NCBI GenBank assembly: GCA_035540635.1
Contig: DATLGH010000006.1
Location: 1 to 64,000 of the forward strand
Reading direction: 5' to 3'
DNA length: 64,000 nucleotides
Source: Egibacteraceae bacterium
Lineage (GTDB): Bacteria; Actinomycetota; Nitriliruptoria; Euzebyales; Egibacteraceae
The notes under the pieces are model-generated. The model did no database searches, was not told where the DNA came from, and worked only from the letters and a program-made list of their open reading frames with translations. Within the stretch, counting starts at the first letter, position 1, and each line of letters opens with the position of its first letter. Position numbers and translations under genes: made by a program. This document shows, in pieces, positions 1 through 64,000 of the stretch.

Positions 1-13
1 GGCAAGGGGGTGA

Positions 14-128
14 TGCCCCTAACCCTGGAGGTCAGCTGACCGCCACCCCGGCGATCTGCTGGCCACCCACCCGGAGATCACATGGCCACCAGCCCGGAGC
101 GCAACTGTCCGCCCACCCGGAAGTCAAC
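14..128. repeat. Five imperfect 23-bp tandem repeats
   Basis: Five consecutive 23-bp units lie at 14-36, 37-59, 60-82, 83-105 and 106-128. On the minus strand each resembles a G-rich unit with core CTCCGGGTGGGTGGCCA; the outermost unit (14-36) is the most diverged. The array begins where the reading of the adjacent DUF6431-like pseudogene stops making sense. Multiple short repeats of this kind are known at the ends of IS21-like elements, so it may be a transposase-binding end, but that assignment is inference. A sixth unit could lie beyond the left edge of the window. Confidence 0.75.
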
Positions 129-607
129 ATGTCCCTTGACAAGCCGGCCGCGCACCGTCGCCGCCGGCACCCCCAACCGCGCGCCGATGCGCCCATGCAA
201 CACCACCCGGTGGCCTTGGCCTCCAACGCCGCGCCGATCACCACCGCCAAGTGTTACACCCGGCGGCCCACCAACACGTCTGGCCAACACGAATGCGACC
301 GGCCACATCCCCGGCACAACACCCGATGGACGTCCACCGGCCCCCGCCTGGTCTGCCGAGTCCACCAGCCGTCGAAGATCACCCGCGCATGCCCACACCC
401 GGGCAGCGCTCCGGCCGCGGTGTCCCAACCCGACCCTGCCGAGCCAAGAACTCGTCGATCGGCGCCTCGACAGCGAATACCATCATCAACGGCTGCTGCT
501 ATCAGCCCACGGCCCTCGGACGCCTGGACAGCGTCGCGAGGGCCAACCCTCTTCAGGACCGTGACATCCTCGCCGTCACCCGCCCCGACCACAATCCCGT
601 CAGTCAC
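129..607 (-). pseudogene. Degenerate DUF6431-type HTH protein (transposon-associated)
   Basis: Read on the minus strand, three different frames together give one recognisable protein. A Cys-rich segment reads HRVLCRGCGRSHSCWPD near 254-330 and is followed by VVIGAALEAKATG in a second frame. A third frame then gives GRIGARLGVPAATVRGRL, a helix-turn-helix. This order (CxxC ribbon, conserved GAALEAKA helix, HTH) matches the DUF6431 proteins that accompany integrase-type transposases in Actinobacteria. At least two frameshifts separate the pieces and the C-terminus is lost into the 23-bp repeats, so the gene is dead. No partner transposase is visible in the window. The family assignment rests on my recognition of the motif order. 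Confidence 0.6.
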
Positions 608-1374
608 GCTCCGTAGAAGACACCCATCTCGTCACAACCGCCCACCTGCAGCGCCACCTACCCCGTCCGCCAACAGCGTGGTGACCGACCGCTTGCTCTT
701 CCACGACCTCGCGGTCCGGAGCGTCCGCCCACCTCGGCGGAGGACGCCTGGCTGGCTGGGATCGCCCAGGCGACCGACACCGCCAGCCATACCGCCACGT
801 CGCCACCTCCTGCGCGGCGCAGGACCCCGAGCCCGTCCTCCGCCGCGACCTCGAGCTCGGTTGGCGGCGGGTCGCTACGTCGGCGAGCTGCGCCGTGACG
901 GCCGGGTGCTCGAGAACAAGCCGCGGCGGGCATCGAGGTCCTGGCAGCGTGGGCCGCGCCGAGCACGACGCGCCGCTGCACACATGACGCCGGATTCGAT
1001 GGCTGGGCCCGGTTGCTGCATCACCTCAGCGTAGGGCACGAGCCGCGTCGAGCGGGTGGCTCCTCCGCCCGGGGCGGATGTGCCCAGTGCAAGATCAACA
1101 CGGTGTCGGAATGTCGGTTCTGGCGCTCCCGGTGGCCCCGGAGCCCGGTTGTCTGTCGCTGTGCTGCCCGTGCGTGGGCCTCCAGTTAGGATGCCGTAGT
1201 GGTGGTCTCGGACTGCTGCTCGGGGACTTCAATGGGAGGAGAGAGACGTTCGAGACTCTGGTCCACCCCGACGAATCGACGGGTGGCAGATGCGTTTGAC
1301 ACCGCCGTGGTGACCGCGTGCGAGTTGCGGCGCGACTGCCGGGCGATCGAACCCGACGGAACTGTGGGAGAGAG
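608..1374. other. Stretch without a recognisable gene
   Basis: This stretch separates the DUF6431 remnant from the phosphatase gene. Open frames run through it on both strands, but their translations are dominated by Arg, Pro, Ala and Ser and show no motif that I recognise. It presumably holds further decayed mobile-element DNA and, close to 1375, the promoter of the downstream phosphatase. No hairpin or obvious promoter stood out. Confidence 0.4.
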
Positions 1375-3726
1375 ATGACCGGGTCCGACGCACCCTCCAC
1401 CCAGCCCGCCCGCGTGCGGGTGGAGGGCGGCGTGCCGCCGTCGCGCCTCGACGACCTCAACGCGGCGTGCCGGGCCATCGCCGGGGCGGACTCGCTCGAG
1501 AACCTGCTGCGCACCGTCGCTGAGTCCGCGCAGGGGCTGATCGGCACCCACCAGGCGGTCGCGAGCCGCCTCGTGCACGGCTGGGGCGAGGCGACCACGC
1601 ACGTGTCGCTGTCGGACAAGTACGCGGAGTGGCGCTCCTACGACGAGCCGCCACAGGGGCTGGGGGTCCTCAACTTCGTCACCCGTGAGAACCTCCCACT
1701 GCGGTTGTCGGCCGAGGAGCTCGTCGAGCACCCCGAATGGCGCGGGCTTCGCGACGCCCCGGGGCACCCCCCCCTGCCCGACTACCTGGCCGCGCCGCTC
1801 ATCAGCCGCAACGGCCGAAACATCGGCCTCATCCAGCTGTCGGACAAGGTGGACGGCAGCAAGTTCACCGAGGACGACGAGGGGCTGCTCGTGCAGGTCG
1901 CGCAGATGGCCTCGGCCACGCTGGAACACGTCGAGGGGCTCGAGCGTGAGCGCGCGCTGCGCCGGGAGCTGGAGTCCCGCGCGGCCGAAGCTCGCCTCAT
2001 CGGCCAGGTCGGCATCGCCACGACGAGCAGCGACGCGCTGCCGGTGAAGCTGCAGGGCTGTGTCGAGGCGGTCGTGGAACAACTCGGGGCGGCCTTCGCG
2101 CGGATCTGGCTGCTCGACGAGCCCGCCGATGAGCTCGTGCTCGTCGCGAGCGCGGGCCTGTACACCCATCTCGACGGCGGTCACGCCCGGGTGCCGGTCG
2201 GCGCCTACAAGATCGGGAGGATCGCAGGCGACCGCCACCCCCATCTCACCAACGACGTCCCGAACGATCCCGAGATCTCCGATCCCGACTGGGCCGAGCG
2301 GGAGGGCATGGTCGCCTTCGCCGGCTACCCGCTCGTCCTGGAGCAGCGCTGCATCGGCGTCCTTGCGATGTTCGCCCGTCAGCCGCTCCCCGAGAGCAGC
2401 ATGGCAGCGCTCGCCGCCGTCGCGGACGCGGTCGCCCTCGCCGTCGAGCAGGCGCGTGACGCGCAGCGTCTGGAGCAGCGGGCGGTGCAGATGCGCCGGC
2501 TCGCTGAGGTCGCCTCCGCGGTGAACGCGGCGACCGACCTCGACGCCGTGCTCGACCTCATCACCGAGGAGGCCCGCTCGCTCATCGGTGCGCACCAGGC
2601 GATCACGAGCGTCACGCAGGGCGGCGACTGGTCGCAGGCCATCACCAGCGTGTCGCTGTCGGAGAAGTACGCCGCCTGGCGCGACTATGAGGAGGAGCCG
2701 GACGGCTCGGGGATCTACGCGTTCGTGTGCAAGACCCAGCAGCCGGCGCGGCTGACGCAGGCCCAGCTCGAGGCCCACCCCCGCTGGCGCGGCTTCGGGG
2801 ACGCCGCCGACCGCCACTCGCCGATGCGCGGATGGCTCGCCGCCCCGCTGACCGCCCCCGACGGAACGAACTTCGGGCTCGTTCAGCTGTCGGACAAGCT
2901 GGCAGGAGACTTCGACTCCGAGGATGAGGCCGTCCTCGTGCAGCTCGCCGGCATCGCCTCCTCCGCGGTGCACAAGACCCGCCTGTACGAGGAGCGCGTC
3001 CGCGTCGCCCGCATCCTGCAGCAGAGCCTCCTGCCACCGGCGCTGCCGGACGTGCCCGGCGTCGAGGTGGCCGCTCGCTACCAGTCCGGCCGCGAGGACG
3101 TCGGCGGCGACTTCTACGACCTGTTCCCCGTCCGCGGCCGCTCGTGGGGGGTCGTGATCGGCGACGTGCGCGGCAAGGGTCCCGACGCTGCCGCGCTCAC
3201 CGCGCTCGCCCGCCACAGCACCCGCACGGCAGCGATGCTCCAGCGCCGACCCTCGAGGGTCCTCGCCGTCGTCAACCAGGCGCTGCACGACACCAGCGAC
3301 CCCGAACGGTTCTGCTCCGCGGCGTACCTGCGCATCACGACAGGACGCAGCGACGTGCGCGTCGACGCCGCCTCCGGCGGTCACCCGCCGCTGCTCATCC
3401 TGCGCGCCGACGGACAGATCGAGCGGATGGAGCCCACCGGTCCGCTCATCGGCCTGTTCCCCGACATCGAGCTCAGCGACCGGCACCTCCGACTCGAGCC
3501 GGGGGACAGCATCATCGCCTACACCGACGGCATCACCGAAGCCCGCACCGGCGAGGAGCTCTTCGGCCACGACCGCCTCGTCGAGCTGGTCGGCACCCTC
3601 GCCGGCCGCAGCGCCGACGACATCGCCGGTGCGGTGTCCGAGACGGCGGCTGCCTTCGCGCAGGAAAGCGAAGCCGACGACGCCGCCGTCATCGTGCTGC
3701 GAGTCGCCCCGGATCCCATGTCCTGA
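1375..3726 (+). CDS. GAF-GAF-GAF-PP2C (SpoIIE/RsbU-type) serine phosphatase
   Basis: The 783-residue protein has three GAF sensor domains (about residues 37-185, 222-362 and 389-525) and a C-terminal PP2C SpoIIE-type phosphatase (about 545-780). The catalytic motifs DVGGDFYD, GDVRGKGPDAA and YTDGITEA are intact. GAF1 and GAF3 are clearly related copies: both contain a HQA-x-SVSLS-x-KYA-x-W-R pattern followed by a HPxWRG motif. Proteins of this build dephosphorylate anti-sigma-factor antagonists in response to a signal, although no partner gene is adjacent. I chose the ATG at 1375 because GGGAGAG lies just upstream. A GTG at 1318 would add 19 Arg-rich residues. No membrane segment is seen, so it is probably cytoplasmic. 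It stands alone and intact among decayed mobile genes. Confidence 0.88.
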   Translation: MTGSDAPSTQPARVRVEGGVPPSRLDDLNAACRAIAGADSLENLLRTVAESAQGLIGTHQAVASRLVHGWGEATTHVSLSDKYAEWRSYDEPPQGLGVLNFVTRENLPLRLSAEELVEHPEWRGLRDAPGHPPLPDYLAAPLISRNGRNIGLIQLSDKVDGSKFTEDDEGLLVQVAQMASATLEHVEGLERERALRRELESRAAEARLIGQVGIATTSSDALPVKLQGCVEAVVEQLGAAFARIWLLDEPADELVLVASAGLYTHLDGGHARVPVGAYKIGRIAGDRHPHLTNDVPNDPEISDPDWAEREGMVAFAGYPLVLEQRCIGVLAMFARQPLPESSMAALAAVADAVALAVEQARDAQRLEQRAVQMRRLAEVASAVNAATDLDAVLDLITEEARSLIGAHQAITSVTQGGDWSQAITSVSLSEKYAAWRDYEEEPDGSGIYAFVCKTQQPARLTQAQLEAHPRWRGFGDAADRHSPMRGWLAAPLTAPDGTNFGLVQLSDKLAGDFDSEDEAVLVQLAGIASSAVHKTRLYEERVRVARILQQSLLPPALPDVPGVEVAARYQSGREDVGGDFYDLFPVRGRSWGVVIGDVRGKGPDAAALTALARHSTRTAAMLQRRPSRVLAVVNQALHDTSDPERFCSAAYLRITTGRSDVRVDAASGGHPPLLILRADGQIERMEPTGPLIGLFPDIELSDRHLRLEPGDSIIAYTDGITEARTGEELFGHDRLVELVGTLAGRSADDIAGAVSETAAAFAQESEADDAAVIVLRVAPDPMS

Positions 3727-3775
3727 GCGGGACCTTGCCGTCGCGCTGCCCGATGACGGACGATCCGCACCGGTA

Positions 3776-5310
3776 TCAAAATGCCCGCCGGAGATCCCCG
3801 TCGGCGTCAACCGCCCACCGGCCGGGGTCGCCGCGGAGCCGAGCGTGGTCGGTGTCAACCAGGTCGCGTTCAACATCGGACAGAACGTGGGTCGACGAGG
3901 GTCACCTGCCGGGACTCGCCGCCCACGATCCACAAGGCGCGGCCGCGGGCCGCGGGTCAGCTGGGTGGCGAGGCCGGCCTGGAGCTGGTTGAGCTGGAGG
4001 GTGTCGCGCAGCAGGCACTGCTCGCCGGGCTTCTGCCGGTAGATGACCAGGTGCCGGAGTCGGCGATCACCCCTTCCGCCAGCGTCCACCGCGCCGACGC
4101 CTCGCGGCCCCGCGGGGAGGCGGCCACAGCGAGCTGCAGCCACGCGGCAGCGGCGATCATCACCAGCGGCAGCGCGGCCCGGTGCGACCGGTAGACCGCG
4201 GCGATGTCAACGACGGTCAACGGCTCGACGGTGTCGGCGTCGAGGTTGGTGTGCCCTGCGAACATCCCGCCGAGGTCGCCGTGGTCGTCGACGAGGCGGG
4301 CCATCGCCAACGCGAGCTCACGAGACTCCTCGGTGACCCGGCCGGGGTCCATGTTGAGCCGGGTCGCCACCGCCCGGTCGGGCGCGGTGAGCGCTTCAGG
4401 TCAGCATCGTCAGGGTCGCGGTGTCCCCGTGAGCGCTGATCGACGGATGCGCGTGGTCACCGGCCAGACCCCCCACCCGGGCCAGGGTCGCGCTGAGCAG
4501 GACCATCTCCAGCTGCCGGCAGGCCCGGCCGGGGGGTGGCCTCCACCAGGGCGCGGACGGTCGCGGTGTCGCGGTGGAACGGATCGGTCGGTGGGAGGTG
4601 ATGGCCGGCGCCGCCGGGGTCAAGAGGGTTGAGGATCGTGCCGCCGCCGGGTCGCAGTGATCTCGAACGGCTCGGGACGCGCCTCCACCAGGACGTGACC
4701 GGCGAAGCGGCGGCGTTGCCCGCGAGGCCCACCGATGCGGCGGTACCGGTCGCGCAGCCGCCGCCGCTCGGCCAGCTCGTCGGCGGCCTGCTGGCGCCGC
4801 TCCTCGCGCAGCTGGCTGCGATCCGCCCGCCCGTCGCGGCGGCGCGCGCGGGCGCGAGTCACCCTTTTGGTGGCGGACCCTCGCCTTCGCCGTGACCGGA
4901 TCACCGGGCGCCTCTGCACAGCGGCAGCGTGAACGCGAAGCCTTGGCGTTGGGTCCCCGACAGCCGGCGCAGCTCCAGCGAGCAGCGCCGGGCGGCTGCC
5001 TCGACCTGACCGACCGCGGTCTCGAGCTCGGCCGGGGTGGTGGCGGTGACGGTCACCAGCCACACGACCCGGTACACCGTGCGGCCCTCCACCAGGTCCT
5101 CCTCGCGCTGGGCGGCGTCGTGCCAGGCGCGCCGCTGCCGGGCGGAGGTCCCAAACCCCCACGTGCGCGCAGGGTCTGCTCGGACTCGGTGGACCACTGC
5201 TGGGTCTGGGCGCGGCGCTCGGCGGCCGTCAGCGGTGTGGGGACATACAGCAGGGACAGGCGGCGCTGGGCCGCACGCCGATCAGCAGGTGCTGGAGGAA
5301 CTCGCCGGTC
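3776..5310 (-). pseudogene. Decayed conjugative ATPase, TraC/VirB4-like (SCO6880 family)
   Basis: Successive minus-strand frames reproduce an actinobacterial conjugation ATPase. A segment with LLYVPTPLTAAERRAQTQQW lies near 5250 and WLVTVTATTPAELETAV near 5060. GTILNPLDPGGAGHHLPP follows near 4640, GDLGGMFAGHTNLDAD near 4260, LAEGVIADSGT near 4060 and HLVIYRQKPGEQCLL near 4010. The C-terminal ERDLVDTDHARLRGD ends at a stop at 3776. At least four frame changes are needed. The Walker A region, expected between the 4904 and 4690 pieces, is not visible, which suggests an internal deletion. The intact enzyme would have powered assembly of, or DNA transfer through, a type IV-like secretion apparatus. 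It lies tail-to-tail with the PP2C gene. Confidence 0.75.
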
Positions 5311-5335
5311 ACCGGCCGACGCTGGCCGCGGCCCC

Positions 5336-5470
5336 GTCCACGCCAGGGTTCGGATCGCTGCAACGCACCGCACGCAGGCCGGCGTGCCGCGCACGTCGGT
5401 CTACGAGCTCGACCTCGCCCGGGAACCCGAGGGCGCCTGGCGGCTGGGCGGCTGCCGGCAGGCGCAGTGA
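5336..5470 (+). pseudogene. C-terminal fragment of a possible conjugal-transfer protein
   Basis: The last 44 codons before the stop at 5468-5470 read as a coherent protein tail: VRIAATHRTQAGVPRTSVY and then ELDLAREPEGAWRLGG. This resembles the C-terminal strand pattern of the NTF2/TcpC-like transfer proteins that precede the wall hydrolase in actinobacterial conjugative elements. Upstream, the frame dissolves into the opposite-strand ATPase remnant, so only the tail survives. The stop overlaps the GTG/ATG start of the hydrolase pseudogene, as expected of a former operon. The family assignment is tentative. Confidence 0.35.
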
Positions 5471-6520
5471 TGCGCCGGGGTCTAGCTGCCATCGCTGTCG
5501 TCGTCCTGGTGGCGCCGCTCGGCCTGATCGCCGTCACCGGCACCAGCGATGCCCGCTGGCCGATCGAATTCGACCGCACAGCCCTTGCCGGTGAGATCCC
5601 CGAGACGATGCTGTCCGCCTACCTCGACGCAGCCGAAGTGTGGGACATCGACTGGGCGCTGCTCGCAGCGATCAGCAAGCTCGAATGCGACCACGGCCGG
5701 TACCGCGCGCCCGGCTGAGGGCCGCCCGGCACCATCAACCACGCGGGCGCGCGCGGACCGATGCAGTTCCTCGGCTCCACCTGGCGCTCCTCCGCCGGAC
5801 GCTACGAGCTGGACGTGGCCGGCCCCCAGCCCCCGACGGGCAGGGCTATGGCACCGCCGGGGACGGCGACGGCATCGCCGACCCGTGGAACCCCTTCGAC
5901 GCCGTCCACTCCGCCGCCCGCTAACTCGTCGCGCTCGGTGGCCGAGGAGACCCGCGGGTGGCCGCCAAGAGCTACAACGCCGGCCCGGCCAACCGCAACC
6001 CAACCGCCGGCGAGGGCTACACCGCCCGTGCCGTCGAGCTGGTCGCCCACTACCACGCGCTCGCCGGCGCCGGGGGGCCGGGAACACCGCCGGTCGCGGT
6101 CGTCCAGGACGGCTACGGACTGCCGTTCGACCCGGCCGGACTGCACGCCGTCACCACCAACGAGGCCACCGCGCGACCCGGAGTGGCAGCTCGTCAAGCT
6201 GCACCACTCGGGTCGGGTCGGCATCGACATCTCCCTGCGCGTCGGCACGCCCCTGTACGCCCTCCTGGGCGGTCACGTCGTGTGGGCGGGTGAGTCCGGC
6301 AACTTCGGCTACGGGCTGGCCATTCGCAACCCTGACCAGCACGCGTCGGTCACCTACTGCCACCTGTCAGCCATCGACGTGACCGCCGGGCAGCAGGTCG
6401 TCGCCGGCCAGCCGGTCGGCCGCTCCGGTGGCCAGCCCGGAACGCCGGGGGCCGGCAACTCCACCGGCCCGCACCTGCACCCGCACATCGACACCCCTCA
6501 GGCCGCCGCTGCGCCCAGGC
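5467..6520 (+). pseudogene. Broken lytic transglycosylase / M23 peptidase (conjugation-associated wall hydrolase)
   Basis: An N-terminal membrane anchor (AAIAVVVLVAPLGLIAV) is followed by a transglycosylase-like segment. It contains VWDIDWALLAAISKLECDHGR, then HAGARGPMQFLGSTW, then GDGIADPWNPFDAVHSAAR and AAKSYNAGP. An M23 endopeptidase segment follows, with GIDISLRVGTPLYALLGGHV and the GPHLHPH metal motif. Reading it needs an in-frame TGA at 5716-5718, a frameshift near 5835, an in-frame TAA at 5922-5924 and a second frameshift near 6170. The intact enzyme would open peptidoglycan for DNA transfer. Its tail runs directly into the integrase remnant near 6525, suggesting deletion of intervening element DNA. 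Confidence 0.75.
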
Positions 6521-6529
6521 GCTCGCATG

Positions 6530-7341
6530 GGGCAATGCGCCCCCCGCTACGTGCGGGTGCTGCTCGCGAACCTGTCAGCGGTCCTCGGGGCTGCTGTCGA
6601 GGACGGGTTGATCGCTAAGAACCCGGCGAGGTCAGCTGCGGTGAAGGGCCCCGCAGCGCCCCAGGACAAGGTGATCCCATGGCCGGTCGAGCAGGTCGAG
6701 GCGGTCGTGACCGCGCACCCGGAGCGGTGGGAGGCGGTCCCCGTCCTCGCTGCGGGCTGCGGGCTGCGACAGGGCGAGGTGTTCGGCGTCCGCGTCGAGG
6801 ACATCGACTCCTCGGCCGCAAGATGTTCGTGCGCCAGCAGGTCAAGATGCTGCACGGCAAGCCGGTGTTCGCTCCGCCGAAGGGTGGCAAGACCCGTGAG
6901 GTGCCACTGCCCGACGTTGTTGCGTTCGCGCTGGGCGAGAGCCTGCGCCGGTGGCCCGCCCGGGAGGTGACCCTGCCTTGACGGGAGGTCGACGGCAACT
7001 CAGTCACCGCGATGCGGGTGTTCGTCACCCGCGAGGGCGGCCCGCTGACACGCAGGCACTACAACGTGAACGTATGGAAGCCCGCACTCGTGGGGGCCGG
7101 GGTGGAGCCGACGCGGGCGAACGGGATGCACGCGCTGCGGCACCACTACGCCTCGGTCTTGCTGGACGGCGGGGTGAGCATCCGGGCCCTGGCCGAGTAC
7201 CTGGGGCACGCCGACCCGGGCTTCACCCTGCGCACGTACACGCACCTCATGCCTAGCAGTGAGGACCGCGCCCGCGAGGCGGTGGACGCGGCCCTGAGTC
7301 GCCTGGCGCCGGGTACAAGTGAGACCCAGGCGGCACCCTGA
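6530..7341 (+). pseudogene. Disrupted tyrosine recombinase (integrase), catalytic half
   Basis: The C-terminal half of a phage/ICE integrase is readable. It starts at RVLLANLSAVLGAAVEDGLI and continues to CGLRQGEVFGV (catalytic Arg). A frameshift near 6820 leads to KMFVRQQVKMLHGKPVF. The rest of the catalytic core is HALRHHYAS (HxxR), LGHADPGFT and TYTHLM (nucleophile Tyr). An in-frame TGA at 6979-6981 stands where relatives would be expected to have a sense codon, perhaps Trp (TLP-stop-REVDG). The N-terminal arm-binding and most of the core-binding domain are missing. One frameshift, one stop and an N-terminal loss make it inactive. It marks the boundary between the decayed transfer genes and the defence operon. 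Confidence 0.8.
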
Positions 7342-7544
7342 GCGGAGTGTGCAGTAGACCAATGAGTCGCCCGCGACATCCACCAGCTCATCGCCTCAGC
7401 CATCGGCTCCGAGCCGGCGCTTGACAGACATAGGAGCACCATGGACCGGGTGCGGATAGCCGGGAAAAGTTAGATACTCAGGCCATCAATTAGGCAGGAT
7501 GGGGGAGCGTCGGTCGGTCAGTCGAAGACCACTGGGCGGGACGC

Positions 7545-8993
7545 TTAGATGAAGTACTTGTACGAGTACGGCAAAGGGCCTATGCGCGGAGCCGATCCGA
7601 GCGCGTCGGCCACCTTCGACGCGTAGGACAGCGTGACCGGGAGTGTTCCGTACAGCGTCTCGGAGTTCCAGTCCATCTTGGTCAGGGCGAGCACCTCGGC
7701 CGCGAGTGGTTCCGCTGGTCCCTCGCCGGCCCACCGCCTGAGCAGAATCGGTGCGGGGATGCCTGTGCCTTCCTTGTAGTAGGGGTACCGGGACGGGATG
7801 TCGTCCACCGCACCCTGGGTCCAAAGAAGGGCCTCGTTGTCTCCCGCGTGGAGCAGCGTGCCCCTGGTCAGTGGGAACCCCTGCGCCTGCCGTCCGCGGT
7901 ACCGGATTGCTCGCCACGGCGTGTGTTGCTGGACCTGGATGAGCTGGACGTCGGGGACGCCCTCGAGCGCATCAAGGCACCCATCGACTTCGCGGCGGAA
8001 GAACTCCGTCGACTTGTGGACGACTATCCGCTGGGGATGCCGGCCCGCGTGCCTGTCGGCGTACAGACCGACTGCCCTCGACACCACTGTGCGCATCTGC
8101 TGCCGTGTCAGGAACGGGTTGCGGCCATTCACGACGACGCCGTCGTCTGCGCGGACCTCATAGGCGAGGAATTCCAGCCCAGATCCTTCGGCGTCGAACA
8201 CCTGGGCGCAGCAGGTCACGAAGCGAGTGTGACCGGGGACCCGCTTCAGGGTGTACGCCAGCCCGAGGAACGCCGTTCCGTCGTCGGCACGGTCCACCTT
8301 GTACGGCGTGCCGCCGGCCTTGGCGTAGCACGCCAGGGACAGGGTCCACCCGACGGAGCACGCGTCCCGCTGTCCCTGTGCGGTGCGTTGGCGGACGAGC
8401 TGGGTGGGGATCCCCAGGGCTGCTGATGTCCCTTTGACGAAGCTGTGTAGGTCGAACGGGTCGTCGTCGTCCCCGTAGAACCCCGCGGCGAGGCTGTCGG
8501 GCAGGTACAGCCAGACGATGTCGTAGTCGCTGCGCGTGTCGCGCAGAGACCGAAGGCCGTCGGCTATTGCTGCCGCGAAGACGGTGTGTGGATTAGGAGC
8601 CGCAGCCATCCTGTGGGGCAGGTCCTCGGCGAACCGGACGTGGCTGCGCTCGTCGGCCGGGGCGAGGTCGACACCAAACGCGGCGGTCATGCCAGGGTAG
8701 TCAATGAGGTAGTCGCTGCGGGTCTGTTTCGGCTGTGCCGACAGCAGCAGTCGTATGAGACTGCTCATATCGCGGCCGCTACCTGGCGGTGCGAGCGTTG
8801 CGACCCTGACGACCGGCGGGACGGCACCCGTAACCTCGTCGCTGTACGGCCCGAACTGTGTCAGTCCCCGAAGCGGGTGGACGTCGACCGCGTCGCGGTC
8901 GGACGGCGAGAACAGCAGACGCGGCTCGGGGAGTTCCCGCGTGTCGGGAAACCTGAATGGCAGCGGAGGGCTGTCTGTGACGTTAACCGGCAC
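7545..8993 (-). CDS. Short prokaryotic Argonaute (MID-PIWI), SPARSA component
   Basis: This 482-residue protein has the length and motifs of short pAgos, which contain only MID and PIWI domains. LSLACYAKAGGTPYKV (about residue 220-235) and the HKST motif of PIWI (about 326-329) are visible, as is the terminal LPVTLSYASKVADAL helix. The first catalytic Asp of the RNase H fold appears replaced: FLGLAYT stands where active enzymes have a G-x-D motif. It is therefore predicted to bind a guide and target without slicing. I chose the GTG at 8993-8991 because AGGAGG lies six bases upstream, inside the end of the SIR2-APAZ gene. An ATG at 9026 would give 493 residues. The two genes overlap, so translation is probably coupled. 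In characterised SPARSA systems the pAgo heterodimerises with SIR2-APAZ and licenses its NADase. Confidence 0.88.
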   Translation of the reverse strand: MPVNVTDSPPLPFRFPDTRELPEPRLLFSPSDRDAVDVHPLRGLTQFGPYSDEVTGAVPPVVRVATLAPPGSGRDMSSLIRLLLSAQPKQTRSDYLIDYPGMTAAFGVDLAPADERSHVRFAEDLPHRMAAAPNPHTVFAAAIADGLRSLRDTRSDYDIVWLYLPDSLAAGFYGDDDDPFDLHSFVKGTSAALGIPTQLVRQRTAQGQRDACSVGWTLSLACYAKAGGTPYKVDRADDGTAFLGLAYTLKRVPGHTRFVTCCAQVFDAEGSGLEFLAYEVRADDGVVVNGRNPFLTRQQMRTVVSRAVGLYADRHAGRHPQRIVVHKSTEFFRREVDGCLDALEGVPDVQLIQVQQHTPWRAIRYRGRQAQGFPLTRGTLLHAGDNEALLWTQGAVDDIPSRYPYYKEGTGIPAPILLRRWAGEGPAEPLAAEVLALTKMDWNSETLYGTLPVTLSYASKVADALGSAPRIGPLPYSYKYFI

Positions 8994-10833
8994 GGCGTGC
9001 CTCCTGGGTCGGTTCGGTGCGCGCATACGCAGTGCGGGTCCTCAGCCGAAACGATGCGTCGATACCGGCTTGGTCACCGAACCCGAATAGTGCGAGTTCG
9101 GCTCCTGTTTCGGGCGCGATCATCTTCGTCCACGCCGTGATGAGCGCGTCGGCAACGTCGTTGTATCGGTGGTCAAGGCGCCCCTTGAGGAATCGGGCAC
9201 GCGGCGTGTCCGCGTCGCGGTCGTCGGGCCGGACCGACCCAGCCCGCCTCCCGGAGGGCCGTCCGCTTTCGTCTTCGACCCACACGGACGGACGTAGCAC
9301 GACCCACAGCCGGTTGAACCGATGGTCGAGCCGCAACTCGACCGACTCGGCCCACCGCAGGCTGGTGCCTGGCACCGTGCCGCATACCGCCGTGCCCCCC
9401 ACGAGTTGGCGGTTGAACTTCCGCTCCTCGGCTGTCGCTGCCACGGCCACGGCGGACTTGAGCGGCCCCAACAGCGCAGTCTCGGCCTTTGCGGCAGCGA
9501 CAATAAGGCGGCGGTTGTCCCGGCGCGCCCGCGGGGCGGGTTCCAGCGGTGCAGCCCGAAGAATCGCACCGGTCAGAGCTGCGTACAGCAGCCCCTGCTC
9601 CATGCTGCTTGTCCTCGCGATCCTGTCGGGATCGAGCAGCGACTGTGACCAACCTGATATGCCGAACGGATCGAACGTCCTGCGGACATCCGCGTCGAGA
9701 CCGAATGCCAAGACTCCCTGACGAGTACGGCACGCGACCACCGGTGCGTCCGCTGCCTCGACCGCTGCCAGCACTTCCGAGTGGCCACCTATGGTGCACT
9801 CCACCCGCCGGACCACCTTGGGGTATCCGATGACTTCGAGGGCGTTAAGTCGTACCGCGTCGCCGTCTGATGAGGTCCCGGGGAGAACGAACGGCATTTC
9901 GTGGCGAACCGGGCGGTGCGGCGTGAGCACCTTGGACACAGATGCGGGAACGGTCGACATCTCCACCAACCTGGTGATGAGCTCGCCGAATGTCTCGGCC
10001 TTGACCTTGTGTGCGTCCACGCCGCCAGCGCGGACCTCTGCAAGCAGCGCGTCGACTTGTGGCGGCGGCGGGTCGGCGCTGCGGTGGACCCAGAAGAGCC
10101 CGTGGGGAAAGGGGGTCGAGCCGGTCAGGACGCCGTGCAACGCGTCCAGCACTGATGCGTCACGCCCGCTGAACCCCGCCACGATGAGGCCATACCGCTG
10201 CCCGGCCGTGATGAGCGCTTGGCGCAACCGCTGGTCCTGTGCCTGCAGTTCGTCGCCAGTGTTCTTGAGCCGTTCGTACCGGTAGTCGCCGTGCAGTTTG
10301 ACGTACAGCGGGACCCGCCCTTCGGTCACCGCGCGCACGGCGGCGTCGCCGGATTCGGGGGTTGCCGTCATCAGAGACGTGGCTGCCCCGAACCGTTCGC
10401 ACGCGCGTTCAACCACCTGGTCGAAGTTCGTCGTCCACACCATGTCCACGCGGCGCGCTGCGATAAGAGCCGCGAAGCAGAGGTTCGCGTAGCCAGGCTG
10501 GGCCGCCTCGAGCCTGTCTTGCAAGTAGCGCCGCCGGTCCTCTGGGCGCGAGTACACGGCTTCCATGACTGCGGCGTACTCGTCCCTGTGCCCAGCGGGC
10601 GGCAGTCCGAGCGCCTCGACGAAGTCCTGAACCCGCTGCTTCACACCGGGTTCGGTGAAGTCGGCGGCCGAGGGGAGCCTGTTGCCCTTGGACACGTACA
10701 GGACCCGTTTGAGGTCGTCGATCATCTGCCCGGCTGTGGGGGCACGTGCTGAGACTGAAGCTCCTGCTCCCAGGAGCCACATGAGGTCGGATCCTCGTAC
10801 CCCGTGGATGCGTACGAGTTCGTCAAGCTCCAA
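8983..10833 (-). CDS. SIR2-APAZ effector of a SPARSA short-Argonaute system
   Basis: The 616-residue protein begins with a SIR2 domain (about 1-290). It shows the NAD-binding LLGAGAS (residues 20-26), TTNFD with catalytic Asn (134-138), KLHGDY with catalytic His181, and IVAGFSGRD (217-225). The remaining half is an APAZ domain, which replaces the PAZ/N part of Argonaute. It has a typical RFLKGRLDHRYND segment near its end. In known SPARSA systems, target recognition by the partner pAgo activates SIR2 to destroy NAD+ and abort phage or plasmid infection. All visible SIR2 catalytic residues are present. The start is TTG at 10833. An in-frame TAA four codons upstream excludes any longer version, and AAGG lies seven bases before the TTG. 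The gene precedes and overlaps the pAgo gene. Confidence 0.9.
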   Translation of the reverse strand: MELDELVRIHGVRGSDLMWLLGAGASVSARAPTAGQMIDDLKRVLYVSKGNRLPSAADFTEPGVKQRVQDFVEALGLPPAGHRDEYAAVMEAVYSRPEDRRRYLQDRLEAAQPGYANLCFAALIAARRVDMVWTTNFDQVVERACERFGAATSLMTATPESGDAAVRAVTEGRVPLYVKLHGDYRYERLKNTGDELQAQDQRLRQALITAGQRYGLIVAGFSGRDASVLDALHGVLTGSTPFPHGLFWVHRSADPPPPQVDALLAEVRAGGVDAHKVKAETFGELITRLVEMSTVPASVSKVLTPHRPVRHEMPFVLPGTSSDGDAVRLNALEVIGYPKVVRRVECTIGGHSEVLAAVEAADAPVVACRTRQGVLAFGLDADVRRTFDPFGISGWSQSLLDPDRIARTSSMEQGLLYAALTGAILRAAPLEPAPRARRDNRRLIVAAAKAETALLGPLKSAVAVAATAEERKFNRQLVGGTAVCGTVPGTSLRWAESVELRLDHRFNRLWVVLRPSVWVEDESGRPSGRRAGSVRPDDRDADTPRARFLKGRLDHRYNDVADALITAWTKMIAPETGAELALFGFGDQAGIDASFRLRTRTAYARTEPTQEARRAG

Positions 10834-10867
10834 TGGTGCGCCTTACCAGGATCGGGTCCAGGTGGAC

Positions 10868-10873
10868 ATAGTA
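10868..10873 (-). promoter_or_regulatory. Candidate -10 element of the SPARSA operon
   Basis: On the minus strand the hexamer TACTAT lies about 34 bases upstream of the TTG start of the SIR2-APAZ gene, in the 207-bp region shared with the divergent PLD gene. It fits the actinobacterial TAnnnT consensus. No convincing -35 hexamer was seen. On the plus strand TACCGT at 11004-11009 is a weaker candidate for the PLD gene. Confidence 0.4.
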
Positions 10874-11040
10874 GCTCGGCGGTGTCGCTTCACGCTTCCG
10901 TAATTCCACAGGAGAGATTCGTCGGCGTCTGGGCTGGCGGGAGCACACACGGTGGGATGCCCTCGGAGGCTCAGACTTCCGTCACTTGTTAACGATTCGG
11001 CGGTACCGTCGGCCGGACGGCAACAGAGCTCGGAGGGTGC

Positions 11041-11904
11041 ATGATCGACTTCCGCGTCGGTGACGGCCGCCGGCGGGGGTGGGGACCCGACGACGACTGG
11101 GGCGCCTGGTTCGGCTCAGGCGTCCTGCGCGGCCTCGTCGAGGTCATCGACTGCTTCCTCGACGAGCCGATGCCGTTCAGCGCCCGCTCCGGCCCAGCGC
11201 GTGCCGCTCTCGGCTGCGTCCCTTGGCTCAGCCACCGAGACGTCACCGACCGGCTGTCTCGGATGCGGACCTGCGTCGTGGTCGACAAGCCTGACCGGGC
11301 GACCCGCTGGCACCGAGCGCTCCAAGAGGCTGGCGAGCCCTTCCCGCCGCAAGCCTTGCCGGGGTTCGACTCCTATGCGCCGCGTTCCCCCGAGGGAGAA
11401 CCTGTCGTCGTCGGCCCCCACGGTCCCTGGCCCCCGTACGAGACCCCCGGCCTGGGTCCTGTGCGGGTCGCTGGCTTCCGCGGCGATAAGACGGCGCCAC
11501 TCCTGCACGCGAAGGTCCTTGTCCTCGGCTACACGTACTGGGCTGAAGATGAGTTCTCCCGCGAGTTGATGCTGTTCCGGCCGCGGCTGGTCTGGTGGGG
11601 CTCCGCGAACTGGACTCGCGGGGCGGAGCGGCACATCGAGGTCGGCACGTACTCCGACGACGGCGACCTTCTCGACGACGCAACTCGCTTCATCAGCGAC
11701 CTGGTCAAGATCTCCGAGCCGCTGGATACGACGAGCAGTTTCCCCGAGCCCGAGTTCGCCGAAGTCGACTTCGACGATGCCGCGTTCATCGAGTACCTGG
11801 ACGAGTACGGCGACTGCTACGAGGAGGAAGAGGCCGACGACGCGAGGCCGTCCATCGACCAGTCGGAGGAGTATGGGTTCCTCCCAGAGGAAGCCGACGA
11901 CTAG
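11041..11904 (+). CDS. PLD-superfamily nuclease-like protein, single HKD motif
   Basis: The 287-residue protein carries one phospholipase-D-type active site: HAK at residues 156-158 followed by GSANWT (187-192), the H-x-K ... G-S-x-N pattern of the superfamily. Proteins with a single motif usually dimerise to form one active site, as in Nuc/BfiI-like nucleases. The N-terminal 140 residues resemble nothing I recognise. The last 80 residues are extremely acidic (EEEEADD and similar). GGAGG six bases before the ATG supports the start. It is divergent from the SPARSA operon with 207 bp between them. A nuclease role in defence is inferred from that context. PLD nucleases are known partners of some other Argonaute clades. 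Confidence 0.7.
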   Translation: MIDFRVGDGRRRGWGPDDDWGAWFGSGVLRGLVEVIDCFLDEPMPFSARSGPARAALGCVPWLSHRDVTDRLSRMRTCVVVDKPDRATRWHRALQEAGEPFPPQALPGFDSYAPRSPEGEPVVVGPHGPWPPYETPGLGPVRVAGFRGDKTAPLLHAKVLVLGYTYWAEDEFSRELMLFRPRLVWWGSANWTRGAERHIEVGTYSDDGDLLDDATRFISDLVKISEPLDTTSSFPEPEFAEVDFDDAAFIEYLDEYGDCYEEEEADDARPSIDQSEEYGFLPEEADD

Positions 11905-11906
11905 GG

Positions 11907-12134
11907 ATGCCGCGCACCAAGCGCGTGACGAAACGGTTCGCGAGCCGGATGCAGTCCTGGCTTCGCGGTGCCCGCATGCAGGGCCTCGACCTCTTCGGGG
12001 GTCGTGACCTGGTTCGTGCAGCGCAGCATGCTTCGCTTCGCGGTGAATCGGGTGTTGCTCGGCGATGCACATGCCGGTTCCGCAGTTCGGCAATCGAGCG
12101 AACGCTCGCCGCGAACGCCTCAACCCTGGACTAG
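11907..12134 (+). CDS. Possible small basic protein, uncertain
   Basis: An ATG two bases after the PLD stop opens 75 codons ending in TAG. The product is strongly basic (it begins MPRTKRVTKRFASRMQSW) with no cysteine pattern, membrane segment or domain that I recognise. No clear ribosome binding site is present, although coupling to the upstream gene is possible. Codon use does not distinguish it from chance in this GC-rich DNA. If it is not real, the interval 11905-12193 holds nothing that I can identify. Confidence 0.25.
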   Translation: MPRTKRVTKRFASRMQSWLRGARMQGLDLFGGRDLVRAAQHASLRGESGVARRCTCRFRSSAIERTLAANASTLD

Positions 12135-12193
12135 GAAATTGGCCGCCGGATTGAACTCGCGTCCACCTCAGTCAACTTTCTGGGATCAAGCTG

Positions 12194-12565
12194 CTACCAA
12201 GGCCATGACGCCATGGCCTGGAGCACTCCTCCCAGAACGATTTCCCCCGCCGAAACAATGGCAGCTCCGTTCGAACGGCGCTGATCCTGCAGGGTCGATC
12301 GCACGTCGGCAACTCGTGACTTGTGAACCTCATACAGCGCCGCGCTGACCTCGTTCTTGATCGCGCCCTTCAAGGTGTCAACCTCGTCTTGCAGCGCCGC
12401 GATGCTGCGCTGCCCAAGCGAATCGTGGGCGTACCGCTCATGCAGAAATCCGGCCGGATCAGTTGCCAACGCTCGCGCGGCGCGTTGGTAGCCGCGAATG
12501 GCCCACCACAGCACGCCGACTACGCCCAGGACCTCCAAGACGAGACCTATGAAGGTCAGTGCCAT
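12194..12565 (-). CDS. Small membrane-anchored coiled-coil protein, unknown function
   Basis: This 123-residue protein has one N-terminal transmembrane helix (LTFIGLVLEVLGVVGVLWWAI, about residues 3-23). A predicted cytoplasmic region follows, with a helical, heptad-like segment (SIAALQDEVDTLKGAI). The end is hydrophobic (GEIVLGGVLQAMASW). I chose the ATG at 12565 because AGGAGG sits six bases upstream. The ATG at 12571 has the same AGGAGG with no spacer. It lies between the PLD gene and a second, divergent membrane-protein gene. I do not recognise the family, and any defence role is only suggested by location. Confidence 0.55.
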   Translation of the reverse strand: MALTFIGLVLEVLGVVGVLWWAIRGYQRAARALATDPAGFLHERYAHDSLGQRSIAALQDEVDTLKGAIKNEVSAALYEVHKSRVADVRSTLQDQRRSNGAAIVSAGEIVLGGVLQAMASWPW

Positions 12566-12775
12566 GTCCATCCTCCTCGCCGTAGCGTCGCTGGCCGCCG
12601 GGAGGATCTTCCCCTGGTGCCCGAGCAAATGCGGTCTGACGAGCATTCAAGTCGGTGGGCTGGCCCTCCACACGCGCAACCTGTCGAGGCTCCACGACGC
12701 GGGGCCCGGCGGCCCAGGGGATAGCGCTCTTGGTAGCAAACGACGGTAAGGTCGCCCTGGAAATCCGTCTGGGGG

Positions 12776-13589
12776 GTGGAGACGATCGACCTGTCACTGC
12801 TCATAGGCTGGCTCGGGCTGCTCGCGGGGACGGCGGGGGTCATTGCTTCGCTCGTCACGTACAGGCGCGCGGCTGAGAAGGCCCCCGCCTGTCTACGTGA
12901 TCACTGGTCGTCCGCTTGCACGTTCCCACCCCCAACGAGGAATCGAAGTTACCTACGACGGCAAGGCGATTGACGCTGTGCACCAGCTGTTCATCGCCTT
13001 CTGGAATGCCGGCCAAGGCCCGTTGAGGCAGGAGGACATACCGCCCCACGAGCCGATCTCCTTCAGTCGGCCTGACGGCGTGACGGTCCTGGATGCTCGC
13101 CTGGCGAAGGTATCCAATGACGCCACCAGGTTCACCGTGACGAGCCACGACGACCGCACGATTGGGGTGAATTTTCACCACTTGGACGCGAGTGAGGGAG
13201 CGCTGGTGGAGGTGCTCCACGACAAGGGGTTCGCGATTCCAAGGGCCACCGGCAAGGTCATCGGCGCACGAGGCCCTATCGAAGAGATAGATACTCCCCT
13301 ATGGGATGACCCAGGTGGCCACAGACCCCTCTTTGTCTCATCCTGGGTCAGTGGCGCTATCTCGGTCATCCTGGGAACCGTCGCGGTCCTTACCGGGTGG
13401 CTCTCAATTGCCACGTGGGCGCTCGTCGCAGGTGTGTTCGCGCTCTTGAGTTTCGCCGGGGCGCGCAGCTCCTACCGCAAGGACGTGAGGTTCATTGCCG
13501 AGGCGATCCGCCCCCACCCCTACAACATCCTCAGGATGTTCCGCAGTCGGGCAGTCCAGGCCGACGACTCATCGATACAGGGTTTGTAA
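12776..13589 (+). pseudogene. Membrane protein gene with a +1 frame disruption
   Basis: Translation from the GTG at 12776 gives an N-terminal transmembrane helix (LLIGWLGLLAGTAGVIASLVTY, then RRAAEK). Near 12880-12890, at a run of five C, the coherent reading moves one base forward. It resumes as PPPVYVITGRPLA and continues for about 230 codons to the stop at 13589. The second part has a soluble beta-rich-looking domain. It ends with two close hydrophobic segments (SGAISVILGTVAVLTGWL and ATWALVAGVFALLSFAGA) and a basic tail. The fused product would be about 270 residues. A single-base sequence error, a recent inactivating indel or programmed frameshifting could each explain this. I do not recognise the domain. 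Its arrangement, N-terminal anchor and C-terminal helix pair, is coherent. Confidence 0.5.
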
Positions 13590-13954
13590 CGGGAGCAACC
13601 CGCCCGTGCCGTGACCCGCCCATGGCGTTTCGGTCGCCTGGTTGCCCAGACCAGGAGTTCGCGCGACATTTGCCCCGCTTGCCGGTCCGACGGCCCTTCC
13701 TACCGTGAATGCCGCTCCAGGTGGTGATAGCGGCCGCGTCGCCGTTTGGACAAGTGGGCGAACTCTGAACCCGCCCGAACGTTGCGATATCAGGCTGAAC
13801 CATGAGCTATTGACAGCTGTGGTTAGCGGACGATGCACAACGAGGACCGCGCCCATGATCCGGCAGGCGCGGTCCTCAGTCAGCTGTCGTGTGGCCCAGA
13901 TGTGGCCCAGACGGCCCTCCGACCGACATTTGCGCAGGTCAGAGGCCTGCCCTG
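13590..13954. other. Gene-free boundary between the island and glnA
   Basis: No gene is supported here. A 12-bp perfect inverted repeat lies at 13842-13877 and is listed separately. The 11-bp string ATGTGGCCCAG occurs twice in tandem near 13898-13919. Base composition shifts from the lower GC of the island to the higher GC of the core. This would be a logical place for an attachment site, but I could not identify a matching repeat near the integrase remnant. Confidence 0.35.
13842..13877 (-). terminator. Hairpin downstream of glnA
   Basis: GAGGACCGCGCC (13842-13853) and GGCGCGGTCCTC (13866-13877) form a perfect 12-bp stem with a 12-base loop. It lies about 78 bases past the glnA stop. No T-run follows on either strand, so it is a weak intrinsic terminator or an mRNA 3'-end stabiliser rather than a classical terminator. 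Confidence 0.5.
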
Positions 13955-15373
<1,419 letters not shown>

Positions 15374-15419
15374 CTCGGCTCCTTTGCGTTCTCTGCGTAC
15401 TCTCGGACGGTGCGCCAAC

Positions 15420-15425
15420 ACCCTA
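15420..15425 (-). promoter_or_regulatory. Candidate -10 element of glnA
   Basis: The minus-strand hexamer TAGGGT lies 10 bases downstream of the proximal end of the GlnR box and about 46 bases before the TTG start. The spacing puts the GlnR sites over and upstream of the -35 position, which fits activation by GlnR. The hexamer itself is a loose match to TAnnnT, so the assignment leans on its position. Confidence 0.4.
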
Positions 15426-15435
15426 CGCGGGTGCC

Positions 15436-15473
15436 GTCACACCGTGATTACTCCATTGTTTCCGACGTGTTAC
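15436..15473 (-). promoter_or_regulatory. GlnR box, four half-sites
   Basis: On the minus strand GTAAC-N6-GAAAC-N6-GTAAT-N6-GTGAC occurs, four 5-bp half-sites each spaced exactly 11 bp. This is the alternating GTnAC / GAAAC pattern described for GlnR, the OmpR-like nitrogen regulator of Actinobacteria. The box begins within the last codons of the MscS gene and ends about 63 bases before the glnA start codon. Confidence 0.85.
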
Positions 15474-16573
15474 CGCTCGCCGTCGCGCCGCGCGGAGGGC
15501 ACGAGGGCCGCTGCGGCGTCGCCGGACGCCCCGTCGCGCTGGCGCACCCAGACGGTCCTCTGCGGGAACGGGATCTCGATGCCTTCCTCGTCGAAGGCCG
15601 CCTTGAGGCGCGCGCGGTACTCGCGGTTGACGGGGAACTGCTTGCCCGGGACCGTCTTGATGACGATCCGCATCGTGAGCTGGTCACTGGCGAAGTCCTG
15701 CAGCCCCCACACGTCCGGTTCGTCGAGGATGAGGTCCCCCCACTCCTCGTCCCGCCACATGTCGTCGGCGACACGCTTCATGACGCGCTTCGCATGCTCG
15801 ACGTCGGTGTCGTAGGCCACCCCCACGTCGAGCAGGGACCGGGCCCACTGCTGGCTCATGTTGCCGACCCGGTTGATCTGGCCGTTCGGGACGTGCCACA
15901 CCGTGCCCTCGACGTCGCGCAGCCGTGTGGTGCGCAGCGTGATCGCCTCGATGGTGCCGCGCGCCTCGCCGACGTCGACGATGTCGCCGATGCCGTACTG
16001 GTCCTCCATGAGCATGAAGATGCCCGACAGGAAGTCCTTCACGAGGCTCTGCGCGCCGAAGCCCAGTGCGACACCGACGATCCCGGCGCCGGCGATGAGC
16101 GGGCCGACGCTGATGCCGAGCACGTCGAGCACCATGACGGCGGCGATGGCCCATATAGCGAACGTGGCGAGGCTTCGCAGGACCCCGCCGATCGTCTCGG
16201 TGCGCATGTTCGCGCGGGCGAGGTCGAGCGGTCCGGTCGCCCCTAGCGGCCCCCTGCCGCGCAGGGTCTCGAGCTTGGCGAGCCCCTCCTCCCTCACCCG
16301 GCGCATGAAGGCCTTGATGGCCTTGCGCATGAGCCGGTTCGCGAGGTACGCGAGGACGAGGATGAGGATGATCTGCAGCAGCGTCGGGATGATCCGTCCC
16401 GCGAGTGCGGAGACCACGACGCTGCCGCTCGTCTCGAAGACCCACGTGCAGATCGGCCCGGGCTCCTCGCCGCAGGCGCTCTGGAACCGGTCGATGTCCT
16501 CGGGGGCGACGTCGGGGAGGTTGTCGGCGGCCTGGGCGAGCAGGACGCTCAAGGTCAGGAGGGGCGCGTGCAT
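15470..16573 (-). CDS. MscS-family mechanosensitive ion channel
   Basis: The 367-residue membrane protein has a hydrophobic N-terminus and a periplasmic stretch with a Cys pair. It then has transmembrane helices near 50-80 and 130-150 and the glycine-rich pore helix GAGIVGVALGFGAQ (about 165-178). DFLSGIFML and the beta-domain motif DQYGIGDIVDVGE follow, with HVPNGQINRVGN, all signature MscS features. Such channels release solutes when membrane tension rises in hypo-osmotic shock. The C-terminal 100 residues form the usual cytoplasmic vestibule. Its stop lies inside the GlnR box of glnA. Confidence 0.92.
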   Translation of the reverse strand: MHAPLLTLSVLLAQAADNLPDVAPEDIDRFQSACGEEPGPICTWVFETSGSVVVSALAGRIIPTLLQIILILVLAYLANRLMRKAIKAFMRRVREEGLAKLETLRGRGPLGATGPLDLARANMRTETIGGVLRSLATFAIWAIAAVMVLDVLGISVGPLIAGAGIVGVALGFGAQSLVKDFLSGIFMLMEDQYGIGDIVDVGEARGTIEAITLRTTRLRDVEGTVWHVPNGQINRVGNMSQQWARSLLDVGVAYDTDVEHAKRVMKRVADDMWRDEEWGDLILDEPDVWGLQDFASDQLTMRIVIKTVPGKQFPVNREYRARLKAAFDEEGIEIPFPQRTVWVRQRDGASGDAAAALVPSARRDGER

Positions 16574-16654
16574 CCGATGCAGCTCCTGGTCGGGAGACGT
16601 TGGTGCGCAGCCTAGTGGCGGGACTACCGCTCTGCTACACGAGCGTCTAGCCGG

Positions 16655-17635
16655 TCACGGCCCGTCGAGCCGCGGGCCGCCCTGGCCGGCTGGAAGGGGG
16701 CTGTCGGGTCGCTGCCACACGCCGGCGTCGGCCGCCTGGCGCCCGGCCCGGTACGACGAGCGGACGAGCGGACCGGCCGCGACGTGGCGGAACCCCAGCG
16801 CGCGGCCGAGCACGGCGTAGCGGTCGAACTCGGCCGGTTCGACGTAGCGCTGCAGGGCGATGTGGCGGTGATCGGGCTGCAGGTACTGGCCGATGGTCAG
16901 GATGTCGACGCCGACGGCGCGCAGGTCGCGCATCGCCTCGGTGACCTCGTCGGCGGTCTCGCCCAGGCCGAGGATGAGGTTGGACTTCGTCGCGCACCGG
17001 CGGGGAAGCCAGCTGCGGGCGCGCTCGAGGACCTCGAGGCTGCGCTCGTAGCGAAACGCCGGGCGGACATGGCGGATCAGGCGGCGGACGGTCTCGAGGT
17101 TGTGGGCGAAGACGTCCGGGCGCGCGTCGGTGACCGTGCGCAGGTGCTCCGGCCGGCCGTGGAAGTCGTCGGTGAGCAGCTCGACGCCGCAGCCGGGCGC
17201 CCGGACGCGAATCTGCCGGCAGGTCTCGGCATACAGCCAGGCGCCCCGGTCGGCCAGGTCGTCGCGCGACACCCCGGTGACGACCGCGAAACGCAGTCCC
17301 ATGGCGGCGACCGTCTCGGCCACCCGGCGCGGCTCGTCGGTGTCGTAGCCGGGGGGCATGCCGGTCGCGATGTCGCAGAAGCCGCAGCGGCGGGTGCAGG
17401 TGTCGCCGCCGACGAGGAACGTCGCCTCGCGGTCCTCCCAGCACTGGAAGATGTTCGGGCAGGACGCCTCCTCGCACACGGTGTGCAGGCCCTGCCGGCG
17501 CATGCGGGCCTTGATGTCGCGGTAGTTGGGGCCGGCGAGCGGCACCGGCTGCTTGAGCCAGCGCGGCTTGCGCTCGGGGATCGGGGGGACGCCGACCACG
17601 GTCAGCCGGGTCGCGCCCTCGGGGATCACTGGCAT
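16655..17635 (-). CDS. lipA: Lipoyl synthase
   Basis: The 326-residue radical-SAM enzyme inserts two sulfurs into protein-bound octanoate to make the lipoyl cofactor. The auxiliary cluster motif [12 protein letters not shown] and the radical-SAM motif CTRRCGFC are present, as is the C-terminal RSSY that ligates the auxiliary cluster. I chose the ATG at 17635 because it gives the usual N-terminus; GAGGG lies about seven bases upstream. Frames on the same strand run much further upstream, but that extension is Arg-rich and antisense to other genes. It forms a lipoate group with lipB and the E2/E3 genes, separated from lipB by two small membrane-protein genes. Confidence 0.95.
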
Positions 17636-17673
17636 CACGTACGCCCTCGCGGCTTCGTGGTGAGGCCCCGAGT

Positions 17674-18159
17674 CTAGCGAGCCGTCGACAAGGCTTGCGG
17701 AGCGAGCCAGGCGAACGGCGCGAGGTTGCGGAGGATCCCGAACGCTCCGAGCACGACGAGCGCCGTGGCGAGCAGCGCCCACCACACGCCGGCGGGCAGT
17801 CGCGGGACGGGCAGGCGGGGTCGGCCGAGTGCGCGGCCGGCCCAGGCGAGCCACGCGTAGGCCGCGAGGGGGGCGGCGAGAACGAGGAGGAGGTTCGCTC
17901 CGGCCGCCGCCGCGACGTCGCCGCGGGCGAGATGGTGGACGGCCCGCAGCGATCCGCACAATGGGCACCAGAGCCCGGTCGTCGCGTTGAAGGGGCACAG
18001 CCCGTAGCGGCCCGGGACGGAAGGGGCGGCGAGAGCGACGAGCGCGCATGCGGCGAGCGCGAGCGACCCGGACCCGAGCGCTGCCGCGAAGCCTGCCGGT
18101 GCGCGTGGCCTTCGGGCCGCGCAGTCGCTCGGGGCGCAGATCTCGGGCACGGCCGTCAC
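17674..18159 (-). CDS. DUF2752 membrane protein
   Basis: The 161-residue protein carries the DUF2752 signature [19 protein letters not shown] with paired cysteines, followed by [11 protein letters not shown]. About three transmembrane helices are visible: near residue 25-45, then [17 protein letters not shown], then [18 protein letters not shown]. The function of the family is unknown. The GTG at 18159 overlaps the stop of the upstream DUF4190 gene by four bases (GTGA), so the two are translationally coupled. An ATG further upstream would lie within that gene. Confidence 0.8.
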
Positions 18160-18647
18160 CCACCCATCAGCGGCAGGAACGCGCCGAGCAACCCGAACAC
18201 GAAGAACAGCACGACCCCCAGCACGACGAACGCCGCGCCGATCCACCCGACGACGATCGCAGCCGTCGCGATGCCGTCACCGCCCTGCGTTCCACCGGAG
18301 GAGCGGATCTGTCCGCGGGAGAGGTAGCCGAGGACGAGCCCGACGACCACCCCGACGACGCCGATCCCGCACATCCACAGGGTGAGCAGGCCGAGGATGC
18401 TCGCGACGAGCGCCGCGACGGCCATGCCGTTCGTGGGTGTCGTCGGCGCGCCGGCCTGCCCGCCACCCCAGCCAACAGCCGCCTGCTCCCAGGACGGCTG
18501 CTGTCCCGGACCCGCCCACGGTGGGGCCGCCTGCCCGGGCGGCGGGACCGCGCCCGGCACGAAGCTGCCCGGCGGCGGGGGCGGGGTCGCCCACGGGTCG
18601 CCGCCCCGGCCCTCCTCGGGCGGCCCCTCGTACGGCGGTGTGCTCAT
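18156..18647 (-). CDS. DUF4190-type membrane protein with Pro-rich N-terminus
   Basis: The 163-residue protein begins with about 70 residues rich in Pro, Gly and Ala ([18 protein letters not shown]). Two hydrophobic segments follow ([20 protein letters not shown] and [20 protein letters not shown]) around a short basic loop with [12 protein letters not shown]. This two-helix layout is typical of DUF4190 proteins, which are common in Actinobacteria and have no assigned function. It is the first gene of an overlapping pair with the DUF2752 protein, set between lipB and lipA on the same strand. Confidence 0.78.
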
Positions 18648-18735
18648 GCGACGCTCCTCGATCCTGGCACGTTGCCCGCAGCGTAGGGCACCCGCCTCCC
18701 GGGCGGACGACCCGCTCCTGCGGTCAGCGCTCGCT

Positions 18736-19395
18736 TCAGCGACGGACGCGCGGCGTCATCCCGACCTCGTCCGGGGAGGCGAACCGCAGGTCGCGGTCAA
18801 GCGCCCGGGCGAGCTCGACGAGCAGGCGGGGACCGACGTCGGCGACCGTCGTGGCCACGCCGAGGGACGCGAGCGAGCACACGCCGGCGTCGCGGATGCC
18901 GCAAGGGACGATGCCGGCGAAGTCGTCGAGGTCGGTGGTGACGTTGAAGGCCAGGCCGTGGCTCGTCACACCGTCCTCGACGCGGATGCCGATGGCCGCG
19001 AGCTTCTCGCCGCCGACCCACACCCCGGTGCGACGCCGGTCGGGCCGGGCGACGATCCCGTAGGCGGCCGCGGTGCGCACGCACGCCTCCTCGAGGGCCT
19101 CGACGTAGGCGCGGACCGCCCGGCGGGCGCGGAGGCGGACGATGGGGTAGACGACGAGCTGGCCGGGCCCGTGGTAGGTGACGTCCCCGCCCCGGTCGAC
19201 GGCGACGACGGGGATGGGCCGCGTGCCGAGGACGTGCGCGGCGACGTCGGCGTGGCGCCCGGCCGTGTACACCGGCTCGTGCTCGCAGCTGAGCAGCACG
19301 TCGTCGACCGCATCGGCCCTGCGGGCGCTGACGAGCGCGCGCTGCCAGCGGAGCCCGTCAGCGTACGTGAGGCGCCCGCAGTCGACGGCGAGCAT
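18736..19395 (-). CDS. lipB: Octanoyl-ACP:protein octanoyltransferase
   Basis: The 219-residue enzyme moves octanoate from acyl carrier protein onto lipoyl domains, the step before LipA. RGGDVTYHGPGQLV is the family signature, and VTSHGLAFNV and the catalytic Cys in IVPCGI are present. The ATG at 19395 overlaps the E2 stop codon by one base (TGATG), so both are read from one message. The E2 encoded immediately upstream is itself a substrate of this pathway, which explains the coupling. Confidence 0.95.
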   Translation of the reverse strand: MLAVDCGRLTYADGLRWQRALVSARRADAVDDVLLSCEHEPVYTAGRHADVAAHVLGTRPIPVVAVDRGGDVTYHGPGQLVVYPIVRLRARRAVRAYVEALEEACVRTAAAYGIVARPDRRRTGVWVGGEKLAAIGIRVEDGVTSHGLAFNVTTDLDDFAGIVPCGIRDAGVCSLASLGVATTVADVGPRLLVELARALDRDLRFASPDEVGMTPRVRR

Positions 19396-20762
19396 CAGTA
19401 CCGGATCTCGCCGGCCCAGTCGTGGGTCTCCACGACCTCGGCGACGTCGGAGACGAACCGTGCCGCGTCGGCCCCGTCGATGAGGCGGTGGTCGTACGTG
19501 AGGCAGAGGTAGACCATGTCGCGGATGGCGATCGCCTCGCCGCCGTCGTCGGTGACGACGACCGGCCGCTTCTGGATGGCGCCGGTCGCGAGGATCGCGA
19601 CCTCCGGGTAGTTGAGGATCGGGGTGTCGAGCAGCACGCCGCGGCTGCCGGTGTTCGTCACGGTGAACGTGCCACCCTCGATGTCCTGCATCTCGAGCTT
19701 CTTGTCGCCGCGTGCCTTGTCGGCGGCCTCCTTGATCCCGCGCGCGAGGCCGGCGAGGGTGAGGTCGTCGGCGCCCTTGACGTTCGGGACGAGCAGGCCC
19801 TTCGGCGTGTCGACGGCGATGCCGAGGTTGACGTAGCCGTGGATCTTGACCTTGCCCGCGTCCCAGTCGGCCTGGGCGTTCACGAGCTCGTGGCGGCGGA
19901 TCGCGAGCACGGCCGCACGGGCGAGGAACACGAACGGGGACAGCGACACGCCCTCGCGGGCCTTGAACTCCTCCTTCACCCGCTCGCGAAGCCGCATGAC
20001 GCGGGTGACGTCGGCCTCCTGCACCGTCGTGAGCTGCGCTGACGAGCTCATCGACTCCATCATCTTGGCGGCGATGCGCTGGCGGATGCGGGAGAGGTCC
20101 TCGACGCGCTCCCGCTCGCCCTCGCGCAGGGAGATGCGCCGCGCGGGCTGCGGGGACCGCTGGGGCGCCCGAGCGGGAGCCGCCTGGTCGCTCGGCGCGG
20201 CCGCCTGACCCCCGCCCTGGCCCGAGATGGCCGCCTCGACGTCCTCGCGGGTGATCCGACCTCCCTGGCCGGAGCCGGAGACCTGCGACACGTCGATGCC
20301 GTGCTCGGCCACCATCCGGCGCACGATCGGCGACATGAGCTGCGTCTCGCCGTTGCCCTGGCCGGCCGGCGCCGCGGCGGCCGGCGCCTCGGCGGCCGGA
20401 CGCTCCTGCGCCTGCCCGGGCGCGTCGGCGGGTGGCGTCGCCTGCGCCGCTCCGTCCGCGGACTCGGTGCCCTGCGGCGCGGCTGCCTCGCCGCCGGTCG
20501 CCTGTGCGCCACCGGTGTCCTCGCCCGCCTCGGCGATGATGGCGACGACCGTCCCGACGTCGACCGTCTCGTCGACGTCGACGCGGATCTCCTTCAGGAC
20601 ACCCGACGTCGGTGCGGGCACCTCGGTGTCGATCTTGTCCGAGCTGAGCTCGAAGAGCGGCTGGTCGGCCTGGACCTCCTCGCCGATCCCGACGAGCCAT
20701 GCGGTGATGGTGCCCTCGGTGACGCTCTCACCGAGCTGGGGCAGGGTCACTTCGGTTGCCAC
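19395..20762 (-). CDS. sucB: Dihydrolipoamide acyltransferase (E2) of a 2-oxoacid dehydrogenase complex
   Basis: The 455-residue protein has one lipoyl domain (residues 1-78, lipoyl-Lys in ELSSDKIDTEV). A Pro/Ala/Gln-rich linker follows, then a peripheral-subunit-binding domain (SPIVRRMVAEHGIDVSQVSG), a second linker and the catalytic acyltransferase core. The core ends with the active-site motif DHRLIDGADAARF. It transfers the acyl group from E1-bound intermediates to CoA. The actinobacterial label sucB covers both succinyl and acetyl transfer functions, and the sequence alone does not settle the substrate. E3 lies immediately upstream and lipB immediately downstream, but no E1 gene is in the window. 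Confidence 0.93.
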   Translation of the reverse strand: MATEVTLPQLGESVTEGTITAWLVGIGEEVQADQPLFELSSDKIDTEVPAPTSGVLKEIRVDVDETVDVGTVVAIIAEAGEDTGGAQATGGEAAAPQGTESADGAAQATPPADAPGQAQERPAAEAPAAAAPAGQGNGETQLMSPIVRRMVAEHGIDVSQVSGSGQGGRITREDVEAAISGQGGGQAAAPSDQAAPARAPQRSPQPARRISLREGERERVEDLSRIRQRIAAKMMESMSSSAQLTTVQEADVTRVMRLRERVKEEFKAREGVSLSPFVFLARAAVLAIRRHELVNAQADWDAGKVKIHGYVNLGIAVDTPKGLLVPNVKGADDLTLAGLARGIKEAADKARGDKKLEMQDIEGGTFTVTNTGSRGVLLDTPILNYPEVAILATGAIQKRPVVVTDDGGEAIAIRDMVYLCLTYDHRLIDGADAARFVSDVAEVVETHDWAGEIRY

Positions 20763-20789
20763 GGGCGTTGCTCCTCTCGTCCCTGACGG

Positions 20790-22196
20790 CTAGCCGTGCA
20801 GGGGGTTGCCGGCGAGCTTCATGTGCGCTTCTCCGAGCGCCTCCGTGAGGGTGGGGTGGGGATGGATGAACTGGGCGACCTCGGTCGGCAGGGCCTCCCA
20901 GTTGTAGATGAGCTGCCCCTCGGCGATGAGGTCGGTCGCCCTCGGCCCGACGATGTGGATGCCGAGGACCTTGCCCCCGTCCTTCGCCGCGAGCACCTTC
21001 ACGTGTCCGCCGGCCTTCATCATCATCGCGCGGCCGTTGTGCGAGAACGGGAACGTCGCGGTGTCGTACTCGATGCCGGCCTCCCTCACCTGCTCCTCGG
21101 TGAGCCCGACGCTCGCGATCTCCGGGTGCGAGTAGGTCACGCGCGGGACGCCCGCGTAGTCGATGGCGGTCGTGGGCCGGTCCGCGAGGTGCTCCGCGAC
21201 GAGGAAGCCCTCCTGGAACGAGGCGTGCGCGAGGCCGAGCGCCGGCGGCGGCAGGATGTCGCCGATGGCGTAGACCCCCTCGGCGCTCGTGCGGCACAGG
21301 CCGTCGACCGGCACGTATCCGCGCTCCACGGTGATGCCGGCGTCCTCGTAGCCGAGGTCCTCGGTGACCGGCCTGCGCCCGATGGCGATCATGAGCACGT
21401 CGCCCTCGAGCTGCTGCTCGCCCTTCGGGCCTTCTACAGTGACGCGCACGCCCCCGTCGCCCTTCTCGACCCTCGTGAGCCGCGTCGACGTGAGGGCGGT
21501 GATGCCGCGGCGCTTGAAGTCGCGGGCCAGCGCCTTGCGCGTGTCGGGATCCTCGTTCGGCACGAGGCCGTCGAGCATCTCGACGATCGTGACCTCCTGT
21601 GCCCCGAAGGCGTTCCACACCGTGGCGAACTCCACACCGACGGCGCCCGCCCCGAGCACGATGGGACGTTCCGGCAGGGCCTCCCGGTACAGCGCGTGGT
21701 CGCTCGTGATGACGGTCTCCCCGTCGATCTCCGCGCCCTCCACCGGTATCCCGCGGGGCACCGACCCCGTCGCGAGGACGAGCCCGCGCCCGGCGGTCAG
21801 GGTGCGCTCGCCCTCCCCGGTGCTCACCACCACCGTGCGCGCGTCCTTCAGGCCGCCGATGCCGGCGATCGTGTCGACGCCGCGCGACTTGAGCGTGGCC
21901 TGCAGCCCCTTCCAGTTCGCGTCGACGACGGACTGCTTGTAGTCGAGCAGCGCCGCGACCTCGATGCCGTCGTAGCTCGCGCGCACGCCGTAGTCGCCGG
22001 CGTGCTGGACATGCTCGGCCACCTCCGCCGCCTGGAGGAACGCCTTCGTCGGGATGCAGCCCCAGTGCAGGCAGGTCCCGCCCACCTTGTCCTTCTCGAC
22101 GAGGGCCACCTGCAGCCCGAGGTCCGCCGCGCGCAGCGCGCAGGAGTACCCGCCCGTGCCGCCGCCCAGGACGATGAGCTCATAGCTGTCGGCCAT
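20790..22196 (-). CDS. lpdA: Dihydrolipoamide dehydrogenase (E3)
   Basis: The 468-residue flavoprotein reoxidises dihydrolipoyl groups and reduces NAD+. The FAD-binding GGGTGGYSCA, the redox-active disulfide motif GGTCLHWGCIPTK, the NAD-binding GAGAVGVEFA and the C-terminal active-site HPHPTLTEA are all intact. It is the first gene of the leftward lpdA-sucB-lipB run, 27 bp ahead of E2. It shares a 96-bp intergenic region with divergent gcvT. It may also serve the glycine cleavage system suggested by that neighbour. Confidence 0.96.
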   Translation of the reverse strand: MADSYELIVLGGGTGGYSCALRAADLGLQVALVEKDKVGGTCLHWGCIPTKAFLQAAEVAEHVQHAGDYGVRASYDGIEVAALLDYKQSVVDANWKGLQATLKSRGVDTIAGIGGLKDARTVVVSTGEGERTLTAGRGLVLATGSVPRGIPVEGAEIDGETVITSDHALYREALPERPIVLGAGAVGVEFATVWNAFGAQEVTIVEMLDGLVPNEDPDTRKALARDFKRRGITALTSTRLTRVEKGDGGVRVTVEGPKGEQQLEGDVLMIAIGRRPVTEDLGYEDAGITVERGYVPVDGLCRTSAEGVYAIGDILPPPALGLAHASFQEGFLVAEHLADRPTTAIDYAGVPRVTYSHPEIASVGLTEEQVREAGIEYDTATFPFSHNGRAMMMKAGGHVKVLAAKDGGKVLGIHIVGPRATDLIAEGQLIYNWEALPTEVAQFIHPHPTLTEALGEAHMKLAGNPLHG

Positions 22197-22292
22197 ACCG
22201 GTTCACCCCTGCTGATCGCGGTCTTGCTCGCATCCTATCGACGCGTGCAGCGCCCTTTAGGCTGCTCTTACCCGCTTGACGAGGAGCCCACC

Positions 22293-23372
22293 GTGCCCGT
22301 GCTGCGCCGCTCGCCGCTCGACGACCGTCACCGTGCGCGGGGGGCCACCATGACGGGCTTCGGTGGGTGGGAGATGCCGCTCGACTACGGAAGCGTCGTG
22401 GCCGAGCACCGGGCCGTGCGCACCTCGTGCGGCGTGTTCGACCTCTCCCACCTCGGCACCGTGCGGGTCACCGGCGACGGCGCGCAGGCCTGCCTGCGGC
22501 GGGCGTTCACCAACGACGTCGCGCAGCTCGCGCCGGGGCGGGCGCACTACACGCTGTGCCTGAACACCGACGGCGGCATCGTCGACGACCTGCTCGTGTA
22601 CCACCTCGACGGGGGCTTCTTCGTCGTGCCGAACGCCGCCAACGCCGCCGCGGTCGGGGATGCGCTCACGGCGGCGGCCGCGGCGGCAGGCGGCTGCGAG
22701 GTCGTCGACGTGAAGGACCACCTCGCCTGCCTGGCCGTGCAGGGACCGGATTCCGCCGAGGTGGTCACCGGCACCGGGTGCGACGTCGGGGACCTCGCCT
22801 ACCTCGACTGCCGCGCCACCCCAGGGGGGCTTCCCCCGGCGGGCGGCGTGCTCGCGCGCTCCGGCTACACCGGCGAGCGCGGCTACGAGCTGTTCCTGCC
22901 GGCGGAGCACGCCGCTGCGCTGTGGGACCGCCTCGTCGATGCCGGCGCGACGCCGGCCGGGCTCGGCAGCCGCGACACCCTGCGTCTGGAGATGGGCTAC
23001 CCACTGCACGGCCAGGACATCACCCCCGCGACGTCGCCGGTAGAGGCCCGCCTCGGCTGGGCGGTGAAGGGCAGCGGGTTCGTCGGCGAGGAGGCCTACC
23101 GCACGGCGCAGGGGGCCGGCGCGCCGCGCCTGCTGTGGGGCCTGCGCGCAACCGGCCGCGGGATCCCCCGTGCGGGCTGCGTCGTCCACCGCGAAGGCGA
23201 GGAGCTCGGTGCCGTGACGAGCGGGTCGTTCTCGCCGACGCTGCGCGTCGGGATCGCGATGGGCTACGTCGACGCGACCCCCGGCGAGCGCGTGGAGATC
23301 GACGTGCGGGGCAAGACGGTCGCCGCCGAGGTCGTCCGCCCGCCGTTCGTCGACGCGTCGCCGAAGCGCTGA
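22293..23372 (+). CDS. gcvT: Aminomethyltransferase (glycine cleavage T protein)
   Basis: The 359-residue protein transfers the aminomethyl group of glycine from H protein to tetrahydrofolate. The N-terminal folate-binding region (FGGWEMPLDYGS), GVFDLSHLGTVRVTG, RSGYTGERGYELF and LRLEMGYPLHGQDI match the family. The C-terminal barrel carries TSGSFSPTLR. I chose the GTG at 22293 because GAGGAG lies six bases upstream. The frame stays open far upstream, but that part is antisense to lpdA. No gcvH or gcvP is present in the window. Confidence 0.93.
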   Translation: MPVLRRSPLDDRHRARGATMTGFGGWEMPLDYGSVVAEHRAVRTSCGVFDLSHLGTVRVTGDGAQACLRRAFTNDVAQLAPGRAHYTLCLNTDGGIVDDLLVYHLDGGFFVVPNAANAAAVGDALTAAAAAAGGCEVVDVKDHLACLAVQGPDSAEVVTGTGCDVGDLAYLDCRATPGGLPPAGGVLARSGYTGERGYELFLPAEHAAALWDRLVDAGATPAGLGSRDTLRLEMGYPLHGQDITPATSPVEARLGWAVKGSGFVGEEAYRTAQGAGAPRLLWGLRATGRGIPRAGCVVHREGEELGAVTSGSFSPTLRVGIAMGYVDATPGERVEIDVRGKTVAAEVVRPPFVDASPKR

Positions 23373-23390
23373 GCGGGCGCCGCCCCGCAG

Positions 23391-24563
23391 TCAGGCGGGC
23401 GGCAGCGCGAGCATCCGGTCGAGCGCCCCGCGGGCCCAGTACGCGGTGTCGGGGTCGACCCGGACGGGGTTCACGACCTCACCGGCGACGAGCGACTCGA
23501 GGACCCACACGAGGTGGGGGAGGTCGATCCGGTTCATCGTGGCGCAGAAGCAGACCTTGTCGTTCAGGAACGTGATGGTCTGCTCCGGGTGCTGCTGAGC
23601 GAGGCGCCCGACGAGGTTGAGCTCGGTGCCGATCGCCCACGACGTGCCGGGTGGTGCCTCGCGCACGGTGCGGATGATGAACTCCGTCGAGCCGACGAGG
23701 TCGGCGTGCTCGGCGACCTCGTGGCGGACCTCGGGATGCACGAGCACCCGCACCCTCGGGAGTCTGGCGCGCACGAGCTCGACGTGGTGCGGGAGGAACG
23801 TGCCGTGGACGCTGCAGTGCCCCTTCCACAGGATCATCCGCGCCTGCCGCAGCGCCTCCGGGTCGAGCCCGCCGCCGGGCCGGTGCGGGTCGTAGACGAC
23901 GCACTCGTCGAGGGACAGCCCGAGCCGGCGGACGGCGGTGTTGCGGCCGAGGTGCTCGTCGGGCAGGAACAGCACCTGCGAGCCCTGCGCGAAGGCCCAC
24001 CGCAACGCCTGGTCCGCGTTGGACGACGTGCACACCACGCCGCCGTGGCGGCCGGTGAACGCCTTGATGGCGGCCGAGGAGTTCATGTACGTCAGGGGGA
24101 CCACCGCGCCGCAGCCGGCCTCTTCGAGGTCCGCCCAGGCACCCTCGACCTGGCCGATCTCGGCCATGTCGGCCATGGAGCAGCCGGCGGCCATGTCCGG
24201 CAGGACGACCGTGGTCTCCGGCGGCGTGAGAAGGTCGGCGGTCTCGGCCATGAAGTGGACGCCGCAGAACACGATGAAGGGCGCCCCGTTGGCCGCGGCG
24301 CCCGTGGCGAGCTTGAAGCTGTCGCCGCGCAGGTCGGCGAACGCGATGACCTCGTCGCGCTGGTAGTGGTGGCCGAGGATCACCACCTGGTCGCCGAGGG
24401 CGGCGCGCGCCGTGCGCGCACGCTCGACGAGGCCCGGGTCGCTCGGGTCGGGCACGACACCGGGGCAGATCGTCCCCCGCTCGCTGCCGGGGTCCGCACG
24501 CGACCCGAGCAGCAGCAGCGGCGTCGTCTCCGCCGCCTCGCGAAGGGTGGTTCCTTCGTTCAT
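23391..24563 (-). CDS. nadA: Quinolinate synthase
   Basis: The 390-residue [4Fe-4S] enzyme condenses iminoaspartate with dihydroxyacetone phosphate in NAD biosynthesis. The motifs ILGHHYQRDEV, GVHFMAETADLL and LPDMAAGCSMADM are present. So are PLTYMNSSAAIKAF, CTSSNA and KVCFCATMNRIDL, and together they supply the cluster cysteines. nadB and nadC are not adjacent, which is unusual. The gene converges with gcvT, with only 18 bp between the stops. It is slightly longer than typical NadA owing to an N-terminal extension of about 30 residues. Confidence 0.95.
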   Translation of the reverse strand: MNEGTTLREAAETTPLLLLGSRADPGSERGTICPGVVPDPSDPGLVERARTARAALGDQVVILGHHYQRDEVIAFADLRGDSFKLATGAAANGAPFIVFCGVHFMAETADLLTPPETTVVLPDMAAGCSMADMAEIGQVEGAWADLEEAGCGAVVPLTYMNSSAAIKAFTGRHGGVVCTSSNADQALRWAFAQGSQVLFLPDEHLGRNTAVRRLGLSLDECVVYDPHRPGGGLDPEALRQARMILWKGHCSVHGTFLPHHVELVRARLPRVRVLVHPEVRHEVAEHADLVGSTEFIIRTVREAPPGTSWAIGTELNLVGRLAQQHPEQTITFLNDKVCFCATMNRIDLPHLVWVLESLVAGEVVNPVRVDPDTAYWARGALDRMLALPPA

Positions 24564-24694
24564 CGGTTCACGTGTCCTTGACCGCCGGGTGGCCCCTGGC
24601 GTCGGCTCTCGACCGGCCTGTCACGGCAAGGGGAGGTGTGTCAACGTAACATCTGCCCGCCCCGTCGCAGGGCGGGGCGTGCGGCGGGCGGCTC

Positions 24695-24700
24695 TACACT
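24695..24700 (+). promoter_or_regulatory. -10 element for leaderless glycerate kinase
   Basis: TACACT ends eight bases before the ATG of the kinase gene, and no ribosome binding site is seen between them. This spacing would start transcription at or next to the ATG, giving a leaderless message, which is common in Actinobacteria. No strong -35 hexamer is visible. Confidence 0.55.
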
Positions 24701-24708
24701 CGGTCGGC

Positions 24709-25794
24709 ATGCGGGTCGTCGTCGCACCGGACAAGTTCGCCGGCACGCTCACCGCCGCCGAGGCCGGGGAGGCCATGGGGGCCGGATGGTCGCGGGCACG
24801 TCCCGGCGACGACGTCGTCGTCGTGCCGATGGCCGACGGGGGAGAAGGCACCGCGGACGTCGTCGCGGCCGCGGTGCCCGGCGCGCAGCGCATGTCCGCC
24901 GAGGTTGCCGACGCACGCGGCAGCGCCGTGGAGGCCGCCTGGGTGCTCCTGTCCGACGGGCGGGCGCTCGTGGAGGTCGCGCAGGCATGCGGCTTGTCGC
25001 GTCTGTCACCCGACCGGCGCAATCCCCGCTGGACGACGAGCTACGGCGTCGGCCAGCTGCTCCTCGCGGCGGTCACCGCGGGCTGCCGTGCGATCGTCGT
25101 GGGCCTCGGGGGCAGCGCGACCGTCGACGGGGGGGCCGGGCTCGCGACGGCCCTCGGCTACCGGCTGCTGCGCGGCGACGGCAACGGCGTGAAGATCGGC
25201 GGGGAGTACCTGCGCTCCCTGCACCACATCGAGCCGACCGCCCCTCCGCCCGTGCCCGTCGTGGCGGCTGTCGACGTCACCAACGCCCTGCTGGGACCCG
25301 ACGGTGCGGCCGCCGTCTTCGCACCGCAGAAGGGCGCGACCCCCGACGACGTGCCCGTCCTCGAGCAGGCCCTGACCCGCCTGGCCGACATCGTCGAGCG
25401 CGACCTCGACGGGGGACCGTGGCGCGACCTGCCCGGCGCCGGCGCCGCGGGAGGGCTCGGGTTCGGGCTCGCCGCCTTCTGCGGGGCGCGCCTGGTGAGC
25501 GGGTCGGCGGCGATCGCCGACCTCGTGGGCCTCGAGGCGGCCCTCGACGGGGCGAACGTCGTGCTCACCGGCGAGGGCTCCCTCGACGCCCAGACGACCC
25601 GAGGCAAGGTGCCCGCCTACGTCGCCGAGCGCGCCCGACACCACGGCGCGCGGGTGATGGCCGTGGCGGGGCGGGTGACCGACGGTGCGGGCGCCGGCTT
25701 CGACCGGGTCGCCGAGCTCGGGCCCGAGGGCCTGCAGCGCGCGACAGAGCTCGTCGCCGAGCGCGCGGGCGAGCTCGCCGCCACGCTCGCATGA
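24709..25794 (+). CDS. Glycerate kinase, GK-II (GlxK/GarK) family
   Basis: The 361-residue enzyme phosphorylates glycerate with ATP. The N-terminal APDKFAGTLTAAEA, the MADGGEGTADV loop and LGGSATVDGGAGLA are present. The C-terminal VLTGEGSLDAQT and RGKVPAY are also standard for this family. The ATG at 24709 is supported by a -10 element just upstream and by the canonical start of the domain. Frames extending further upstream have no such support. The product is probably 2-phosphoglycerate, feeding lower glycolysis. No glyoxylate or glucarate genes flank it. Confidence 0.93.
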   Translation: MRVVVAPDKFAGTLTAAEAGEAMGAGWSRARPGDDVVVVPMADGGEGTADVVAAAVPGAQRMSAEVADARGSAVEAAWVLLSDGRALVEVAQACGLSRLSPDRRNPRWTTSYGVGQLLLAAVTAGCRAIVVGLGGSATVDGGAGLATALGYRLLRGDGNGVKIGGEYLRSLHHIEPTAPPPVPVVAAVDVTNALLGPDGAAAVFAPQKGATPDDVPVLEQALTRLADIVERDLDGGPWRDLPGAGAAGGLGFGLAAFCGARLVSGSAAIADLVGLEAALDGANVVLTGEGSLDAQTTRGKVPAYVAERARHHGARVMAVAGRVTDGAGAGFDRVAELGPEGLQRATELVAERAGELAATLA

Positions 25795-25843
25795 GCACCG
25801 CGCACGGCGTCGGCAAACCGTGGAGCGTGCCGGTCGCGAGGGA

Positions 25844-25849
25844 TACACT
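25844..25849 (+). promoter_or_regulatory. Candidate -10 of the Fe-S carrier gene
   Basis: TACACT lies 30 bases upstream of the ATG at 25880. It is identical to the hexamer in front of the glycerate kinase gene and would give a short leader of about 20-25 bases. The -35 region is not distinctive. Confidence 0.45.
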
Positions 25850-25879
25850 GGCGGACGTCGTCCACCAGCGAGGTATCAG

Positions 25880-26254
25880 ATGAGCGAAGCGCCCGCCATT
25901 TCCATTCCGCTCTCGGAGAAGCCGGTCGAGCCGATCACGCTCACCGAGTCGGCTGCCGCGAAGGTCAAGGAGCTCATGACCCGCGAGGAGAAGCCCGACG
26001 AGGTCGCTCTCCGCGTCGCGGTCCAGCCCGGCGGCTGCTCGGGCATGCGCTACGCGCTGTTCTTCGACGACCGGGAGCTCGAGGGTGACCTCGTGCTCGA
26101 CATCCACGGCGTGCCCGTGCGGCTCGACAAGATGAGCGCACCGCACCTGCAAGGCACCCAGATCGACTGGGTCGACAGCCTCCAGGGCGCCGGGTTCGCC
26201 ATCAACAACCCCCAGGCGCGCAGCACCTGCGCCTGCGGCGACAGCTTCTCCTAG
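25880..26254 (+). CDS. A-type iron-sulfur carrier protein (HesB/IscA/SufA/ErpA family)
   Basis: The 124-residue protein has the A-type carrier fold with all three cluster cysteines: Cys53 in PGGCSGM and Cys117/Cys119 in the C-terminal CACGDSF. Such proteins accept a cluster from the scaffold and pass it to target enzymes. Candidate targets nearby include LipA, NadA and ThiC, all Fe-S enzymes, though this is only inference. The start gives MSEAPAIS. It is monocistronic, with its own -10 and a strong hairpin terminator 43 bp after the stop. Confidence 0.92.
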   Translation: MSEAPAISIPLSEKPVEPITLTESAAAKVKELMTREEKPDEVALRVAVQPGGCSGMRYALFFDDRELEGDLVLDIHGVPVRLDKMSAPHLQGTQIDWVDSLQGAGFAINNPQARSTCACGDSFS

Positions 26255-26296
26255 GCGCGAGCGGCACCTCGAGGCCGCAGAGCACACGCGCCACAC

Positions 26297-26324
26297 GAAG
26301 AGGGAGCCTGCGGGCTCCCTCTTC
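26297..26324. terminator. Perfect 12-bp hairpin terminator
   Basis: GAAGAGGGAGCC (26297-26308) pairs perfectly with GGCTCCCTCTTC (26313-26324) across a TGCG tetraloop. It lies between the Fe-S carrier gene and the convergent TusA/desulfurase genes, so it can serve both directions. No long U-run follows, as is usual in high-GC actinobacterial terminators. Confidence 0.8.
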
Positions 26325-26393
26325 CGCGTCCACGCGCGTGCGCCCTGCAGCAACCGCGCCCCGGCGGGCTGCGCCCTCCCGAGGCGGTCCCGG

Positions 26394-26633
26394 TCAGGAG
26401 GACCGCCGCACGCGGAAGGACCAGCCGCGCCCGGCCTCCGCCTGACCGAGGTACTCGTGGCCCTTCATCCGGCACCACACCGGAATGTCGACCTTCGCGC
26501 CAGCGTCGTCGGACAGCACGACGACCTCCTCGCCGGGGCGCGCCTGCTCGACGGCCTTGGCGAGCGCGATGACCGGCACCGGGCACGGCTTGCCGAGGGC
26601 GTCGACGACGGTGGCGGGTCGGGAGGCGGACAC
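26394..26633 (-). CDS. TusA-family sulfur carrier
   Basis: The 79-residue protein has the TusA/SirA/YeeD signature DALGKPCPVPVIALAKAVE with the sulfur-accepting Cys17 inside CPxP. The second strand contains VVLSDDAGAKVDIPVWCRMKGHE. TusA-like proteins receive persulfide sulfur from a cysteine desulfurase and relay it to thiolation or cofactor pathways. The start is GTG at 26633. The desulfurase gene lies immediately upstream on the same strand, 25 bp away, so the pair probably forms a donor-acceptor relay. Confidence 0.9.
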   Translation of the reverse strand: MSASRPATVVDALGKPCPVPVIALAKAVEQARPGEEVVVLSDDAGAKVDIPVWCRMKGHEYLGQAEAGRGWSFRVRRSS

Positions 26634-26658
26634 GCTCCGGAGCGTACCCGTCTGGCGT

Positions 26659-27816
26659 TCAGCGCCCCGCCCCCAGGCGGGCGCGCAGCGCGCCCACGGC
26701 CGTGGCGAACGCCTCCGCGAACCGCTCGACGACGTCGCCGGCGACGTCCGGACCGAACGAGACGCGGACGTGGCCGTGGGTAAGCGCCCCCATGGCGACG
26801 AGGACGTGGCTCGGCCGCCCGGACGTCGACGCGCACGAGGACCCGGAGTGTACGGCGAAGCCGGCGCGGTCGAGCTCGGCGGCGAGGGTCTCCCCGTCGA
26901 CGTAGAGCGCCGACGCGGCGACGATGTGGGGCAGGGCGTCGTTCGGGGGGCCATGGACCGCGACGTCGTCGAGGTCGCCGAGGCGCGCCCGCAGGCGCCG
27001 GCGCAGGCGATCGCAGCGTGCCACCTCCGCGGCGGCCGGGCCTTGCGGGTCCCCGGGACGCAGATGGAGCAGGGTCTCGGCCATGGCGGCGATCCCCGGC
27101 AGGTGCTCGAGTCCGGCCCGCCGACGGCCTTCGCGCTCGTCGCCGGACAGCAGCGGGCGGAAGCGGGCGCGCGGGGACCACGCGAGCGCCCCGGTGCCCC
27201 GGCCCCCACCGAACTTCGCCGCGGACACCGACACGAGGTCGGCGCCGAGCGTCACGACGTCGACGGGGAGCCGCCCGAACGTCTGGCAGGCGTCGACGTG
27301 CAGGAGGGCGTCGGCGTCGCGGCAGAGCGCGGCCGCCTCGGCGACCGGTTGGAGCGTGCCGGTCTCGTGGTTGGCGTGCTGGAGGTTCACGAGCGCCGCG
27401 CCGTCGCGCAGCGCGGCGGCGAGGGCGTCGAGGTCGACGCGCCCGTCGCGGTCGACGGGCACGCGGGTGTGCGCACAGCCGCTGGCGTCGGCCGCGGCGA
27501 GCACCGCCGAGTGCTCGACGGCGGCGGACAGGATCCGCCGCGGGCGGGCCCGGTTGGCGGTGGCGACACCGCGGACGGCGAGGTGCACGGCCTCCGTGCC
27601 ACCGGAGGTGAACGCGACGCGCTCGGCGGCGACCCCGAGCGCGGCGGCGGTCGCCGCGCGCGCCGACTCGAGCAGGTCGCGGGCGGCCCGGCCCTCGGCG
27701 TGGCGGCGGCTGGGGTCGCCGGGCAGGCTCCGGGCGACCTGCGCGAGCGCGGCGAGGGCCGCCGGGTGCGCGGGCGCGGCGGAGGCGTGATCGAGGTACA
27801 CCCGTTGCGTCGCCAT
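26659..27816 (-). CDS. Cysteine desulfurase-like class V aminotransferase
   Basis: The 385-residue PLP enzyme matches the IscS/NifS-like group. It has YLDHASAAP at the N-terminus, FTSGGTEAVHLAVRG, NHETGTLQPV, VDACQTFGRLP, and the catalytic Cys loop HSGSSCAST. The PLP-binding Lys is in SAAKFGGGRG, where most family members have His directly before the Lys (SxHK). Here the position is Ala. The start ATG at 27816 gives MATQRVYLDHAS. The gene heads a pair with the TusA-like carrier. It probably supplies sulfur for thio-cofactors or tRNA rather than general cluster assembly, but that is inferred from the TusA partner. Confidence 0.88.
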   Translation of the reverse strand: MATQRVYLDHASAAPAHPAALAALAQVARSLPGDPSRRHAEGRAARDLLESARAATAAALGVAAERVAFTSGGTEAVHLAVRGVATANRARPRRILSAAVEHSAVLAAADASGCAHTRVPVDRDGRVDLDALAAALRDGAALVNLQHANHETGTLQPVAEAAALCRDADALLHVDACQTFGRLPVDVVTLGADLVSVSAAKFGGGRGTGALAWSPRARFRPLLSGDEREGRRRAGLEHLPGIAAMAETLLHLRPGDPQGPAAAEVARCDRLRRRLRARLGDLDDVAVHGPPNDALPHIVAASALYVDGETLAAELDRAGFAVHSGSSCASTSGRPSHVLVAMGALTHGHVRVSFGPDVAGDVVERFAEAFATAVGALRARLGAGR

Positions 27817-27845
27817 CGGCGTCAGTATGGCGAGGCCGTCAGCAC

Positions 27846-28517
27846 CTACGGGTACGCGCGGGTCTCGACGTCCTCGACGACGCCGCCGACCTCGACCGTT
27901 CCCGCCGGGCCGGGCCGGGTGCGCAGCTCCGAGCCCGTTCCCTGGCGGATGACGAGCGGCCGGCCGAGCACTGCGCCGAGGCGCACCGCGGCCGCTCCCG
28001 TGGCCTCGTCCTCGGGCACCCCGAGACGCGCGGCGAAGAACCGGGCGCGCACGCGGCCGGCCGTCTCGTCCTCCCACGCCCACGCGTGGAGGACGTCGGT
28101 CCCGGCGGGCGGGGCTTCGAGGGCGTCCACCTCGGCCGGGGACTCGTAGCGCCGAAGCGTCATCTCCGGCGCCCACTCGGGGCGGCCGCGGATCCAGCGA
28201 CGGCCGTCGTCCTCCCATGTCGCGACGGTGCCGGCCGGCGGGCGCAGGGCGTCGACCCACGTGCCGTGCTCGGCGAGCAGCCAGGCCGTGCCGACGAGTG
28301 GGTGACCGGCGAAAGGCAGCTCAGCCGCCGGGGTGTAGATCCGCAGCCGCCCCGTCGCGGGGTCGTCGAGGAACACCGTCTCGGAGAAGCCGAGGTCGGC
28401 GGCGATCGCCTGGCGGTCCTCCTCGGGGATCTCGGCCCCCTCGAGGAACACCCCGAGCGGGTTGCCCCCGGCCCCGTCAGGGCCGACGAACACGCGGAGT
28501 ACGGAAAGGGTCGGCAT
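27846..28517 (-). CDS. PhzF-family isomerase-like protein
   Basis: The 223-residue protein shows the PhzF pattern: GNPLGVFL, DLGFSETVFLDD (the catalytic Glu in SET), RIYTPAAELPFAGHPLVG and EDEATGAAAVRLG. PhzF enzymes isomerise dihydro-hydroxyanthranilate in phenazine synthesis, but most family members have unknown substrates. At 223 residues it is shorter than the usual 260-300. The central part is compressed, although both half-domains are recognisable. It lies 29 bp upstream of the desulfurase gene on the same strand. No phenazine genes are present. Confidence 0.85.
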   Translation of the reverse strand: MPTLSVLRVFVGPDGAGGNPLGVFLEGAEIPEEDRQAIAADLGFSETVFLDDPATGRLRIYTPAAELPFAGHPLVGTAWLLAEHGTWVDALRPPAGTVATWEDDGRRWIRGRPEWAPEMTLRRYESPAEVDALEAPPAGTDVLHAWAWEDETAGRVRARFFAARLGVPEDEATGAAAVRLGAVLGRPLVIRQGTGSELRTRPGPAGTVEVGGVVEDVETRAYP

Positions 28518-28556
28518 GCGGGGGACCCTACCGGTTGGCCGGGTCGCCGGAGCCGT

Positions 28557-29633
28557 TCATCCCGGCGGCGCGAGGCGGACGAGCGCTCCGGTCACGGCCA
28601 CCGCGAGCAGCAGGCCGGCGAGCTCTGCCCGTACCGTGCGCTGCAGCCGGCGCCACGCCGCGGGGCCGTCGCGGTCGATGGCCGGCACGAGCCGCCACCG
28701 GTTGTGGGCGGCGAGGGCCAGGACGACCGCGACGAGCGCCACCTTCACGAGCAGCGTCCGCCCGTAGCCGCTGCTCACCAGGCCGCCGAGGCTGCCGACC
28801 TCGCGTGCCGCCAGGGCCGTACCCGTCGGCACGAGCGCCGCGACGCTGGCCGCGGCCACGGTGGAGAAGCGGCCGAGGAGCCGGGCGCCGCCGCTCGCGT
28901 CGAACGAGCCGCGTCGCATGGCGAGGACGACGCCGAGGAGCAGGAGACCGCCCAGCCACACGCCCGCCGCGCCGGCGTGCACGACCGTGACCGTCGCCGC
29001 GAGCCAGCGGGTGTCCGCGGTCGCGCTGTGGCCGGTGAGCGTGAAGCCCGCGAGCGCGACCAGCACCCCGGCGCCCGTGACGAGCGCGCCGGTCCGCGGC
29101 CGGCCGACGCCCAAGGCCACGGCGCAGAGGCCGGCCAGGCGCAGCAGCGCCGCCGCACCGAACGGCGAGGCCGCGACGGCGGCCAGGGTCCGTGCGTCGG
29201 ACGCGCCGGCGAAGCCCGATCCCTGCACGACGGCCGCGTGCAGCGGCACGCTGAGGGCGCTCGCGGCCATGCCGGCGATGGCCGCCGCCCGCACGAGCCG
29301 CACGATGCGTGCCCGTTCGTGACCGCGGCCGTCGTGAACGGCGCCGACGAAGACCGCGCCGCCCACCGCGACGAGGACCCCGGTCACGAGCACGACGCGC
29401 ACGAGCAGCGCCGCGGCCTCCACCGCGACCTGCGAGGCGCCCAGCGCGGTGAGCGCGACGCCGGCCACCCCCGCGGCGCCGACCACGGCGGCCCCCGCGA
29501 CCGCCCTCGCCGGCATCCGACCCGAACGCCGGTCCCCCCCCGGCGCGCCGACCGGCGCCCGTCGCGCGAGCGCGCCTCGTGCCGCCGGCGCACGCACCGC
29601 CGGCGCGGCGACCTCGTGCTCGACGGCCGTCAT
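28557..29633 (-). CDS. copD: CopD-family copper transport membrane protein
   Basis: The 358-residue integral membrane protein has about eight to nine hydrophobic helices. It carries the CopD-type pattern FTLTGHSATADTRWLA and VVHAGAAGVWLGGLLLLG, then FSTVAAASVAALVPTGTALA, GYGRTLLVKVALVAVVLALAAHNRW. The His residues in GHS and VHAG are the conserved metal-associated ones. The ATG at 29633 follows an Arg/Ala-rich cytoplasmic leader. CopD proteins pass copper across the membrane with a periplasmic CopC partner. A CopC gene lies in the divergent group starting at 29732. Confidence 0.85.
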   Translation of the reverse strand: MTAVEHEVAAPAVRAPAARGALARRAPVGAPGGDRRSGRMPARAVAGAAVVGAAGVAGVALTALGASQVAVEAAALLVRVVLVTGVLVAVGGAVFVGAVHDGRGHERARIVRLVRAAAIAGMAASALSVPLHAAVVQGSGFAGASDARTLAAVAASPFGAAALLRLAGLCAVALGVGRPRTGALVTGAGVLVALAGFTLTGHSATADTRWLAATVTVVHAGAAGVWLGGLLLLGVVLAMRRGSFDASGGARLLGRFSTVAAASVAALVPTGTALAAREVGSLGGLVSSGYGRTLLVKVALVAVVLALAAHNRWRLVPAIDRDGPAAWRRLQRTVRAELAGLLLAVAVTGALVRLAPPG

Positions 29634-29719
29634 CGCGCTGTCCGTCTGTCGTCCACGACCATGGTTCGGCAGCACGCGGCCGGGGGATTGCCCGCGCATG
29701 CGCCCCACCACCGCACACG

Positions 29720-29725
29720 TACCCT
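29720..29725 (+). promoter_or_regulatory. -10 element for the DUF3105 lipoprotein gene
   Basis: TACCCT ends six bases before the ATG at 29732 with no ribosome binding site between them, consistent with a leaderless message. It lies in the 98-bp gap between divergent copD and the copC group. Confidence 0.5.
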
Positions 29726-29731
29726 GTGGAC

Positions 29732-30310
29732 ATGGCTCCGCGTACCGCTGTCGTCGCTGTGGGCGTCGGCGCCCTGCTACTCGCGGGGTGCGGTGGCGCA
29801 CCGGGAACGGCCGCCGAGGTTGACTGCGGTCCCGTGGAGGAGCAGCCCGACGCCGGCCATCAGCACCTCGTGGGCGACGCGGAGGCGCCCGTCGACTACG
29901 CCACCGTCCCCCCGACCTCCGGGTGGCACTTCGCCGACCCCGACCGGGTCCGCGGGGCACTCGGGATGCACGAGGCCGAACGCCCCCTCACCGAGACGGA
30001 GCAGGCGAGCGTGCTGGCCGTCGACGCAGTCGTCGTCACCTGGCGCGATCTCACCGCCGAGCAGCGCGACGCGCTCGCCGAGCTCGCCACCGGCGAGTAC
30101 GCCGGGCGGGTCGCGGTGACGCCCTACGACCGCCTCGAGCCGGGCCAGGTGGTGATGACCGCCTGGCGGACGATGCAGGTCTGCGACGGCCTCGACCTCG
30201 CGGCCGTCGCCCGCTTCGTCGACGCGCACGCCGCTGCGGAGCCCGACTTCTCGATGGGCGGAGCCGACCACGGCGACGAGCACGGCCGGCATGAGTTTTC
30301 CGGCCGCTGA
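29732..30310 (+). CDS. DUF3105 lipoprotein
   Basis: The 192-residue protein has a signal peptide ending in the lipobox LLLAGC (lipid-anchored Cys about residue 20). A DUF3105 domain follows, with HQHLVGDAEAPVDYATVPPT-SGWHF, VLAVDAVVVTW and YDRLEPGQVVMTAW. The His-rich motif suggests metal binding, and the C-terminus adds another His cluster (GGADHGDEHGRHE). The function of the family is unknown. It leads a rightward group with CopC and a membrane protein, pointing to extracytoplasmic copper handling. Confidence 0.85.
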   Translation: MAPRTAVVAVGVGALLLAGCGGAPGTAAEVDCGPVEEQPDAGHQHLVGDAEAPVDYATVPPTSGWHFADPDRVRGALGMHEAERPLTETEQASVLAVDAVVVTWRDLTAEQRDALAELATGEYAGRVAVTPYDRLEPGQVVMTAWRTMQVCDGLDLAAVARFVDAHAAAEPDFSMGGADHGDEHGRHEFSGR

Positions 30311-30337
30311 GCGGCTGCCCCGACCGAGGAGCGCCAC

Positions 30338-30994
30338 GTGACCAACCCCCGCGACAGCATCCGACTCCACCAGGCGGTCGCGCCCGTCGTGGCCGCCCTG
30401 CTCGCAGGGGCGGCCCTGGTCGTCGGCGCCGGGCCCGCTGCGGCGCACGCGGCACTCGTGGGGGCACACCCCGAAGACGGGGCGACGGTCACCGACGAGC
30501 TCGACATGGTCGTGCTGGAGTTCGACGAGCCCGTCGGCTTCGCGCAGGTCCGGGTGACCGGACCCGACGGCCAGCGGGTGGACGAGGGGCAGCCGGGGGA
30601 GCGGGGGACGACGGTCGAGCAGCCCCTCGCACCGGTGCTGCCAAGGGGCGCCTACGAGGTGGCGTTCCGGGTCACACCCGACGACGGGCATCCCCTCGAG
30701 GGACGGGTTGCGTTCACCTACGCCGGTCCGGTCGGCACGGGCGACGTGGGCGACCCACCGCCCGCCGCCGGGGACAGGGCCGAAACCGTGCTGCCCGCAC
30801 CCGGCGAGGCAGACGTCCGGGAGGAGCAGACCGGAGTGGAGGCCGAGGGCATGGGTGCCGAGCGGGAGGCCGACCTCGGCTACCCCGTGCTGGTCCTCGC
30901 ACTGCTCGTGCTCCTCGCTGCGGCCGGCGGTGCGGCCCTGTTCGTGCGCCGGCGCGGTCGGGGCGGCTCCGGCGGCCGGGTCGCGGACGCGTAG
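30338..30994 (+). CDS. copC: CopC-domain copper-binding protein
   Basis: The 218-residue protein has a signal peptide ending at AAAHA, giving a mature N-terminus starting with His (HAALVGAHPEDGA). That His is the amino-terminal Cu(II) ligand of CopC. DDGHPLEGRVAFTY supplies the second conserved His. A charged linker and a C-terminal transmembrane helix (VLVLALLVLLAAAGGAALFV) with a basic tail anchor it outside the membrane. The start is GTG with GAGGAG upstream. It probably works with the divergent CopD. A DUF3105 gene precedes it by 27 bp and a membrane-protein gene follows 11 bp later. Confidence 0.88.
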   Translation: MTNPRDSIRLHQAVAPVVAALLAGAALVVGAGPAAAHAALVGAHPEDGATVTDELDMVVLEFDEPVGFAQVRVTGPDGQRVDEGQPGERGTTVEQPLAPVLPRGAYEVAFRVTPDDGHPLEGRVAFTYAGPVGTGDVGDPPPAAGDRAETVLPAPGEADVREEQTGVEAEGMGAEREADLGYPVLVLALLVLLAAAGGAALFVRRRGRGGSGGRVADA

Positions 30995-31005
30995 GCGACG
31001 GAGCC

Positions 31006-32082
31006 GTGCCCCGCACCGTGCGTCTCGCCAGCCTCGCCATGCTCGCCGCAGGCCTGCTCGTCGGTCTGGCCGCCCCCGCGCTCGCACACGGACGGGGCAC
31101 CGACGCCAGCAACTACCTCAGCCGCGTCACCGCCGCCCCCACGATCGAGGGGTTGCGGTGGCGGGTGTACGGCGGCGACGAGCTGCTGTGGGTCGAGAAC
31201 CGCACCGGCGACGAGCTCATCGTCTACGGCTACGAGCGTGAGCCCCGTGACCTCTACCTGCGGATCGGGCCCGACGGGGTCTTCGAGAACCGCAACGCCG
31301 CAGCCACCTACCTCAACCGGGAGCGGCTCGGCGGCCCGGTCCCCGAAGGGATCGACGCGGAGGCGCCCCCCGACTGGGTGCAGGTGTCGACCGAGCCCCG
31401 CTTCATGTGGCACGACCACCGCATCCACTACATGGGCGTGGGCCTGCACCCGCGCGTCACGGACCCCGCCGAGCGTACGCCGATCATGGAGTGGTCGGTC
31501 CCGTTCAGTCTCGCCGGCGAGGAGCTCGAGGTCGCCGGCGAGCTCGAGTGGGTGCCGGGGCCGCCGTGGTGGCCGTGGCCACTCGTCGGTCTCGCACTCA
31601 CACTGCCGGCCCTCCTGGGCCTGCGCACCGGGCCGCACGGCGACCGCTGGCCGGGGCTCGCGCGGCCCGCTGCGCTCGTCCTCGGCGCGGTCGCGGCCAC
31701 GAACCTCGTGTTCCTCGTCGACGACCTGCTCGCCGTGCCGCTGCCCCTTGCGACCCGTGTGCCCGCCGCCGTGCAGACCGCGCTGTTCATCGGTCTCGCG
31801 GCTTTCGGCGCGCTGCGGGGCCGCCGGGGCGGGGACGCCGGCGCCTTCACCGCCCTCGGGGTGGGCGCGGGCGCACTGCTCATCGGCCAGGGCCTGCTGC
31901 TCCTGCCGGCCCTCGCCGCGTCACAGCTGTCGACGGTCTTTCCCGACGCCGTGCCGCGCCTCGTCATGGGGTTGAACATCGCCCAGGTGCTGCCCCTCGG
32001 TGCCGTCGCGTTCGTCGGGACGCGCCGGGTGCTGCCCGCGGACGCCGGTCCGCGCGACGAGCCCGCCGCCGTCGGCGGGTGA
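31006..32082 (+). CDS. Exported/membrane protein of unknown function, copper-cluster neighbour
   Basis: The 358-residue protein has a signal peptide (LAMLAAGLLVGLAAPALAHG). An extracytoplasmic domain of about 170 residues follows, then about five transmembrane helices (for example WPWPLVGLALTLPALLGL, then LVMGLNIAQVLPLGAVAFVG). The outer domain contains an aromatic/His-rich motif FMWHDHRIHYMGVGLHPRV, plausible for metal binding. I do not recognise a named family, though proteins of this layout often follow CopC in Actinobacteria. It is 11 bp after copC and is almost certainly co-transcribed. Confidence 0.7.
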   Translation: MPRTVRLASLAMLAAGLLVGLAAPALAHGRGTDASNYLSRVTAAPTIEGLRWRVYGGDELLWVENRTGDELIVYGYEREPRDLYLRIGPDGVFENRNAAATYLNRERLGGPVPEGIDAEAPPDWVQVSTEPRFMWHDHRIHYMGVGLHPRVTDPAERTPIMEWSVPFSLAGEELEVAGELEWVPGPPWWPWPLVGLALTLPALLGLRTGPHGDRWPGLARPAALVLGAVAATNLVFLVDDLLAVPLPLATRVPAAVQTALFIGLAAFGALRGRRGGDAGAFTALGVGAGALLIGQGLLLLPALAASQLSTVFPDAVPRLVMGLNIAQVLPLGAVAFVGTRRVLPADAGPRDEPAAVGG

Positions 32083-32097
32083 CCTCCGGCGGTCCGC

Positions 32098-33171
32098 TCA
32101 GCCGAGCACGCCCCCGGCGAGACCGCCGAGGCCGAAGGTGACCGCCGCCGCCACCGCCCCGACGGCGAGCTGGCGGAGCCCCGACCGCAGCATCGGCCGG
32201 TTGGTCAGCAGGCTGATGGCCGCACCGACGGTGAACAGCGCCACGGACGCCGCAGCCATCGCCGTGAGCATCGCGGCGGCCCCCGATCCGATCACGAAGG
32301 GCAGCAACGGGATGGTGGCCCCGACGGAGAACGCGGCGAAGTTCGACGCCGCGGCGCCCCAGGGCGAGCCGAGGGCGGTCGGGTCGAAACCGAGCTTCTC
32401 GCGCGCGAGGACCCGCGCGGCCACGTCGGGGTCCCGCAGGAGCTCCTCGGCTGCGCGCTCGGCCTCGCCGGCGGGGGTCCCGCGGGCGCGCAGCAGCAGC
32501 GCGAGCTCGTTCGTCGGCTCGTCGGCGAGCTCCGTCAGGTGCGCGGCGTCGAGCGCGATCTCACCGGCGAACAGCTCACGCTGCGACGTGACGGAGATGA
32601 ACTCGCCGGCCCCCATGGACAGGGCTCCGCCGAGCAGGCCGGCGAGGCCGGCGAGGACGATGACCTCGTTCGAGGCCTGACCGCCTGCCATGCCCATGAC
32701 GAGGGCGAGGTTGGAAACGAGGCCGTCGTTGACGCCGAAGACGCCGGCGCGCAGGCCGCCCGACGTGCGGGCCCGCCACGAGGGGAACAGGCCCGCGACG
32801 ACCCGGGCGTGCACCCGCTCGTCGACGACCATGTGCGCGGGCGCGGCGGGGTCGGCGTCGTAGCGGCTGATCTCCGACGCCTCGCCCCGCTCGAGGAGGG
32901 GGATGACCGCCCCCACGCCGAGGCGCCGCGCGATCCACGCGAGCAGCCGCGCGCGGCCGCCGACCTGATGCGCGGCGACCCGGGGCGGGTCCTCGCCGAG
33001 CTCGGTGAGCTTGGCCGCCCAGTGGCGTGCGTGGCGCTCCTCGGCCTCGGCGAGCCCGAGGAGGATGTCGCGGCGCTCGCCGTGCGCGCGCTCGGCGAGG
33101 GCACGGTACACCGCCGCCCCGTCGAGCTCGTCGGCCATGTGGCGCCGGTACCGCCGCTTCGCACTCCTCAT
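32098..33171 (-). CDS. Ferritin-like (rubrerythrin) plus VIT1/CCC1 fusion, probable iron/manganese exporter
   Basis: The 357-residue protein joins an N-terminal ferritin-like helical domain (residues 1-150, with E-x-x-H in LAEAEERHARHW) to a VIT1/CCC1 transporter domain. The latter has five hydrophobic helices and GVFGVNDGLVSNLALV, GALSMGAGEFISV and GAAASNFAAFSVGA. This Er-VIT1 architecture matches MbfA-type membrane ferritins that export iron. The ATG at 33171 has no strong Shine-Dalgarno; an internal ATG 11 codons on (MADELDGA) is a plausible alternative start. It converges with the copper group and diverges from the TPP riboswitch of thiC. Confidence 0.88.
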   Translation of the reverse strand: MRSAKRRYRRHMADELDGAAVYRALAERAHGERRDILLGLAEAEERHARHWAAKLTELGEDPPRVAAHQVGGRARLLAWIARRLGVGAVIPLLERGEASEISRYDADPAAPAHMVVDERVHARVVAGLFPSWRARTSGGLRAGVFGVNDGLVSNLALVMGMAGGQASNEVIVLAGLAGLLGGALSMGAGEFISVTSQRELFAGEIALDAAHLTELADEPTNELALLLRARGTPAGEAERAAEELLRDPDVAARVLAREKLGFDPTALGSPWGAAASNFAAFSVGATIPLLPFVIGSGAAAMLTAMAAASVALFTVGAAISLLTNRPMLRSGLRQLAVGAVAAAVTFGLGGLAGGVLG

Positions 33172-33253
33172 CGCCCGCCGATGATAGCCGGGGGGCGTCG
33201 TTGCCCGGGCGTGCCGCCCGGCATCGCGTGTCGCGGCCGTGCCGGGGCGCCGC

Positions 33254-35078
<1,825 letters not shown>

Positions 35079-35091
35079 GCCGTCGCGCCCG

Positions 35092-35943
35092 TCAGCGCTG
35101 CGCGCGGTAGCGGTGCATGGTGAGCGGCGCGAACACGGCGACGAGTCCGGCGCAGATCAGCAGCACGACGCCGAGCTGGCCGGCCGTCGCGTTGCCGTGC
35201 ATGAGCCCGCGCACCGCCGCCACCACGTGGGTGACCGGGTTCACGCCGACCACCGCCTGCAGCCAGGACGGCATGGTCGCAGGGTCCACGAGGATGTTGC
35301 TCATGAAGGTGAGGGGGAACAGCACGAGCATCGCCGCGTACATGACCGACTCGGGCGTGCGCATGAAAAGCCCGAACAGCGTCCAGATCCACGACAGGCT
35401 GAAGGAGAAGGCCAGGAGGAGCAGCACCGCCGACAGCAGCCCGACCGCCCCGCCACCCGGCCGGAAACCGAGCGCGAGACCGAGCACGACCATGATCGCC
35501 GAGGCGAGCGTGTAGCGGACCGCGTCGCCGAGCAACGCGCCGACGAGGACGGCGGGCTGCCAGATCGGCAGCGACCGGAAGCGGTCGAACACCCCCTTGG
35601 TGATGTCGGTGTTCAGCGCCGAGCCGGTGTACATGGTGATCATCGTGACGGTCATGACGAGGATGCCCGGCAGCACGAACTGCAGGTACTCGCCGGTCGA
35701 CCCCGCGAGGGCACCGCCGAACAGGTACGTGAACAGCAGCAGGAACATGATCGGGAACATCGTCACGTCGAACAGCTGCTCCGGGACGTGCTTGATCTTC
35801 AGCAGCGCGCGCCACCCGAAGGTGAGCGACGCCGCCAGCGCGCTCGGGCGGGGCGGGCGCGCCCGCCCCGCCAGGACCGCCCGGAGGTCCGCGTCCCCTG
35901 GGTGGGCGCCGGTCAGCGGCGCCTCGGCCTGCCGGGGGGTCAT
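35092..35943 (-). CDS. ABC-2 type transport permease (DrrB-like)
   Basis: The 283-residue protein has six hydrophobic segments typical of ABC-2 permeases (for example [19 protein letters not shown] and [15 protein letters not shown]). The family motif [24 protein letters not shown] precedes the last helix. The ATG at 35943 overlaps the ATPase stop (ATGA), so the two are coupled. With the adjacent ATPase it would form a DrrAB-type exporter for a hydrophobic substrate. The substrate cannot be inferred from sequence. Confidence 0.92.
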
Positions 35944-36950
35944 GTCCGCTCCTCCAAGGTCGCCGCCGGCCGCCGGCCGCCTGTCGAGGTGGCGGCCTCC
36001 TCGGCGGGGTGACCGGTCAGGGCCAGGAACACCTCGTCGAGGGTCGGCTGCCCGAGCGCGAAGTCGGTGACCGTCACGCCACGGCGCACGAGCTCCGCGA
36101 GCGCACCCGCCACCGCTTCCACGTCGGCGACCGTGGCCGACAGCGCGACCGGGTCCACCTCGCGCTGCACCGGAACCCCCAGCGCGACGGCGAGCAGCCG
36201 CTCGGCCTCCGGCCGCTGACCGGCGTCGCCCAGACGCACCCGCAACGACCCGGCGCCGACCTCCGCCTTGAGCTCACCGCTCGTCCCCTCGGCGATGACG
36301 TGCCCGTGGTCGATCACCGCGATGCGGTCTGCGAGGTGGTCGGCCTCGTCGAGGTACTGCGTGGTGAGCAGCACCGTCGTGCCCTCGGCGACGAGGGCCC
36401 GCACGATCTCCCACACCTGGTTGCGGCTGCGCGGGTCGAGGCCGGTGGTCGGCTCGTCGAGGAACATGAGCTCGGGGGTGACGACGATGCTCGCGGCGAT
36501 GTCGAGGCGCCGGCGCATGCCACCCGAGTAGGTCTTCACCTGACGGTCGGCCGCTTCGGAGAGCGAGAAGGCGTCGAGCAGCTCGGCGGCCCGCTCCCTC
36601 GCCTGCGCCCGCGAGTGGCCGAGCAGCCGGGCGAGCAGCACGAGGTTCTCCGCGCCGGTGAGGTCCTCGTCGACCGATGCGAACTGCCCCGTCAGGCTCA
36701 CCCGGCTCCGCACCGCGTCGGCTTCCCCGACGATGTCGTACCCGAGGACGCGTGCCGTTCCCGCGTCCGGCGTGAGCAGGGTGGCGAGCATTCGGATCGT
36801 CGTCGTCTTTCCCGCGCCGTTGGGCCCGAGGAACCCGTACACGCCACCGGCGCGGACGGCCAGGTCCACGCCGTCGACCGCCCGCACTGTCCCGAAGCCC
36901 TTCACGAGCCCTGACGCCTCGATGGCCAGGTCCGTCGTCGCGCCCACCAC
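35940..36950 (-). CDS. ABC transporter ATP-binding protein (DrrA-like)
   Basis: The 336-residue ATPase has Walker [11 protein letters not shown], the Q-loop in [15 protein letters not shown], signature [13 protein letters not shown], Walker [13 protein letters not shown] and the switch region [12 protein letters not shown]. The C-terminal 100 residues form the DUF4162-like extension usual in daunorubicin-resistance-type exporters and end in a [14 protein letters not shown] motif. It partners with the overlapping permease gene. No regulator or biosynthetic cluster is adjacent, so a general efflux role is the safest reading. Confidence 0.94.
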
Positions 36951-37050
36951 GCTTCCTCCTTGCCGCCTGTGTTCCCCCGCGCGGTTCCCCCCGGGGCATC
37001 GTAGTCCACCGGCCGGCGCTTCACGGGGGGTGCCCGTCGGGCGCTCGGCC

Positions 37051-38526
37051 CTACGTGGCGGCGGCGCGCAGCGCGCGCTTGTCGACCTTGCCGGTGGCGT
37101 TTCGGGGCAGCGCGTCGACGCAGAGGATGCGGCGGGGGACGGCGTGGACGCCGACGCGCTCGGCGACGAGCCGCCGCAAGGCGTTCAGGTCGAGGGCGGC
37201 GGCGAGCCCGGGGACGACTGCGGCGCCGACCGCCTCACCGCCGAGCACGTCGGGGACGGGGAACACCGCCGCGTCGTCCACGCCCGGTGCGGTGCACAGG
37301 ACCCGCTCGACCTCACGGCTCGACACGTTGGCGCCGCCGCGCAGGATGAGGTCCTTCGTGCGGTCGGTGATCCGCACGGTCCCGTCCGCCGCGACCGTGC
37401 CGAGGTCGCCGGTCGGTAGCCACCCTTCGCGCAGGGCGCCACCGGGCGCGTCGAGGGTGCCGCCGGTCACCGTCGGGCCCGCGACCTCGAGCTCGCCGGT
37501 CACCCCGGGGGGCAGCGGGCCGCCGGCGCCGCGGGCGCGGACGCGCAGCCCGGCGAGCGGCCGGCCGACCGTGCCGGGTGGCGCCGGGCGGGCGGGGTCG
37601 TAGCGCAGGGCAGTGACCGGTCCGTGCGCCTCCGTGAGGCCCCACACGTCGTACAGCGCGACGCGGGGGTGGCGGGCGGCCAGGGTCCGCGCCGTCGCGG
37701 GGGGCATCGGGGCGCCACCGTGCACAAGCGTCCGCCAGGTCGGGACGTCGACCGGGTCCTCGCGGGCGAGGAGGGTGAGCCATGCCGGCACGGCGTCGAG
37801 CAGGGTGATGCGGTGGGCGGCCATCCGCGCGAGTGCCCCGGCCGGGCGCGTGTCCGCCGGCAGGACGTTGCACCCGCCGACGAGGATAATGGTCATGGTC
37901 TGGGTGGACAGGACGCCGATGTAGGTGAGCGGCATGACGACGAGGCTGCGCTCGCCTTCGCCGAGGGTGAGCAGCTCGAGGTAGGCGCGTCCGACGTGGA
38001 GGAGGCCGCGGCTGGTGAGCCGGACGATCGTCGGGTGCCCGGTGGTGCCCGACGTCGCCACAAGCGCCACCGCCCGGTCGGGGTCGGCGGGCACCGCCGG
38101 CAGGTCACCGGGCCGGGCGCTGCCGTCGAGGGGTAGGGCGACCCGGGCCGGGGCGGGCGCGGCGTCGCCGGCGGCGGCACGCAGCCGGTCGGCGTGGGCG
38201 TCGTCGGCCACGCAGAGGGCCGGTCCGGCTCGCGCGAGGAGGGCGGCCCAGCGCGGGGGCGGCAGGCTCGCGGGCAGCAGGAGCGCCGTGACCCCGATGC
38301 GGGCGCACGCGAACGGCGCGGCGTAGAGCGGGGCGTCGGCGGAAAGGGCGAACGCCACCCGGTCGCCGGGTCGCGCACCGGCGGCGAGCAGCCCCCCGGC
38401 CGCTGCGCTCACCGCGGCGTCGAGCTCGGCGTAGGTCAGCGACCCGGCAGGGCTCTCGACCGCGGGCCGGTCCGGCCAGCGGGCCGCCGCCGCGCGCAGC
38501 AGCGCGTCGAGCGACCCTTCGCCCAC
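37051..38526 (-). CDS. AMP-forming acyl-CoA synthetase-like ligase
   Basis: The 491-residue enzyme belongs to the acyl-adenylating (ANL) superfamily. It has the phosphate-binding [27 protein letters not shown] (adenine loop), [24 protein letters not shown] and the C-terminal [14 protein letters not shown] with the catalytic Lys. It would activate a carboxylate as acyl-AMP and then make the CoA thioester. The substrate is unknown. The start is the GTG at 38526, which sits 12 bp from bioY; the longer frame upstream is antisense-like Arg-rich sequence. Co-location with the biotin transporter bioY makes pimelate or a related precursor a possible substrate, but this is inference. Confidence 0.85.
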
Positions 38527-38537
38527 GGCACCGGGCG

Positions 38538-39131
38538 TCAGGCGCGGTCGCCGGCGAGGCGCCAGGCAGCCGGCAGGGCGAGCGCGGCCGCGACCGCCTT
38601 CAGGGCGTCGCCGACGAGGAACGGGGCGACTCCGAGCCCCAAGGCCTCGACGACGCCGTACCCGCCGACGAAGGCGAGCCATGGGACGCCGAGTGCGTAG
38701 ATCACGAGGGAGCCGAGGGCGAATGTCGCCGCCATGCCGAGCGGGCCCCGGTCCCACCCCCGCCTTGCGCAGGCGCCGACGACCGTCGCGGCCACGACGA
38801 ACCCGACGAGGTAGCCCCCCGACGGTCCGACGAGGTAGGACACCCCGCCGGTCCAGCCGGAGAAAACCGGTAGGCCGACCGCCCCCAGCAGCAGGTAGGT
38901 GGCCTGTCCCGCGGCCGCGCGCGCCGGACCGAGCGCCGCGGCGGTCAGCAGGACGGCGAACGTTCCGCCCGTGATCGGCACGGGGGAGAACCCCAGCGGG
39001 ATCCGCAGCTGCGAGGCGGCGGCGGTGAGCAGGGCAGCCCCGAGGACGAAGGCGACGTCGCGCGCGAGCGTCCGCGGGAAGACGTCGGCGAGGACCGGGC
39101 GGGAACCGGCGACCGGTGCAAAGGCGGACAC
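38538..39131 (-). CDS. bioY: Biotin transporter BioY (ECF S-component)
   Basis: The 197-residue membrane protein has about six helices and the BioY signatures RIPLGFSPVPITGGTFAVLL, GPSGGYLVGFV and a GDALKAVAAALAL tail. BioY binds biotin and works with an ECF energising module encoded elsewhere, or slowly on its own. No bioM/bioN genes are adjacent. The acyl-adenylating ligase follows 12 bp later on the same strand. No biotin-repressor site was recognised in the 147-bp divergent upstream region. Confidence 0.94.
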   Translation of the reverse strand: MSAFAPVAGSRPVLADVFPRTLARDVAFVLGAALLTAAASQLRIPLGFSPVPITGGTFAVLLTAAALGPARAAAGQATYLLLGAVGLPVFSGWTGGVSYLVGPSGGYLVGFVVAATVVGACARRGWDRGPLGMAATFALGSLVIYALGVPWLAFVGGYGVVEALGLGVAPFLVGDALKAVAAALALPAAWRLAGDRA

Positions 39132-39278
39132 GGCGTTCTCCTGCGGCTGCGAGAGGTCGGGCGGGCTTGGTCGCAGCCTAGAGCAGCGGCGGGGCGGGCG
39201 CCCATGGCATCATGCGGTGCGAGCCCCCGCGCGCCCCCGGGGCGCCCGCACCGTTGCCCCCTGCCAGTGAGCTGACGC

Positions 39279-39764
39279 ATGAAGGTCCTCCTCGTCTCGA
39301 CCAACCCCCGCCTGTCCCTGCAGGTCACCACCGCCGTGCTCGGTGAGCCCGACGTCGAGGTCCTCGAGGTGCGCACCCCGCAACGGGTGCTGCAGCAGCT
39401 CGACGACGAAGGCGGGTTCGGTCTGGTCATAGCCGACGCGGACACCGCGCCGACCGGCGGCTTCGCGCTGGTCCGGGAGGTGAAGGCGCGCGCGCAGATG
39501 GGCGCCGAGATGCCGCCGGTCATCCTCCTGCTCGCGCGGGAGGCCGACAAGTACCTCGCGAAGTGGTCGCAGGCGGATGCCTTCATCCTCAAGCCACCCG
39601 ACCCGTTCGACCTCGCGGAGGTGGTCCGGGCGCTGCGTGACGGCAGGCCGGTGCCGGCGCTGCCCCGCGTCGGGGTCCCCCGGGGGCCGATGCCCGCGGA
39701 CGTCACCGAGGCACTCGGCGGCGTTAACGTTGCCGGCGGCACGGTCGTGAGCAGCGGGCCGTGA
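39279..39764 (+). CDS. Response-regulator receiver-like protein
   Basis: The 161-residue protein is a stand-alone receiver-like domain. It has a KVLLVSTNPRL first strand, the phospho-acceptor region LVIADADTAPTGGFALV, and the conserved Lys in AFILKPPDPFDLAEVVRAL. A 35-residue Pro/Gly/Val-rich tail follows without a DNA-binding domain. The first strand lacks the usual acidic pair (it reads STN), so phosphorylation is doubtful. Its stop overlaps the trpD start (GTGA), so it is translationally coupled to a tryptophan gene. Confidence 0.75.
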   Translation: MKVLLVSTNPRLSLQVTTAVLGEPDVEVLEVRTPQRVLQQLDDEGGFGLVIADADTAPTGGFALVREVKARAQMGAEMPPVILLLAREADKYLAKWSQADAFILKPPDPFDLAEVVRALRDGRPVPALPRVGVPRGPMPADVTEALGGVNVAGGTVVSSGP

Positions 39765-40810
39765 CCTCCCGATCCGGCCAGCGCTGGCCGGACCTGCTCA
39801 TGCGCCTCGTCGCGGGCGAGGACCTCGACGACGCGACGACCGCGGACGCTATGACGGCCATCATGGAAGGCGAGACGACGCCGGTCCAGGTCGCGGGGTT
39901 CCTCATGGCGCTGCGTGCGAAGGGCGAGACCGCCGAGGAGATCGCCGGACTCGTGCGGGCCATGCGGCGCTACGCCCTTCCCGTGCGGGTGGAGGGCCCG
40001 CTCGTCGACACGTGCGGCACCGGGGGCGACCGGGCCGGCACGTTCAACGTGTCGACGCTCGCTGCGCTCGTGGCCGCCGGTGCCGGTGCGGCCGTGGCGA
40101 AGCACGGCAACCGGGCTGCGAGCGGGCGCTGCGGCTCCGCCGACCTGCTCGAGGCGTGGGGGGTCGTCATCGACCTGCCGCCGGCGGGCGTCGAGGTGTG
40201 CATCCGCGAGGTGGGAATCGGCTTCTGCTTCGCGCCGACCTTCCACCCGGCGATGCGCCACGTCATGCCCGCGCGCCGCGAGCTCGGCGTGCCGACGGTC
40301 TTCAACTTCCTCGGCCCGCTCACCAACCCCGCCGGCGCGCGCCACCAGACCATCGGCGTGAGCAACCCGGTCATGGCGCCGCGGATCGCGGGGGTCCTCG
40401 CCCGGCTCGACGCCGCCCACGCCCTCGTCTTCCACGGCTCGGACGGCCTCGACGAGCTCACCACAACCGGACCGTCGACGGTGTGGGAGGTCCGCGGTGG
40501 CGAGGTCGCCGAGTGGACCTTCGACCCGGCCGAGCTCGGCATCGCCCCCGCCACGGTGGCTGACCTGCGCGGCGGCGACGTCGACGACAACCGGCGCATC
40601 GCCGAGTCGGTGCTCGCGGGCGACCCGGGTCCCCCCCGCGACATCGTCGTGCTCGGCGCTGCGGCCGCGCTCGTGGCCGCCGACCGGGTCGACGAGTGGG
40701 CGGCGGGCCTCGACGCGGCAGCCGCCTCGATCGACTCGGGGGCCGCAGCGGGGGTCCTCGACGCCTGGGTCCGCGTCTCCCGCGAACAGGCGGCGCGGCC
40801 CTGCGGTTGA
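39761..40810 (+). CDS. trpD: Anthranilate phosphoribosyltransferase
   Basis: The 349-residue enzyme joins anthranilate and PRPP, the second step of tryptophan synthesis. VDTCGTGGDRAGTFNVST (PRPP loop), KHGNRAASGRCGSADLLEAWG, and NFLGPLTNPAGARHQT with GVSNPVMA are intact. The GTG start overlaps the receiver-protein stop by four bases. No other trp genes are in the window, so the pathway is dispersed. Length and motif order are normal. Confidence 0.96.
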   Translation: MTSRSGQRWPDLLMRLVAGEDLDDATTADAMTAIMEGETTPVQVAGFLMALRAKGETAEEIAGLVRAMRRYALPVRVEGPLVDTCGTGGDRAGTFNVSTLAALVAAGAGAAVAKHGNRAASGRCGSADLLEAWGVVIDLPPAGVEVCIREVGIGFCFAPTFHPAMRHVMPARRELGVPTVFNFLGPLTNPAGARHQTIGVSNPVMAPRIAGVLARLDAAHALVFHGSDGLDELTTTGPSTVWEVRGGEVAEWTFDPAELGIAPATVADLRGGDVDDNRRIAESVLAGDPGPPRDIVVLGAAAALVAADRVDEWAAGLDAAAASIDSGAAAGVLDAWVRVSREQAARPCG

Positions 40811-41119
40811 CGCGGACCACCTCCGCCGGACCCGGGCACATGGGCCTCTGACGCCCGCTGCTCGCCTCCCGGACGGCGTCCTGGACGGCTTCGCGGGTCG
40901 TGCGTGGGCTGGACGTGGCCCCTCAGGCTGCCGGCGTCGGCGAGCTCGGCCAGGGCGGCGAGGTGCGCGACGTCGGGGCGGGGAACGCCGTGACCCAGGG
41001 CAAGGGATGAGCCGTGGAGTGACCCCACGTCGGGGGACTGGCCGTCCCGGCATGGCTGAGGGGCGCCGGCTCCGGGTACTCCTTGGGAGATGAACGAGCG
41101 CCGACCCGAGGAGACGAGC
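40811..41119 (-). pseudogene. Gene-free stretch with a possible oxidoreductase tail remnant
   Basis: No intact gene lies in this 309-base interval. On the minus strand at about 40,860-41,010 the reading PRPDVAHLAALAELADAG, then SLRGHV, resembles the C-terminus of zinc-type quinone oxidoreductases. It would need a frameshift to continue as EAVQDAVREASSGRQ. This looks like the last 50 residues of a decayed gene, but the match is short and composition-biased. The right end should hold the promoter of the next gene. Confidence 0.25.
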
Positions 41120-41854
41120 ATGGCCAGCGGCCGGAGCGGCCACTCCGCGTGGCAGCGCGCCGTGTGCGGGCCGGCAAGGACGGTCTGGCTCGGCTGGGCG
41201 GTCGGGTTCACGGTCATCGCCGCGGGCGTGGTCGCGCTGGCGCCTTACGCCCTCGGGCACCTGTCCGACGTGCGCGTCGGGCTCGTCGGCAACGGCGGCG
41301 CGACGGGGCCGGCGACTGCCGCGCTCAGCAGCTCACCGGACACGGGACGGGACGAGGCGGCGCTGACGGCTATACCCGCAGGCCGCACGGGCCTTGCGTT
41401 CCTCAACCTCGACGACCCGCTCGAGCGTGCGGTGTCGGCGCTCGGCCCCCCCGACGCCCGGGTACCCGACATGAACGCCGCGTTCGCCTACACGTGGGAT
41501 CTGGCGCCGGGCGTCGAGCTCGTCGTCACCGCGGACGACCATGGCATCCTGGGTCTCGCCGCCCGGGTGCCCGCCGATGGGCCGGTGCGGATCGCCGCGC
41601 ACGCCGGGGTCGTCATCGGCGAGTCGACCCCCGCCGACATCGTGCGTCTCTGGGGTCAGGACCACGAGGTCGCACGCCATCCGGGCGAGGACTTCGTGCT
41701 GCGCTACATCGAGTGCGTCGGGGCCTACCCCGTCGTCGTCAAGTTCGAGCAGGGGAACGATCCCGCCGAGGTGCGCTGGGACGAACCGGTCACCGGGGTG
41801 TTCCTCGCCTACGCCGACGCCGAACCGGGCACGGCGGGCTGCCCGGTCGCCTGA
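41120..41854 (+). CDS. Membrane-anchored extracytoplasmic protein, unknown function
   Basis: The 244-residue protein has one N-terminal transmembrane helix (WLGWAVGFTVIAAGVVALAPYAL, about residues 25-48). The outer domain has no cysteine pair until the C-terminus (Cys in RYIECVG and AGCPVA). The domain has repeated short strands (GVELVVTADDHGILGLAARV) and I do not recognise it. I chose the ATG at 41120 because GAGGAG lies six bases upstream. An ATG at 41090 in the same frame adds ten charged residues with poorly spaced GGGAG. It is transcribed away from the convergent DnaQ/UvrC gene. Confidence 0.65.
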   Translation: MASGRSGHSAWQRAVCGPARTVWLGWAVGFTVIAAGVVALAPYALGHLSDVRVGLVGNGGATGPATAALSSSPDTGRDEAALTAIPAGRTGLAFLNLDDPLERAVSALGPPDARVPDMNAAFAYTWDLAPGVELVVTADDHGILGLAARVPADGPVRIAAHAGVVIGESTPADIVRLWGQDHEVARHPGEDFVLRYIECVGAYPVVVKFEQGNDPAEVRWDEPVTGVFLAYADAEPGTAGCPVA

Positions 41855-42011
41855 CCAGGCCGCGCCCGCTGCCCCTGCGCCACACGGCCTCGGCGTCGGC
41901 GAACCCCACGCCCCACAGACGCTCGAGGTCGCTCGTGGAGTAGGCCCGGGATGCGACCATCGTGTGCGTGGCGGTGACGTCGGAGACCTTCGCGATCCGC
42001 CGTCGCCCACG

Positions 42012-43754
42012 TCAGCGCCGCGTGCGCTTGGCGGCGAGCTCGGCGTGCGCGCGACCCGTCGTGCGCAGGCTCGCGGCGAGGCGCTGCGACTCCTGCGCCA
42101 GGACGCGCCCGCCGGCGACGAGACTCGTGAGCTCCCCTTCGCAGTGGTGCAGCACCACGCCGCGGCCGTGGAGCCAGCCGGCGACGAGGCTGATCTCCTC
42201 GGCGTCGTCGGCGGCGACGTGTGCCGATGCGTCGCCCGGGCGCGGAGCGGCGGCGCGCAGCCGGGCGACCGCCGCCTCGACCTCGCACGGAACCGTGACG
42301 GTGCTCGCGACGAGGCGTCCGTGGCGCACGAGGACGACCTCCCGTCCCCCCGCATCTCGGGCGGGCCGTGAGGCGGCGAGCTCGGCAGGGGCGGCGACCC
42401 CGGCGAGCTGGCGGGTCCGCCGGAGGGCCGCCACGAGCGCGGCGAGACGGTCGCGCGCGGCCGCGGCCTCCTCGTAGCGCGCCTGCGCCGCGAGACGGCG
42501 CAGGCGCGCGGCGAGCTGGTCGAGCACCGGCGCGGGGTCCGCGGTGAGCGCCGCGGTCACCGCGGCGACCGCCGGTGCGTAGCCGTCAGGACCGACGCGG
42601 CCGTCACAGGGCGCCAGGCAGCGGCCCATCTCCGCGAGCGCGCAGGCGGTGAAGCGCGTGCGGGGCCCGATCCGCGCGCTGCAGCGACGCAGGGGCACGG
42701 CGTCGTGCAGCGCCTCGACGACGCGATCGGCGACGCGTCGCGACCCGAGCGGCCCGAGATAGGTCGCGCCGTCGTCGCGTGGTGCACGCACGATCGACAA
42801 CCGGGGGAACCGCTCGATGGTGAGCTTCAGCCACACCCCGCGACGTGGGTGCTTCGAGCGACGGTTGTACCGGGGACGGTGCGCAGCGATGAGCCGCACC
42901 TCCCGCACCGCGGCCTCGAGCGGCGTCGGGGTCACTCGGTGGTCGATCGCCGCGGTCTCTCGCAGCAGGTCGGCGATCTTGCGCCGCTCGTCCCCGCCGA
43001 AGTAGCTGCGCACCCGGGCGCGCAGGTCGGTCGCCTTGCCGACGTAGAGCGCCTCCCCCGTCGCCGAACGGAAGGTGTAGACGCCGGGGGACCGCGGCAG
43101 CCCGTCGGCCAGCCCCTTGCGCGCCCGGTACAGCGGAGCGTTGCGTACCCGCACGAACTCGACGAGGTCCTCGGCGGTCACGACACCGAACGAACCGGCG
43201 CGCTCGAGGAGGCCGTGGAGCACCTCGACCGTTGCGCGCGCGTCGGCGAGGGCCCGGTGCACCGGCAGCGTCCGGCAGCGAAAGAAGCCGGCCAGGGTCG
43301 CGAGCCTGCAGTCGCGGACCTCGTCGCGCACGAGCCGGCGCGCGAGGGCCGCGGTGCACACAACCGGATGCTCGAGGCGCGGGTAGCCGAGCCGGACGAG
43401 ATTGGCGTTCAGGAACCCCGTGTCGAAGCGGGCGTTGTGCGCCACGAGCATGGCCCCGCGGCTGAACTCGACGAACGACGGCAGCACCGCCTCAATGGGG
43501 GGGAAGGCGGCCACCATGGCGTCGGTGATGCCGGTGAGCGCACTGATCCCGCGGGGGATGGCCACGCAGGGGTTGACGAGCGTGGCGAGCTCGCCGAGCA
43601 CCTCCCCGCCACGGACCTTCACGGCCCCTACCTCCGTGATCCGGCTGTCGTTGGGCGAGCCCCCGGTGGTCTCGAGGTCGACCACGACGAAGGTCACCGC
43701 ATGCAGCGGTGTGGCGAGGTCGTCGAGGCGGGGCTGAAAGGCAGGGGCGCGCAT
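42012..43754 (-). CDS. DEDD exonuclease / UvrC-like GIY-YIG fusion (Cho-type)
   Basis: The 580-residue protein begins with a DnaQ-like 3'-5' exonuclease domain. Its motifs are FVVVDLETTGGSP, LVAHNARFDTGFL and VHRALADARATVEVL, which supply D-E, D and H/D. From about residue 215 a GIY-YIG nuclease domain follows, with PGVYTFRSATGEALYVGKATDLRARV, the N-terminal catalytic half of UvrC. RYNRRSKHP and Cys residues in the RCLAPCDG region are also UvrC-like. A UvrB-binding-like helix (RYEEAAAARDRLAAL) is present, but the UvrC C-terminal RNase H half is absent. This fusion is known in Actinobacteria and resembles Cho. A role in nucleotide excision repair is likely. Confidence 0.9.
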   Translation of the reverse strand: MRAPAFQPRLDDLATPLHAVTFVVVDLETTGGSPNDSRITEVGAVKVRGGEVLGELATLVNPCVAIPRGISALTGITDAMVAAFPPIEAVLPSFVEFSRGAMLVAHNARFDTGFLNANLVRLGYPRLEHPVVCTAALARRLVRDEVRDCRLATLAGFFRCRTLPVHRALADARATVEVLHGLLERAGSFGVVTAEDLVEFVRVRNAPLYRARKGLADGLPRSPGVYTFRSATGEALYVGKATDLRARVRSYFGGDERRKIADLLRETAAIDHRVTPTPLEAAVREVRLIAAHRPRYNRRSKHPRRGVWLKLTIERFPRLSIVRAPRDDGATYLGPLGSRRVADRVVEALHDAVPLRRCSARIGPRTRFTACALAEMGRCLAPCDGRVGPDGYAPAVAAVTAALTADPAPVLDQLAARLRRLAAQARYEEAAAARDRLAALVAALRRTRQLAGVAAPAELAASRPARDAGGREVVLVRHGRLVASTVTVPCEVEAAVARLRAAAPRPGDASAHVAADDAEEISLVAGWLHGRGVVLHHCEGELTSLVAGGRVLAQESQRLAASLRTTGRAHAELAAKRTRR

Positions 43755-43805
43755 CGCCCGGGAGCATACTCGAACCTGCGTTCGATTAGGCGGAACGCCT
43801 GCGTT

Positions 43806-44063
43806 TCAGGCGGCGGTGTCCCGGCGCCGCTCCCGGCGTTCGCGGCGGAAGATGCGCCGCCGCTGCGTCTCCGTCGTGCCCCCCCACACGCCGAACACCT
43901 CGCGGGTCGCCATGGCCTGCGCCAGGCATGGCTCACGGACCGCGCAGGTCGCGCAGACAGAAAGGGCGAACTCCACCGCCTGTGGCTCGACGCAGAAGAA
44001 GACCTCGGCGTCGCGCTCGCGGCAGGCGGCGCGTTCCTGCCAGCTGCGATCGGGCATGCTCAT
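43806..44063 (-). CDS. WhiB-family transcriptional regulator
   Basis: The 85-residue protein has the four WhiB cysteines: ACRERD near the start, FFCVEPQ, and the CATCAVREPC motif, ligands of a [4Fe-4S] cluster. GVWGGTTETQRRR, the turn and basic region that contact sigma factor and DNA, follows. A short basic tail ends the protein. WhiB proteins act with SigA to control development or stress genes. Which paralogue this is cannot be told. Two ATGs (44063 and 44057) are possible. It is divergent from the DUF309 gene, with 88 bp between. Confidence 0.93.
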   Translation of the reverse strand: MSMPDRSWQERAACRERDAEVFFCVEPQAVEFALSVCATCAVREPCLAQAMATREVFGVWGGTTETQRRRIFRRERRERRRDTAA

Positions 44064-44151
44064 CGGCAGGTCAACGGAAAACGCATCCGGCGGGTTCCCC
44101 GACGGCAGCCGAGCCTGCGGTCGCGCACCATCCGATGTCGAGGAGACGAGC

Positions 44152-44655
44152 GTGCCCCCCCACGAGCTTCCCCGAAGCGACACCGGATTCCGCATGGCCA
44201 GGGCGGGGGAGCGGCCGCGCGACCGCTTCGGCCGTCCGCTGCCGCGGGGAGCGCGCGATGAGCTGCCGGGCAGGCAGGACCCCGACGATGTGGTGACGAC
44301 CGTCGACGAGGCGTTCGCCCAGGGCGCCGTGCTGTTCGATGCGGGCAGGTTCTTCGAGGCGCACGAGTTCTTCGAGTGGATCTGGAAGTGCGACGCCGTC
44401 GACCCGGCCGACCGGGACTTCTGGAAGGGCGTCACCCAGGTCGCGGTCGGGTGCGTCCACACGCAGCGGCGGAACGCGACCGGTGCCCTGACGCTGCTCG
44501 AGCGGGCGGCGGGCCATCTCGACCCCTACCCGTCGCCCCACCTCGGCGTCGACACGGCCGCGCTCGCTGCGGCTGCGCGGGCCGTGGCCGCGGTCGTGCG
44601 CAACCATGGCCCCTCGCCCGAGCTCGCGTTTCCGAGGTTGCCGCGCACGGGCTGA
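44152..44655 (+). CDS. DUF309 protein
   Basis: The 167-residue protein contains the DUF309 motif LFDAGRFFEAHEFFEWIWK, followed by FWKGVTQVAVGCVHTQRRNATGALTLL. This is a helical, probably TPR-like domain with a possible metal-binding HE-x-x-E set. The function of the family is unknown. The GTG at 44152 has GAGGAG eight bases upstream, within the string GAGGAGACGAGC, which also precedes the gene at 41120. It is divergent from whiB. Confidence 0.82.
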   Translation: MPPHELPRSDTGFRMARAGERPRDRFGRPLPRGARDELPGRQDPDDVVTTVDEAFAQGAVLFDAGRFFEAHEFFEWIWKCDAVDPADRDFWKGVTQVAVGCVHTQRRNATGALTLLERAAGHLDPYPSPHLGVDTAALAAAARAVAAVVRNHGPSPELAFPRLPRTG

Positions 44656-44725
44656 CCGGGCGTGCCGGTTGCGCCACGCTACGCTCGACCACCAACCGCC
44701 GATCGCGACGAGGAGCGCACCAACG

Positions 44726-44986
44726 ATGGACATGCCGGCCGGACTGGACCCCGGGCAGCGCTATCGCTGCGGCGCGTGCGGCAACGTCACGCGCTTCGAC
44801 GTGGAGTCGGTGGAGCGGGTGCGCCGCTTCTGGCACCTCGACCTGTCGGGGGCCGGGGTCGCCGAGGAGGAGGAGCGGGTCGAGGTCACCGTCGAGTCGG
44901 TGGTCTGCCGCTGGTGCGGGTCGACCGACGCCATCGAGGTCGTTGCGGCTCCGCACGTGCGCGGGGAGGCCCCGACGGGGTCATGA
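44726..44986 (+). CDS. Small zinc-ribbon protein
   Basis: The 86-residue protein has two CxxC pairs, YRCGACGN near residue 12-19 and VCRWCGS near 67-73, forming one zinc ribbon around a central beta/charged region (AEEEERVEVTVESVV). I do not recognise a named family. Its stop overlaps the start of the NYN RNase gene (ATGA), so they are coupled. A role as a nucleic-acid-binding partner of that RNase is plausible but inferred. Confidence 0.72.
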   Translation: MDMPAGLDPGQRYRCGACGNVTRFDVESVERVRRFWHLDLSGAGVAEEEERVEVTVESVVCRWCGSTDAIEVVAAPHVRGEAPTGS

Positions 44987-46338
44987 CCGCGCAGGTGGGA
45001 GCAGGGGACGAGCAGGAAGAGCCTGATCCCGCAGGCCTGCTCCTCGACCTGCCGGCGCCGCTGTGGGGCGAGCTGCTGCGCGCGCTGAGACGCGCGGTCG
45101 ACCGGCTGCCGCGGGCTCAGCTGCCCGTCGCGCTCCGGCCCTACGCGGGGTGGACCCCCGAGAGCCTCGGGGCCCCGCGCCCCCGCAAGGCGATCGCCCG
45201 CGCGGTCGTGAGCGACCCCCGGCTTCGGGAGCAGATCGGCGCGGCCATGGAGGACGCTGGTGCGCTTGCGGCCGCGGCGGACACCAGCGGCACGCGCCTG
45301 GTCGAGGACCACGGTGAGGAGACCGCCGTGGCGGCGCTCGTCGCCAGGGCGCGCTGGGAGGACCTTGCCGTGGTGGCTGCTGCCGCGGCGGAGCGCCGGG
45401 CAAGCCAAGACCGAAGCGCGGCGGAGGCGTCGGGCGCACCCCACCTCGGGGAGCTGCAGGAGGCCTCGCGACGACTGCGGGCCGACCTCAACGAGGCGCG
45501 CGACGAGCGGGACGCCCACCGCCGCCGAGCCGACGCCGCGGAGGAGCGGGCACGCCGTTCCGGCGCCGCCCGCCGCGAGGTGGAGGCCGAGACCGCCACG
45601 CTGTGCGAGCGGGTGGCCAAGCTCGAGGCGCAGCTCGTCGAGGAACGCCGCCAGCGTGACCGCAGGGTGGCGCGGTTGCAGCGACGGCTGGAAGAGGCGG
45701 AGGCGCGCGCCCGCGTGGACGAGGCGCGGGCCGCGCGCGTCGTCGGAGAGCTCGAACGGCTCGCGGTCGATCTGCGGGAGGCCCTCGGCCCGCCGCCGTC
45801 GGCGGGGGAGAGGCAGGGGGTCGCGCTGCCTCCGCCCGAGGCCGCAGCGCCCGCCATCCCGCGAGTGGTCGCCGCCGCGGCGGCGGGGCGGCCGTGCCGC
45901 CTGCCACCCGGCGTGGCCGGGGACAGTCCGGCCGCGGTCGAGGCGCTCCTGCAGGTTCCCGGCCTCGTCGTGGTCCTCGACGGGTACAACGTCACCAAGG
46001 ACGTCCGCGGCCGCCCCCGGGCGCGGCTCGCGGACCAGCGCCACTGGCTCGTGAAGCTGGCCGGCGGCGTCGCCGCGCGCTACGGACGCCGCCTCATGGT
46101 GGTGTTCGACGGCACCGACGAGCATGCCGGACCGCCACCGGCTGCGCGGGGCGTGGGGGTGCTGTTCACCGCCGGCGAGGAGATCGCCGACGAGCGCATC
46201 GCCGAGATCGTCGCGGACCTCGGCCCCCGCGCGCCCGCACTGGTCGTGTCGAGCGACCGGGAGGTGCAGGACGCCGCCGAGGACCTCGGCGCCAATGTCG
46301 CCACCGCCGGGGTGTTCCTCACCGCCGTCGGCGCCTGA
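44983..46338 (+). CDS. NYN/YacP-type ribonuclease-like protein with coiled coil
   Basis: The 451-residue protein has an N-terminal helical region. A long coiled coil occupies about residues 145-275 (ERRQRDRRVARLQRRLEEAE and similar). The C-terminal YacP/NYN domain has LVVVLDGYNVTKDVRG, RRLMVVFDGTDEH, LFTAGEEIADERI and LVVSSDREVQDAAEDLGANV. The DGYN, DGTD and SDRE acidic residues are those of PIN-like RNases such as Rae1. The coiled coil suggests oligomerisation or ribosome association. It overlaps the zinc-ribbon gene by four bases. This layout is common in Actinobacteria, though its target is unknown. Confidence 0.85.
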   Translation: MTAQVGAGDEQEEPDPAGLLLDLPAPLWGELLRALRRAVDRLPRAQLPVALRPYAGWTPESLGAPRPRKAIARAVVSDPRLREQIGAAMEDAGALAAAADTSGTRLVEDHGEETAVAALVARARWEDLAVVAAAAAERRASQDRSAAEASGAPHLGELQEASRRLRADLNEARDERDAHRRRADAAEERARRSGAARREVEAETATLCERVAKLEAQLVEERRQRDRRVARLQRRLEEAEARARVDEARAARVVGELERLAVDLREALGPPPSAGERQGVALPPPEAAAPAIPRVVAAAAAGRPCRLPPGVAGDSPAAVEALLQVPGLVVVLDGYNVTKDVRGRPRARLADQRHWLVKLAGGVAARYGRRLMVVFDGTDEHAGPPPAARGVGVLFTAGEEIADERIAEIVADLGPRAPALVVSSDREVQDAAEDLGANVATAGVFLTAVGA

Positions 46339-46488
46339 GCGCGGGGGTGCCGTCACCGCGGCGTCCCGGAGCTCGCCTGCGCGGTGGCGAGCAGTCGCGG
46401 GGCGCTGGAGCGGTCCCGCTACGCCGTGGCTGTCACAGGGGCTGCGTACGGTGCGGGTCCAGAGCTTCCCCGAGAAAGGAGCTGTCCC

Positions 46489-46671
46489 GTGCAGATCGAC
46501 TGCGGCGAGTGCGCCATGCAGCACACCGACGCCTGCCAGGACTGCATCGTCACCTACCTGCTCGACCGACCCGAGGGCGCGGTGGTGTTCGACGCCGACG
46601 AGCAGCGCGCGATCAGGGCGCTGCAGGACGGAGGTCTCGCGCCGAGGAGCCGGTTCGTGGCACTCGGCTGA
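46489..46671 (+). CDS. Small Cys-rich actinobacterial protein
   Basis: The 60-residue protein begins with GTG and contains five cysteines in two clusters (CGECAM and ACQDCIVTYL), then DADEQRAIRALQDGGLAPRS. GTG at 46489 has AAAGGAG seven bases upstream. Small proteins of this type occur between the NYN RNase and sepH regions in several Actinobacteria as far as I recall, and their function is unknown. The Cys arrangement suggests a metal site. Its final codons are part of an 18-bp direct repeat. Confidence 0.65.
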   Translation: MQIDCGECAMQHTDACQDCIVTYLLDRPEGAVVFDADEQRAIRALQDGGLAPRSRFVALG

Positions 46672-46707
46672 CCGCACCGGCGGCCCGCCCGTGGCACTCG
46701 GCTGACC
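46656..46707. repeat. 18-bp direct repeat spanning a gene end
   Basis: CGTGGCACTCGGCTGACC occurs exactly at 46656-46673 and again at 46690-46707, 34 bases apart. The first copy encodes the last codons and stop of the Cys-rich gene. It looks like a recent short tandem duplication. Confidence 0.8.
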
Positions 46708-46796
46708 CGCGGGCCACCGCGTCGCGCCTCCTTGCCGCAGCAGGTGGCGTGTCCCACAATGCCCGGAGGACGCCCACCCGGTAGCCGGGAGAACCT

Positions 46797-47888
46797 GTGA
46801 GACAGCTGCAACTGGTCGGCTACACCGCCGATCTGCTCCACCTCGTGTTCACCGACACGGACGAGGGTGGGGGACGGTTCAAGGCGCCCATCGACGAGGA
46901 CTTCGTGGCGACGCTGACCGAGGTGCTCGAGCTCGTCGACCCCGACGCCGCTCCCCTCGGCTCCCTTCTCGGAGAGCGGTCGCCACACCCGCCCCCCGCG
47001 CCTGAGCCCGACGGCATCGATGCGGGGACCGGTGACGACGGGGATGAGCCGCCGGTCGGCCCGCGGGGGGTCGGACCACTGGCGGGCATGGCGGCGGCCG
47101 TGAAGTGGGCGGCCGCGGACAACGGCGAGGTTGTGGTGGGCTCCGACCGTCCGCGGCCGAGCAAGCTCGCCCCACGCGAGATCCAGGCGCTCCTGCGCGC
47201 GGGGCAGGGCGTGCGCTCCGTCGCCAAGCTCGCCGACACCGACGAGTGGTGGGTGCGCCGCTGGCTGCCCCCCATCGAGGCGGAGCGCGACCAGGTGCTC
47301 CAGGGCGTGTGGTCGTGCTCCATCGCCAAGACGCGCCTCGGTGTGAGCGCCGACCCGGTGGGAGAAGCGGTCGAGAAGAACCTCGCGGCGAAGGGCGTGC
47401 GCCCTGATGACCCTTCCGTCGAATGGAGCGCTGCACGGCGCGAAGGCGACGCGCACTGGAAGGTGATCTTGCGCTACCGCAGCCGGGGGCGCGCGCAGCG
47501 AGCAGTCTGGCACTTCAGCACCGAGACGGGTGAGCTCCTCCCGAGGAACAACCTCGCGGTGGACATCGCCTGGACGAGACCCCGCCGTGGCGCGACGCGC
47601 GCGACGGCCGATGGTGCCCGCCGGCCGTCGCGTCGCGCCAAGGCTCCGGGTGGGGTCAAGAAGGCGGGCGCGAAGAAGGTCGCCGCAAAGAAGGCTGCGG
47701 CGACGAAGGGCGAGAAGAAGGCTGCGGCGAAGAAGGCCACCGCGAAGAAGGCTGCGGCGAAGAAAGCTGCGGCGAAGAAGGCAGCGTCGAAGCGGGGCCC
47801 GGCGAAGAAGTCCGGTGTGAAGAGGACCGCCCCGGCACCGGCTGCGCAGGCCGGGACGGGCACCGGCGACAACCCGGCTTCCCGGTAG
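46797..47888 (+). CDS. sepH: Septation protein SepH with Lys/Ala-rich tail
   Basis: The 363-residue protein matches SepH (DUF3071): an N-terminal RQLQLVGYTADLLHLVF strand pair, KLAPREIQALLRAGQGVRSVAKLAD (helix-turn-helix-like) and VRRWLPPIEAERDQVL. SAARREGDAHWKVILRY with the following WHF is also typical. SepH interacts with FtsZ and helps septum assembly. From about residue 285 the tail is built of repeated KKAAAKK units (KKATAKKAAAKK, KKAASKRGP), like a histone H1 tail, and is expected to bind DNA. The start is GTG with GGGAG upstream. The adjacent M48 gene starts 11 bp downstream. Confidence 0.88.
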   Translation: MRQLQLVGYTADLLHLVFTDTDEGGGRFKAPIDEDFVATLTEVLELVDPDAAPLGSLLGERSPHPPPAPEPDGIDAGTGDDGDEPPVGPRGVGPLAGMAAAVKWAAADNGEVVVGSDRPRPSKLAPREIQALLRAGQGVRSVAKLADTDEWWVRRWLPPIEAERDQVLQGVWSCSIAKTRLGVSADPVGEAVEKNLAAKGVRPDDPSVEWSAARREGDAHWKVILRYRSRGRAQRAVWHFSTETGELLPRNNLAVDIAWTRPRRGATRATADGARRPSRRAKAPGGVKKAGAKKVAAKKAAATKGEKKAAAKKATAKKAAAKKAAAKKAASKRGPAKKSGVKRTAPAPAAQAGTGTGDNPASR

Positions 47889-47899
47889 CATCGGGGGGA

Positions 47900-49198
47900 A
47901 TGGCCGAGGTCGGAGCTCGCGCGGAGCAGCGTGCCGTCGTCTCCGGTGCGGGTCGGCTGCTCCTCGGCGCGCACCTCGTCGCCGGTGCGCTCGTGGTCGT
48001 CGGTGTCCTCGCGCAGGTGCTGCGGCCTCTCGCCCCCGACCTGGGCCCGCCACCCCCGCCGACCGTCTGGTTCGACGCGGCTCACCTCGCACAGGTCACG
48101 GCGTACCGCCAGCCGCTCTACGCCGCCGGCGTCGCCGCGCTCGTGCTGCGGCTCGCCGTGCCCTGCCTCGCGGCGTTCAGCGGCCCGGGCCGGCGCTTCG
48201 TCGACGGCGTCGTCCGCCGGGTGGGGGAGCACCGACCGGCCCGGGCCGCCACCGCCGTCGTCCTCGCCGTCGTCGTCATCACCGATCTCGTCGTCTTTCC
48301 GCTCGCGTTCTGGGCGGGCTACGTCCACGAGGGCGCGTTCGGCTTCCGGGTGCACGGGCTCGCGGGGTGGGCGAGGGACTGGGCGGTCGAGAAGACCCCG
48401 ACCTGGCTCGTCGTGGCGACGCTGACGCTCGGCGGCTACGCGCTCGCGCGTCGACTGCCGCGTGCCTGGCCGCCGGTCGCGGGCGCCGCGACGGCGCTCC
48501 TTGCCGCCGCGTTCGTTCTCGTGACGCCGGTCGTGCTCGAGCCGCTCGTGTTCTCCACCGACACTCTGCCGAACGGACCGGTGCGTGCAGAGGTCCAGCG
48601 GGTCCTCGACCGCTCCGACCATCAGGTGGAGCGCATCGTCGTCGCCGACGCGAGCCGGCGGACCACGAAGCGCAACGCCTACCTCTCCGGGCTCGGCCCC
48701 AGCCGCCAGGTGGTGCTCTACGACACCCTCGTCGAGAGCCAGCCACCCGACGAGGTCGGTGCCGTGCTCGCTCACGAGCTGGCGCACCACCTGCACGCCG
48801 ACCTGGTCCGCGGCACGCTGCTCGCTGCAGCGGGGACGACGGCGCTGTGCTACCTGCTCGCGGCGGTGCTGCGCAGGCGGGTGCGCAGCGGCCGCCAGCG
48901 GACCGTCGGCGACCCCCGCGCCGCCGCGGTCGTCCTCGCGCTCGTGGTCCTCGCCACCGTCGTGACCGCTCCGGTCGCAAACGCAGTGAGCCGCCGCGCG
49001 GAGGCCGCCGCCGACCTCGGCGCCCTGCGCATCACCGGCGCGCCCGCCACCTTCCAGCGGCTGAACGCGGAGCTCGCGCGCGCCAACCTCTCCGACCCCC
49101 TGCCACCACGGTGGGTCCAGCTGCTGTGGTCGACGCACCCGCCCCCGTCCGCGCGGCTGGAGATGGGGCGACGGTGGGAGGAGGGGCTGCTCAGATGA
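47900..49198 (+). CDS. M48-family membrane zinc metalloprotease
   Basis: The 432-residue membrane protein has about six transmembrane helices and the M48 motif LAHELAHHLHAD (HExxH, about residue 293). A second zinc-ligand region follows in the SRRAEAAADLGALRI segment (E-x-x-x-D), then STHPPPSARLEM at the C-terminus. It resembles CAAX prenyl protease/Ste24-like and HtpX-like enzymes. The substrate is unknown. TAGCAT lies just upstream of the ATG, overlapping the sepH stop, so it may also have its own leaderless promoter. Its stop overlaps the next gene (ATGA). Confidence 0.88.
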   Translation: MAEVGARAEQRAVVSGAGRLLLGAHLVAGALVVVGVLAQVLRPLAPDLGPPPPPTVWFDAAHLAQVTAYRQPLYAAGVAALVLRLAVPCLAAFSGPGRRFVDGVVRRVGEHRPARAATAVVLAVVVITDLVVFPLAFWAGYVHEGAFGFRVHGLAGWARDWAVEKTPTWLVVATLTLGGYALARRLPRAWPPVAGAATALLAAAFVLVTPVVLEPLVFSTDTLPNGPVRAEVQRVLDRSDHQVERIVVADASRRTTKRNAYLSGLGPSRQVVLYDTLVESQPPDEVGAVLAHELAHHLHADLVRGTLLAAAGTTALCYLLAAVLRRRVRSGRQRTVGDPRAAAVVLALVVLATVVTAPVANAVSRRAEAAADLGALRITGAPATFQRLNAELARANLSDPLPPRWVQLLWSTHPPPSARLEMGRRWEEGLLR

Positions 49199-50334
49199 GC
49201 ACCCCCCGGACGCTCTGGGTCACCAACGACTTCCCGCCGCGGCTGGGAGGGATCGAGACCTTCGTCTCCGAGCTCGTCAGCCGGCTCGACCCCGCCGGTG
49301 TGCGGGTGCTCGCCGCCGCCGCGCCGGGCGACGCCGAACATGACGCGGACCTGCCGTTCCCCGTCGAACGGATCGGGCGCCGGCCGCTCCTGCCGACGCC
49401 CGCGGTGACGCGGCGGGTCCGGGCCGCCGCTGCCGCGCACGCCGCCGACGTCGTGGTGTTCGGCGCGTCGTGGCCACTCGGCGAGCTCGCGGGTGACCTC
49501 GACGTGCCGACATTCGCGCTCACGCACGGCCATGAGGCCGGGATGGTGCGGGTGGGTCTCGGTCCGCTCTTGCGGCGGGTGGCGCGCCGTGTCGACGGCC
49601 TCGGGGTGATCAGCCGGTTCACCCGCGCGGCGCTCGAGCCGTGGGTGGCGGCCCACACCGCCGTGTACGACCTCCCGCCGGGGGTTGACACCGACCGTTT
49701 CCATCCCGGCGTGGACGGCTCCCGGATCCGGGAGCGCCTGCACCTGTGCCCCGACGACGGGCTGGTCGTGTGCGTGGGACGCCTCGTGGCCCGCAAGGGG
49801 CACGACGTCCTCGTGGACGCCTGGCCCCGCGTGCGCGCCCGCCATCCCGGCGCGCACCTGCTGCTCTGCGGCGGCGGCCCGGCAGGTGCGCGCCTCGGCC
49901 GCAGGGCCGCCGCGCTCGGAGTCGAGGGGGCCGTCACCCTCGCCGGACCGGTCGGGACGCCTGACCTGCCCGCGGTGCACGCGGCCGCCGACGTCTTCGC
50001 GATGCCCTGCCGCACGCGCCTCGGCGGCCTCGACGTCGAGGGCCTCGGCATCGTCTACCTCGAGGCGCAGGCCACGGGCACGCCGGTGGTCGCCGGGCGT
50101 TCCGGTGGTGCCCCCGAGACCCTCGTCGACGGGCGCACCGGCCTCGTCGTGGGCGGCAGGGCGCCGGCCGAGCTGGCCGACGCGCTGTCCGCGCTGCTCG
50201 GCGACGGTGAGCGCCGCCGCGCCATGGGTGCCGCCGGGCGCGCCTTCATGGAGCAGCGCTACGCCTGGCCGGTCATCGCCGAGCGCTTCCGGGGGATCCT
50301 CGAGACGATCGCCGGTGCGCGCACGCACCGGTGA
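49195..50334 (+). CDS. GT4 glycosyltransferase, PimB/mannosyltransferase-like
   Basis: The 379-residue GT-B enzyme starts with VTNDFPPRLGGIETFV and has VVCVGRLVARKGHDVLVDAW. LLCGGGPAGARLGRRA and the E-x7-E motif EGLGIVYLEAQATGTPVVAG are also present. These fit the GDP-mannose-dependent PimB' family, which adds mannose to phosphatidylinositol mannosides. The start codon overlaps the M48 gene. The protein lacks a signal peptide and would work on the inner face of the membrane. Confidence 0.88.
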   Translation: MSTPRTLWVTNDFPPRLGGIETFVSELVSRLDPAGVRVLAAAAPGDAEHDADLPFPVERIGRRPLLPTPAVTRRVRAAAAAHAADVVVFGASWPLGELAGDLDVPTFALTHGHEAGMVRVGLGPLLRRVARRVDGLGVISRFTRAALEPWVAAHTAVYDLPPGVDTDRFHPGVDGSRIRERLHLCPDDGLVVCVGRLVARKGHDVLVDAWPRVRARHPGAHLLLCGGGPAGARLGRRAAALGVEGAVTLAGPVGTPDLPAVHAAADVFAMPCRTRLGGLDVEGLGIVYLEAQATGTPVVAGRSGGAPETLVDGRTGLVVGGRAPAELADALSALLGDGERRRAMGAAGRAFMEQRYAWPVIAERFRGILETIAGARTHR

Positions 50335-50421
50335 CGGCGCACAGCCGCAGCAGCCCCGGCGCCAACCCTGCGGGCGTGGGATCCGTTGGAGGCGTAGTCT
50401 CGCGAACGAGGAGGCACCGGC

Positions 50422-50805
50422 ATGCACAAGGACTTCACCCTCATCCCAGACGACCAGCCCGGCGTGCTCGCCCGCCTCGGCGAGGCCGCGGGGCGAGCGG
50501 GCATCAACATCGAGGGCATCAGCGCGTTCACGGGCGAAGGCAAGGGCATCGTCCACCTGCTCGTGCGCGACCCCGAGGACGCGCAGCGGGCGCTCGCCGA
50601 GGCGGGATTCGACGTCCGTGCCGCCCGCGACGTGCTCGTCGTGGACATCGAGGACCGGCCCGGGGCGATGGGCGAGGTCTGCCGCCGGCTCGCCGCCCAC
50701 GACGTCAACATCCAGCAGGCCTACATCGCCGGCGGCGGATCAGGCGGGGGCTACCGGCTCGTGCTCGCCGTCGACGACATCGAGCGCGGTCGCGCGCTCG
50801 TGTGA
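50422..50805 (+). CDS. Tandem ACT-domain protein
   Basis: The 127-residue protein consists of two ACT domains (residues 1-66 and 68-127). The sequences FTLIPDDQPGVLARLGEAAG and VVDIEDRPGAMGEVCRRLAAH show the ligand-binding turn at each start. Stand-alone tandem ACT proteins are thought to sense amino acids. No enzyme partner is adjacent. The ATG at 50422 has AGGAGG ten bases upstream. It converges with the FrnE-like gene. Confidence 0.85.
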   Translation: MHKDFTLIPDDQPGVLARLGEAAGRAGINIEGISAFTGEGKGIVHLLVRDPEDAQRALAEAGFDVRAARDVLVVDIEDRPGAMGEVCRRLAAHDVNIQQAYIAGGGSGGGYRLVLAVDDIERGRALV

Positions 50806-50824
50806 CGCGGACGCCGCGCTGCGG

Positions 50825-51598
50825 TCAGCGGGTGGGGACGGCGCAGGAGCCGTCGGCGCACGCCGCCACGTCGTGGCCGCCGTCCGCGGCGGGATCATCG
50901 CCGTTGTCGGGGCCGGCGCCGTCGCCGGTGACCCGGGCGGCGTCCTCCTGACCGGTGGTGTCGGGCAGCGACTCGGCCCAGACCGCCTCGAGCAGCTCGG
51001 TGAGGACCTCCGGGGACTGGGCTCCCGCGACGCCGTAGGCACGGTCGACGACGAAGAAGGGGACGCTTGTGATCCCCAGCGCTCGCGCGGTGGCCTCGTC
51101 GGCACGCACCTCTCCGGCGTACGCGTCGCCGGCGAGGACGGCGCGCGCCTCCTCGGGGTCGAGCCCGGCGTCGGCTGCCAGCCGGGCGAGGACCGCGACA
51201 TTCCCGACGGGCTGGCCCTCGCAGAGGTAGGCGGCGAGCAGGCGTTCCTTCACCGCGTCCTGCACGCCCTGCTCACCGGCGAGGTGGAGCAGGCGGTGCG
51301 CGTCGAAGGTGTTGCCTGGACGGGCGATGTCGAGGCGGAATGCGAGACCCTCGGCCGCGGCCACGCGGGTCATGCGGTCGTGCATCGCCTGCGCCTCCGG
51401 CCGCGACACCCCGTACTTGGCGGCGAGGTGCTCGACCGCCACCCCGCGCTCCCGGGGCGCTGAGGGGTCGAGCTCGAAGCTCCGCCACGTCACCTCGACG
51501 GCGTGCGCGTGCGGGAAGCGGGCCAGCGCCGCCTCGAAACGCCGCTTGCCGACAAAGCACCAGGGGCATACGACGTCGGACCAGATCTCGATCTGCAT
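50825..51598 (-). CDS. DsbA-family (FrnE-like) oxidoreductase
   Basis: The 257-residue protein has the thioredoxin-fold active site WSDVVCPWCFVGKRR near residue 5-19 (CPWC) and the ALGITSVPFFVVDRAYGVAGAQ segment with the cis-Pro loop. It lacks a signal peptide, so it acts in the cytoplasm as FrnE proteins do. The C-terminal tail ends CADGSCAVPTR, a second Cys pair of a kind also found in other FrnE proteins. The ATG at 51598 gives the canonical start MQIEIWSDVVCPWC. It probably acts as a disulfide isomerase in oxidative stress. Confidence 0.9.
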   Translation of the reverse strand: MQIEIWSDVVCPWCFVGKRRFEAALARFPHAHAVEVTWRSFELDPSAPRERGVAVEHLAAKYGVSRPEAQAMHDRMTRVAAAEGLAFRLDIARPGNTFDAHRLLHLAGEQGVQDAVKERLLAAYLCEGQPVGNVAVLARLAADAGLDPEEARAVLAGDAYAGEVRADEATARALGITSVPFFVVDRAYGVAGAQSPEVLTELLEAVWAESLPDTTGQEDAARVTGDGAGPDNGDDPAADGGHDVAACADGSCAVPTR

Positions 51599-51675
51599 GC
51601 GCACACCTCGTGAAAACCCGGGGACTTGCTCCAACACGCCGGCGACAAGGATCCTTCCCGAGGCCGGGGCGCCGT

Positions 51676-52428
51676 TCACGGTCGACGGGCGACGGCGAAC
51701 ACCGACTGTCCGAACGGGGGCGGAACCCACCGCTCGACGGCGGCGAACGCCGGCACGAGCCGGTCCCAGACGGACAGCGCCGGTCCCGCCGCCGGCCGCA
51801 TGCGGAGGATGCGCATGCCGACGGTCCAGGCGAGCAGTCCGGGGGCGTTGACGTAGTGCAGGCAGACCAGCCGCAGGCCCGCGGCGTCGAGGGCGGCGAC
51901 GAGGTCGGGACGGCGGTAGCGGCGGAAGTGCCCGATCTCACGGTCGAACCGGCTCATCGCGAACGTGAACGCGGGCACGACGAGGATCACCCGGCCGCCC
52001 GATGCGAGCAGCCGGGCGAACCCGCGCAGCGCTTCGACGTCGTCGGCGATGTGCTCGAGGACGTTGTAGGCCACGACCGCCGAGTGGTCGGCGTTCTCGG
52101 TGATGGGCGCGAGAAGGGCGCGCACGCGCACCCGCGGGTCGCCGGCGAAGCGGGCGCGGAGGAGCTCGAGGCGTTGCACATCGCCTTCCGAGGCGGTGAA
52201 CACCTGCACCCACGGGGCCCACTCTGCCGCATAGTCGCCGAGCCCCGAGCCGACCTCGAGCGGCCGGGGGCCGAGCCAGGGGGTGGCGAACGACGCCAAC
52301 CAGCGCCGGTAGCGCACCGCCTGACGGAGGTCCTCGAGCGTCTGGCCCTGCACGGACTGGTCACCGGCGACGGTCAGCGCCGCGCCGGCCGGCGCCTGTG
52401 GGATGGTGGGCACGGCGGAGCTCGACAT
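51676..52428 (-). CDS. SAM-dependent methyltransferase
   Basis: The 250-residue protein has the class I methyltransferase motif LEVGSGLGDYAAEWA (SAM-binding GxGxG-like) and AVVAYNVLEHIADDVEALRGFARLLASGG. VILVVPAFTFAMSRFD follows, with RRYRRPDLVAALDAAGL. It resembles the ubiquinone/glycan-type methyltransferases often found near glycosyltransferases. The adjacent gene is a divergent GT-C membrane glycosyltransferase. The substrate is unknown. The ATG at 52428 is a plausible start; the frame continues further upstream into antisense sequence. Confidence 0.85.
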   Translation of the reverse strand: MSSSAVPTIPQAPAGAALTVAGDQSVQGQTLEDLRQAVRYRRWLASFATPWLGPRPLEVGSGLGDYAAEWAPWVQVFTASEGDVQRLELLRARFAGDPRVRVRALLAPITENADHSAVVAYNVLEHIADDVEALRGFARLLASGGRVILVVPAFTFAMSRFDREIGHFRRYRRPDLVAALDAAGLRLVCLHYVNAPGLLAWTVGMRILRMRPAAGPALSVWDRLVPAFAAVERWVPPPFGQSVFAVARRP

Positions 52429-52540
52429 GGGGCGCTCCCGGTGAAAGGGGCGACGGGCGGGCTGAAAGGATAGCCGCCGCACTGGCGGCAGGGACGGCGC
52501 GGCGGCGGAGCCGGAGGCAGGCCGGTCGCCGTGGCCACGG

Positions 52541-52546
52541 TAGCCT
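52541..52546 (+). promoter_or_regulatory. -10 element for a leaderless glycosyltransferase gene
   Basis: TAGCCT ends seven bases before the ATG at 52554. There is no ribosome binding site between them. It lies in the 125-bp gap shared with the divergent methyltransferase gene. Confidence 0.5.
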
Positions 52547-52553
52547 GCCGGGG

Positions 52554-54077
52554 ATGGCCGCCCGGACCGCAGCCGCTCGGGCCGCGGGGCGCCGCCACGC
52601 GCGGTCGCGCCTGCGCCCCCTCGACGGGGTCGTCGCCGTGCTCCTCGCGACGGGCGCGGCCGCGCTGCGCGCCGGTCCGCTCGGCCCGTCGAGCCTCTGG
52701 CTGGACGACGCCTGGACCGCCCTCGTCGTGCGGGCCGACTCGGTCGCCGAGGCTGCCGCCCTCGCGGTGACCGCCCCTGGGTTCGGGCTGCTGCTGCGCG
52801 CGTGGCTCCAGGCGGTGGGCTTCTCGGAGACCGCCGCGCAGCTGCCGCCGTTCGCATTCGCCGTGCTCGGGCCGCCCGCGGTCTACCTCGTCGGCGTCAC
52901 GGTCGGTCTGCGCCGCACGGCCGCCGGCGTGGCCGGGCTGCTGCTGCTCGCTGCACCGGCGCACCTCACGAACGCCACCCGGGTGAAGCAGTACACCCTC
53001 GACGCGCTGCTCGCCACGGGCGTCATCGCGCTCGCGTGGCGGGTGCTCGCAGCGCCCCGGGAGGCCGCCCGGTGGGCGACGCTGGCCGCTATCGGGACGC
53101 TGGCGACGCTCGTGTCCGCCCAGATCGCGCCCGTCGTCGTTGCCGCGCTGGCCGCCGGACTGCTCGCGGCCCGGCGCGCCGGCGCGGCGCTGGGGGCGGG
53201 CCTTGGCGCCACCACGGCCTACGGCGTGCTCGGCGGCGCGTGGTACCTCGCCTACCTGCGCCCCTCGGTGAGCCCTGCGCTGCGGGCGTACTGGAGCGGG
53301 CACTACCTCGACCTGGCGGACGGGCCCCGCGCGGTCGCTGCGGGACTCGTCCAGGGGCTCGGCGGGGTCCTCGGCGCGCTCTCGGCCGTCCCGGCCCCCT
53401 TCGTCGCCGTGCCGTTGCTGGCCGCAGCGGGGTGGGCGCTGCTGCGCCGGCCGGCGGTGGCGGTGCTCCTCGCGGGTCCGCTCGCCGTGACGGTGCTCCT
53501 CGCGGCCCTGCGGCTGGCCCCGCTGGGGGGTGGACGGACCGACATCGTCCTGCTGCCGGGCCTCGCGCTCCTCGCCGCCGTCGGCGTCGACGCGGCCGCC
53601 GGCGCGGACCGGCGGGCCGCGGCTGGCCTGGCCGCGGCGGTCCTCGCGGCGACGGCGCTGGCCCGACCCGACGCCGGCTCCTACCCGAGCCACGACGTGC
53701 GACCGCTCGTGGCGCGCATGGAGGCCGCGCTGCGACCCGGCGACGCCGTCCTCGTGTACTCCGCCACGCGCTGGGCCTACGGCCTCTACACCGGGTTCGA
53801 TGTCGCCTTCCCGCCCGACCCGAGGCGAGGGACGGGCTTCGACGTGGCCGTCGCCGACCCTCGCGTGCGCATCCTCGAACCCCAACGCCACACCGCCGAG
53901 CGCTACGCCGCCGACGTGAGCGCGGGAATCCGCGGGGCACAGCGGGTGTGGCTGCTCGCCAGCGGATGGCGCGGCGACCTCGCGGTGCTCGAACGCCTCA
54001 TCGGCGATCGGGGCCTCGTCGAGACCTCCCGCGAGTCGCGCCCCGGGGGGCTGCTCGTGCGCTGGGAGCGCCCGTGA
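52554..54077 (+). CDS. GT-C fold polytopic glycosyltransferase
   Basis: The 507-residue membrane protein has about ten hydrophobic helices. It carries an N-terminal acidic motif SSLWLDDAWTALVV (D-D in the first outer loop), typical of GT39/GT83-like polyprenyl-phosphate sugar transferases. The last 140 residues form a soluble domain with LRPGDAVLVYSATRWAYGLY and no further motif. The gene starts at ATG 52554, seven bases after a -10 element. It is divergent from a methyltransferase gene, which fits a cell-surface glycan function. The substrate cannot be inferred. Confidence 0.8.
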   Translation: MAARTAAARAAGRRHARSRLRPLDGVVAVLLATGAAALRAGPLGPSSLWLDDAWTALVVRADSVAEAAALAVTAPGFGLLLRAWLQAVGFSETAAQLPPFAFAVLGPPAVYLVGVTVGLRRTAAGVAGLLLLAAPAHLTNATRVKQYTLDALLATGVIALAWRVLAAPREAARWATLAAIGTLATLVSAQIAPVVVAALAAGLLAARRAGAALGAGLGATTAYGVLGGAWYLAYLRPSVSPALRAYWSGHYLDLADGPRAVAAGLVQGLGGVLGALSAVPAPFVAVPLLAAAGWALLRRPAVAVLLAGPLAVTVLLAALRLAPLGGGRTDIVLLPGLALLAAVGVDAAAGADRRAAAGLAAAVLAATALARPDAGSYPSHDVRPLVARMEAALRPGDAVLVYSATRWAYGLYTGFDVAFPPDPRRGTGFDVAVADPRVRILEPQRHTAERYAADVSAGIRGAQRVWLLASGWRGDLAVLERLIGDRGLVETSRESRPGGLLVRWERP

Positions 54078-54086
54078 GGCGGGCCG

Positions 54087-55181
54087 CTAGCCCATGGGCG
54101 CGTAGCTGATCTCGGCCCCGTCGAAACCGGGTGCGGAGTGCAGGGCCTCCATCACGTCGCCGAGCGCGGAGTTCGTGTCGGTGGCTGACACCGTCACCTC
54201 CGCCCTCACGCACAGCCGGCCACGCTCGTCGCGCCATGGTTCGTGCAGGCTCACGTCGCCGACCGGCCACAGCGCGGCTTCGAGCAGCTCGGAGCGGTCC
54301 GCCTCGGCGGGCAGGCACGCCGACACGATGATCCGGTGCGACGTGCTCGCCCTGGCGTGATCCGAGTCGGGCACCGGCGTGCCGGCGCTGCGGACGGCGG
54401 GCGCGAGGTCCTCGGTGGCGGGGGCCGGACCGACGTCGAGGGCGATGAGCAGTGACGCGTCAGGGGCCGCCCAGGCGACGTGCGTCGTCGCGGCGCGCAG
54501 CCCCGACACGGTCGGGGCGACCGGCACGACGACGAGGTCGTCGGCTCTCGCGGCGGCCCCGACGGCGAGGTCGAGCCGCCGCGGGTCGTGGTGGACCCGG
54601 TCGCTCAGCGCCGCCACCTCGGCGGGCAGGTCCACGGTGCTCTCGCCGCTGCGCACCACCCGGACCGGTGCCCCCGTCGTCTCGTGCAGCCGGCGCACGA
54701 GCGCGGCCGCGAGCCGGATGCCGCCGGTGGCGGCGCTCCCCAGGTGATCGTCGGACACGGGCAGCAGCAACCGCGAAAAGGACTTCTCGCCGAGGCGGGC
54801 GACCGCGAGCGGCACCGCCGAACGTCCCGCGATCGAGTCGATGAGGCTGCCGAAGACGTTCTGGTGGCTGCTGCGCCCCTGCCATCCCATGACGACGAGT
54901 GTCGCCTCGCACTCCCGCGCCGTGTCGAGCACCCCACGGGCGACGGATTCGTCGACGTCGAGCATGCCACGGGCCTCCACGCCGGCTCGTCGCGCGGTCA
55001 CCTCGGCGCTGACGACGAGCTCGTGTGCCGTCTCCCGCTCCGCTGCGGGCGCGTCCGGGCGCAGGACGGTCACCGGGACAACCAGCCCGTCCCGCTCCGC
55101 GAGCGATGCGGCCAGCTCCAGCAGGGTGTACGCCGATCTGGGGTTGCTGACCGGGACGAGGACGGTGGTGCCGAAGGCCAT
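54087..55181 (-). CDS. Universal stress protein, tandem-domain type
   Basis: The 364-residue protein has at least two Usp-like halves. The first starts TTVLVPVSNPRSAYTLLELA and ends VVMGWQGRSSHQNVFGSLIDSIAGRS, resembling the Usp region attached to some amino-acid and cation transporters. The second begins FSRLLLPVSDDHLGSAATGG. A third, short ferredoxin-like end domain (EVTVSATDTNSALGDVMEAL) follows. No membrane segment is seen. The ATG at 55181 lies six bases from a TCTAAT -10 element, so the gene is probably leaderless. It is divergent from trkH-like potassium uptake, with which it may be functionally linked. Confidence 0.78.
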   Translation of the reverse strand: MAFGTTVLVPVSNPRSAYTLLELAASLAERDGLVVPVTVLRPDAPAAERETAHELVVSAEVTARRAGVEARGMLDVDESVARGVLDTARECEATLVVMGWQGRSSHQNVFGSLIDSIAGRSAVPLAVARLGEKSFSRLLLPVSDDHLGSAATGGIRLAAALVRRLHETTGAPVRVVRSGESTVDLPAEVAALSDRVHHDPRRLDLAVGAAARADDLVVVPVAPTVSGLRAATTHVAWAAPDASLLIALDVGPAPATEDLAPAVRSAGTPVPDSDHARASTSHRIIVSACLPAEADRSELLEAALWPVGDVSLHEPWRDERGRLCVRAEVTVSATDTNSALGDVMEALHSAPGFDGAEISYAPMG

Positions 55182-55187
55182 GGGGCT

Positions 55188-55193
55188 ATTAGA
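55188..55193 (-). promoter_or_regulatory. -10 element for the leaderless Usp gene
   Basis: TCTAAT (minus strand) ends six bases before the ATG at 55181. No ribosome binding site is present. A longer in-frame start at 55199 would lie upstream of this element and is less likely. Confidence 0.5.
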
Positions 55194-55299
55194 CAGCATG
55201 CGCCTCCCGTGGCGCCTCGCGCCGGGGGGCGAACGGTGCTTTGCCATCCGGGCCGTGGCGCGCGGGTCGGGTTGGTTGCCTTGCGGGGCGCCGCTGGCG

Positions 55300-55305
55300 T
55301 CTACT
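55300..55305 (+). promoter_or_regulatory. -10 element for the leaderless TrkH gene
   Basis: TCTACT ends six bases before the ATG at 55312, again without a ribosome binding site. With the minus-strand element at 55188-55193 it makes a compact divergent promoter of about 130 bp. Confidence 0.5.
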
Positions 55306-55311
55306 GGGCCG

Positions 55312-56817
55312 ATGCTCTTCCGACCGGATGCGCGGGATTTCCGGCTGATCGGTCTCTACTCCGCCCGCGTGCTCATGGGTGTCGGGGTGGCGATGCTGCT
55401 GCCCGCCACCCTCGGATTCGCCCTCGGGGAGGTGAACGAGGCGTGGGGCTTCATCGTCGCTGCGGCGCTCGCGGTCCTCCTCGCCCGCACGGCCGAATGG
55501 GTGTGCAGGACGAACGCGGCGCTGACGACGAGTCACGGGCTCGCGGCGGTCGGGGCGGCGTGGCTGCTGGCCCCGGTGTTCGCGGCCGTACCGCTCCTGC
55601 TGTCCGGTCACTACGTGTCCTACCTCGACGCCTACTTCGAGGCGATGAGCGGGTTCGCCACCATCGGCCTCACCCTCGCGAACGACATCGACCACATGGC
55701 AAGGAGCGTCAACCTGTGGCGGCACCTCATGCAGTTCATGGGCGGGCAGGGGATCATCATCGTCTTCCTCACCCTGTTCGCGCGCGGCGGCGGGGCCATC
55801 GGCGCTCTGTACGTCGGCGAGGGCCGTGAGGAGACCATCCTGCCGAACGTCGTCAGCACCGCGCGGTTCATCTGGCGGGTGGCCCTCACCTACGCGGTCG
55901 TCGGCATCTTCCTGCTCTGGGCGGCGCTCGTCACCGCGGGGATGACGCCGGGCCTCGCGCTCTACCACGGGACGAACCTCTTCATGGCCGCGTTCGACAC
56001 CGGGGGGTTCGCGACGCAGTCCTCGTCGGTGGGCTTCTACCGCTCGCAGGTCGTCGAGGCGGTGCTCATGCCGATCATGGTCGCCGGGGGGTGCAGCTTC
56101 GCGCTGCACTACTGGCTGTGGCAGCGACGCGGCCGGGAGCTCGTCCGCAACCTGGAGTCGCGGGTGCTCGCCACCTCGATGCTGCTCGTGTTCGCCGTCA
56201 TGTGCGTCGGGGTGGCGCGGATCGGACTGTTCGCCGACGTCGGCCCGCTGTTCCGCCACGCGTTCTTCCAGACCGTCAGCGCGCACACGACGACCGGGCT
56301 CGCGACGGTGCCCGGTCGGCTGTACCTCACGGACTGGGGGGTGCTGGCGCCCGGGATGCTCGTCATCGCCATGGCGCTCGGCGGCATGGCGGGCTCCACG
56401 GCAGGAGGGATCAAGGCGCTGCGCGTCGGACTCGTCCTGAAGGGGCTGAGGCGTGACCTCCGCAAGCTCCTGCTGCCCCATGACGCGGTCGTCGTGGAGA
56501 CCTACCACGCCGGGCAACGGCGGATTCTCCGCAACCCCCAGGTGATGACCGCCGTCGTGGTGCTGCTCCTCTGGCTCGTCCTCTACCTGGCCGGGACGCT
56601 GGTCGGGCTCTTCTACGGTTACAACCTCCAGGTGGCCCTGTTCGACTCCACCGCCGCGGCGAGCTCGGGCGGGCTGTCGGTGGGCGTCGTCCGCCCCGAC
56701 CTCGAGACCCCCCTGAAGCTCGTCTACATCGCCCAGATGGTCCTCGGGCGACTCGAGTTCGTCGCGCTGTTCGTGCTCCTCGGCTACCTCGTCGCGATCG
56801 TCCGGGGCAGGGCATGA
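55312..56817 (+). CDS. TrkH/KtrB-family potassium transporter subunit
   Basis: The 501-residue protein has about ten transmembrane helices and four pore-loop-like repeats. These include AMSGFATIGLTLAND, NLFMAAFDTGGFATQSSSVGFY, TVSAHTTTGLATVP and DSTAAASSGGLSVGV, each with the conserved Gly of the K+ filter. It would take up potassium, gated by a cytoplasmic Trk/Ktr ring encoded elsewhere; none is adjacent. GGMAGSTAGGIKALRVGLVLKG is the conserved intracellular gate region. The ATG is set by a -10 element six bases upstream. The next gene overlaps (ATGA). Confidence 0.92.
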   Translation: MLFRPDARDFRLIGLYSARVLMGVGVAMLLPATLGFALGEVNEAWGFIVAAALAVLLARTAEWVCRTNAALTTSHGLAAVGAAWLLAPVFAAVPLLLSGHYVSYLDAYFEAMSGFATIGLTLANDIDHMARSVNLWRHLMQFMGGQGIIIVFLTLFARGGGAIGALYVGEGREETILPNVVSTARFIWRVALTYAVVGIFLLWAALVTAGMTPGLALYHGTNLFMAAFDTGGFATQSSSVGFYRSQVVEAVLMPIMVAGGCSFALHYWLWQRRGRELVRNLESRVLATSMLLVFAVMCVGVARIGLFADVGPLFRHAFFQTVSAHTTTGLATVPGRLYLTDWGVLAPGMLVIAMALGGMAGSTAGGIKALRVGLVLKGLRRDLRKLLLPHDAVVVETYHAGQRRILRNPQVMTAVVVLLLWLVLYLAGTLVGLFYGYNLQVALFDSTAAASSGGLSVGVVRPDLETPLKLVYIAQMVLGRLEFVALFVLLGYLVAIVRGRA

Positions 56818-57503
56818 GCCTCCAGGCGCCGGCCCGTGCAGTGAGTCGCCTCGGGGTGCTCGGTGGCGCCCTGGTCCTTGTCGCCCTCCTCGCAGGCGTC
56901 GTCGGGGTCGCCGAGGCGCTGCGTCATCCGCACGCCGACGTCCAGACCGCGACGCTCGCCGAGATGGGCGACGTCCGCGACGAGGTCGTGTGCCCGGACG
57001 CGCCAGCCGCTGCGGACGACGGTGCGGTCGCGGTGGGCTCCGGTGAGCTCCATGACTGCCCGGCGCTCTACGACGGCCTGCGGGTGCGCTACGAGGGCGA
57101 GGTCGTCGGCGCCTTGCTGTCCCGACGTGGCGTGGCGTGGACGCAGCTGAACGACGACGACTACGCCGGTGTGCTCGGCCCGCTGCCGGCGCACCGTGTC
57201 TACCGGGGCAGCAACGCAGGGGTCGGGGTCCTCCTGCCCACCGGGGTCGCCGAGGTCGTCGAATGGGTGGGCGGTCCCGCCGCTCGTGGCGACGTGCTCG
57301 TCGTCACGGGGACCTTCCACCGCGTCGACCCGGCCAGCCGGGAGGTCGCGGTCATACGGGCCGACTCGGCGGTGACGTCCCGCCCCGGGGGGCCCGCCCC
57401 AGCCGAGCCGCTGCCCGCCCGGCGGGTCCTCGGCATCGTGCTCGGGATCGCGGCCGCGGGCGTCACGGCGGGCCCCTGGCTCCTGCGCCGATGGAGCCGT
57501 TAG
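56814..57503 (+). CDS. Membrane protein with OB-like outer domain, unknown function
   Basis: The 229-residue protein has an N-terminal transmembrane helix (LGGALVLVALLAGVVGVAEAL). An outer domain has two Cys (VVCPDA and HDCPALYDG), and a C-terminal helix (VLGIVLGIAAAGVTAGPWLL) ends in a basic tail. The middle segment (LRVRYEGEVVGALLSRRGVA, then WTQLNDDDYAGVLG) resembles an OB-fold strand pattern. I do not recognise a named family. It overlaps trkH by four bases and is co-transcribed with it, so a role in potassium transport is possible. Confidence 0.68.
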   Translation: MSLQAPARAVSRLGVLGGALVLVALLAGVVGVAEALRHPHADVQTATLAEMGDVRDEVVCPDAPAAADDGAVAVGSGELHDCPALYDGLRVRYEGEVVGALLSRRGVAWTQLNDDDYAGVLGPLPAHRVYRGSNAGVGVLLPTGVAEVVEWVGGPAARGDVLVVTGTFHRVDPASREVAVIRADSAVTSRPGGPAPAEPLPARRVLGIVLGIAAAGVTAGPWLLRRWSR

Positions 57504-57657
57504 CTCAGGGGGTCAGCGTGTGGTAGTCGGCCTGGATGGCGTTGCGGTCTCGTGGTCGTGGTGGCCGGTTGCGTTCCGACCGTGCGACGATGAGGTTGCA
57601 GCGCCGTTGCAGCCGTGCGGCTCCCGTGACTGGACGCGGCGCCGGCGTGCGCATCCG

Positions 57658-57686
57658 GTGGGGCGTCTGGAACGCCCCACGTGGGG
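57658..57686. promoter_or_regulatory. Inverted-repeat pair before the protealysin-like gene
   Basis: GTGGGGCGT (57658-57666) and ACGCCCCAC (57672-57680) form a perfect 9-bp inverted repeat with a 5-base loop. A third copy GTGGGG follows at 57681-57686, so CCCCACGTGGGG is also a 12-bp palindrome. It lies 12 bases upstream of the ATG at 57699, next to the ribosome binding site. It could act as a repressor operator or as mutually exclusive RNA hairpins controlling translation. Confidence 0.5.
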
Positions 57687-57698
57687 AAAGGGAGCCTC

Positions 57699-58757
57699 AT
57701 GGTCTCGCACCCGCACCGATGCTCCTACATCCCGCCGCACGTCCTCGATCGTGTGGCGCGCCGCGCCGACGAGCCGGCGAAGGCCGCCGCCCGTGCGACC
57801 GCTCAGCAGAGCCAGGCGACCCGGCGCGCGCGCGCCGGCGCGATGCTCACCGTCCCCCGCCTGCTCGCCGCCCGGGCCGGCGTGGCGGCAGAAGCGGCGG
57901 GGGCACGGAGGGTGTATGACTGCAAGGGCCAGTGGGAGCAGCAGGTGGCCCTCGCGCGCAAGGAAGGCGACGAGGAGGCCTCAGGCGACGTCGACGTCGA
58001 CACCGTCTACGAGCACGCCGGGTTCGCCCGCGAGTTCTACCGCGCCGAGCTCGGTCGCAACTCCATCGACAACCAGGGCATGGACCTCGTCTTGAACGTG
58101 CACTACGGCGAGGACTACATGAACGCGCTCTGGGACGGCGAGCAGATCCTGTTCGGCGACGGCGACGGGGAGATCTTCTCGAGCCTCGCCCGGTCCCTGG
58201 AGGTCACCGCCCACGAGCTCACCCACGGCGTCGTGCAGTTCTCGGCGAACCTCGAGTACTACAGCCAGTCGGGCGCGTTGGACGAGAGCATGGCCGACGT
58301 GCTCGGCGCGGCCGTCACCCAGCACGCCGAAGGCCAGGACGCGGGCCAGGCTGACTGGCTCATCGGCGACGAGGTCATGGGCCCGACCCTGTACGGCGAG
58401 GCTCTGCGGTCGGTCAAGGCGCCGGGCACCGCCTACCACAACACCTTGCTCGGCAGGGACCCCCAGCCCGCGCACATGGACGACTACTTCACCGGCACCG
58501 AGGACCACCAGGGGGTCCACATCAACAGCGGCATCCCGAACCGGGCCTTCTACCTGACCGCTTCGGACGTCGGGACGCCGGCCGCGGGCCGCATCTGGTA
58601 CGCCGCACTGCACCGGTTGTGGCCGACGGCGGACTTCAACGACGCCGTGGAGGTCATCGTTGACACCACCCGGGAGCTGACGCGCGACGAGCAGGCGCCG
58701 AAAGGCGCGGCGCAGGTCGTGCGAGCCGCCTTCCGGGAGGTCGGTCTGCCGCGCTAG
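57699..58757 (+). CDS. M4-family metalloprotease, protealysin-like
   Basis: The 352-residue enzyme is a thermolysin-like M4 protease with the zinc motif VTAHELTHGVVQF and GALDESMADVLGA (third ligand Glu). YYSQSGALDE and INSGIPNRAFYL, with the catalytic His region HINSG, are present. It has no signal peptide and only a short propeptide region beginning HRCSYIPPHVLDRVA, the hallmark of protealysin-type enzymes rather than secreted thermolysins. The ATG at 57699 has AGGGAG five bases upstream; an in-frame GTG at 57681 adds six residues. The next gene encodes a putative emfourin-like inhibitor. Confidence 0.9.
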   Translation: MVSHPHRCSYIPPHVLDRVARRADEPAKAAARATAQQSQATRRARAGAMLTVPRLLAARAGVAAEAAGARRVYDCKGQWEQQVALARKEGDEEASGDVDVDTVYEHAGFAREFYRAELGRNSIDNQGMDLVLNVHYGEDYMNALWDGEQILFGDGDGEIFSSLARSLEVTAHELTHGVVQFSANLEYYSQSGALDESMADVLGAAVTQHAEGQDAGQADWLIGDEVMGPTLYGEALRSVKAPGTAYHNTLLGRDPQPAHMDDYFTGTEDHQGVHINSGIPNRAFYLTASDVGTPAAGRIWYAALHRLWPTADFNDAVEVIVDTTRELTRDEQAPKGAAQVVRAAFREVGLPR

Positions 58758-58773
58758 CAGGAGGGGGTGAGCG

Positions 58774-59136
58774 GTGCAGATCGACTTCGAGCTGCGTGGC
58801 GGGTACGGGGGGTTGTTCGCCACCAAGCCCCTCGTGCACCGCGTCGCCACGACCGACTTGCCGCCGGGGGAGCGCGAGCAGCTCGAGGACCTCGTCCGGC
58901 GGGCGGGCCTCCTCGAAGGCGGGGTCCCCCCACCGGCGTCCCCGGCCGGCGGCGCGGAGGCGGCGGCGGAACGGCCCTCCACCGGGGCACGCCGGGCCGA
59001 CACGTTCACCTACCGCCTGTCCCTGCGCGGCGGCGGGCGGTCGGGGACCTACACCTACGACGACGTGACCGTCCCCCCCGCGGTGCGCCCGCTGCTCACC
59101 TGGCTGCAGAAGCGGGCCCTGTCCGCCCGCGGGTGA
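58774..59136 (+). CDS. Emfourin-like protealysin inhibitor
   Basis: The 120-residue protein matches the emfourin (M4in) layout. A first strand IDFELRGGYGGLFA, then LPPGEREQLEDLVRRAGLL, an inserted low-complexity Pro/Ala/Gly loop, and a second half with YRLSLRGGGRSGTYTYDDV and VPPAVRPLLTWLQKRA follow in order. Emfourins are small proteins encoded next to protealysin-like proteases that inhibit them tightly. It starts with GTG 16 bp downstream of the protease stop, with GGAGG upstream, and is co-transcribed. The central low-complexity loop is longer than I expect for the family. Confidence 0.75.
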   Translation: MQIDFELRGGYGGLFATKPLVHRVATTDLPPGEREQLEDLVRRAGLLEGGVPPPASPAGGAEAAAERPSTGARRADTFTYRLSLRGGGRSGTYTYDDVTVPPAVRPLLTWLQKRALSARG

Positions 59137-59163
59137 GGCGGGCACCGGCACCGCGGGGCCCGG

Positions 59164-60417
59164 CTACTCGGGCGCGGACTCCTCGAGCTCCAACCCCCGG
59201 GTCTCGGGCAGGCGGTGGTACAGCGCGGCGATCAGCACGACCGGCACGCTGATGGTCAGCGCCGCCGGCCCGAAGGCGTCGTAGGCGTCGACGAGGATGC
59301 CGAAGGCGAGGAGCCCGAGGACAGCCCCGACGATGTTGGCGGCGGCGACCCACCCCGCCGCCGTCCCCCGCTGGGACGTCGGGAACAGCTCGGCGTCGAG
59401 GGCGCCCGCCGCCGGAGCGTAGGCGGCGGCGGCGCCGATGCCCCCGACGTAGCCGAGCGCCACCCCCGCAGGCTCGCCGCTGTAGGTCAGGACCCCCGCC
59501 GCGGCGGTGAGCGCCATCGCGACGCCGGCGCTCAGTCGGCGGCCGAAGCGGTCAGCCGCCCACCGGCCGATGACCAGGCCGAGCAGGCCGGTGGGAGCCG
59601 CGGCGACGAAGAGCCACGCCATGGTCGCCGACGTCATCCCGAGGATGCGCTCGCCGTACAGGAACAGGTTCGTGTTCACCGGCCCGGTGACGAAGCCGAA
59701 CCCGACATGCAGGAGGAAGAGCAGCGCGAGCCGTCCCCGCAGGTCGCGGCGGACGGCGCCGAGCCGCGGGCGGCTCGACGGCGCGCGGGCCCGCAGCCCG
59801 GCGAAGCGGCTCGGCTCGTCCAGCCAGCGACCGAGCAGGGGCACGAAAAGCAGCGGCAGCGCGGCCATGGCGAACAGGCCGCGGAATCCGTACGCGGGCG
59901 GGATGACGGTGCGCACGAGCGCGGTGAGGCCCGCGCCGAGGGCGTAGCCGGCGGTGATCAGGGCGATGGCCTTCGAGCGGTCGCTGCTGCGGGTCTCCTC
60001 GGCCGCGATGACGGTGGCGAGTGCGTTCGTCGCCGACAGCAGGGGGCGGGCGAGGGCGAACAGCGCGACGAACCACCAGAAGCTGGGGCTCGCGGCAGTG
60101 GCCAGCGTCATGAGCAGCCCGGTGCCGCAGCACCAGAGGATCACACGTCGCCGGCCGGCGCGGTCGGCGAGGCCCGCGAGCGGCAACGCCGCGAGGGACG
60201 CGAGGCGGATGAAGGCCAGGCCGGCGCCGAGGGTCGTCCCGGTGAGCCCCGCCATGTCGGCGACCGAGCCCGCCGGCTGCGGCTCACCGAACGCCGCGGC
60301 GACGTCGCCGAGCGCCACGGTCACGCCGAAGCTCGCGAACCCCGACGCGACCGACAGCCCCGCCGCGGCGAGGATGGCCGGATGCAGCCAGCCTCGGGTG
60401 CGCAGCAGCGTGGACAT
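59164..60417 (-). CDS. MFS transporter
   Basis: The 417-residue protein has twelve predicted transmembrane helices. It carries the MFS loop motif LADRAGRRRVILW after helix 2 and its C-terminal counterpart GRWAADRFGRRLSAG. The central loop (RFAGLRARAPSSRPRLG) separates the halves. The substrate is unknown. GLRARAPSS and adjacent Arg residues are simply cytoplasmic basic loops. AGAGG lies four bases before the ATG at 60417. It is divergent from glgX, with 77 bp between starts, and converges with the emfourin gene. Confidence 0.88.
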   Translation of the reverse strand: MSTLLRTRGWLHPAILAAAGLSVASGFASFGVTVALGDVAAAFGEPQPAGSVADMAGLTGTTLGAGLAFIRLASLAALPLAGLADRAGRRRVILWCCGTGLLMTLATAASPSFWWFVALFALARPLLSATNALATVIAAEETRSSDRSKAIALITAGYALGAGLTALVRTVIPPAYGFRGLFAMAALPLLFVPLLGRWLDEPSRFAGLRARAPSSRPRLGAVRRDLRGRLALLFLLHVGFGFVTGPVNTNLFLYGERILGMTSATMAWLFVAAAPTGLLGLVIGRWAADRFGRRLSAGVAMALTAAAGVLTYSGEPAGVALGYVGGIGAAAAYAPAAGALDAELFPTSQRGTAAGWVAAANIVGAVLGLLAFGILVDAYDAFGPAALTISVPVVLIAALYHRLPETRGLELEESAPE

Positions 60418-60494
60418 CGCACCTCTGTTCGTGAGTAGGACAGCGGGGTGGCACTCTACGCAATCCCGACCTGGAAGCGACAAGGAGCACAACC

Positions 60495-62618
<2,124 letters not shown>

Positions 62619-62634
62619 CGGCTCCGGGCTGCCG

Positions 62635-64000
62635 ATGACCGTCACGCCACGCGCCACCTACCGCCTCCAGCTCGGCACCGACCTCGACTTCGCCGCGGCC
62701 GGGGAGCTCGTCGACTACCTCGCGGCCCTCGGCGCGTCGCACCTCTACCTGTCGCCCCTTCTCGCGGCCGCGGCGGGCAGCGCCCACGGCTACGACGTCG
62801 CCGACCCGACCCGGGTCTCCGACGTCCTCGGGGGTGAGGAGGGGCTCCGCGCGCTGTCCGACCGCGCCCGCGCGGCAGGGCTCGGCCTCGTCGTCGACAT
62901 CGTCCCCAACCACGTCGGCGTCGGCCCCGACAACCCCCTGTGGGAGGCGCTCCTCGCGGAGGGGCAGTCGGGCCCGGCCGGCCGCACGTTCGACGTGGAC
63001 TGGGCAACGCCGCTGCCCGGGGCGGCGGGCAAGATCCTGCTGCCCGTCCTGGGCGAGCAGTACGGCGCCGTCCTCTACGCCGGCGAGCTCGAGGTGGTCG
63101 ACGCCGACGGTGAATGGCGGCTGCGCTACTACGATCACGACTTCCCCCTGTCACCGGAGGCTCAGGAAGCCCTGGACCGCTCGGGAGACGGTGAGCTGCT
63201 CGCTGGTACCCCCGGCGAGCCGGCGACGTGGACGCGCCTGCACGCGCTGCTCGAATCGCAGCACTACCGCCTCGTCCACTGGCGAGTGGGTGACCGTCTG
63301 CTGAACTACCGGCGTTTCTTCGCCATCAACGAGCTCGCCGCGGTGCGGGTCGAGGACCCGGCGGTCTTCGAGGCCACCCACGAGAAGGTGCTCGCGCTCG
63401 TGGGGGAGGGCGTCGTCGAGGGGCTCCGCGTCGACCATCCCGACGGGTTGCGCGACCCTGCCCGGTACCTCGAGCGGCTCGCCGAGCGGACCGGCGGCGC
63501 ATGGATCGTCGTCGAGAAGATCCGCGAGCGCGGCGAGCCCCTGCCGGACTGGCCGGTGGCGGGTACAACCGGCTACGAGTTCGCCAACGACGCGCTCGGG
63601 CTGTTCGTCGACGGGGGGGCCGAGGCGGTCCTCGACGCGCTCGACGCCGAGTTCGGCGCGGCCGCGGTCCCGTACACCGCACAGGCGTGGGCGGCCAAGC
63701 GCGAGAAGCTCGCGACCGACCTGCAGGCCGACCTCCGCCGGCTCGGCCGCGTCCTCTGGCGGGTGACCCAGGAGCACCCCGAGGTTCGTGACGTCGACGA
63801 CGCCCTGTGCCGTGCGGCCCTCGCCGACGTCATCGTCGCGATGGATGTCTACCGCAGCTACGTCGACCCTCGGACCGGACAGGCGAGCGCCGACGACGTC
63901 GCGCGCGTGCGGGGCGCGGTCGATCGAGCCCGCGGCTTCGGGCACGCCCCCGCCTTCCTCTACGGGTTCCTCGCCGACGTCCTGATCGGACGCGCCGGCA
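62635..64000 (+). CDS. treY: Maltooligosyl trehalose synthase, truncated by the window edge
   Basis: The first 455 codons are present and the gene continues past 64000. It begins TVTPRATYRLQLGTDLDFAA with the TreY-typical YRLQL start. The sequence SPLLAAAAGSAHGYDVADP, VDIVPNHVGVGPDNP, RRFFAINELAAVRVEDP, GLRVDHPDGLRDP and IVVEKI follow. TTGYEFANDALGLFVD is the later conserved segment. The enzyme rearranges the reducing end of maltodextrin to a trehalose linkage for release by TreZ. The nucleophile Asp lies in RVDHPDGL. It follows glgX by 16 bp in one operon. Confidence 0.94.
   Translation, partial: MTVTPRATYRLQLGTDLDFAAAGELVDYLAALGASHLYLSPLLAAAAGSAHGYDVADPTRVSDVLGGEEGLRALSDRARAAGLGLVVDIVPNHVGVGPDNPLWEALLAEGQSGPAGRTFDVDWATPLPGAAGKILLPVLGEQYGAVLYAGELEVVDADGEWRLRYYDHDFPLSPEAQEALDRSGDGELLAGTPGEPATWTRLHALLESQHYRLVHWRVGDRLLNYRRFFAINELAAVRVEDPAVFEATHEKVLALVGEGVVEGLRVDHPDGLRDPARYLERLAERTGGAWIVVEKIRERGEPLPDWPVAGTTGYEFANDALGLFVDGGAEAVLDALDAEFGAAAVPYTAQAWAAKREKLATDLQADLRRLGRVLWRVTQEHPEVRDVDDALCRAALADVIVAMDVYRSYVDPRTGQASADDVARVRGAVDRARGFGHAPAFLYGFLADVLIGRAG

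Follow-up and report, generated by a model that had tools for sequence, protein, structure and literature searches.

A protealysin–emfourin-type operon in an Egibacteraceae genome and a putative DNA-damage promoter before some of its actinobacterial relatives

The protease gene and its surroundings

The window analysed here, a stretch of 64,000 nucleotides forming positions 1 to 64,000 of contig DATLGH010000006.1 of an Egibacteraceae bacterium, carries two adjacent genes on its forward strand, namely, a gene for a 352-residue protealysin-like M4 metalloprotease precursor (57699..58757) and a gene for a 120-residue protein of the emfourin inhibitor family (58774..59136). The second gene begins with a GTG at 58774, 16 nt past the stop codon of the first, which ends at 58757. 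The likely ribosome-binding site of the protease gene, AAAGGGAG, was read from the sequence at 57687..57694 on the same strand, before the ATG at 57699, and the identical eight letters stand 5' of the protease ATG in one relative, L012. Upstream, directly after TrkH, a gene at 56814-57503 encodes a 229-residue protein with an N-terminal hydrophobic stretch, for which no Pfam or NCBIfam match was found up to an E-value of 1; NCBIfam gave no family above cut-off for the three proteins tried. Elsewhere in the window, a perfect 14-bp inverted repeat with a 5-nt loop (42477-42509) has the longest stem among the repeats listed. The two-gene protealysin–emfourin arrangement is genuine and corresponds to a type already described, in a host that is new for such an operon.

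The first product had been called an M4 protease in an earlier note made from the sequence, and this assignment holds for the open reading frame running from the ATG at 57699 to the stop ending at 58757: both the M4_C (150.3 bits) and M4 (94.4 bits) Pfam families exceed their cut-offs, and the best sequence match in the PDB by phmmer is 2vqx (E 9.9e-72), with residues 9-349 aligning to residues 8-339. The database describes 2vqx as a metalloproteinase, and we take it to be the protealysin precursor. The HELTH sequence lies at residues 172-176, and H172, E173, H176, E196 and H274 are invariant among 13 aligned sequences; with roles assigned from thermolysin, these correspond to the zinc ligands and the catalytic histidine (HExxH, E, H). 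With regard to the N-terminus, the propeptide letters pointed out earlier, RCSYIPPHVL with a preceding H, are present near the start, and P12 and P13 within them are invariant in the 13 aligned proteases. The PLN_propep family scores 18.6 bits over residues 8-34, below its cut-off of 28.1, and at an E-value of 0.001 it matches only three of the 13 proteases. The reported lack of a signal peptide is in line with hydropathy, used here in place of a dedicated predictor: no hydrophobic stretch was found, the best 12-residue value within the first 40 residues being 0.22, against 3.08 in the neighbouring 229-residue protein.

The emfourin-family protein

The product of the second gene, described beforehand as emfourin-like, matches the Pfam family Emfourin (PF20242) with 53.9 bits against a cut-off of 27. 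A single-sequence phmmer search of the PDB returned nothing at E-values up to 10, and a profile of 30 sequences found 6zyg at E 2.4e-10, an entry named protealysin-associated protein in the database and Emfourin in its title. The earlier note had made the assignment depend on homologues sharing the emfourin profile; all 30 members of the alignment match PF20242, the window protein included, these having been chosen by hand from 70 homologues that a profile started from the window protein had gathered. The structural model of the inhibitor has a mean pLDDT of 82.5, with a dip at residues 11-20 and a loop of low confidence around residues 51-70 (block values of 55 for residues 51-60 and 50 for residues 61-70). 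With this model, Foldseek places 6zyg at rank 1, but weakly (E 0.032), and VIA-align gives 6zyg a Z of 5.5, beneath Mago proteins with Z up to 7.8, so the fold adds little to the evidence from sequence families.

Linkage of the two genes in related loci

Searching the genome collection with the protease as query yielded 79 related loci, drawn from the best 80 of 94 confirmed stretches, with patterns that reach close relatives only. An emfourin domain, sought with a profile built up from the window emfourin, occurs in 69 of these 79 loci. The order is reversed, with emfourin before the protease, in L030, L056 and L058. In eight loci, mostly from Intrasporangiaceae, protease and emfourin share one open frame (L025, L036, L055, L066, L067, L068, L082 and L085), an arrangement that speaks for a functional pair. 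Among the six of these that were aligned, each one has M4 and emfourin Pfam matches within one protein. A model of the fused protein (mean pLDDT 84.5, pTM 0.63) is confident across most of each domain. In the protease tree, the fused L025, L055, L066, L067, L068 and L082 fall in one clade (support 100/97) and L036 and L085 lie elsewhere, so the fusion may have arisen more than once.

Origin of the pair

Within the class to which the window belongs, the protease query matches three of 66 genomes, these being the window's own genome and two with distant proteins (38% and 32% identity). The emfourin family matches two of the 66, the second match being partial and located in G012. The protease tree groups the window with two Desulfobacterales loci (L011 and L033) and one from Kiloniellales (L012) in a four-row clade with 100/100 support, these closest relatives all being contigs of metagenome-assembled genomes, where binning errors occur. 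The next sisters are the Actinomycetota rows L047 and L077 (98/91), so the transfer may have run in either direction.

Comparison with a genome of the same genus, G001, showed that the flanks are kept, with DNA identities of 80% for glgX-MFS and 77% for Usp, which argues against a stray contig. In place of the block at 55191-59167, which comprises TrkH, the 229-residue protein, the protease and emfourin, G001 has an O-methyltransferase gene (PF01596, 166.8 bits). The patchy distribution and this replacement could be explained by horizontal transfer, or by gain and loss within the group, and the protease–emfourin pair was probably acquired by horizontal transfer.

The inverted repeat upstream of the protease

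A perfect 9-bp inverted repeat with a 5-nt loop, GTGGGGCGT-CTGGA-ACGCCCCAC, occupies 57658..57680 and ends 18 bases before the ATG. It is overlapped by a perfect 12-nt palindrome, CCCCACGTGGGG, read in the sequence at 57675..57686 and ending 12 bases before the ATG. The distance of 12 bases to the ATG given by the earlier note thus stands for the palindrome but not for the 9-bp repeat.

Over the window, repeats of this type are about as frequent as chance: there are 13 perfect stems of at least 9 bp with loops of 3-10 nt, compared with 5-14 (mean 9.2) in 10 sequences simulated by a first-order Markov model. Perfect 12-nt palindromes amount to 60 in the window. Without mismatches, the genome holds a single copy of the repeat; with up to three mismatches it is found at four places including itself, against seven for a reversed control pattern, and its core, GGGGCG-N7-CGCCCC, is not enriched, with four places against eight for the control. 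None of 75 relatives (the 79 loci minus four without an assigned start), the nearest ones, L011, L012 and L033, included, has its arms within 110 nt upstream of the protease gene. A perfect repeat of any sequence of at least 7 bp is present in this region in 14 of the 75, and of at least 9 bp in one, L033, where it is terminator-like with a T run. The leader RNA folds with a z of -1.13, a stability reached by 25 of 200 shuffles. Given this frequency over the window, the lack of sister sites and of conservation, and the ordinary fold, the repeat is best read as incidental, most probably a GC-rich hairpin that arose by chance and has no regulator of its own.

The proposal of the earlier note that the repeat is a candidate control element was accordingly not upheld: there is no excess of genome sites, and neither the relatives, the chance frequency in the window nor the RNA fold supports an operator or regulon. 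One could still suppose a genuine operator of a private, single-target repressor, which might have arrived with the operon and would overlap the promoter or block RNA polymerase. Such a site need not have sisters, and a perfect 9-bp repeat overlapping a 12-nt palindrome in a leader is locally rare, since the chance of such a stem in one 100-nt stretch is 1.3%, a figure uncorrected for picking one gene among dozens. With no regulator among the seven neighbourhood proteins scanned, no counterpart of the arms upstream of the relatives, no excess of sister sites and 13 comparable repeats in the window where 9.2 are expected, this private operator is decidedly unlikely. A hairpin acting as RNA in the 5' leader, where it might protect the mRNA or tune access to the ribosome-binding site, would suit its position directly 5' of AAAGGGAG and the predicted fold, in which GUGGGG after the repeat pairs with CCUCAU, a stretch that includes the AU of the start codon. 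The fold energy is, however, ordinary, and no relative has a hairpin with the same arms, although perfect repeats of at least 7 bp with other arms occur in 14 of 75, so we consider this role unlikely, if slightly less so than the operator. Two further readings were rejected. A terminator does not fit the scan of 57300-59300, in which no terminator-like site was found, or the lack of a T run in the repeat; a mobile-element junction does not fit the breakpoints of G001, at about 55191 and 59167, away from the repeat. The incidental reading is therefore retained, and the repeat need not be followed as a new control element.

Proposed working of the pair

A known pair is that of Serratia, in which both genes lie in one operon and emfourin forms a 1:1 complex with protealysin at its active-site region (PMC9505478). 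According to the same report, extracts of a strain deleted for the inhibitor cleave more actin (65% versus 40%) and the density of its cultures drops earlier, protealysin cleaves RecA and FtsZ, and an antibacterial effector–immunity role has been proposed for the pair (PMC9505478).

By analogy, we infer the cotranscription, the inhibition, the substrates and the trigger of the window pair. The protease would be made as a cytoplasmic precursor, the putative short propeptide of which would presumably be removed later, and the inhibitor, probably translated off the same mRNA, would bind the active site and keep the protease silent. This silence would end once the inhibitor is lost or the protease is in excess, and the freed enzyme would then cut housekeeping proteins, for instance RecA and FtsZ, as for the Serratia enzyme. 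Taken together, we hold it to be very probable that the locus is a protealysin–emfourin operon, likely gained horizontally, encoding a cytoplasmic precursor that is held silent by its inhibitor, with the repeat being incidental. The effector–immunity role put forward for Serratia would instead have the protease delivered to competitors, with emfourin as the immunity protein, and the location of the pair within a block that varies inside the genus would be compatible with it. The protease has no stretch resembling a signal peptide, however, no secretion system was found among the seven neighbouring proteins scanned, and the protease–inhibitor fusions of relatives would be an odd arrangement for immunity; we judge this role to be very unlikely here. 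The window pair extends a known intracellular protease–inhibitor system to a further lineage.

A putative PafBC-type promoter before some actinobacterial relatives

A TGTCGG-type motif was noticed by eye in the upstream regions of related protease genes of several actinobacteria before any matrix was built. For comparison, the upstream regions of recA were taken from 30 genomes hand-picked among the 79 loci, and sites were pulled with a RecA-NDp consensus, which we take to be TGTCRGNG-N8-TANNNT. A loose form of this pattern is present in 29 of the 30 recA upstream regions (L113 being without). The matrix derived from 25 distinct recA sites, ignoring seven of the eight spacer positions, gives these sites scores of 21.5-27.6 and was run on the protease upstream regions, a locus passing when a site scoring at least 8 lay with its end 4-9 nt upstream of a start codon that was in frame and close to the expected one. 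The RecA-NDp promoter is the one activated by PafBC on DNA damage, the motif being named in PMC6789036 and PMC8223512.

Among the 79 loci from the best 80 of 94 stretches, 20 pass, all of them from Actinomycetota, against about 0.4 expected, with kinship among the loci inflating the count; the expectation derives from 0.16% of 23,700 random start codons of the same loci passing at 8, and from 2.8 candidate starts per locus. The passing loci (L038, L045, L046, L048, L050, L051, L052, L054, L057, L063, L064, L066, L068, L070, L071, L074, L079, L081, L082 and L084) span Microbacteriaceae, Aeromicrobium, Intrasporangiaceae, kin of Quadrisphaera, and Ornithinimicrobium, and ten of them score at least 14. 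The gap between site and ATG is 6 nt in 14 of the 20, 7 nt in five and 5 nt in one. L070 is titled Streptomyces yet groups with Quadrisphaera in the tree, and no passing site was found in the other Streptomyces, in Frankia or in non-actinobacterial loci of the set.

The remaining 59 loci score under 8, L060 (7.8), L078 (4.8), L042 (3.4) and L055 (-1.0) among them, or lie outside the count for reasons of gene start. Thus, L086 has no gene start, L036 carries a good site (11.2) but lacks a suitably spaced start codon, and in L067 (10.2) and L076 (13.6) sites were found on a widened search past a misplaced start. The same widened search left L069, L073, L085 and L055 without a site. As for the loci with reversed order, no site was found upstream of the inhibitor in L030 and L058, and a site scoring 11.1 some 50 nt from the inhibitor in L056, from Gemmatimonadota, was taken as chance.

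A second search covered 396 genomes of the phylum, of which 49 matched, and the 29 loci returned besides the window were scanned. Six of these 29 score at least 8, all with the site 6-7 nt before the ATG, a seventh (L147), with the same spacing, scores 6.7, and none of the other 22 reaches a score of 6. These seven loci share at most about 84% DNA identity with the nearest loci of the first set over the aligned part, and hence come from other species.

The window operon itself has no PafBC-type site, the best matrix score between 57504 and 57760 being 3.9. The recA upstream region of its genome has a weak RecA-NDp-like site (6.6), so PafBC control is not claimed there. The RecA-NDp consensus, with at most one mismatch, occurs at 33 places in the window genome and a control pattern at eight.

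A different element was seen in Streptomyces relatives, where GTGACA-N17-CACATT lies close to the protease start in 15 of the 18 loci inspected. Those with a conserved upstream block include L014-L019, L023, L024, L027, L032, L037, L040, L062 and L083, and in L018 and L062 the block holds a perfect CTGTCAC-N5-GTGACAG repeat.

We lean, by a modest degree, towards the view that actinobacterial protealysin–emfourin operons of the promoter-bearing kind belong to the PafBC, RecA-independent, damage regulon, the window copy, in its probably horizontally gained block, being without this control. The promoter, 5-7 nt before the ATG, would yield a leaderless mRNA, and the protease and its brake would both be induced by damage; the protease may then shorten RecA or delay cell division for as long as repair lasts. 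A damage-type promoter before the same operon in several actinobacterial families would fit the RecA and FtsZ cleavage reported for Serratia protealysin, and this cleavage makes a role in the damage response testable for the promoter-bearing operons. Among the titles and abstracts listed, none links protealysin or emfourin to PafBC, and nothing was found joining M4 family metallopeptidase, DNA damage and Actinobacteria. The putative PafBC-type promoter before some actinobacterial relatives is the part worth following, and the link bears on what intracellular protealysins are for.

Comparison with known systems

The window operon resembles that of Serratia proteamaculans, as far as described in PMC9505478 and represented by 2vqx and 6zyg, in having adjacent protease and inhibitor genes, an M4 catalytic core, a putative short propeptide and an inhibitor matching the emfourin family. 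It differs in that its host belongs to another phylum, its propeptide scores below the Pfam cut-off, and its inhibitor is only remotely similar and has an extra loop. Closer in sequence are the operons of Desulfobacterales (L011 and L033) and Kiloniellales (L012), which share 57-59% protease identity, the same gene order and the same Cys-containing propeptide start before the PP motif, whereas their upstream regions differ and lack the window repeat, and the inhibitor starts about 90 nt (L012) or 190-310 nt (L011 and L033) past the end of the protease gene, compared with 16 nt in the window. The actinobacterial operons of Microbacteriaceae, Intrasporangiaceae, Aeromicrobium and others encode the same pair as the window, sometimes fused, but, unlike the window, 20 of the 79 related loci carry a putative RecA-NDp/PafBC-type promoter beside the protease ATG.
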